Source: Gammaproteobacteria bacterium
GTDB taxonomy: Bacteria; Pseudomonadota; Gammaproteobacteria; Steroidobacterales; Steroidobacteraceae
NCBI GenBank assembly: GCA_030830595.1
Contig: JAURMS010000018.1
Location: 1 to 38,312, forward strand
Length of the DNA: 38,312 nucleotides
Reading direction: 5' to 3'
Shown here: one piece after another, positions 1 to 38,312 of the stretch
How positions within the stretch are numbered: position 1 is the first letter of the stretch
Layout: each line of letters starts with the position of its first letter
Notes under the pieces: model-generated
What the model saw: the letters and a program-made list of their open reading frames with translations, nothing else
Database searches by the model: none
Told to the model about the DNA's origin: nothing
Program-made: the position numbers and the translations under genes

Positions 1-136
1 CCTCGATGGCTGCCGACATCCTTCCCTGATGTTCCAGCAGTCGAGCCAGGCCCATGGATGCCTCGGGGTGGCCCGGTTCCAGATCGAGGGCGTGCGTAAA
101 AAGCCTCTCTGCCGCGTCCTGGTCGCCACGAGCCAT
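1..136 (-). CDS. TPR-repeat protein, N-terminal part, truncated by window edge
   Basis: Reverse-strand frame open to the edge reads MARGDQDAAERLFTHALDLEPGHPEASMGLARLLEHQGRMSAAIE, a TPR-like pattern (A..LF..AL.L.P.HPEA...LA..L). Not in the ORF track because it is partial. Start uncertain; the frame is open slightly further upstream. Confidence 0.5.
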   Translation of the reverse strand, partial: MARGDQDAAERLFTHALDLEPGHPEASMGLARLLEHQGRMSAAIE

Positions 137-320
137 GCGTGCTGCCGCCAGTTTTGCGGCCTGATCTGCGACTGTCAGATGAGCCTCCGCCCCGGTCCAT
201 GCCGACCATCAGCCTGGCATTGGATGAAAAAAATTGATCCAAGGAAGAAAATACATCTTTTGTCACTCGTGGGTCGATCCTCTAGCGTCGGTGGCCTTAA
301 TCCAGTCAGGGGGTATTTGA

Positions 321-1100
321 ATGAGCGAGTCGCCGGTAATGCTGGTGACCGGGGGTGCAACCGGAATCGGCCGCGTGATTGCCGACAGGTTCATTCGTGG
401 TGGCTATAGAGTCCATGTCAGCGATGTTGATGGCGATGCCCTGCAGCGCTGTGCCGCGGCCATGCCCGGTATATCGACGAGCGTTGCTGACGTTGCAGAC
501 GTTGACGCCGTCAATGCCATGTTCGACCAGCTCGACAAGACGTACGGACGCCTGGACGTGCTGGTCAACAATGCCGGTATCTCGGGGCCTACTGCCGCCG
601 TCGAGGACATCGTGCCGGCAGACTGGGAGCGCACGATCGCCGTTGACCTCAACGGCCAGTTCTATTGTGCGAGGCGTGCCGTTCCCATGCTCAAGGCGCG
701 TGGCGGCGGATCAATCGTCAACATCTCCTCCAACGCCGCATTCTTCGGCTTTCCCCTGCGCGCACCCTATACGGCCTGCAAGTGGGCCATGGTCGGCTTT
801 ACCAAGACCCTGGCGATGGAACTGGGGCCTTTTGGGGTGCGGGTCAACGCACTCTGTCCCGGCAGTGTCGAGGGTCCGCGCATTGACGGGGTGATTGAGC
901 GTGACGCGGCAACGCGCCACAAGACACCAGCGGAAATCCGCGAGATCTATGCCCGGCAGAGCTCAATGCGCCTGTTCGTGAAGGCAGAAGATGTGGCTAA
1001 CATGGCCTTCTTCTTGTGCTCGGCCGAAGGCGCTACTATTTCCGGACAGGCTATCGGTATAGACGGTCATACTGAGTCACTGTCCAACTGGCTCGATTGA
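321..1100 (+). CDS. SDR family NAD(P)-dependent oxidoreductase
   Basis: TGGATGIG cofactor motif, NNAG motif, YTACK catalytic motif; 259 aa. Confidence 0.93.
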   Translation: MSESPVMLVTGGATGIGRVIADRFIRGGYRVHVSDVDGDALQRCAAAMPGISTSVADVADVDAVNAMFDQLDKTYGRLDVLVNNAGISGPTAAVEDIVPADWERTIAVDLNGQFYCARRAVPMLKARGGGSIVNISSNAAFFGFPLRAPYTACKWAMVGFTKTLAMELGPFGVRVNALCPGSVEGPRIDGVIERDAATRHKTPAEIREIYARQSSMRLFVKAEDVANMAFFLCSAEGATISGQAIGIDGHTESLSNWLD

Positions 1101-1118
1101 TGACGTGAGGAGTAAGTC

Positions 1119-2108
1119 TTGAAAGCAGCCTGGTTCAACAAGTTTGGTCCCGCCACCGAGGTGCTCGAGCTGGGCGAGTTGCCGGACCCGGTGCCTGCTG
1201 CCGGCGAAGTACTGGTCAGGTTGCATACCAGTGGCATCAATCCCTCGGACGTCAAGAAGCGAGCGGGAGCGTTTCCCAACCTGCTGGATGGGGGCCTGGT
1301 GGTGCCCAACAGTGATGGCGCCGGGGTCATCGTCGCGGTGGGCGAGGGCATTTCTGCCGACCGCGTGGGCGAGCGGGTCTGGGTCTACCAGGCCCAGTAT
1401 GGCCGTCGTCTGGGCACAGCCGCTGAGTTGGTTGCGCTCGATGCACGCAGGGCGGTCGTGCTGCCGACTGAGGCAAGTTTTGAGGTGGGTGCCTGCCTCG
1501 GCATCCCGGTGATGACTGCCCATCGCTGTGTGTTTGCCGACGGGCCGGTAAGCGGCCAGACCATACTGGTGACGGGTGGCGCTGGCCGGGTGGGCCACTA
1601 TGCGATCCAATGGGCCAGCCAGTCGGGTGCCAGGGTGATTGCCACCGCGAGCAAGCCCGACGATGTCGAGGCTTGCCTGGCCGCGGGTGCCAGCGCCGTG
1701 GTCAACCACCGTCAGTCCGGATGGAGCAAGGAGGTCCTCAGGGAGAGCGGCGGCAAGCCGGTAGACCGGGTGATCGACGTGGAGTTCGGGGCCAACTTGC
1801 CTGAGGTACTCGATTGCGTTCGTATTGGCGGCGTGATCGCCACCTATTCATCCACCCAGGTACGTGAACCGGCGTTGCCGTTCCTGCGCATGATGTTCAT
1901 GGACCTGACCGTCAGGATGGTCATCGTGTATGCGATGCCTGAAGAGGCCAAGCAGAAGGCCGCGGAGGACATCAATGAGTGGCTGCGGGCCGGGAGGCTC
2001 ACGCATCGGATTGCTCACGTGCTTCCCCTGGAACGCATCGCAGAGGGCAACCAGCTCATCGAGCAGGGAGGCTTTGGCGGATGCGTCGTCCTGACCATGG
2101 GCGGTTGA
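1119..2108 (+). CDS. Zinc-independent MDR / NADPH:quinone reductase-like oxidoreductase
   Basis: MKAAWFNKFGPATEVLELGELPDP.PAAGEVLVRLHTSGINPSDVKKR and VTGGAGRVGHYAIQWA; TTG start with GAGGAG upstream. Confidence 0.9.
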   Translation: MKAAWFNKFGPATEVLELGELPDPVPAAGEVLVRLHTSGINPSDVKKRAGAFPNLLDGGLVVPNSDGAGVIVAVGEGISADRVGERVWVYQAQYGRRLGTAAELVALDARRAVVLPTEASFEVGACLGIPVMTAHRCVFADGPVSGQTILVTGGAGRVGHYAIQWASQSGARVIATASKPDDVEACLAAGASAVVNHRQSGWSKEVLRESGGKPVDRVIDVEFGANLPEVLDCVRIGGVIATYSSTQVREPALPFLRMMFMDLTVRMVIVYAMPEEAKQKAAEDINEWLRAGRLTHRIAHVLPLERIAEGNQLIEQGGFGGCVVLTMGG

Positions 2109-3673
2109 GGCTGCTTCTCACGCCGGGACTGCTCCTTGCGCTGGTCATGGCGGCTGGCGCGGTGTCGGCTGCCGCTCCGCCCCAGGTCACGGCTGCGGGT
2201 GAGGCACTGGTTGGGGAGTGGGAACTTGGCGGACGGGTGATGGCGTTCAAGGGGGTGCCGTTCGCGGCTCCGCCGGTCGGCGCAGGCCGCTGGATGCCGC
2301 CCGCGCCCCACCTACCGCGCCCTGGCCTGGTGGCTGCGAACCAGTTTGCGCCTGCCTGTATTCAGGACGCCTACAACATGAACTGGTATCGCCGGGTGGG
2401 TGCAGCCTTCGGCGCCGAGCCGTGGGAGTTCGTCCAGCCGGCGGTCAGCGAGGATTGCCTCTACCTCAATGTCTGGGCGCCGGTATCGACCTCGGCGGGC
2501 CCGCTGCCGGTGATGGTCTGGATCTATGGAGGCAGTAACCGCTCGGGCTGGTCCTTTGAGCCTAACTATCGCGGAGACGCCTTGGCTGCGCGGGGTGTCG
2601 TAGTGGTGACCTTGGCCTATCGCGTCGGCATCCTGGGTTTCTTCGGCCATGCAGAGCTGGCGGAAGAGCTTGGGCTGAACTTCGGCTTACGCGACCAGAT
2701 CGCTGCATTGGAATGGGTCAATCGCTCAATTGCCGCCTTTGGAGGAGATCCTGACAACGTGACGGTCTTCGGCGAGTCTGCCGGCGCTTCCAACATCGGC
2801 TATCTGGTCAACTCACCGCTGGCTGCGCCATTGTTTCGACGTGCGGTCAGCCAGAGCGGTGGTTTCCAGATGCAATATGACCTCCAACCCGCCGACGCCA
2901 GGGCACTTGGCTCCAGGGTGGCAGACGCACTCGGCGCAGAGGATCTGGCTGCCTTACGGGCCGTGCCGGCGGCTGCATTGTTTGATGCGGCCATCAAGGC
3001 GTCCCCTGACGGCCCATGGCGCCCGGTGGTGGACGGCGTGACCGTCCTGGCCTCTCCTGCGGCGAATTACCAGTCCGCCGGCATTCCCCACGACCTCTTG
3101 ATAGGGCGCAACGCTGACGAGCAATACATGTATCTCCCGCAGGAGCCATCCGGATTGGCGGACGCGCTGCAAGCTTTCCCGGCTGCTGCAGTGGAGATCC
3201 TGAAGCCCTTGGTTGTCGGTGATGGCGATCCCCGACTCAACTACGACCGGGCCATCACGCTGGCCGAAATGGCCTGTCCTGCTTACCTCATGGCAGGCAG
3301 TGCCGTGGCCGCTGGTCGGCGAGCCTGGGTCTATCAATTTGAGCGCCAACGTCCCGGGCCGGGAGGCGAGGCTTTGCGTGCCTACCATGGGGCAGAAATA
3401 CCCTACGTCTTCGATACACATGACCCCTGGTTTCCCGCCAGTGAACAGGACGAGGCGCTGACCAACACCATGATGTCCTTCTGGGTGCAGTTTGCGTCCG
3501 TAGGGGATCCTAATTCAGAGGGCCTGCCCCAATGGCCCGAATACCATCCGGACCGGCCGCAGATCATGGCACTGGGTAATGCGCCAGCACCCAGGGAGGC
3601 GCAGGATCTCGACACCTGCCTTGCCCTGGCGCCAACCCTTTATCCGGGTTGGCAGGCGGTCCCTGGCCCATGA
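2081..3673 (+). CDS. Secreted carboxylesterase type B (cholinesterase-like fold)
   Basis: Signal-like N-terminus from ATG 2081; SEDCLYLNVWAP, FGESAGA nucleophile elbow, YHGAEIPYVF catalytic His region. The ORF-track start at 1979 is upstream of the likely start. Confidence 0.9.
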   Translation: MRRPDHGRLRLLLTPGLLLALVMAAGAVSAAAPPQVTAAGEALVGEWELGGRVMAFKGVPFAAPPVGAGRWMPPAPHLPRPGLVAANQFAPACIQDAYNMNWYRRVGAAFGAEPWEFVQPAVSEDCLYLNVWAPVSTSAGPLPVMVWIYGGSNRSGWSFEPNYRGDALAARGVVVVTLAYRVGILGFFGHAELAEELGLNFGLRDQIAALEWVNRSIAAFGGDPDNVTVFGESAGASNIGYLVNSPLAAPLFRRAVSQSGGFQMQYDLQPADARALGSRVADALGAEDLAALRAVPAAALFDAAIKASPDGPWRPVVDGVTVLASPAANYQSAGIPHDLLIGRNADEQYMYLPQEPSGLADALQAFPAAAVEILKPLVVGDGDPRLNYDRAITLAEMACPAYLMAGSAVAAGRRAWVYQFERQRPGPGGEALRAYHGAEIPYVFDTHDPWFPASEQDEALTNTMMSFWVQFASVGDPNSEGLPQWPEYHPDRPQIMALGNAPAPREAQDLDTCLALAPTLYPGWQAVPGP

Positions 3674-5205
3674 AGACGAGCCAGGCTGCCGCCGTCCGCA
3701 CCGACTGGATCATGTTCGGCGCCACCGTCGCGGTCATCGCGGGCGCTTGCCTGCCATTGGTTCTGTTTCGCGAGCAGGCCGGGCCGTGGGTGACTGCCGC
3801 ATACGACGTGATCACCCGTAATTTTGGCGTGGCTTACCTTTGGTACGGCACCGGCCTGTTGATTTTCCTGCTTTGGCTGGCGGCGAGTCGCTTCGGGTCA
3901 GTCAGGCTTGGTGGTAAGGACGCCGCTCCCGAGTTTGCCACCCGCTCCTGGATTGCCATGCTGTTCTGCGCCGGCATCGGTGCCGGCCTGCTGTACTGGG
4001 CAGTCATCGAGTGGGGCTATTACGTCGATGCGCCGCCACTCGGTGTCGCGCCAGGCAGTACCGAGGCCATCGAGTGGGCGTCGACCTATGGGCTCTTTCA
4101 CTGGGGTCTCACCGGTTGGGCTATTTTCTGCCTGCCCACCCTCGCCATTGCCTATCCCTATCACAATCGCGGCGTTCCCTTCCTCAGGCTCAGCACCGGT
4201 TGTCTGGCTTTCCTGCCGGGAGGTCCTGCCAGCCGTCGAGGGCGTGGACTGGACTTCCTCTACATGATCAACCTGATCGGGGGAACGGGAACCTCGCTCG
4301 GCCTGTCGACCCCGATGATTGCTGCTGGACTGTCACGCCTTTTCGGCATCCAGCACGACTTCATCCTGGAGGTTGCGGTCGTGGTCGGTTGCATAGGCGT
4401 ATTCGGTACCAGTGCCTGGATTGGGTTGCAGGGCGGCTTCAGGCGCATGGCAGACGCCAACATGTATCTTGCGCTGGCCCTGCTGCTGTTCATCTTGCTG
4501 GTGGGTCCGACCGTGTTCATCCTCAAGATGGCCACCAACAGCCTGGGATTGATGGCCCAGAATTTCCTGCGCATGAACACCTGGACCGACCCGATCAGCA
4601 GCCGGGGATTTGTCGAGAGCTGGACCGTGTTCTACTGGGCCTGGTGGATCGCCTACGGTCCCTTCGTAGGCATTTTTGTCACCCGTATCTCCCGGGGTCG
4701 CAGCCTGCGAGAGGTCATCATTGGCATGCTGGCCTTCGGCTCCCTGGGTGCCTGGTTGTTCTTCATGGTGATGGGGAACTACGCCATGCACCTGGACCTT
4801 TCCGGTGCACTGGACTTGCGGAGCCTGGTTAAGCAAGGCGAGGAGGCTCTCGCCATCACCAGTGCCATGGTCAGCCTGCCCGGTGGGTTGCTGGTGCTGG
4901 CAGTGTTCGTTGCGGTGGCGGTCATCTTTCTGGCCACGACCTATGACTCGGCTTCCTACACGCTCGCGTCGGTGGCGACGCGCGAATTGCCTGCAGGCCT
5001 CGATCCGGCCCGCTGGCATCGTGTCTTCTGGGCTTGTGCCCTCGGATTGTTGCCGATCACCTTGATGTTCCTGGAGGGTGGCCTCAAGGTCATCCTGTCC
5101 GCAACCATCGTGGTATCGTTACCGCTGGTCGCCGTGGGAATTCTGATGTGCGTATCCCTGACCAGAATGCTGAGACAGGACTACTCCCTGACCGGGTCGC
5201 GCTGA
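3670..5205 (+). CDS. BCCT family (betaine/carnitine/choline) transporter
   Basis: WTVFYWAWWIAYGPFVGIFVTRISRGRSLREVI signature; multi-TM; ATGA overlap with the preceding esterase stop codon. Confidence 0.94.
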   Translation: MKTSQAAAVRTDWIMFGATVAVIAGACLPLVLFREQAGPWVTAAYDVITRNFGVAYLWYGTGLLIFLLWLAASRFGSVRLGGKDAAPEFATRSWIAMLFCAGIGAGLLYWAVIEWGYYVDAPPLGVAPGSTEAIEWASTYGLFHWGLTGWAIFCLPTLAIAYPYHNRGVPFLRLSTGCLAFLPGGPASRRGRGLDFLYMINLIGGTGTSLGLSTPMIAAGLSRLFGIQHDFILEVAVVVGCIGVFGTSAWIGLQGGFRRMADANMYLALALLLFILLVGPTVFILKMATNSLGLMAQNFLRMNTWTDPISSRGFVESWTVFYWAWWIAYGPFVGIFVTRISRGRSLREVIIGMLAFGSLGAWLFFMVMGNYAMHLDLSGALDLRSLVKQGEEALAITSAMVSLPGGLLVLAVFVAVAVIFLATTYDSASYTLASVATRELPAGLDPARWHRVFWACALGLLPITLMFLEGGLKVILSATIVVSLPLVAVGILMCVSLTRMLRQDYSLTGSR

Positions 5206-5930
5206 TCACGGGCGCCAGCTCCGGGATTGGTCGTGGGGTTGCCGAGGCGATGGCAGCCAGTGGAGCTGCGGTGGTGATCAACCATCCAGGTGCCGTCACT
5301 GCGGCTGCAGCCGAGGAGGTCGTGGAGGGCATTCGTGGGCGCGGCGGACGGGCGGTGGCCATTGCTGCCGATGTCTCTGACGAGCATGAGGCCGGTGCCC
5401 TGTTCGAGGCCACCATGGCTGAATTCAGCAAGGTCAATATTTTGGTCAATAATGCGGGCATCGCCATTGCCAGCCCGCTGCACCAGATGTCGGCAGCGGA
5501 CTTCGATCGTGTACTGGCCGTTCACCTGCGTGGCACCTTCCTCATGTCGAGGGCCGTGTTACCGCAAATGCTGACGCGCGGCAGCGGGCGCATCATCAAT
5601 ACGGCTTCGCAGTTGGCATACAAGGGTGCACCTGGTTTCAGTGCCTATACGGCGGCCAAGGGGGCCATCCTGTCGCTGACGCGCAGCCTCGCGCTGGAGG
5701 TAGGGCCGGGCGAGGTAACCGTCAACTGTGTTGCCCCCGGTGCCACCCGCACCCCCATGCTGGAAGACGTGCCGGCGGAGATCCTGGAGCAGATCAGGCT
5801 GTCGATTCCTCTCGGCAGGCTCGCCGAGGTTGCCGACATCGTGCCCAGCTATCTGTTCCTTGCCAGTGAACAAGGACGACATTACCAGGGGCAGTGCCTG
5901 AGCCCTAACGGTGGGGACGTGTTTCTCTAG
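5148..5930 (+). CDS. SDR family oxidoreductase
   Basis: VALITGASSGIGRG, NNAGIA, YTAAK; probable GTG start at 5148 inside the 3' end of the BCCT gene. Confidence 0.88.
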   Translation: MRIPDQNAETGLLPDRVALITGASSGIGRGVAEAMAASGAAVVINHPGAVTAAAAEEVVEGIRGRGGRAVAIAADVSDEHEAGALFEATMAEFSKVNILVNNAGIAIASPLHQMSAADFDRVLAVHLRGTFLMSRAVLPQMLTRGSGRIINTASQLAYKGAPGFSAYTAAKGAILSLTRSLALEVGPGEVTVNCVAPGATRTPMLEDVPAEILEQIRLSIPLGRLAEVADIVPSYLFLASEQGRHYQGQCLSPNGGDVFL

Positions 5931-5966
5931 GCCGAAATTAATTACAGGGTGGGGGCCCGAACAACC

Positions 5967-8066
5967 ATGAAATACGCGTTGGTCTTCTTGGCAATGGTGG
6001 TCACCTGGACGCTGGCGAGTGCTGCCGGTGTCGATGACGCCATGATGGCCGACGATGGCGATGGCACCAACTGGCCGACCTACGGACGGACCTTCAGCAA
6101 CTGGCATGCCTCGCCCCTTGGCGATATCAATGCCGGCAATGCCGGCCGTTTGGGCCTGGCCTGGTCCATGGAGTTGCCCGGTATCACCAATGGAGCCACG
6201 GTGCCGCTGGCCGTCGATGGCGTGCTGTATTTCACCGTCGGCCAAAGCATGGTGCATGCCGTGGACGCGGTGAGCGGACGGCTGCTGTGGAAACACGACC
6301 CCGAGGTCACCCGCGTGGCGGGTCATAAGCTGCGCTACACCTGGGGTCCCCGAGGACTCGCGGTGTGGAAGAACAAGGTGTATGTGGGCACCACCGACGG
6401 TCGCCTGATTGCCCTGGATGCCGCCACTGGGAAGCAGGCCTGGAGCGTGCTGACGGTCACGCCGGAAGACAGCCTGACCCTGACCGGTCCTCCGCGAGTC
6501 TTTGGTGGGCTGGTGGTGATCGGTAATGCCGGGTCGGAGTGGGGCGCGGTTCGTGGCTACGTGACGGCTTATGACGCCGAGACCGGCGCCCAGCGCTGGC
6601 GTTTCTACACGGTGCCTGGTAACCCGGCCGACGGCTTCGAGGACGAGGTCATGGAGATGGCGGCCAAGACCTGGACAGGTGAGTGGTGGAAGCTGGGTGG
6701 CGGCGGCACGGTCTGGCATGCCATCACCTATGACCAGAAGTACAACCGCCTCTACATCGGAACGGGTAACGGTGCGCCGTGGAATCGCAAGATCAGGAGC
6801 CCGGAGGGTGGCGACAACCTGTTCCTGTGCTCGATCATCGCCCTCGATGCGGACACGGGTCGTTATCTCTGGCACTACCAGACGGTGCCTGGTGAGACCT
6901 GGGATTACAACTCGTCCATGGACATCACGCTGGCCACCCTGGAGATGGCGGGTGAGCCCCGTGAGGTCATCCTGCATGCGCCCAAGAACGGTTTCTTCTA
7001 CGTACTTGATCGGGCCACGGGTCAGCTGCTCTCTGCGGAAAAATCCGGCAAGGCCACCTGGGCCGAGCGCATCGACCTCGAGACCGGGCGTCCGGTCGAG
7101 GCGCCTGGCGTACGTTACGAGTCATCGCCCGCCCTGATCCGGCCGGGCGGCATCGGCTCCCATAACTGGCACCCGATGAGCTTCAACCAGGAAAGCGGGC
7201 TGGTGTTCATTCCGACCATGGAGATTGCGGGTCTCTACGATGATGCCGGCGTGGATCGCAAGCGCTTCACCATGGTTCGCGGCGATCTCAACACCGGCCT
7301 GGTGGAGTTCACCGGTGATGCCCCTCCCGATGCCGGCCGCAGCGCACTGATCGCCTGGGATCCCGCCGCGCAGCGCGAAGTCTGGCGGGTCGACACGCCT
7401 GGCCTGTGGAACGGCGGCACATTGAGCACCGCCGGCGGGCTGGTGTTCCAGGGGCAGAGCGATGGAATGCTCAACGCCTACGCGACCACGAGCGGCCAGA
7501 AGCTGTGGTCCTTCGATGCCAAAATGGGCATTACCGGAGCGCCCATCACCTATGAGGTCGATGGCAGGCAGTATGTCTCGGTGGTAGCTGGATGGGGTGC
7601 TGCCGGTCCCGCCTTCTTCGGCTCGCTCAGTGCCCAGCACGGCTGGCAGGCCAGGGTACATCCACACCGGGTGCTCACCTTCGCGCTCGATGGCAAGGCG
7701 GTCCTGCCGCCCACGCCACCGCCCTTGGTGGCCCAGCCCGTCGATGACCCTGCGCTGGAGATCGATCCCGTTCTTGCGAAGCGCGGCGAGAGCCTCTACG
7801 CGCGGCGCTGCAATGCCTGCCATGGGCTGGCTGCCGTGGCGGGCGGCTTTGCCCCGGATCTCAGGGCCTCACCTGTCGGCCTCGATCCAGAGGCCTTTCG
7901 CGCGGTGGTGCAGGGGGGCGCCCTTGAACTGGCGGGCATGCCGCGATTCGGGGAGTTCGGCAACGAGGAAGTAGAGGCCTTGCGCCTGTACCTGAGGAAG
8001 CGGGCTCGAGAGTCGCTGGAGGCCATGCAGGCCGAGGCCAGGACAGGCGATAATAGCGGCCACTAA
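5967..8066 (+). CDS. PQQ-dependent quinohemoprotein alcohol dehydrogenase with C-terminal cytochrome c domain
   Basis: PQQ propeller repeats (VYVGTTDGRLIALDAATGKQAW; PGETWDYNSSMDITL), C-terminal CNACHG heme motif and AGMPRFGEF Met-ligand region; signal peptide. Confidence 0.92.
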   Translation: MKYALVFLAMVVTWTLASAAGVDDAMMADDGDGTNWPTYGRTFSNWHASPLGDINAGNAGRLGLAWSMELPGITNGATVPLAVDGVLYFTVGQSMVHAVDAVSGRLLWKHDPEVTRVAGHKLRYTWGPRGLAVWKNKVYVGTTDGRLIALDAATGKQAWSVLTVTPEDSLTLTGPPRVFGGLVVIGNAGSEWGAVRGYVTAYDAETGAQRWRFYTVPGNPADGFEDEVMEMAAKTWTGEWWKLGGGGTVWHAITYDQKYNRLYIGTGNGAPWNRKIRSPEGGDNLFLCSIIALDADTGRYLWHYQTVPGETWDYNSSMDITLATLEMAGEPREVILHAPKNGFFYVLDRATGQLLSAEKSGKATWAERIDLETGRPVEAPGVRYESSPALIRPGGIGSHNWHPMSFNQESGLVFIPTMEIAGLYDDAGVDRKRFTMVRGDLNTGLVEFTGDAPPDAGRSALIAWDPAAQREVWRVDTPGLWNGGTLSTAGGLVFQGQSDGMLNAYATTSGQKLWSFDAKMGITGAPITYEVDGRQYVSVVAGWGAAGPAFFGSLSAQHGWQARVHPHRVLTFALDGKAVLPPTPPPLVAQPVDDPALEIDPVLAKRGESLYARRCNACHGLAAVAGGFAPDLRASPVGLDPEAFRAVVQGGALELAGMPRFGEFGNEEVEALRLYLRKRARESLEAMQAEARTGDNSGH

Positions 8067-8085
8067 CTATCGTCCGGGAGTCATC

Positions 8086-10920
8086 ATGAATCGCTGTTCC
8101 CTGGCTGGCAGGCTGTTGGCCCTGCTCGCCCTGTCCTTGCCAGCCTTTCCTGCCTCCGCCGAGGGCGACATCCTGCCGTTCGCTGCCGAGACCCGCACGC
8201 TCGACAACGGGCTGGTGGTGATCGTGGTGCCCACCGGCTTTCCGAACATCGTCTCGGTGCAGATCCCGGTGCTGACAGGGTCACGCAACGAGGTGGAGCC
8301 GGGCAAGTCGGGGTTCGCCCATTTTTTCGAGCACATGATGTTCCGCGGCACGCCTACGCTCTCGCCCGATGAGTACAACGCCATCATCACCCGGGCCGGG
8401 GCTCGCCAGAACGCCTATACCACCGACGACTACACCAACTACCACGTCACCTTTGCCAAGGAAGACCTGGAGACCATCCTGAGGATCGAGGCAGACCGAT
8501 TCCAGAACCTCGACTACCCGGAGGAGGCCTTCAGGACCGAGGCCCGCGCCGTGCTCGGTGAATACAACAAGAACTCGGCGAACCCCATCTCGCGCCTTTA
8601 CGAGAAGCTGCGCGCAACTGCATTCAAGACGCACACCTACCGGCACACCACGATGGGCTTCATCGAGGACATCGAGGACATGCCCAACCAGTTCGATTAC
8701 TCGCGCACCTTTTTCGAGCGCTGGTACCGCCCTGAAAACACCGCGCTGATCGTGGCCGGTGACGTCGATCCAGAGGCGGTATTCACGCTGGTGGAAAAAT
8801 ACTGGGGCAACTGGCAGCCGGGTAGTGGCGAGGTCGTGGCGATCCCGGCCGAGCCACCGCCGTCCGGTGCTGCCTACGCGCACGTTGCCTGGGATACGCC
8901 CACTGCGCCGTGGGTGGCGGTGTCCTTCCGTGGCCCGGCCTATAGCGAGACGGCCAAGGACGCAGTCGCCATCGACATGTTCATGAACCTCAACTTCGGC
9001 GAGACCTCGGATATCTATCGTCGGCTGGTGGAGCAGGAACAGAAGGTGGACCGCTTCTTCGCTGGCGGTTCGGACAACATCGACCCCGAGCTGATCAACC
9101 TCTTCGTGCGCGTCAAGGACCCTGCCGACGTGCTGTATGTCCGTGACGCCCTGCTGGCCGAGGTGGCTCGCACCCGTTCTGAGCCCGTCGATGCCCGGCG
9201 CCTGGAGGAGGCCAAGTCCAACGCCCGCTATTCCTTCACCGCGGGCCTCGACAACACCGACCGTATTGCCTCGGTGCTGGCCCGCTTCGTGCGCTACCGT
9301 CGATCATTCGACTCGCTCAACAACCTCTACCGGCTGTACGACGCCCTCACGCCCGCCGACCTGCAGGCGGCGGCAGAGCGTTATTTCATCGATGATGCGC
9401 TGGTGGTGACCACCCTGGCCCATGGCGAGTTGCCGGCCGAGGTGGCCGAGCTGCCCTCGCTGGCCACGCTGGTCCCGGAATCCTCGCGCCTGCCTGCCGA
9501 GGCCTTCCTGGTGCAGCGCACGCCGCTGCCGCAGTTGCGGGTCAAGCTGCTTTTCGACGTGGGCTCGGCCTATGATCCGGAGGGGAAGGCCGGCCTCGCC
9601 CGGCTGGCGGCTTCCATGATTGCCGAGGCCGGCTCGACCGCCCAGCGCATCGACGAGATCAACAAGGCGCTGTATCCCATTGCCGGTGGCTTCTATGCGC
9701 AGGTGGACAAGGAGATGACCACCTTCACCCTGTCGGTCCATCGCGACAATTGGGAGCGCTTCGCCGCCATCGTTCTGCCTCAACTGCTGGAGCCGGGGTT
9801 CAGGGAGGAAGACTTCACGCGCCTGAAGACTAACCAGATGAATGCATTGGTGCTCGACCTCCGTTCGAACAATGAGGAAGAGCTGGGCAAGGAGTGGTTG
9901 CAGAACCGCCTGTTCGAGGGCACGCCCTATGGACAAGCCGTGATGGGGACGGTGAAGGGGCTCGAGTCCATCACCCTGCAGGACGTGCGTGACTTCGTGG
10001 CTCGCCACTACACCCTGGGCAACCTGCAGATCGGCGTGATCGGCGATGCAGGCGAGGCCGTGATCGACTCCCTTGCGGTTGAGCTTGCAGCCCTACCCGA
10101 GGGCGATACCCCCCGGGTCGCGGTAACTGCCGCACGCCAGCCGGAGGGCCTGCAAGTGGACATCCTGCAGAAGGACACCCGGGCGACCGCCATTTCCATG
10201 GGCCATCCGATCCCGCTGACCCGCGCCTCGGCAGACTTCGTGGCCCTGGACGTGGCGCGCGCCTGGTTGGGCGAGCATCGCTCATCCATGTCGCACCTCT
10301 ACGACCGCATCCGCGAGAAGCGCGGCATGAACTATGGCGACTACGCCTACATTGAAGCCTTCCCGCGTGGCATGTACCAGTTCTTCCCGGATCCGAATAT
10401 CGCCCGCCAGCAGCAGCTGTTCGAGGTCTGGATTCGCCCGGTGGTTCCTGAGAACGCGCCGATGGCGCTGCGCATCGCACTTTACGAGGTGGATCGGCTG
10501 GTACGCGAGGGCCTGACGCGCGAGCAGTTCGAGGCCACCCGCGACTACCTGATGAAGAACGTCTACGTGCGCACGGCCACAGCCGACCAGCAGATCGGCT
10601 ACGCACTCGACTCCGAGTGGTACGGGATTGGGGAATACACCAGCCACATGCGTGAGGCGCTGGAGCGTCTCACCCTGGCCGACGTCAATCGTGCCATCCG
10701 TGAATACATCAGGCCTCGCGATATGCAGGTGGTGATGATCACCCAGGATGCCAAGGGACTCAGGCAGCTGCTGCTGTCCGGAGAGCCGGCCACCATTCGT
10801 TATGACGCGGACAAGCCGGCAGAGCTTCTGGAGGAGGACCGGGTCATCGGCGCACTGGACCTCGACCTCGAGCCTGATGACGTGCGCATCGTGCCGATCG
10901 AGGAGGTCTTCGGCGGCTGA
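8086..10920 (+). CDS. M16 family zinc metallopeptidase, tandem two-domain, secreted
   Basis: Signal peptide; HFFEHMMF (HxxEH inverted zinc motif); 944 aa. Confidence 0.93.
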   Translation: MNRCSLAGRLLALLALSLPAFPASAEGDILPFAAETRTLDNGLVVIVVPTGFPNIVSVQIPVLTGSRNEVEPGKSGFAHFFEHMMFRGTPTLSPDEYNAIITRAGARQNAYTTDDYTNYHVTFAKEDLETILRIEADRFQNLDYPEEAFRTEARAVLGEYNKNSANPISRLYEKLRATAFKTHTYRHTTMGFIEDIEDMPNQFDYSRTFFERWYRPENTALIVAGDVDPEAVFTLVEKYWGNWQPGSGEVVAIPAEPPPSGAAYAHVAWDTPTAPWVAVSFRGPAYSETAKDAVAIDMFMNLNFGETSDIYRRLVEQEQKVDRFFAGGSDNIDPELINLFVRVKDPADVLYVRDALLAEVARTRSEPVDARRLEEAKSNARYSFTAGLDNTDRIASVLARFVRYRRSFDSLNNLYRLYDALTPADLQAAAERYFIDDALVVTTLAHGELPAEVAELPSLATLVPESSRLPAEAFLVQRTPLPQLRVKLLFDVGSAYDPEGKAGLARLAASMIAEAGSTAQRIDEINKALYPIAGGFYAQVDKEMTTFTLSVHRDNWERFAAIVLPQLLEPGFREEDFTRLKTNQMNALVLDLRSNNEEELGKEWLQNRLFEGTPYGQAVMGTVKGLESITLQDVRDFVARHYTLGNLQIGVIGDAGEAVIDSLAVELAALPEGDTPRVAVTAARQPEGLQVDILQKDTRATAISMGHPIPLTRASADFVALDVARAWLGEHRSSMSHLYDRIREKRGMNYGDYAYIEAFPRGMYQFFPDPNIARQQQLFEVWIRPVVPENAPMALRIALYEVDRLVREGLTREQFEATRDYLMKNVYVRTATADQQIGYALDSEWYGIGEYTSHMREALERLTLADVNRAIREYIRPRDMQVVMITQDAKGLRQLLLSGEPATIRYDADKPAELLEEDRVIGALDLDLEPDDVRIVPIEEVFGG

Positions 10921-10921
10921 T

Positions 10922-11962
10922 TCAGCCGGCAGCCGGGAAGGTGATGACGTGATCGGTGTCGAGGCGGATGCCGATCGCCTCACCGACCCGGTGGTCGTGG
11001 TGACTGGGGACGATCGACAGGACGCGGCGTCCGCTGGAAAGCTCCAAGGTATAGAGGAAATCCGCGCCGCGGAAGCTGCGCTCCACGATGCGGGCCTTCA
11101 GGGGCGAGTCGTCGTCGTGGACCACGTCGTCCGGGCGCAGCAGCACGTCGACCGGGCCACTGCAATGCGTGGCATGTGAATCCTCGCGCAAGGGGCCCAG
11201 CTCGGACTGCAACTCGCCACTGCCGTTACAGCAGGCGGGGATGAAACTGGCGCGGCCGATGAACTCCGCCGCAAAGCGCGAAGCCGGACGATGGTACAGG
11301 TCGTAGGGCGTCGCCCATTGCTCCAGGCGCCCCTCGCGCATCAGCCCGATGCGGTCAGCCAGGGTAAAGGCGTCCTGCTGCTCATGAGTGACCACCAGCG
11401 CAGTGGTGCCCGTACGGCGTAGCAGGGCCCCTAATTCGCCCACCAAGCGTTCACGCAGGGCGACATCGAGATTGGCGAAGGGTTCGTCCATCAGGAGCAG
11501 CGACGGGCTCGGTGCCAGGGCCCTGGCCAGGGCGACCCGCTGCTGCTGACCGCCGGACAGCTGACCGGGGAAGGCATCGAGCCGGTCGGCGAGCCCGACC
11601 CGCTCCAGCAGCTCACTGGCGCGCCGGCGCCGTTCGGCCGGCGGCAGCTGCGACAGCCCGAACTCGACGTTGCCCAGCGCGCTCAGGTGCGGAAACAGGG
11701 CGTGATCCTGAAACACCAGACCGATACCGCGACGATGGGCCGGGCGGTGCATACCGGGTCCGCTCAACAGCTCGTCCCGGCACAGGATCCTGCCTTGGTC
11801 GAGGGTCTCGAGACCGGCGATGCAGCGCAGGGTGGTGGTCTTGCCGCAGCCGCTGGGCCCGAGCAGGCAGCCGATCTCGCCCTCCGCGAGCCCGAAGTCC
11901 AGCCCGTCGAGCGCTGCCCGTCCGTCGAAGTGCCGGGTGGCGCCTGCCACTTCAAGCCACAT
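10922..11962 (-). CDS. fbpC: Ferric iron ABC transporter ATP-binding protein (FbpC-like)
   Basis: Walker A GPSGCGKTT, LSGGQQQRVALARAL signature, LLMDEPFANLD; operonic with FbpB/FbpA-like genes. Confidence 0.88.
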   Translation of the reverse strand: MWLEVAGATRHFDGRAALDGLDFGLAEGEIGCLLGPSGCGKTTTLRCIAGLETLDQGRILCRDELLSGPGMHRPAHRRGIGLVFQDHALFPHLSALGNVEFGLSQLPPAERRRRASELLERVGLADRLDAFPGQLSGGQQQRVALARALAPSPSLLLMDEPFANLDVALRERLVGELGALLRRTGTTALVVTHEQQDAFTLADRIGLMREGRLEQWATPYDLYHRPASRFAAEFIGRASFIPACCNGSGELQSELGPLREDSHATHCSGPVDVLLRPDDVVHDDDSPLKARIVERSFRGADFLYTLELSSGRRVLSIVPSHHDHRVGEAIGIRLDTDHVITFPAAG

Positions 11963-13523
11963 GATCCATCCTTCGCGAGAGCAGGTAGACGGGCAATAAA
12001 CCCACCAGCACGATCATGACGGCCGGCAGGGCCGCGCGGGTCCATTCGCCCTCGGCGGCCATCTCGAAGATGCGCACCGAAAGGGTCTCGAACCCAAAGG
12101 GACGGGTCATCAGCGTGATCGGCAGTTCTTTCATCAGGTCCACGAACACGAGGATGGCAGCCACCAGCAGGCTGCCTTTCAGCAGGGGCAGGTGTACCCG
12201 CCGGAGCCTGGCTGGGCCGCTGGAACCCAGGGTCGCAGCTGCCTCGTCCAGGCCGCCATGAATCCGGGCCAGGCCGCCCTCGACGGGTCCGGCTGCCACC
12301 GCGAGGAAGCGGGCGAGATAGGCGATGAACATGATGACCAGCGTACCCTGCAGGAGGCCTCCCAGTGCATTGAGTGGCGCAAATACCCCGACGGCCAGCA
12401 CGGCCCCCGGCAATGCATAGCCCAGGGTGGCGAGGCGACCGAGGCCCCGCGCCACGGCATGCCCTGCGCGAGCCAGGGCATACCCGTGCAGCAGTGCGGC
12501 CGCCACCACCAGCAGGGCACCACTGCCGGCCACGCCCAGGCTGCGCAGCGCGAAGTCCAGATAGCGTGCGTCGAGGTCCGCGGCGTGCTGCCAGGCCCAG
12601 GCGGAAAGCTGCAGGACAGGCAACAGGAAGGCCAACCCCAGCACCATCAACGCGGCCAGCATCGCGGCCCACGCACGGGCGCCGCGCAGGCGCCGTCTCG
12701 GTAAGCGTTCCCGCTCGGGTCTCGTGGCGGCATAGGCCTCCCGCCCTCGCGAACGGCGCTCGAGCCAGGCCGTCGCCATGACCACCACCACCAGCAGTCC
12801 CGCCAGCTGGAGTGCCGCCTGCAGCGAGAACAGGCCGTACCAGGTTCGGTAGATGGCGGTGGTCAGCGTGTCCACGTTGAAGGCCGCCACCACGCCGAAG
12901 TCCGCGACGGTCTCCATGCAGACCAGCGCGACTCCGGCTGCCAGCGCCGGCCGGGCCATCGGCAGCACGACGCGCCGAAAATGCCCGCGCCGGTCCTCGC
13001 CGAGGGTCATCGCCACTTCCAGCATGGTGCGGCTGGCACCCTCGAAGGCCACCCGCGCGAGCAGGTAGACATAGGGATACAAGGTCAGGATCAGCACCAG
13101 GGCGGCGCCGCCGAGTGAGCGCACCTGCAGTCGCTGCAGATCCAGGTCGCCTACGGCCCTCAGCCAGCTCTGCACCGGCCCCGCATAGTCGAGGGTGCCG
13201 GCCGCCACCACCGCGAGCACGTAGCCGGGCACTGCGAGCGGCAGCAGCAGTGCCCAGCTGAACAGGCCACGGCCCGGGAAGTCGTGGAAGGCCACCAGCC
13301 AGCCGAGGCCCGCACCGAGCAGCAGGCTGCCCAGCCCAACCCAGAACACCAGCAGCAGCGTGTTGAGCGCGACGCGCGGGAGCACGTATTCCAGCTGATG
13401 CGCCCAGATCCCGGTCTCTGGACTGCTCCAGGCCAGCACCGTGGCTGCAATGGGCAGCAGCGCCGGCAGGGCCAGCAGGGCGAGCACCACGGTGGCCGCC
13501 GGGGCCCGGGTCAGGCGCGTCAT
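11952..13523 (-). CDS. fbpB: Ferric iron ABC transporter permease (FbpB-like, fused double permease)
   Basis: 523 aa with two BPD_transp_1-type modules (EVAMTLGEDRRGHFRRVVLPMARPALAAG; EAAATLGSSGPARLRRVHLPLLKGSLLVA). Confidence 0.9.
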   Translation of the reverse strand: MTRLTRAPAATVVLALLALPALLPIAATVLAWSSPETGIWAHQLEYVLPRVALNTLLLVFWVGLGSLLLGAGLGWLVAFHDFPGRGLFSWALLLPLAVPGYVLAVVAAGTLDYAGPVQSWLRAVGDLDLQRLQVRSLGGAALVLILTLYPYVYLLARVAFEGASRTMLEVAMTLGEDRRGHFRRVVLPMARPALAAGVALVCMETVADFGVVAAFNVDTLTTAIYRTWYGLFSLQAALQLAGLLVVVVMATAWLERRSRGREAYAATRPERERLPRRRLRGARAWAAMLAALMVLGLAFLLPVLQLSAWAWQHAADLDARYLDFALRSLGVAGSGALLVVAAALLHGYALARAGHAVARGLGRLATLGYALPGAVLAVGVFAPLNALGGLLQGTLVIMFIAYLARFLAVAAGPVEGGLARIHGGLDEAAATLGSSGPARLRRVHLPLLKGSLLVAAILVFVDLMKELPITLMTRPFGFETLSVRIFEMAAEGEWTRAALPAVMIVLVGLLPVYLLSRRMDHVA

Positions 13524-13526
13524 CCG

Positions 13527-14531
13527 CTAGCGGTAGCCGGCCCGGTCCATCAGCCGGACGGCCTGTGGTTGCAGGGTGCCGGCCTTGCCCAGGTTGATCT
13601 GGCTGGACTCGAACGTGCCCCAGCCAGCCACCAACGGATCCAGCCCCACCGCGGGGTTGGCGGGGTACTCGGCATTGACCGCTGCGAAGAATCGCTGGGC
13701 CTCACCGGCCGACAGCCATTCAAGGAACCGTTGTGCAGCGGCCGGCTGGCGTGAGGTGGTCACGACCCCTGCTCCGGAGATGTTGACGTGAACCCCGCCG
13801 CTGCCCTGGTTGGCCCAGTAGAGCTTCACCGGAAACTCCGGACGGTCCTTGAGGATGCGGCCCAGGTAGTAGGTGTTGACGATGCCCACCTCGCACTGCC
13901 CGGCGGCGATCGCCTCCAGCAGCTGGGTGTCATTGGCGAACACCGGGGCAGCGAGGTTGGCGATCCAGCCCCGAACCACCTGTTCGGTGCGGGCCTCGCC
14001 CTGCTGGGCAATCAGCATCGCGACCAGTGACTGGTTGTAGACCTTCTTGGAAGTGCGCAGGCACAGCTTGCCTTTCCAGCGCGGCTCGGCGAGCGCTTCG
14101 TAGGTCGACAGGCTGGCAGCGTCGACCTTGCGCGGGTCGTAGGCGAGGGTGCGGGCTCGCATCGACAGCCCGAACCAGCGACCCTCCGGATCCCGCAAGT
14201 GCGCAGGAATGTTGTCGGCCAGTACCCGTGACTGCAGCGGTCGCAGCAAACCCCGTTCGGTCGCCCGCCACAGTTCGCCGGCATCCACGGTCATCAGGAT
14301 GTCGGCCGGGCTGTTCCTGCCCTCGGCGGCGATGCGCTCGATCAGCACCGCGGCATCGGCGGTGGTGAAGCGCACCTCGATACCGGTTTCGCGGGTGTAG
14401 CGGTCGAACAGCGGCTTGATCAACTGCTCGTTACGCGCCGAGTACACGACCAGCGGGTCGGCAGACAGCGCGGGGGCAGCCACCAGGGTCAGCAGCAGGG
14501 CGACCCGAGCCAGGGCACCGGCAGGGTTCAT
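13527..14531 (-). CDS. fbpA: Ferric iron ABC transporter substrate-binding protein (FbpA-like)
   Basis: Signal peptide; LVVYSARNEQLIKPLFDRYTRETGIEV; NTYYLGR (double Tyr of FbpA-type iron sites). ATG at 14531 preferred over ORF-track start 14588, which would include the Fur-like site. Confidence 0.9.
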   Translation of the reverse strand: MNPAGALARVALLLTLVAAPALSADPLVVYSARNEQLIKPLFDRYTRETGIEVRFTTADAAVLIERIAAEGRNSPADILMTVDAGELWRATERGLLRPLQSRVLADNIPAHLRDPEGRWFGLSMRARTLAYDPRKVDAASLSTYEALAEPRWKGKLCLRTSKKVYNQSLVAMLIAQQGEARTEQVVRGWIANLAAPVFANDTQLLEAIAAGQCEVGIVNTYYLGRILKDRPEFPVKLYWANQGSGGVHVNISGAGVVTTSRQPAAAQRFLEWLSAGEAQRFFAAVNAEYPANPAVGLDPLVAGWGTFESSQINLGKAGTLQPQAVRLMDRAGYR

Positions 14532-14545
14532 GGGCACCTCTTGGT

Positions 14546-14564
14546 GAGAATGATTCTCATTATG
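14546..14564. promoter_or_regulatory. Fur box candidate
   Basis: GAGAATGATTCTCATTATG matches GATAATGATAATCATTATC at 15/19 positions (consensus from memory) and contains perfect inverted repeat TGAGAAT-G-ATTCTCA (14545-14559), just upstream of the fbpA-like start. Confidence 0.8.
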
Positions 14565-14634
14565 GACGATAGCTGTCCGGACTGCCAAGCCCGTTCGGGT
14601 TGACAGTGGGCGAGGTGGCAGACAGCCTAAGAAT

Positions 14635-15303
14635 ATGACGACTTACGTACTGCTCAAATGGGCCCACATCGTGGCGATGGTGTACTGGCTGGGGGGCGAG
14701 TGGGGGGTCTTCCAGACTTCCTATCACGTCACCAACCCGCGGCTCTCGCTGGAGGAGCGCCGGCGTCACCTGGAAACGGCCTACCGGATCGACATCCTGG
14801 CCCGCACGGGCATCGTGCTGCTGTTCCCGCTCGGATTCCACATGGGTGCCGTGGCCTACAACGCCCATCCCTGGGGCGATGACATCCCGCTGGTCTGGGT
14901 CATCATGCTGTCCTGGCTGGCCCTGACCTGGGCCGCCTTTTTCAAGCGTGAGACCGACCTGGGTATCCGGCTCACGCGCATCGACGAGTCGCTGCGTTAC
15001 GTGTTCATACCCCTGCTGCTCGGCGTCTCACTATGGTCGCTGTTGGGAGACGGCCCGCTCACCGTCACCTGGTATGCGGCCAAGGTATTCATCTATTCCC
15101 TGCTGCTCATCATTGGGCTGATCCTGAGGTTCGTGATGCGCCACTGGACCATCATTTTCCGCGAGATCGCCATCCAGGGACCGACCCCTGCGCTCGAGGG
15201 GCAGCTGGCCCGAGAGATCTCCATCGCTCGCATGCTGGCCTACGTGTACTGGATCGGCATCGGTACGGTGGCGATGTTCGGGGTGGCCAAGGCCCCCTGG
15301 TAG
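14635..15303 (+). CDS. Integral membrane protein, CopD-like
   Basis: Multi-TM; N-terminal LKWAHIVAMVYWLGGEWG resembles the CopD-type first TM with His. Confidence 0.55.
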   Translation: MTTYVLLKWAHIVAMVYWLGGEWGVFQTSYHVTNPRLSLEERRRHLETAYRIDILARTGIVLLFPLGFHMGAVAYNAHPWGDDIPLVWVIMLSWLALTWAAFFKRETDLGIRLTRIDESLRYVFIPLLLGVSLWSLLGDGPLTVTWYAAKVFIYSLLLIIGLILRFVMRHWTIIFREIAIQGPTPALEGQLAREISIARMLAYVYWIGIGTVAMFGVAKAPW

Positions 15304-15311
15304 GCCCGCGG

Positions 15312-16133
15312 GTGGTCCACGCCAGGCCTTACGTTCAAGGCTGGTTTCCGGAGGGCCGCCCCGTCGGTTCGTTCGTCATTTCCCATGGGCTCGCTGAGCA
15401 CGGTGGCCGCTATGCGACGTTGGCAGCCGAGCTGAACGCGGCCGGCTGGGCGGTGCATGCCATCGATCATGCCGGCCATGGCCACAGTGCCGGCAGGCGG
15501 GCGGACATCGGCTCCATGCGTCGGGTGGTCGACGACCTGGCGGGTGTGGTCAGGCTGGCCCGCGAGAATGCGTCCGCGGCGCCGGTGGTGCTGTTCGGTC
15601 ACAGCATGGGCGGCCTGATCGCCTTGAAGTGCGCGCTCGAACTGCGCGCTGAACTGGCCGGCCTGGTGCTGTCGGCGCCGGCGCTGGACCCCGGCGAGGC
15701 GGCGCCCGCCTGGCGGGTGCAGCTCGGTCGGCTCCTCGCGAAAGTCGCCCCGGGCGTAGGCATGCTGACCCTGCCTGCCGAGGCCCTCAGCCGTGATCCA
15801 GCAGTGGTGCAGGCCTACGAGCGCGATCCGCTGGTCTACCGTGGCTCCATCCCGGTGCGGACCCTGATGGAAATGCTGGTCGCCATGCAGCAGGTGGTCG
15901 AGGCTGCCCCCGCTCTACAGGTGCCGGTCCTGATCCAGCACGGTACCGCGGACCGACTGGTGTCGCTGCCGGCGGTCGAGGGGATCTACCAGCGCCTGGG
16001 CGAACCGGCCCGGCGCACACTCATCACCTACGCGGGGCTGTATCACGAGATCTACAACGAGCCGGAGCGAGTCCAGGTGGTGGCCGACCTGCTGGCCTGG
16101 CTCAAGCGGTGGCCTGCCAGGCCGGCAAGCTGA
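15312..16133 (+). CDS. Alpha/beta hydrolase, monoacylglycerol lipase-like
   Basis: SHGLAEHGGRYATLAAELNAAGWAVHAIDHAGHGHSAG and GHSMGG elbow; GTG start at 15312 inferred, since the ORF-track start runs antisense/out of frame through the upstream gene. Confidence 0.88.
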   Translation: MVHARPYVQGWFPEGRPVGSFVISHGLAEHGGRYATLAAELNAAGWAVHAIDHAGHGHSAGRRADIGSMRRVVDDLAGVVRLARENASAAPVVLFGHSMGGLIALKCALELRAELAGLVLSAPALDPGEAAPAWRVQLGRLLAKVAPGVGMLTLPAEALSRDPAVVQAYERDPLVYRGSIPVRTLMEMLVAMQQVVEAAPALQVPVLIQHGTADRLVSLPAVEGIYQRLGEPARRTLITYAGLYHEIYNEPERVQVVADLLAWLKRWPARPAS

Positions 16134-17250
16134 GCATGAGTACCGCGGCCGCGCCAAGGCAGGCGAGTTGCAAGCCGGCTCCTGAAGCCAGGCTGAGCCG
16201 CGACTGGAGGAGCGCGCCGGTTCCCCATAGCGAGAGGATGAGCGTCAGGGCCCCGCCGGCCAGCCAGGGCATCGGCAGTGCGGCTGCGTTCCAGAGCAGG
16301 AGGGCGCTGCCAGCCAGGGCCAGCACGAAACTACCGAGCGCCAGCGGTGCCGAACCCGGCGCGAGGGCGGGGTCGAAGCGCTGCAGGCACGCGGCCTCCA
16401 GCGGTGGCTGGGTCCAGGGTCGGGCGTCGGCGCTCACGGGCTGCCAGCCGGGGGGCTTGAGCCAGTAGGCGACGGCCTCACGAACGTTGCGGGCCCGCCG
16501 CGACTTCTGCCAAAGCTCGAGGTAGACCTGCAGGTTGGCACGCACCGGGTCCCAGGAGCGCAGGGGGCTGCGCGTGCCGTAATGACAGGGCTCGTCTTCC
16601 TCGACGAAAGTGCCGAACAGTCGATCCCAGATGACGAGGATGCCGCCGTAGTTGTGGTCCAGGTAGCGATCGTTGATCGCGTGGTGCACGCGATGGTTGG
16701 ATGGCGAGGCGAACACGCGATCGAACCAGCCCAGCTTGCCCACCTGTTCGGTGTGGATCCAGTACTGGTATAGCAGGTCGATCAGGGCTGCCGCAGCAAA
16801 CACCTGCGGCGGGAATCCGGCCAGCGCCATGGGCAGGTAGAAGACCCAGCCCAGCAGTGCGCCGGAGCTGGTCTGGCGCAGCGCGGTGGAGAGGTTGTAC
16901 TCCTGGCTCTGGTGGTGCACCACGTGTGCCGCCCACAGGATGGCGCTGGTGTGCCCCAGCCGATGATTCCAGTAGTAGCAGAAGTCGTAGGCCACCACGG
17001 CCAGCACCCATACCCACCAGGCGTCCATTGGCAACTGCTGCAGCGATGCCACCGAGTACACCGCGGCATAGATGCCGATTCCGAGCACGCGCAGGAACAG
17101 CCCCGACACCTGGCTCATCACCCCGAGGCTCAGGCTGTTGAGCGTGTCGTTCAAGCGATAGACCTGCTGGCCGCGCAGGCGACCCACCAGATACTCGATG
17201 CCGATCAGCAGGAAGAAGACCGGCGTCGCCAGCACGATGGCCTTGCCCAT
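16102..17250 (-). CDS. Sterol desaturase/fatty acid hydroxylase superfamily, alkylglycerol monooxygenase (AGMO/TMEM195)-like
   Basis: Histidine boxes HRLGH, HVVHH, HRVHH; YNLSTALRQTS, WIHTEQVGKLGWFD, NYGGILVIWDRLFGTF match the AGMO-like subgroup from memory. Confidence 0.85.
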   Translation of the reverse strand: MGKAIVLATPVFFLLIGIEYLVGRLRGQQVYRLNDTLNSLSLGVMSQVSGLFLRVLGIGIYAAVYSVASLQQLPMDAWWVWVLAVVAYDFCYYWNHRLGHTSAILWAAHVVHHQSQEYNLSTALRQTSSGALLGWVFYLPMALAGFPPQVFAAAALIDLLYQYWIHTEQVGKLGWFDRVFASPSNHRVHHAINDRYLDHNYGGILVIWDRLFGTFVEEDEPCHYGTRSPLRSWDPVRANLQVYLELWQKSRRARNVREAVAYWLKPPGWQPVSADARPWTQPPLEAACLQRFDPALAPGSAPLALGSFVLALAGSALLLWNAAALPMPWLAGGALTLILSLWGTGALLQSRLSLASGAGLQLACLGAAAVLMLSLPAWQATA

Positions 17251-17251
17251 C

Positions 17252-18742
17252 TCAGGCCTCCGCCCAGCCACGCGAGCGCTCCACGGCACGCCGCCAGTGG
17301 TGCATGCGCTCGGCAGCCTGCTCGCGGGGCATGACGGGCTCGAAGCGGCGATCGGCCCGCCACAGCGATTCGAGCTCGGACTGCGAGCTCCAGAAACCGC
17401 AGCCGAGGCCCGCGAGTGAGGCTGCGCCGAGTGCCGTGGTTTCGGTGATGGCCGGCCGCACCACCTCGACGCCGAGCAGGTCGGCCTGGCACTGCATCAG
17501 CAGGTCGTTGGCCGCTGCGCCACCGTCGACCCGCAGTTCCAGCAGGGGCTGGGTCGAATCCTGTTCCATGCAGGCCAGCAGTTCCGCACTCTGGAAGGCA
17601 ATGGATTCCAGTGCAGCACGCGCCAGGTGGCCGCGGCCGGTCCCGCGGGAGAGGCCGACCAGCGTGCCGCGCGCGTGCGCATCCCAGTGCGGGCTGCCGA
17701 GGCCGGTGAAGGCAGGGACCAGGTACACGCCATCGGTGTCGGGCACCGAGGCTGCCAAAGCCTCGACTTCGGAGGAGTGACCGATCAGGTTCAGTCCGTC
17801 GCGCAGCCACTGCACCACGGCCCCGCCCACGAACACCGCACCCTCGAGTGCGTACTCCAGTTGTCCGCGGCTCCAGGCCACCGTGCTCAAGAGACGGTGA
17901 GCGGAGACCTGCGGAGCCTCGCCGACGTGCATCAGCATGAAGCAACCGGTGCCGTAGGTATTCTTGGCCATGCCGGGTCGGAAGCAGGCCTGCCCGAACA
18001 GGGCTGCCTGCTGGTCGCCGGCGATGCCGGTGATCGACAGTGCCCGACCACCAATCTGCGCGGTGACCCGGCCGGGCTCGAGCCCGGACGGCAGGATCTG
18101 CGGCAGCACCGCAGGCGGGATGCGCAGCAACTCGAGAAGCGTGGAGTCCCACTCGCCCGTGGCCAGGTTCATCAGCAGGGTGCGGCTGGCATTGCTGACG
18201 TCGGTGACGTGGCTGGCCCCGCCGCTCAACTGCCACGCCAGCCAGCTGTCGATGGTGCCGAAAGCCAGCTCCCCGCGCTCGGCCCGCCGACGCAATGCGG
18301 CGTCCTGGTCGAGCAACCATGCCAGCTTGGTGCCGGAGAAATAGGGATCCAGCAGTAACCCGGTGCGGCGGGTGAATTCAGGTTCGTGGCCCTCTGCACG
18401 CAATGCCTCGCAGAGAGGGGCCGTCCTTCGATCCTGCCAGACGATGGCCGGGGCCACGGGCCGCCCGCTGGCCCGTTCCCACAACACCGTGGTCTCCCGC
18501 TGGTTGGTGATGCCCACCGCGGCGACATCGGCCGCGCTGCAGCCCGCCCGGACCAGGACTTCGTCGATGGTGGCGGACTGGCTGGACCAGATCTCCTCGG
18601 CATCGTGCTCCACCCAGCCCGAGCGCGGGAAATGCTGGCTGAATTCGCGCTGAGCGAGGGCGACGATTCGGCCTTCGTGATCGAAGAGGATCGAACGCGA
18701 GCTGGTGGTCCCCTGGTCCAGCGCGAGGATGTAGCGGCTCAT
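17252..18742 (-). CDS. glpK: Glycerol kinase
   Basis: [47 protein letters not shown], typical GlpK over full length (496 aa). Confidence 0.97.
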
Positions 18743-18767
18743 CGTCCCGGCGAGCTCCGGGCCAGCC

Positions 18768-19661
18768 TCAGGTGCTGGAGGCCTGGTAGATGCCCTCGAT
18801 GGCTGCGTCCAGCGCCGCGTTGAACTCCGCGTCCGTCTGCTGGGCGGTCAGACCTTCGGTGAGGGCACGCGAGAAGCTGGCCACCATCCCGTGCTGGCGC
18901 GCCAAGCGTGCGTTGGCCTCGTCACGGCTGTAACCGCCGGATAGCGCCACCACGCGCAGTACCCGTGGGTGGGCAATGCATTCGGCGTAGTGGTCATTCA
19001 CTTCCGGGAGGGTCAGCTTCAGCATGACCGTGGCGCTGTCGGGCAGCGCATCGAGGTGGGAAAGCAACTCCGCCTTGAGGATTTCCTCGGCCTTGGCCTT
19101 GTTTGGGCACTTGATGTCCACCTCGGGCTCGATGATGGGCACCAAGCCGGCCGCCACGATCTGCATGCCAACCTGAAACTGCTGGTCCACGACCGCCTTG
19201 ATGCGCGCCGCATTGGCCTGCTTGATCACCGAGCGCATCTTGGTGCCGAAGATGCCCTTGGCCTTGGCGCGCGTAAGCAGGTCATCGAGCTCCGGCATCG
19301 GCTTCATCAGCTGCACCCCGTCTGACTCGGCCTCGAGTCCCTTGTCGCCCTTCAGGAAGGGGACCACCTGCTTCACCTGCCAGAGGTAGTCTGCCGCCGG
19401 CTGCCCATTGAACTCGCGGTCCATGGTCGCCTCGAACAGGATCGCTCCCAGGATGCGCCGGCCGTCGAAGGCCGGGCTGCTGACGATGCGGGTGCGCATG
19501 GCGTGCACCAGGTCCATCATCTGCTGCTCGCTGGACCAGGCGTCTTCCTTGATGCCGTAGAGGCCCAGGGCCTTGGGTGTGCTGCCGCCGCTCTGGTCCA
19601 GTGCGGCGATGAAGCCGGCCTGGTCGCGGATCTTGGTCTTTTGTTGGCTGAAGTCATCCAT
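18768..19661 (-). CDS. fda: Fructose-bisphosphate aldolase class I
   Basis: [59 protein letters not shown]. True start at 19661; the ORF-track extension to 20399 is antisense to the next gene. Confidence 0.95.
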
Positions 19662-19727
19662 GGCAGTTCCCCTGGCGCAGAAAGATACGCGGATGTTACC
19701 GGCAAGCGGGGCGGCGGGCCATAATCC

Positions 19728-20504
19728 ATGGCGATGTTCGAGCGAGCCAGACGCCTGATCCTGCTGACCGGCGGCCATCCCTTCCAGCGTGCGGCTTTTC
19801 TGGCCATGCTGCCGGGCGCAGGCTGGGAGGTGGTGGCGCTTCGTCACCCGGCGGCCGAGACGGCGCTGCCGGCCCTGTCGATCGACGAGGGTGACGTCCT
19901 GCTGTGCTACGACATGCCGGGTTACCGATTTACGCCCGGGGCGATGGAGACCCGGCCGCCCTCGGCGGCATTCCAGCGCGCCATCCGGGCGCGTGCCGAG
20001 ACCGGTTGTGGCATGGTGATCATGCATCACGCCCTTGCAGGATGGCCGGATTGGCCGGAGTGGGCCGAGATCGTCGGTGGGCGTTTCCTGTATCGCGCAT
20101 CGACGCTGAGGGGGCGTCGCTGCGGTGACTCCGGCTACCTGCCGGCGGCGACCTATCAGGCCCACGTTGCAGGGGACCATCCGGTCACTGCGGGGCTGCC
20201 GATGAGCTTCGAGCTGACCGACGAACTCTATTTGGCCGAGGTGTTCGAGGACCAGGTTGAGCCCCTGCTGGTCACCGATTTCGACCTTGCTTCGCCAGGG
20301 TTCTGCTCCGCGGCCGCTGCGGTCGGGGTGGCCTCGTCCGAGACCTGGGACCGGCCGCAAGGCAGCCGGCTCCTGGCCTGGACGCAGGTGTATCGTCATG
20401 CGCGGGTGGTGACCCTGCAGCCCGGTGACGGCCCGTCGGCCTATGCGAATCCCTGCCTGCGACGTCTGCTGGCCCAGGCTTTGGACTGGGCGGGGCGGTC
20501 ATGA
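19728..20504 (+). CDS. ThuA-like domain protein
   Basis: [61 protein letters not shown] pattern. Confidence 0.75.
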
Positions 20505-22051
20505 GCCAGTCGACCCATCTGGGCGGCCGACAGCTGGTCTGGTTCAAGCGCGACCTAAGGGTGGTCGATCATGTCCCCTTGATGGAGGCCGCCCTGGCTG
20601 GGCCGGTGACCTGCCTGTATATCCTTGAACCCGCTCTCATGGCCGGGCCGGACATGGCAGGTCGTCACTATGGCTTCCTGGCCGAGTCCCTGCGCGACCT
20701 GCATCGACAGCTGGCGAGCCTCGGCGGCCGCCTGCACGTGGTGACCGGTGAGACCGTGGAGGTGCTCGATCGCCTGCATCACGAACACCCCATCCATGGC
20801 CTGTGGTCGCATGAGGAGACCGGCAACGCCTGGACCTACGCCCGTGACCGTGCGGTGAGCCGCTGGTGCCGTGAGCGGGGTGTCCCGTGGCACCAGGCGC
20901 AGCAGTTCGGGGTGGTGCGTGCGTTGTCGGACCGGGATGAGTGGGCCGGGCGCTGGGAAGCGTTCATGGGCTCGCCTCAGCGGATCTCAGCGGCAAGGAT
21001 CGAGTGGGCGGACCTGGGCTGGCCGCAGCAGCGCCTGCCGGATGCCGAGGCGCTGGGCCTGCCGGCAGATCCTTGCCCCGGACGTCAGCGCGGCGGTCGC
21101 GCCCTTGGCCTCGCGGTCCTGGAGGAGTTCCTCGAGCAGCGCAGTGGCGCCTATCGGGGCGGCATCAGTTCGCCCCTGTCGGCGCCGACCGCCTGCTCCC
21201 GCCTGTCCCCGTACCTGGCTCTTGGCTGCCTCGGAATGCGCGAGGTGGTTCAGGCGACCCGGACGACCCTCGCGGGCCTGGAAGAGGGAGACCGCCGCCG
21301 CCGCGGCCTGGCGGCCTTCGTCAGTCGCCTGCACTGGCATTGTCACTTCATCCAGAAGCTCGAATCGGAGCCCGAGATCGAATGGCGCAATATGCATCGG
21401 GGTTACGACGGGCTACGCGAGGAGGACTGGAGCGATGAGCGCTTTACAGCACTTCGTGAAGGCCGTACCGGCTGGCCGCTGGTGGATGCAGTGGTCGCCA
21501 TGCTCCGGGAGACCGGCTGGATCAACTTCCGCATGCGGGCCATGCTGGTATCGGTGGCGGCCTATCCCCTGTGGCTGCATTGGCCCAGGGTGGGTCATTG
21601 GCTGGCGGGCCAGTTCACCGACTACGAGCCCGGCATCCACTGGAGCCAGATGCAGATGCAGTCGGGCACCACGGGCATCAACACCACTCGGGTCTACAAT
21701 CCCCTTAAGCAGGCGCGCGACCATGATCCCGAGGGTCGTTTCGTGCGCAGGTGGCTGCCGCAGCTCCAGCGGGTCCCTGACAGCTGGCTGTTCGAGCCCT
21801 GGCGCATGCCGCGCAGCCTGCAGGAGCAGGTCGGCGTTCACGTGGGTCGAGACTGGCCGGAGCCGCCGCTCGACCTGGAGATCGCGCTGCGGGAAGCCAA
21901 GGCGCGCATGCACGCCTGGCGTGGGCGTCCGGAGGTGCGGGCCGGCAAGGCAGGGGTGGTGCATCGGCATGGCTCGAGGAAGAAGATGACTGGCGCGCGC
22001 CTCGGCAGCAGGCGCCCCGCGGGGCAATACTCGCTTGACCTAAGCGACTAG
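20501..22051 (+). CDS. Cryptochrome/deoxyribodipyrimidine photolyase family protein
   Basis: LVWFKRDLRVVDHVPLMEA; SHEETGNAWTYARDRAV; WINFRMRAMLVS; QMQSGTTGINTTRVYNPLKQARDHDPEGRFVRRWLPQL. Confidence 0.95.
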   Translation: MSQSTHLGGRQLVWFKRDLRVVDHVPLMEAALAGPVTCLYILEPALMAGPDMAGRHYGFLAESLRDLHRQLASLGGRLHVVTGETVEVLDRLHHEHPIHGLWSHEETGNAWTYARDRAVSRWCRERGVPWHQAQQFGVVRALSDRDEWAGRWEAFMGSPQRISAARIEWADLGWPQQRLPDAEALGLPADPCPGRQRGGRALGLAVLEEFLEQRSGAYRGGISSPLSAPTACSRLSPYLALGCLGMREVVQATRTTLAGLEEGDRRRRGLAAFVSRLHWHCHFIQKLESEPEIEWRNMHRGYDGLREEDWSDERFTALREGRTGWPLVDAVVAMLRETGWINFRMRAMLVSVAAYPLWLHWPRVGHWLAGQFTDYEPGIHWSQMQMQSGTTGINTTRVYNPLKQARDHDPEGRFVRRWLPQLQRVPDSWLFEPWRMPRSLQEQVGVHVGRDWPEPPLDLEIALREAKARMHAWRGRPEVRAGKAGVVHRHGSRKKMTGARLGSRRPAGQYSLDLSD

Positions 22052-22061
22052 GAGATCGGAA

Positions 22062-22670
22062 ATGGTGGCGAAATTCATCAGCATAGTCATGGTGTGGGCA
22101 GTATTGACCCCGGCGCTGGCCGCGGGCACTCCCGGGCCACTTTGCCTCGCGCCAGCGCGCGCCGAGGCCGTCCGCGCCGCCTGGTCAGGTGCACCGGGCA
22201 GGTTGTTGGAGGTCGCGCAGCGCGAGGCCATCACCGAGGCGCAGCTGCTCTCGGTGCTGCCGCCCGAGCAGTCCGTCGGCACGGGCGGAGAAGCCTTTGA
22301 CGCGGTGTGGCAATCCCTGCAGGCCTGGCCGGAGAGTCTCACGCTCATTGAGCGGTCCGGTCAGCTGTTCGAAGTGCTGGGGCGTATCCCTTCCGGAGAA
22401 CCTTCGAAGGTGAGCCGGTTCTTCAACCTGGGGGATCAATCGCACGGGCTCAGTGGTCACCTGCGCCCGGACCTCGTCACAGCCATTTACGTCACGGAGT
22501 TGCCGGGCCGTGGCCGGACAGAGCACGGTGTGCAATTCATTGATGCAGCGGGTGGCGTCGTATTCGGTGTCTACGTGCCCAATGAACAGGCCGCGGCCGG
22601 CAACGAAACCCTCGCTGCGTTCCGGGCGACCCGCAAGCTGGTCGAGGAGTTGCCCCGGCTCTGTCCCTAA
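22062..22670 (+). CDS. Putative exported ChuX/HutX-like heme utilization family protein
   Basis: Signal peptide MVAKFISIVMVWAVLTPALA; FDAVWQSLQAWPESLTLIERSGQLFEVLGRIPSG and FFNLGDQSHGLSGHLRPDLVTAIYVTELPGRGRTEHGVQFIDAAGGVVFGVYV align by eye with remembered ChuX (FDTVWDTVCEWGNVTTLVHTADVILEFSGELPSG ... FNLRGKHGMSGHIKAENCTHIALIERKFMG...FFNKEGSAMLKIFL). Confidence 0.7.
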   Translation: MVAKFISIVMVWAVLTPALAAGTPGPLCLAPARAEAVRAAWSGAPGRLLEVAQREAITEAQLLSVLPPEQSVGTGGEAFDAVWQSLQAWPESLTLIERSGQLFEVLGRIPSGEPSKVSRFFNLGDQSHGLSGHLRPDLVTAIYVTELPGRGRTEHGVQFIDAAGGVVFGVYVPNEQAAAGNETLAAFRATRKLVEELPRLCP

Positions 22671-22688
22671 GCCTAAGCCACTTGGTTT

Positions 22689-23330
22689 TCAGGCGATGCG
22701 GGCGAGGCCGCTTTCGCGTGCGTAAAGCACCAGCTCTACCCGGTTCGACACCTTGAGCTTGCCGTAGATCGATGCTAAATAGTTTTTGACGGTCTGCTCA
22801 CCGAGTCCGAGTTCGCTGGCGATTTCCTTGTTGCTGGCGCCCTTCAGCAGTACCAGCACGATGTCCCGTTCACGCGGCGTCAGGCTGTCCTCGCTCGGCG
22901 TGGGGGCAGACTTGTCGATGGTGGCCAGTGCCTGCAGCAGGTCGCGTACTTCACCCCGGCCCAGCCAGAATTCGCCCTTCATGACGGTGCGCAGGGCCTT
23001 CAGCAGGAGCTTGGGGGGACAGTCGTGGGCGATGGTGCCCTTGAGTCCGAGCCTCAAGGCGGTGAGCAGCGTGGCTTGCTCGACCTCATCACTGAGCAGC
23101 AGGGTGCGGGTGTCGATTCCAGAGCCGATGATGTCCCTGAGCGCGGCCAGCCCGCCGCCGGGTAAGTCGGGATCCAGGAGCAGCACGTCGGGCGGGTCGG
23201 TAGAGACCAACTGGACCACCTCATCACGTGTGGCGGCCTCGCCGATGCAGCGCACGCCATCTTCTGCCTCGAGCAGCATGCGCAGCCCGGCACGATAGAT
23301 GGCGCGTTCCGTGGCGATCATCACTCGCAT
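22689..23330 (-). CDS. LuxR/NarL-family response regulator, orphan, degenerate receiver
   Basis: Receiver-like domain with D53 (LLLDPDLPGG) and C-terminal GerE HTH (LTPRERDIVLVLLKGASNKEIASELGLGEQTVKNYLASIYGKLKVSNRVELVLYA). Confidence 0.92.
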   Translation of the reverse strand: MRVMIATERAIYRAGLRMLLEAEDGVRCIGEAATRDEVVQLVSTDPPDVLLLDPDLPGGGLAALRDIIGSGIDTRTLLLSDEVEQATLLTALRLGLKGTIAHDCPPKLLLKALRTVMKGEFWLGRGEVRDLLQALATIDKSAPTPSEDSLTPRERDIVLVLLKGASNKEIASELGLGEQTVKNYLASIYGKLKVSNRVELVLYARESGLARIA

Positions 23331-23422
23331 TGATTATGTAAATCCTTTGTTTCCGCTCCAAAGCACGCTCGCAGTGTAGTGAGGGTGCATTCATAAAAAC
23401 TGCGGACTGGTTCACAGAAAGC

Positions 23423-23473
23423 GGTACCGAAGTACCAAGCTCCCGGTACTTGACGGCGATTTAACCAAGTACC
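23423..23473 (+). promoter_or_regulatory. GTAC-rich operator-like module upstream of secreted protein A
   Basis: Four GTAC tetramers within 49 bp; GGTAC-CGAA-GTACC inverted repeat; GGTACTTG (23445-23452) and CAAGTACC (23466-23473) perfect 8-bp inverted repeat; 40-bp core shared with 24333-24372. Confidence 0.65.
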
Positions 23474-23576
23474 TGTGAGGCAGACACTGTCCCCAAGGTT
23501 TGTAGCCACGCCGATGGGGTGCGGAAAGTGGACCAGATCGGTGTTGCAGGCTTTTAACTTACTTGGAGCAAATGCG

Positions 23577-24185
23577 ATGACCAAGAATCTGTTCACAGCG
23601 CCCGTGCTGACAATGGCCGCGATGGCGTTGATGTCCTCTGTAGCCGTAGCGGGCAAGCCGGACAGCAGCGGTGGCGGAAAAGGGGGAAACAAGGGCGGCG
23701 GCGATACTGGCTCGTCTCCTGCGAGCCTGGCGCTCACGGCTGCTTTATCCGGCAATATCGGGTATATCACTTGTTCGGTGACGGGTGGGGGCTTTGAACC
23801 GCGCCAGTACGTCTATCTGCGGTGCGCCGGTGATGCTACCTCGCTCACCGCTGTATGGGGCTGCCAGAACAAGACGGATAACACCTGGGATGTTGAGTCC
23901 TGGTCGCCCAGTTCAGGAGCGTTTTTACCCCCTAGGGTCCGTGTAACCGCAAACCGGAAGGGATCGGCTACCGCTACGACGGCGCCGTATTCATTACCGC
24001 AAGATCCAACTGGCACCGAAGCGCTGCAGACCCAGTGCACAAACAATGGCGGCGAATGGCGGGTGTGTTCAGTGACAGCTGAAAGGGTCACGGCCAAATG
24101 GGAAGACGCTAGCGGCAACATGATCGGCACCGCGATCCCTGTGCAAGACACTCTTTACGCAAACGGATGTTCCGAAGCAATGTAG
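23577..24185 (+). CDS. Small secreted protein A, Gly-rich N-terminus, CxVTGxGF motif
   Basis: Signal peptide MTKNLFTAPVLTMAAMALMSSVAVA, then GGGKGGNKGGGD linker, then CSVTGGGFEPRQYVYLRC. ATG 23577 preferred over 23475, which would put the conserved module at its 5' edge. Confidence 0.8.
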   Translation: MTKNLFTAPVLTMAAMALMSSVAVAGKPDSSGGGKGGNKGGGDTGSSPASLALTAALSGNIGYITCSVTGGGFEPRQYVYLRCAGDATSLTAVWGCQNKTDNTWDVESWSPSSGAFLPPRVRVTANRKGSATATTAPYSLPQDPTGTEALQTQCTNNGGEWRVCSVTAERVTAKWEDASGNMIGTAIPVQDTLYANGCSEAM

Positions 24186-24216
24186 AACGTACCAGGGAGA
24201 GACGCTGTCTTGACAT

Positions 24217-24250
24217 ACGGCCCGGGAGAAATCCCGGGCCGTTTTGTTTT
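24217..24250 (+). terminator. Rho-independent terminator
   Basis: ACGGCCCGGGA-GAAA-TCCCGGGCCGT perfect 11-bp stem followed by TTTGTTTT. Confidence 0.93.
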
Positions 24251-24332
24251 GCCTCCGAAGAATACGCAGAAAAACCCGGTCGGAGAAGCTTCGCTAGGTC
24301 ATGCGAGAACTGTGCAGATTGCCACGGCATTT

Positions 24333-24372
24333 GTTACCTTCGTACTGGGACTCAAGTACTTGGCGGTGATTT
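24333..24372 (+). promoter_or_regulatory. Second copy of the GTAC module upstream of secreted protein B
   Basis: GTTACCTTCGTACTGGGACTCAAGTACTTGGCGGTGATTT, 26/40 ungapped identity to 23423-23462; includes perfect palindrome CAAGTACTTG. Confidence 0.65.
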
Positions 24373-24480
24373 CGGACGCCCTGGTTAAAGCGCAATCTGT
24401 CAACCAGTTCGGAAGGCTCGACCTGCCACGGGGTGGCGCCGGACCTGGTTTAAAACAAGGCGTTTTCAAGGAGTATCTAC

Positions 24481-25119
24481 ATGCCCAAGTTCAACAAGGC
24501 GCCACTGGCTGGTCTGGTGGCAATGGTGCTGGCTTCTTCGGCTGCATTTGCCAAGGGCCCTCCGGTCAAGCCGACTGCGGTGACCGGCTCGCTTTCGATC
24601 GATTCAGCCATGATGACCGCCGGTTGCGCGGTGAGCGGCAGCGGCTTCGCTGCCGACTCCGAAGTGCTGGCTCAGTGCGATTCCGCCAAGATCAGCCAGC
24701 GCTATGTCTGCGTCGCCCGCTACCAGGCTGTGACCAAGGTGAAGGGCCAGTTGACCACGGTCGACGTGGTTGAATACAGCGCGGACTTTCAGACCGTGAT
24801 TTCCAGCGACCTGGCTGCCAACGGCGTCGCCACGGCCAATAAGCGCGGCAATTTCGGCTGGTCCAGCGGGGTGCTGAACGGCCCGACCCAGGACGACGTG
24901 TCCGCTGCCCTTGTTGCCCTGAACTGCGATTCGCTGGATCGCGGCGAGACCAAGGAGAAGGGCGTGACCCTGCCAGCCGCGGACTTCAGTGCTGAACTCT
25001 GCGAGTTCTCGGTGTCCGATGCGGCGGTGAGGGCGAGCGGCCTCGATGCCAACAGTGTCGCGGTGGCCCCAACTGCCATGGCGGTCGGTGCCTCGGTGAA
25101 CTACTGCGGCGGTAACTAA
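24481..25119 (+). CDS. Small secreted protein B, CxVSGxGF motif, related to protein A
   Basis: Signal peptide MPKFNKAPLAGLVAMVLASSAAFA; CAVSGSGFAADSEVLAQC has the same 18-residue spacing as protein A. Confidence 0.82.
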   Translation: MPKFNKAPLAGLVAMVLASSAAFAKGPPVKPTAVTGSLSIDSAMMTAGCAVSGSGFAADSEVLAQCDSAKISQRYVCVARYQAVTKVKGQLTTVDVVEYSADFQTVISSDLAANGVATANKRGNFGWSSGVLNGPTQDDVSAALVALNCDSLDRGETKEKGVTLPAADFSAELCEFSVSDAAVRASGLDANSVAVAPTAMAVGASVNYCGGN

Positions 25120-25148
25120 GCCGACTCGACCAGGGTACTGCCATGATG

Positions 25149-25177
25149 CGGGGCGCCTACGGGCGCCCCGTTTTTTT
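25149..25177 (+). terminator. Rho-independent terminator
   Basis: CGGGGCGCC-TACG-GGCGCCCCG perfect 9-bp stem followed by seven T. Confidence 0.95.
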
Positions 25178-25202
25178 GGCCAGCGATGCGGCCATCGGCC
25201 CT

Positions 25203-27113
25203 TCAGGGCCTGACGATCTCGAACCAGAACCCGGGTTCTTCCAGCAGGCCGAAAAAGCCCAACACGAGGGTTGGATTTCCATCTATCGAGGCACTGCCTT
25301 CCTGCAGCAATTGCGGGAGGGTCTTGGCGCGCGTGTTGAGGGCGATCAGCGCGTCGCTGGTGATTTTGAAAGTAGGCGCAGCGCCTGAGCCGACGCCCAT
25401 GCGGTGATGCAGTGCCCCATTGCTCACCAGCAGGAGCGCTCGCTGGCCCGTGTCGGACACCACGAAGTTGAACTCCCGATCCTGGGCGGCCGCTGCGGGG
25501 CCGTTGAGTCGCACCGCAAGCAGGTCGAAGAACAGGTCCAGTGGCAGGGCGCGAATGAAGTCCGCGGAGGCCGGGCGGGTTGTGTCGAGTGGCGTAATGC
25601 CCTGCCTGAGCTCGCTGGCGCCCGTCAGGTAGAAATTGCGCCAGGGCCCGCTTTCGGCTGATTCTCCAAGGCGGGTGTAGATCAGGGCAAGCAGTTCGCT
25701 CGCCTCCTGGTTATCCGGCTCCGCAAACACCACGTGGCTGAGCGCCGTGGCGGCGAAGCGGTAGTCGCCGAGCTCATAATCTTCGCGGGCCTTGGCCAGC
25801 ACCCGGTCGGCGCCGCCCATGTACTGCACGAACTTGCGTCCGGCTTCCACAGGCCCCAGAGGGTCCAGGTTGGCCGGGTTGCCGTCGAAGTATCCCAGGT
25901 ACAACTGGTACTGCGCCTTGGCACTGTGGCTGACCGTGCCGTAGTAGCCGCGGTTGTAGAACTCGTTGGCCAGGCCTGGGGGCAGCTGCAGCAGTTCGGG
26001 AATCTCATGCAGGGTGTGGCCCTGATTGGCCAGCCTCAGCGTCTGGTCGTGGAGGTAGCGATACAGGTCGCGCTGGTCGCGCCAGAACTCGCGAATCTCC
26101 TCGGTACCCCAGGTTGGCCAATGGTGTGAGCCGAAGGACACATCGGTGCGTTCACCGTAGGCGACGATGGCCTCGTCGATGTAGCGGCTCCAGAGCCGAC
26201 CGTCGCGCACCTTTGCACCGCGCGGCGTATAGAGATTGTGCAGCGTACGGTTGATGATTTCGGCCTGGCAGAAGGCCCGAAACTGCGGCAGGTAGAACAT
26301 GAACTCGTTGGGCGCCTCGGCTTCCAGGGCCAGGATGAATTCCATCTCGACCCCGTCCAGCGTGAGAGTCTGGCCTGTGCGATCCACCTCGATCGTGGGT
26401 TGCAGCATCCCGGGCTCGCCGGTGGAAATCGCCTGCCCCAGGCCCACGCCCACCTGTCCGGTGGCGGAGCGCGGCAGCAGGGAGCCAAACATGTAGGCGG
26501 CGCGACGGGCCATGGCGTTGCCGGCCAGCAGGTTCTCGCTCACGGCTTCACGGACAAAGCCCTTGGGCGCAACAATCTCGACCCGTCCGGACGTGATCTC
26601 TTCCTCAGTGACGATGCCGCGTACACCGCCAAAGTGATCCAGGTGGGAGTGGGTGAACACCACGGCGGTGACTGGCCGCGTGCCCAGGTGCTGGTTGACC
26701 AACTCCAGCGCGCGCCGTGCGGTTTCGCGCGTGAGCAAGGGATCGATGACCACCCAGCCGCGTTCCCCCCGGATGAAGGTCACATTCGAGAGGTCAAAAC
26801 CCCGTACCTGATAGATGCCATCGAGCACCTCATAGAGGCCATGCTTCGCATTGAGCTGGCCCTGACGCCAAAGACTCGGATGGACGGTAGGCGGTGCTGC
26901 CCCCTGCAGGAAGTCATAGGCCCCGTAGTCGTACACGACCGTGCCTGCCGCGTTGGTGATGGTGCCATCGGCAAAGCTAGCGATGAACCCCCGCTCAGCG
27001 GCCTCGAAGTCGCGGCGGTCGGTGTAGTTGAGGGTGGTGGCTGCGGAAGTTGCAAGGGTCGAACAGAGGGCGGCGAGGCCCAAGGCAGCGACGGCATAGG
27101 GCAGGGACCTCAT
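25203..27113 (-). CDS. SdsA1-type alkylsulfatase (MBL fold, dimerisation and SCP2-like C-terminal domains), secreted
   Basis: [15 protein letters not shown] zinc motif; [30 protein letters not shown]; signal peptide from ATG 27113. Confidence 0.92.
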
Positions 27114-28711
27114 GGTGACTCGAGCTCCTCGCGGATCATATGTGCGCATTTCTCGCCGATCATGATGCAGGTGGCGTTGGTATTGCCGGAGACCAGGTTA
27201 GGCATGATGGAGCCGTCGGCAACTCGAAGGCCCTTTAGCCCATGCACGCGCAGGCGTGCGTCCACCACCGCGAGCGGATCGCTGCCCATCTTGCAGGTGC
27301 CTACCGGATGATATTGGGTGTCGGCGCGGGCGCGGATGTCGGCACGCAGCGCCGCTTCATCGCTTGCCTCGCTGGCATAGTAGGGTCGACCGCGGACGTC
27401 GTCGAAGGCGGCGGATTGCAGCAGTTGCTGTGCGATACGCGTCCCGGCAACCAGCTTGTCGAGGTCGCCGTCGTCGGCCAGGAAGGCGGGATCGATGGCC
27501 GGCGCAGCAGTGGGATTTGCGCTCGTGAGCCACAGGCGACCCCGACTCTTCGGCCGAATGACGCTGACGTGCAGGCTGTAGCCGTGACCCGTATGCAGCT
27601 TGCGACCATGGTCGTCGACCACTGCCCGCACGAAGATCAGCTGGATGTCCGGTGAGGGTTCTGTCGGATCGACGTAGAGAAACGCGCCACTTTCGGCCAG
27701 GTTCGAGGCCAGAATGCCCTGTCGGTGCCGACGGTAGCGGCGCAACTCGTCGGGAAAACGGAACGTCCCTCGCAGGGAAATGCCGATGTTGTCAGCCAGG
27801 TCCGAGTCGTAGGAAAGGACGTAATCCGGATGGTCCTGCAGGTTTTCGCCCACCCCGGGCAAGTCGTGCACCTGCCGAATTCCGTGGGGCACGAGCTTGT
27901 CGGCAGGACCGATCCCTGAGAGCAGCAGCAACTGTGGCGACCCGAAGGCCCCGGCAGACAGGATGACTTCCCGCCTTGCCCGTAGAACGCGCCGTCCACT
28001 TCGCTCCTTGATGTGCACCCCGCTGGCTGTCCCGTGCTCGATGAGCAACCGCTCTGTCAGGGTGTTGGTCAGCACCTTGAGGTTGGGGCGATCCATCACT
28101 GGATCCAGGAAGGCCCGGGCAGCAGACCAGCGCTCGCCATTCTTGTGGGTGACCTCGTAGTACCCGTAGCCTTCCTGTGCAGCGCCGTTGAAGTCCGGAT
28201 TGGGCGGCAGGCCCAGTTCGCCGCATGCAGCGAAGAAGCGCTCGTTGATCGAGCCGGGGGTGGTGACCGGCGCGACGTTCAGTTCGCCGTTCGTACCGTG
28301 GAAAGCATCACCGCCCGCCTCGCGATGTTCGCAGCTTCTGAAGAAGGGCAGCACCTCGTCGTAGGACCAGCCCGGATTGCCGAGGGCCGCCCAGGCGTCG
28401 TAGTCCTGCCTGGCGCCGCGGATGTAAATCATGGCGTTGATGCTGGAACTGCCACCGAGGCATTTGCCGCGTGGCTGGTAGCCGCGTCGGCCATTGAGCC
28501 CGGCCTGGGGCACCGTTTCGAAGGACCAGTTGCGCTTGCGTGATATCAGGTTGTAGAGCACGGCACACGGCACCCAGACCGACCAGTGCCTGTGGGTGTC
28601 GCCCGCCTCGATCAGGCAGACCGAAACGTCCGGGTCCGCACTGAGTCGGTTGGCGAGGATGCAGCCGGCGCTGCCGGCCCCGACGATGATGTAGTCGAAG
28701 GACGAGTCCAT
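27110..28711 (-). CDS. GMC family FAD-dependent alcohol/choline dehydrogenase
   Basis: [73 protein letters not shown]. Confidence 0.95.
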
Positions 28712-28733
28712 CCGTAGGCGCTCTCCGTCGGGA

Positions 28734-29498
28734 TCAGAAGTTGGACACCCCCAGGCCGATGCCTCCATCCACCTCCAGCGCCACGCCCGTCACCCATTCC
28801 GCGCGGATCAGGTATTCGATGCCCTCCGCAACCTCGCGCCCGGTGCCGATACGCCCCAGCGCATGCAGGCCAGCGACCGCGTCGTAGCGGGCCTGGGCCT
28901 GGTCCTCGCTGAACAGGCCGGCACGCAGGTTGAGTTCGGTATACACGGCACCGGGCAGGATGCACCCGACCCGGATCTGCCTGGGGCCGAGCTCCGCCGC
29001 CATCACCCGCGTCAGGCCCTCGACCGCGGCCTTGGTAGTCGCGTAGGGCGATGCCCCGGGAAACGCGCGGCGGGTGTGGGTCGAGCCAATGAAGATGATC
29101 GCACCCTGGGTCTTGGCCAGTTCCGGCACGGCGAGGCTCGAGAGCATCATGGCCGAGATGACGTTCGTGTCGAAGGCTTCCTTGAGAAATTCCTCGGTGT
29201 AGCCATCCGCGGGCTGCCGGTACATGTTCGCAGCATTATTGACCAGCGCGTCGAGCCGGCCACCGCCGTGCTCGACAGCCACAGCCAGCATGGCCTGGCG
29301 ATCGGCCTGGTTGCGTACATCACCGACTACGGTCCGGCAGGCCGGCCCGATGGCTTCGGCCACGGCAGCGAGCTTGTCGGCCCGCCTTCCGCTGATGGTG
29401 ACCCGGGCCCCACCCTCAGCGAGGAGTTTCGCGCAGTCCTCCCCAATGCCGGACCCGCCGCCGGTGATGAGCACCGACATGCCCTTGATCGCCCTCAT
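28734..29498 (-). CDS. SDR family oxidoreductase
   Basis: [25 protein letters not shown]. Confidence 0.92.
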
Positions 29499-30613
29499 TG
29501 CCTGAGCCCCGCCTGGCGCATCAGCGGCAGGATCTTTTCGCCGAACTGGGTCAGGCCTTCCTCGTAGTTGACCCAGCTCAGGGTGAGCCCGTCGAGCCCT
29601 GCCTTGGAAAAGGCCAGCAGGCCGTCCACGATCTGCTCGGCCGTGCCGACCAGCGGGATGGCCCCGTAACCGGCAATCAGGTTGGCGGCCATGGATTCCC
29701 AGCCGTCGCCGAGTGCGCTCTGCGAATTGGGTACCAGCACGTCCAACAGGTTGCGCACGCCCTCCCAGTCGCCGCGCTCGTACACGTATTCACGCACGAA
29801 GTCCTGGGCTTCCTTTTCGGTCTCGCGACAGACGATGTAGGCCTGCCCGAAGACCTGCATGGTCCGGCCAAATTTTTCGCGAGCGAGCTTGCGACCCCGG
29901 GCCGCGACTTCGCCGCAGGCAGCGACGTCCTTGGCGACCACGAAGTTGAAATCGGCGTGCGCAGCGGCAAATTCCTGGCCGCGGGCGCTGTTGCCGGCGC
30001 TCATCAGGGCCGGCCACGGTCTCTGGACGGGTTTGGGTTCCGAGTAGCAGCCAGGAGAGGTGAAATGCGGCCCGACGTAATCGAACTCGCCTTCGCGGGT
30101 CCATAACTGCTTGCAGAGCGAGATCCAGTCGTCGGCCACGTCGTAGCGGACATCGTGCTCCTTCTGGGGGATGCCAAACATGGCGATCTCGCGCTCGTTC
30201 CAGCCCGCCACGATGTTGAGGCCGAAGCGTCCGCCCGAGATATGGTCGATGGTGGCCACTTCCTTGGCGGCCCGGACCGGGTGGACGGTGGGCACGTGGA
30301 AGGTCGCAAACACGCCGATTCGCTCCGTCACGGCGGACAGTCCGGCTGCCCAGGTGAAGGTCTCGAAATTGCGGTGGTTGAAATTGACCTTGCCGCCCAT
30401 GCCCTTCCAGCGGGCAACCGGGATGACCGCCTCCAGGCCGAGCGAATCGGCCAGCTTGGCCACCCGCACCGATTCCTGCCATTCGATCTTCAGCGTGTCC
30501 GGGCGGTCCGTCATGGAACAGCCGCTGCTGACGTTCAGCCCGAATACGCCCAACTTCAACTTGTTGGGACTGGCCAGCATCGGATGGCTGGCGTTCTGCG
30601 CGCTCTCACTCAT
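29495..30613 (-). CDS. LLM class flavin-dependent monooxygenase (RutA/SfnG-like group)
   Basis: GGKVNFNHRNFETFTWAAGLSAVTERIGVFATFHVPTVHPVRAAKEVATIDHISGGRFGLNIVAGWNEREIAMFG; AHADFNFVV. Confidence 0.92.
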   Translation of the reverse strand: MSESAQNASHPMLASPNKLKLGVFGLNVSSGCSMTDRPDTLKIEWQESVRVAKLADSLGLEAVIPVARWKGMGGKVNFNHRNFETFTWAAGLSAVTERIGVFATFHVPTVHPVRAAKEVATIDHISGGRFGLNIVAGWNEREIAMFGIPQKEHDVRYDVADDWISLCKQLWTREGEFDYVGPHFTSPGCYSEPKPVQRPWPALMSAGNSARGQEFAAAHADFNFVVAKDVAACGEVAARGRKLAREKFGRTMQVFGQAYIVCRETEKEAQDFVREYVYERGDWEGVRNLLDVLVPNSQSALGDGWESMAANLIAGYGAIPLVGTAEQIVDGLLAFSKAGLDGLTLSWVNYEEGLTQFGEKILPLMRQAGLRQ

Positions 30614-30641
30614 TCGTGACCCCTGACGATTGCGTCCTTCC

Positions 30642-32468
30642 TCAGTTGGCGACAGCTCCCTGGCCGCTGGCCCAGTCGCGTACGGTTTCATGGAGTACAC
30701 CCAGCGGCATGCCCCCGTTCATCAACACTACTTCATGGAATTGCTTCAGGTCGAACGCCTCGCCCAGGAGGTCCTCGGCCTCGGCACGCATGTCGAGGAT
30801 GGCCAGCTGGCCGGTCTTGTAGGCCGTGGCCTGGCCGGGCCACACCACGTAGCGCTCGATCTCGCGGGTGACTTCCTCGGTGGTCATGCCGGTCTTCGCC
30901 ACCATGTAGTCGATCGCCTGTTCCCGGCTCCAGCGCTTGGCGTGCATGCCGGTATCCACGACCAGGCGCACGGCGCGGAACATCTCGGCCTGCAGGCGGC
31001 CGAGGTCGCCCAGCGGGTCAGCGTCGTAGAAGCCCATGTCGGTCTTCGCAATGCGCTCGGAGTACAGTGCCCAGCCCTCCGAATAGGCGCTGAAGGGCGA
31101 CACCTTGCGCAGCAGGGGGACGCCCTCGATCAGCTGTGAGGCAGACAGCTGGAAGTGGTGACCGGGAGCTCCCTCGTGGATCATCAGGGTGGGTAGCGTC
31201 CACTTGGGGTTGTCCGCCGTGTCCTTCTGGTTGATGTAGAAGCGACCGGGACGCGAGCCATCCAGCGCCGGCGAGTTGTAGTAGCCCCCCGGCGAGGAAT
31301 CCTGGGCGTATTCAGGCACTCTGACGATCTCGAGCGGTTGCGGCGGGATGGTGATGAAGAACTGCGGGGCAATCGCCATGACCCGATCGTCGATCGACTC
31401 GAGGTAGTCGATCATCTCGCGCCGCCCCTCGTCGGTGTTCGGGAACTGCTGGGCAGGGTCCTCCATCAGGATCCTCACCCGGGTCGCCAGGTCGCCGTCG
31501 GTGATGCCCTGGGCATCCAGGATCGCCAGCATCTCGGTCTCGATCCGGGCAACCTCGGCCAGGCCAATGTCGTGGATCTCGTCCGCCGTGTAGTCGGTGG
31601 TTGTGTTGGAGCGCAGTGCGGCCTCGTAGATGGCTTCACCCTCCGGAATGCGCCAGATGCCTGCGTCGTGCGATGCGCCAGGCAGCATCTCTTCGAAGAG
31701 TGCAATCATGGCCCGGTAGCCGGGGATGACCTCGGTGTCGACCAGTCGCTCTGCCTCCGCAAGGTAGCGCGCCCTGTCCTCGGCCGCGAGGTCATCCAGT
31801 TTGTCCAGCTTGGGTCCCAGGGTGGTCACCAGCGGATTGGCGGCGGCGCCACCCTCAATGAAGTTCCGCATGCCGGTGAGCGCCTTCTCGATGACGAAGT
31901 CGGGCGGGATGACGCCATGGTCACGATCATCCATGACCCTTTCACGCGTTTCGCGCAGCACCCTGCCGAACTCAGCGACCCGTGACAGGTAGCGTTCGAC
32001 GCTCTTGCGATGCTTGATCACGTGGGTGTCGGTAAGGAACTGAGGCATGTTCACGGTGACCCCGGAGATCTGGTTCACGCGGTAGCCACCGTGCTCGAAA
32101 GCCGCCTGGCGGATCAGGTCGTCCAGGAACCAGGCCGTGATCTTCCAGGTGAGCAATTCCTGACCCTCGAGCCCGTCCGGCCCGTAACGATCGAGCCCTT
32201 CACGAGCCTTACGCAGCTTGGCAAGGCTCTCCTCCTCCTGGGCCTTGGTGTAGTCGGCCAGCTTGCCGCTGTGGAAGTCGAGCGGGGTGTTGTCGATGAA
32301 ACCGAGTGAGCTCAGGATCTCCGGGGAGTCCATGGCCAGCTGCAGGGTGATCTTGTTCACGTAATTGTTGACCCCGACCGGGGTGAACCAGAACCACATC
32401 GAGGCAGCCCCAACGGCCACCAACAGGAGGGCCACTGCGGCCCCGACGAATTTCATGAATGTCTTCAT
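30642..32468 (-). CDS. DUF885 family protein (M1/M32-like putative peptidase), membrane-anchored
   Basis: N-terminal [18 protein letters not shown] (HEGxPGHH) and [10 protein letters not shown] are typical of DUF885. Confidence 0.9.
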
Positions 32469-32618
32469 CAGTACCCCCTGATTGCTGGGGACAGTATCGT
32501 GGATTCGGCGCGATGGCGCACGTCCAAACCAGTTGTTATCTGCCCATGCCATCCCGGCAGTGGGCCGGAAGCCCGCGAAACCTTAGGCTTCCGGTCCCCA
32601 CTGACCGAGGAGCAAGCC

Positions 32619-33173
32619 ATGTCGAGCGTCCTGGACGAAGTCCTGTCGGCCAACCGTGTCTACGCCGAGGAGTTCGGCGATAAAGGCGCCCTGGCCCTGC
32701 CCCCAGCCCGTCGCTTCGCCATCCTGACCTGCATGGATGCGCGACTCGACCCGGCCGGCTTTGCGGGCCTTGCCGAGGGTGATGCCCACGTCATCCGTAA
32801 TGCCGGTGGCCGGGCCAGCGACGACGCCATCCGCTCGCTGGTCATTTCCCACAAGTTGCTGGGCACTCGTGAGTGGTTCGTGATCCACCATACCGACTGC
32901 GGCATGGAGCTGTTCACCGATTCCGTCATGGGCGAGTTGCTGGCCGAGGACCTGCACACGGCCCAGTTCACGGAGGGCCGTTGGCAGAACCAGGGCGCCG
33001 CGGGCGGCAGCCCGGAGGGCCGCTACGTCAAGTGGTTGACGTTCACCCACCTCGAGGGCAGCGTGCGCGAGGACGTCGAGCGTATCCGCCGCCACCCGTT
33101 GGTGCCCGCCGAGATCCCCGTCCATGGTTTCGTCTACGACGTGCGGAGCGGCCGCCTGCTGCCGGTGAAGTGA
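32619..33173 (+). CDS. Beta-class carbonic anhydrase
   Basis: [48 protein letters not shown]. Confidence 0.93.
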
Positions 33174-33198
33174 CCGGCGCCGCCTGATCAGCGCCGGT
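33173..33198. terminator. Possible convergent hairpin between carbonic anhydrase and S10 peptidase genes
   Basis: ACCGGCGC (33173-33180) / GCGCCGGT (33191-33198) perfect 8-bp stem, 10-nt loop; no T-tract. Confidence 0.35.
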
Positions 33199-34717
33199 TC
33201 GCCTCCACGAAAGCAGCGAGGTCGTCCCTGAACTTCACCATCGAGGGCCCGTGCACGTACATCATGTGCCCGGCCTCGTAGTAGGCGATGGAGACGTTTT
33301 CGCGCAGGGCGGGAGACACGTCGAGGTGGTCCACGGCGTACTCGACGGTGCCGTAGGGGCAGGCGAGGTCGTAGTAGCCCTGCTGGATCAGCACCTTCAT
33401 GCGCGGGTTCAGGATCATGGCGTGGGACAGGTCGACCACCGTATTGGGGAAGGGCACCTTGCCACGCTGGTCGGGCTGCGCGTGGCTCTGGTCCCAGTCC
33501 CGCCATAGGCGCCCGGACAGGACGTAGCTGCGCTCGGTTTGAACACCCAGCTCGCGACGGTAATAGTCGTTGAAGGTCGCCACGATGGCCGGGGCGACCT
33601 GCGCCGAGTAAGGGTCGTAGTCGGTGTACTCGCCCAGCGGGCCGATGATCTCGCCCACGTAGCGGGTGTCGATGCGACCGACCACCTTGCCCTGGCGGCG
33701 CATCAACTCCTGCAGGAAGCGGCCTTCGTCGAGCCGCAGGTTGGCGAGGTCCCAGAATTCCTGGCTCACACCCGTGTAGCGCTCGAGTCCAGCGAGCACC
33801 TGCGCGCGCTCCTCGGTCGTGGCGCGCGCACCCTTGAAGAGGACTGGTGCGTACACTTCCTCGGCAAAGGCCTCTGCCTCGCGCAGGAAGGCCTGCAGGT
33901 CGTCCGGACGATCCTTGAGGACGCGGTGGTACCAGGCGGTGGCGGCGTAGGTGGTCAAGAAGTTGACGTAGGGCACGTCGAGCTTCACGCCGGCATTGCC
34001 GGAGCCGTAGTCGAGGTAAGGCGAGACCAGGATGATGCCGTTCAGTGCCACGTTGTGGCGGGAGAGCAGTTCATGGGCCACACCGGCGGTGCGGATGCCG
34101 CCGTAGCTCTCGCCCAGCACGAACTTGGGTGAGGCCCAGCGGCCGTAGTCACCGAGGAAGCGGACGATGAAGCGCGAGACGGAGTCGATGTCCTGGTCGA
34201 CCCCGTAGAAGTCCTTCTTGTCGCCCTTGCCCACGATTTGCGAGAAGCCGGTGCCTACCGGATCGATCATCACCAGGTCTGCGTGGTCGAGGATGCTGAA
34301 TTCATTTTCGACCGTGCGAAACGGACCGGCAGTATTCGATGCGAGATCCTCAAGCACGGTCCGCTTCGGACCCAGGATGCCCATGTGCAGCCAAGCCGAG
34401 GCGGAACCAGGCCCGCCGTTGTAGGCGAACATCAGGGGACGGTTGGTGGGATCCTCGCCGTCCTTGACGTAGGCCGTGAAGCCGAACAGCGCCACGGGTT
34501 CGTCATCGTCGTTCTTCATCAGCAGGGTGCCGGCGGTGACCGTGTAGGCGATCACCTGGCCGCCGATGCGCGCCTTGTGGCGGGTCACCCAGGTCCTGGC
34601 CTCCGGGACCACATCGGCCTTCCGGTCGGCGGCGGGTGCATGTTCGTCGGCCACTGCGGCGGTGAATGACAAGCTCAAGCTGGCAAGCAGCGCGGCAGTG
34701 AGGAAGCGGCTGAACAT
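33188..34717 (-). CDS. S10 family serine carboxypeptidase, secreted
   Basis: LMFAYNGGPGSASAWLHMG, LGESYGGIRTAG, MKVLIQQGYYDLACPYG; signal peptide. Confidence 0.92.
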   Translation of the reverse strand: MFSRFLTAALLASLSLSFTAAVADEHAPAADRKADVVPEARTWVTRHKARIGGQVIAYTVTAGTLLMKNDDDEPVALFGFTAYVKDGEDPTNRPLMFAYNGGPGSASAWLHMGILGPKRTVLEDLASNTAGPFRTVENEFSILDHADLVMIDPVGTGFSQIVGKGDKKDFYGVDQDIDSVSRFIVRFLGDYGRWASPKFVLGESYGGIRTAGVAHELLSRHNVALNGIILVSPYLDYGSGNAGVKLDVPYVNFLTTYAATAWYHRVLKDRPDDLQAFLREAEAFAEEVYAPVLFKGARATTEERAQVLAGLERYTGVSQEFWDLANLRLDEGRFLQELMRRQGKVVGRIDTRYVGEIIGPLGEYTDYDPYSAQVAPAIVATFNDYYRRELGVQTERSYVLSGRLWRDWDQSHAQPDQRGKVPFPNTVVDLSHAMILNPRMKVLIQQGYYDLACPYGTVEYAVDHLDVSPALRENVSIAYYEAGHMMYVHGPSMVKFRDDLAAFVEANRR

Positions 34718-34800
34718 GTGACTGACCTCCATGAAACTGGGCGAAGTATGCGTGATTCCGGTGGCTTTCTACATGGCATACTCGAACCCATGGGGGTGGC

Positions 34801-36291
34801 ATGAGTCCCGACCAATACCTCGCGCATGATGGCCTCGGCCTGGCGGAACTGGTCCGGCAGGGGTCGGTCTCCGCGGCCGAGCTGCTGGAGATCTCCATCC
34901 GGCGAATCGAACTCCTCAATCCCGAACTCAACGCGGTGATCCACCCGATGTTCGAGCAGGCGCGGCGGGCCGTTGCCGCCGGGCTGCCGGACGGGCCCTT
35001 CGCCGGTGTGCCTTTCGTGCTGAAGGACATCATCGCCATGGTCGCCGGCGAGCCCCAGCGTAACGGCAGTCGCTACTTCCGGGGCTGGGTGCCCGACCAT
35101 GATTCTGAGCTTGTCGCTCGTTATCGCCGCGCCGGGCTGGTGATCGTCGGCAAGACCAATACCCCCGAGTTCGGCCTTACGCCCTTTACCGAGCCGGCCC
35201 TTTTCGGTGCCACCCGCAACCCCTGGGATCGAGGACGAACGGCCGGAGGTTCGAGCGGCGGCACGGCTGCGGCGGTCGCCGCGGGCATGGTGCCGCTGGG
35301 GCACGGCAATGATGGGGGCGGCTCCATCCGCATTCCCGCCTCCGCCTGCGGACTGTTCGGGCTCAAGCCCTCACGTGGACGCAATCCGCTCGGGCCCGAC
35401 TTCAGCGAGTTCTGGTACGGCTTGGTGGCCGAGCACGTACTCACTCGCTCGGTGCGTGATTCCGCCGCCATGCTGGATGCCACCGCAGGGCTCGACCCGG
35501 GGGCGCCCTATGCGGCGCCGGCACAGGCCGGGTCCTTCCTCGGCGAGGTGGGCGCTCCGCCTGGCAGGCTGCGGGTGGCCTGGACCGCGAAGCCATTCCT
35601 CGGCGAGTCGGTCGATGCTCGCTGCGTCGCAGCGCTCGAGCGCACCGTGCGCCTGCTCGAGGAACTGGGGCACGAGGTGGTAGAGGCTGCGCCGGCGATC
35701 GACGGGCAGCGTTTCGGTCAGGCCTTCATGGTCATGCTCTGCGGACAGTTGGCTGCCGACCTGCGCATGTTCCCCCTGGCAACTGGCAAGCGGGTCCGCC
35801 GCCAGGATTTCGAGGTAGAGACCTGGGCCCTCGCGTTGCTCGGTCGCTCGCTGCGGGCAGACCTGCATGCCGCCGCGGTTACCTGGTTGCAGTTGGAGGC
35901 AAGGCGAATCTCTACCTGGTGCGAGCAATACGACGTCCTGCTGACGCCCACCCTGGCCAGCCCACCTCCCGTCCACGGTGCGCTGCGTCCGCCCTCGTGG
36001 CAGCGTTTGGCGCTCGACCTCGCCGGCCGCCTGGGGGCCGGCGGCCTGCTCAAGTGGTCAGGGATGCTGGAAGATGCCGCGCGTCAGGCTTTCAGTTTCA
36101 TTCCCTGGACACCCGTGTTCAACGCCACCGGCCAGCCCGCCATGTCGGTGCCCATCGAGTGGACTGAGGATGGGCTGCCTGTCGGGATGCACTTCGTGGC
36201 CCGTTATGGTGATGAGGCGACCCTGTTCAGGCTGGCGTCGCAACTTGAAGTCGCCAGGCCCTGGTTCCACAGGCGCCCCGCAGTCGGCTAG
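34801..36291 (+). CDS. Amidase signature family protein
   Basis: [57 protein letters not shown]. Confidence 0.95.
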
Positions 36292-37469
36292 CGTGGCGCC
36301 CCGGCCTTGCCCAGGTGTCGCTGGGCCATGGGAATCGCCAGCATGGTGCTCGCCACAGCCATCAGCACCAGCGCGGTGAAGGTGTCGGCGCTGATGAGGG
36401 CGCGATCAAGCAGCACGTTGGCGAAGATGATCATGATGAGCGCCTTGGTCTGCAGCAGCCAGCCGATCAGCCAGGATTCATGACGCGGCCAGCCGAGCAG
36501 CCGGCCGGCGACCAGGGTGCCGGCCAGTTTCCCGCCGACCGCGGCAAGCAGCAGCATGGCGGCCGCCATGAACACGGCCTCGCCGCCGAGGCCCCATTCG
36601 GTACGCAGGCCCGTGCTGAGGAAGAACACCGGCATCAGCAGCAGCAGCACGTGGCGACGGACCGCCTCGGCCTGGGGCAGCCAGTCCTGTTCCAGCGCGG
36701 CACCCGCGAGGAATGCCCCAACCATGAAGTGCAGCCCGGCCCAGTCGGCGGCCAGTGCGCAGGTGATCAGCCAGACCAGCGCTGCATACCAGCGGTCGGC
36801 CTCGGCCAGGCGAGGCAGCTGGCGTCGAACGAATGAGGCCAGGGCGATGAAGCCAACCAGGAAAGCGGCCTGCTTCGACAGGCGCGCCCAGTCGGCGAGG
36901 ATCAACGCCAGCACGGCCCAGACCGCCAGGTCGTCGAGGCTCGCGTAGCGCAGGATCCGCTGCCCGAGGGGCTGGCGCAGCAATGCCAGTCGCTCGAGGA
37001 ACAACACCAGGATGGGCAGGGCGGTGACCGCACAGGCCATGCCGATGCCCGCAAGGAACTGCCACCGTGCAGCTGCCGGGCCCGCCCAACCACCGGCCTG
37101 CCACAGCCAGGCGCCCGCCAGTGCGCCTCCCACGAGTGGCGCGCCCAGGGCCAGCGCGGCGGCCGTGCCGCTGTGCAGACGGTCGCGCCAGGCGCTCTTG
37201 AGATCGAGCTCCAGCCCGGCGAGGAACACGAACAGGATCACCGCCCACCAGGCGATACCGTTGAGCGCCTGCACGACCGGGTTGGGAAACAGGATGGCGT
37301 ACAAGTGTGGAAAGGCCGCCCCGAGCAGGCCGGGACCCAGCAGGATGCCGGTGACGATCTGCACCACGACCAGCGGGGCCCAGCGCTCCGTACGGCCCAG
37401 TCGCCAGGCCAGCCAGGGCAGGGTGAAGACCACCAGCAGGGCGGCCAGCAGCGTCTCAGTGGTGTTCAA
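36288..37469 (-). CDS. Cation:proton antiporter (CPA2, Kef-like membrane domain)
   Basis: Multi-TM; FVFLAGLELDLKSAWR; VGAFLAGAALE; no TrkA-N domain in 393 aa. Confidence 0.88.
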   Translation of the reverse strand: MNTTETLLAALLVVFTLPWLAWRLGRTERWAPLVVVQIVTGILLGPGLLGAAFPHLYAILFPNPVVQALNGIAWWAVILFVFLAGLELDLKSAWRDRLHSGTAAALALGAPLVGGALAGAWLWQAGGWAGPAAARWQFLAGIGMACAVTALPILVLFLERLALLRQPLGQRILRYASLDDLAVWAVLALILADWARLSKQAAFLVGFIALASFVRRQLPRLAEADRWYAALVWLITCALAADWAGLHFMVGAFLAGAALEQDWLPQAEAVRRHVLLLLMPVFFLSTGLRTEWGLGGEAVFMAAAMLLLAAVGGKLAGTLVAGRLLGWPRHESWLIGWLLQTKALIMIIFANVLLDRALISADTFTALVLMAVASTMLAIPMAQRHLGKAGAPR

Positions 37470-37487
37470 GCAGCCGGCGCCTCCCGT

Positions 37488-38312
37488 TCAGGGAGACAGC
37501 AGGATCCTGTACTCCCAGGGTTCGAGGACCAGCTCGGTGTCGGCGGCGATCCGCAGCCCGGTCCCATCGGTGAAGTCAGTGTAGTCGCCGTGCGCCAGTT
37601 CCTCCACCAGGCCGATACGCTGGACCGAGGCCGAGAAATTGAACACGCCCAACACCTTGTCGCGTTCGTTCTGGCGAACGAAGGCCAAGACGTGCTGGGG
37701 GCTTGTCGGGGTCACGCGGATCATGCGCGCGCCCCACGGTCCGTTATGCAGGGCCGTGTTGCGGCTTTTCAGTTCGGCGAGCCGACGGAACAGGTCTGCA
37801 TGCGGATGCGTCCCCCATTCGATCGGGTCGCGTTCGAAGAAGGCGAGGCGCTTCGGGTTGCCGGCTTCCTGGCCGTTGTAGATGACCGGGATGCCATCGC
37901 CCACGAAGGTCAGCGCAATGGCCGCTGCCACCCCGTCGCCGAACAACTCGAACTCAGTGCCCTTCCAGGCGTTCTCGTCATGGTTGCTGGTGAACACCAG
38001 GCGCATGCTGCCAGCGGGAAAGAGGTTGTCCTGCTCGGAGTAATGGCCGGCCAGGGCATCCACCCCGGCGCCGCCAGTGGTCACGGCATGCAGGGCCGAA
38101 TGCAGTCCCCAGCCGTAGGTGGCCTCGAAGGCCCGGTAATGCAGGTCGCGGCTGTTGGACTCGGCGAGCATGAACACCGGCTTGATGGCATCGAGCTCGC
38201 GCCTGAGGTTCTCCCAGAAGTCGAGCGGCACGTAGCCGGCGACGTCGGCCCGGAACCCATCCACGCCGATCTCGCCGACCCAGTACTTCATGGCCTCGGT
38301 CATGTAGCGACG
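37488..38312 (-). CDS. Glycoside hydrolase family 13 (alpha-amylase-like), C-terminal part, truncated by window edge
   Basis: VDGFRADVAGYVP (GFRxD), MLAESNSR (acid/base Glu region), TSNHDENAWKG (NHDE); frame open to the window end. Confidence 0.9.
   Translation of the reverse strand, partial: RRYMTEAMKYWVGEIGVDGFRADVAGYVPLDFWENLRRELDAIKPVFMLAESNSRDLHYRAFEATYGWGLHSALHAVTTGGAGVDALAGHYSEQDNLFPAGSMRLVFTSNHDENAWKGTEFELFGDGVAAAIALTFVGDGIPVIYNGQEAGNPKRLAFFERDPIEWGTHPHADLFRRLAELKSRNTALHNGPWGARMIRVTPTSPQHVLAFVRQNERDKVLGVFNFSASVQRIGLVEELAHGDYTDFTDGTGLRIAADTELVLEPWEYRILLSP

Follow-up and report, generated by a model that had tools for sequence, protein, structure and literature searches.

A conserved two-copy GTAC module ahead of two secreted-protein genes in a Steroidobacteraceae bacterium, and an adjacent orphan response regulator as its most likely binder

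Two neighbouring genes of a gammaproteobacterium of the Steroidobacteraceae are each preceded, at nearly the same distance, by a similar 40-bp sequence bearing two GTAC cores. Are these modules control elements, how far does their control extend and which protein would read them? The window, i.e. the whole 38,312-nucleotide stretch that was analysed (contig C63), comes from an assembly of 2.65 Mb in 399 contigs that is 67% complete. The original prediction described the two modules as a shared regulatory element, and every coordinate and repeat that it listed proved correct. The modules (Table 1) are identical at 26 of 40 positions without gaps, their GTAC cores are 14 bp apart in both copies (23432 and 23446; 24342 and 24356), and they end 114 and 108 nt before the start codons at 23577 and 24481, respectively. 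Module 1 carries the inverted repeats GGTAC-N4-GTACC and GGTACTTG-N13-CAAGTACC, and module 2 contains the palindrome CAAGTACTTG (24353-24362). By itself the match between the modules is suggestive and not overwhelming, as 3 of 1000 dinucleotide shuffles of the upstream regions also yielded an ungapped 40-mer pair with at least 26 identities (p about 0.003). In the core of the second unit, GTACTTGRCGGYGATTT, 15 of 17 bases are common to both modules and the other two are transitions. The N4 repeat is also present in module 2 in a weaker form, with one mismatch in each half, while the inverted CAAGTACC arm that follows the second unit in module 1 is absent from module 2. Outside the modules, the in-register matches AACTG (at 23399) and CTGTC (at 23487) are individually weak.

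Table 1. Features of the locus, with positions in the window and strand.
Feature	Positions	Strand	Remarks
Orphan NarL/DosR-type response regulator, GerE output domain, degenerate receiver	22689-23330	-	Candidate binder of the modules
Constrained block: putative operator module 1 with its flanks and some 80 bp of leader downstream	23397-23545	+	135/149 identical to congener G002
Module 1	23423-23462		GGTACCGAAGTACCAAGCTCCCGGTACTTGACGGCGATTT; upstream of gene 1
GGTAC-N4-GTACC inverted repeat, module 1	23423-23436	.	Identical in G002; sole exact match in the source assembly
Variable spacer of constant length, middle of GTAC-N10-GTAC	23437-23444	.	5 of 8 bases differ between source and G002
GGTACTTG-N13-CAAGTACC unit with shared core GTACTTGRCGGYGATTT	23445-23473	+	No difference from G002 over 29 bp
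Gene 1: 202-aa secreted protein	23577-24185	+	Signal peptide by eye; GGAG before the start; no known family
Intrinsic terminator, interval between gene 1 and module 2	24217-24242	+	11-pair stem, then TTTTGTTTT
Module 2	24333-24372	+	GTTACCTTCGTACTGGGACTCAAGTACTTGGCGGTGATTT; has GTTAC-N4-GTACT and CAAGTACTTGGCGGTGATTT
Gene 2: 212-aa secreted protein, probable paralogue of gene 1	24481-25119	+	80% identical partial homologue in G002
Intrinsic terminator 3' of gene 2	25148-25171	+	10-pair stem, then T run

Conservation between species provides stronger evidence. Five congeners were compared and the locus was found in one of them, G002; the regulator and the secreted-protein genes were not found in the other four. 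The comparison with G002 covers module 1, 31 codons at the start of gene 1 (to the contig end), most of gene 2 (on another contig) and the regulator. The G002 contigs end at module 2, and the conservation evidence concerns copy 1 in two species. Both of these contigs (C108, ending at 5121, and C76, ending at 5063) break inside the secreted-gene pair and leave its middle unassembled, which could reflect strain variation in the pair. The two species differ at 51 (41%) of the 125 fourfold sites that could be compared in the regulator gene, and unconstrained DNA would therefore be expected near 59% identity. The block around module 1 is 91% identical (binomial p about 1e-17 against 59%), and identity drops sharply on either side of it, to 3/12 upstream and 15/34 downstream. 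This excess over expectation and its sharp edges indicate that the block is functional as DNA or RNA. Its conservation is similar to that of the more conserved coding sequence in this alignment, and not higher.

The differences within the block are also unevenly placed, since five of the 14 fall within the 8 bp at the centre of GTAC-N10-GTAC, the length of which is constant in three copies (both source copies and copy 1 of G002). A fast-changing centre between unchanged sides, at constant length, is the pattern of two contact units held apart by a fixed-length spacer. The likeness of the modules might instead be the functionless, neutral remnant of a tandem duplication of the gene pair, given that the genes look paralogous and their upstream regions may have a common ancestry. 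We regard this as very improbable, because at about 27% protein identity unconstrained DNA should be saturated with changes, and because copy 1 shows hardly any change in G002 despite the divergence at fourfold sites.

The block does not end with module 1. The stretch from 23463 to 23545 is identical at 75 of 83 positions in G002, which is more than a promoter needs, and operators alone do not account for this constraint. The constrained sequence could thus be read as a 5' leader that acts as a structured RNA, either in the manner of a riboswitch or by binding a protein, with the inverted repeats as RNA hairpins. Folding predictions for both species give the two GTAC hairpins and, at about 23511-23541, a third hairpin formed by CCGAU/AUCGG (z of -1.8 and -2.1). 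The bases of this last hairpin that differ between the species occupy unpaired positions. However, the modules gave no Rfam match at gathering or relaxed thresholds, in the outer stem two A-U pairs of the source become A-C in G002 with no compensatory change seen, and module 2, which is without the CAAGTACC arm, folds no better than shuffled sequences (z of +0.54). What is kept between the modules is therefore shared sequence and not shared RNA structure, and we consider it doubtful that the block acts chiefly as RNA. The conserved 80 bp past module 1 could nevertheless form a leader element additional to the operator. A small upstream open reading frame in this leader (ATG at 23514) shares the reading frame of gene 1 in the source; in G002 a stop and a 2-nt indel lie between the two, and the small frame was rejected as not conserved. 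From this start, G002 has a 19-codon upstream frame (L068, about 4964-5023), MGCGQWTKSVNKALTVLQE, that terminates in the ribosome-binding region of gene 1.

The organisation of the genes downstream bears on the role of the second copy. The products of genes 1 and 2 are probably diverged paralogues, to judge from 27% identity over 92 columns (BLASTP, E = 0.004), with a common C-V-G-GF...V...C stretch. Both have an N-terminal signal peptide recognisable by eye. No Pfam or NCBIfam family was recognised for either protein, no convincing relatives outside G002 were found among 217 family genomes, also with a three-row profile, and single-sequence structure prediction of the gene 2 protein was uninformative (pLDDT 33). 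The strong intrinsic terminators that follow gene 1 and gene 2 make them separate transcription units, so that gene 2 needs a promoter of its own, which we would expect at module 2. Further along the window, the locus is adjoined by genes for an alkyl sulfatase, a GMC oxidoreductase, a short-chain dehydrogenase and a luciferase-like monooxygenase (25203-30700, minus strand), a run that looks like a degradation operon. On the other side, the 543-codon open frame at 18768-20399 (minus strand) matches fructose bisphosphate aldolase (PRK05377) only over residues 251-542, and its first 250 codons are either additional open frame or an extension of an unusual kind.

As to the promoter itself, TTGACG and TTGGCG in the 3' part of the modules had been put forward as -35 elements. 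The resemblance is confined to the hexamer, with no sigma-70 -10 element found, and no site between 23300 and 25200 passed a sigma-70 consensus scan with -35 and -10 hexamers 16-18 bp apart. The stretch 23473-23478, in which the -10 element would be expected, is not common to module 2 and changes from CTGTGA to CCGCGA in G002. A FliA-like reading of GCCGAT at 23510 was also rejected, as its -35 part does not fit. The weak, activator-dependent promoter suggested by the original prediction is possible.

The modules look like a local control element and not the mark of a genome-wide regulon. The genome-wide scan that had been proposed returned exactly two occurrences of GTACN10GTACTTGRCGG in the 67%-complete source assembly, and all six of the inspected near matches (one or two mismatches) lie in long open frames. 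In 217 family genomes, a sequence profile built from the three 104-bp leaders singled out only the three known copies (E of 2e-23 or lower), the next matches being at 4e-4 and weaker (per genome), with those looked at sitting in open frames. As a third of the source genome is missing, a few more sites may exist. The proposal of a regulatory module ahead of the two genes is thus backed by the conservation of copy 1 in G002, by the separate terminators and by the uniqueness of the sites.

The candidate binder is encoded divergently next door. The regulator has the architecture of the NarL/FixJ (LuxR-type) family, with an N-terminal receiver (Pfam Response_reg, 6.2e-10, 39.7 bits against a cut-off of 30.2) and a C-terminal GerE helix-turn-helix (Pfam, 4.5e-19, 68.3 bits against a cut-off of 23.5). 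Among proteins of solved structure, NarL, DesR and DevR are closest to it, and NarL provides both the closest structure and the closest NCBIfam model. Aligned to NarL, the receiver has TE in place of the acidic pair DD and His in place of Lys; the Asp of LLD is kept, and a Ser is kept in the source and replaced by Asn in G002. The full set of residues associated with phosphorylation competence (acidic pair, Asp, Thr/Ser, Lys) is therefore not present, and the loss of the acidic pair, the Lys and, in G002, the Ser/Thr makes signalling by phosphorylation doubtful, though the Asp is kept. The protein sequence is 98% identical between the source and G002 despite the 41% difference at fourfold sites. 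No orthologues were found beyond G002 in samples of the family, order and class; the best other homologues in the family are 33-38% identical, and their loci showed no G-N-TAC-N4-GTA-N-C repeat.

Comparison with known systems makes it plausible that this regulator controls the modules. In DosR/DevR of Mycobacterium tuberculosis, Lys179, Lys182 and Asn183 contact the bases (PMC4082495) of a box, TTSGGGACTWWAGTCCCSAA (PMC2275270), whose GGNAC-N4-GTNCC layout is shared by the module 1 repeat. The recognition helix of the regulator, EQTVKNY, aligns with EKTVKNY of DevR and keeps Lys182 and Asn183, with Gln in place of Lys179. The likeness falls short of orthology, as two of the three base-contacting residues are kept and the GGTAC core of module 1 has the geometry of the DosR-type operator GGGAC-N4-GTCCC with a different core base. 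In addition, the DosR regulon comprises about 50 genes, whereas two local targets were found here, and in the present case the receiver is degenerate and Pfam recognised no histidine kinase in those proteins of the window that were scanned. NarL offers a second comparison, through its 7-2-7 sites of inverted TACYNMT-type heptamers 2 bp apart. The TAC-N10-GTA spacing of such sites is found in all three module copies, but the heptamer interiors mostly do not fit. Against an engineered narG site, TACCCCTAAAGGGGTA (PMC4549865), TACCCCGCAACGGGTA of G002 matches at 13 of 16 positions, and copies 1 and 2 of the source at 8 and 7 of 16. Since the inner bases vary freely, recognised NarL heptamers are disfavoured. 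BldM and WhiI of Streptomyces are orphan, atypical response regulators of development (PMC4125116). The present regulator resembles them in being an orphan with an atypical receiver and differs in adjoining two secreted-protein genes, with no wider regulon found.

The modules might instead be operators of another factor, global or unlinked, to which the response regulator is merely a neighbour. A binder acting elsewhere may be encoded anywhere, and the leader near the start of the regulator gene (23340-23399) is poorly conserved between the two species. Against this, a global regulator should have more sites than the exact ones found only here in the assembly, and the regulator and the secreted-protein genes were found or missed together in the genomes of the genus that were compared. 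Another factor appears unlikely to us, although somewhat less so than the leader RNA. The adjacent regulator is favoured by its conservation together with the locus, a suitable recognition helix and the geometry of the box.

We propose that the modules are operators, one ahead of each of the two genes, which encode small secreted proteins and are transcribed separately. Each operator would consist of an inverted repeat of the GGTAC-N4-GTACC type and a GTACTTGRCGGYGATTT unit, at a fixed spacing set by a spacer of free sequence, and the most likely binder would be the orphan regulator. Side by side on the DNA, two dimers would bring RNA polymerase to a weak promoter immediately downstream. The module anatomy, the constraint on copy 1, the local restriction and the separate terminators are directly established; we infer that a protein binds, which protein this is, that it activates and does not repress, and where transcription starts. 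Operators with the adjacent regulator as their likely binder are the best explanation of the locus and probably the correct one. A more elaborate version, in which a phosphorylation-independent pseudo-receiver regulator with a GTAC code of its own serves only its two neighbouring targets and a leader RNA adds a second layer of control, strikes us as a long shot of about the same low standing as the leader RNA on its own.

In summary, the operator module appears to be real, conserved and present in two copies, with the adjacent orphan regulator most likely the protein that works through it. The kind of system is well known; its novelty is a matter of detail and lies in the particular operator, the degenerate receiver and the limitation to two genes for secreted proteins. 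The locus offers a compact, testable set of regulator, operator and targets, with an operator code that can be read against those of DosR and NarL. Within this set, the regulator and the operator block are nearly fixed between the two species, and one target is 80% identical over the part available. If the regulator acts without phosphorylation, it would be a further pseudo-receiver regulator whose target site is defined.
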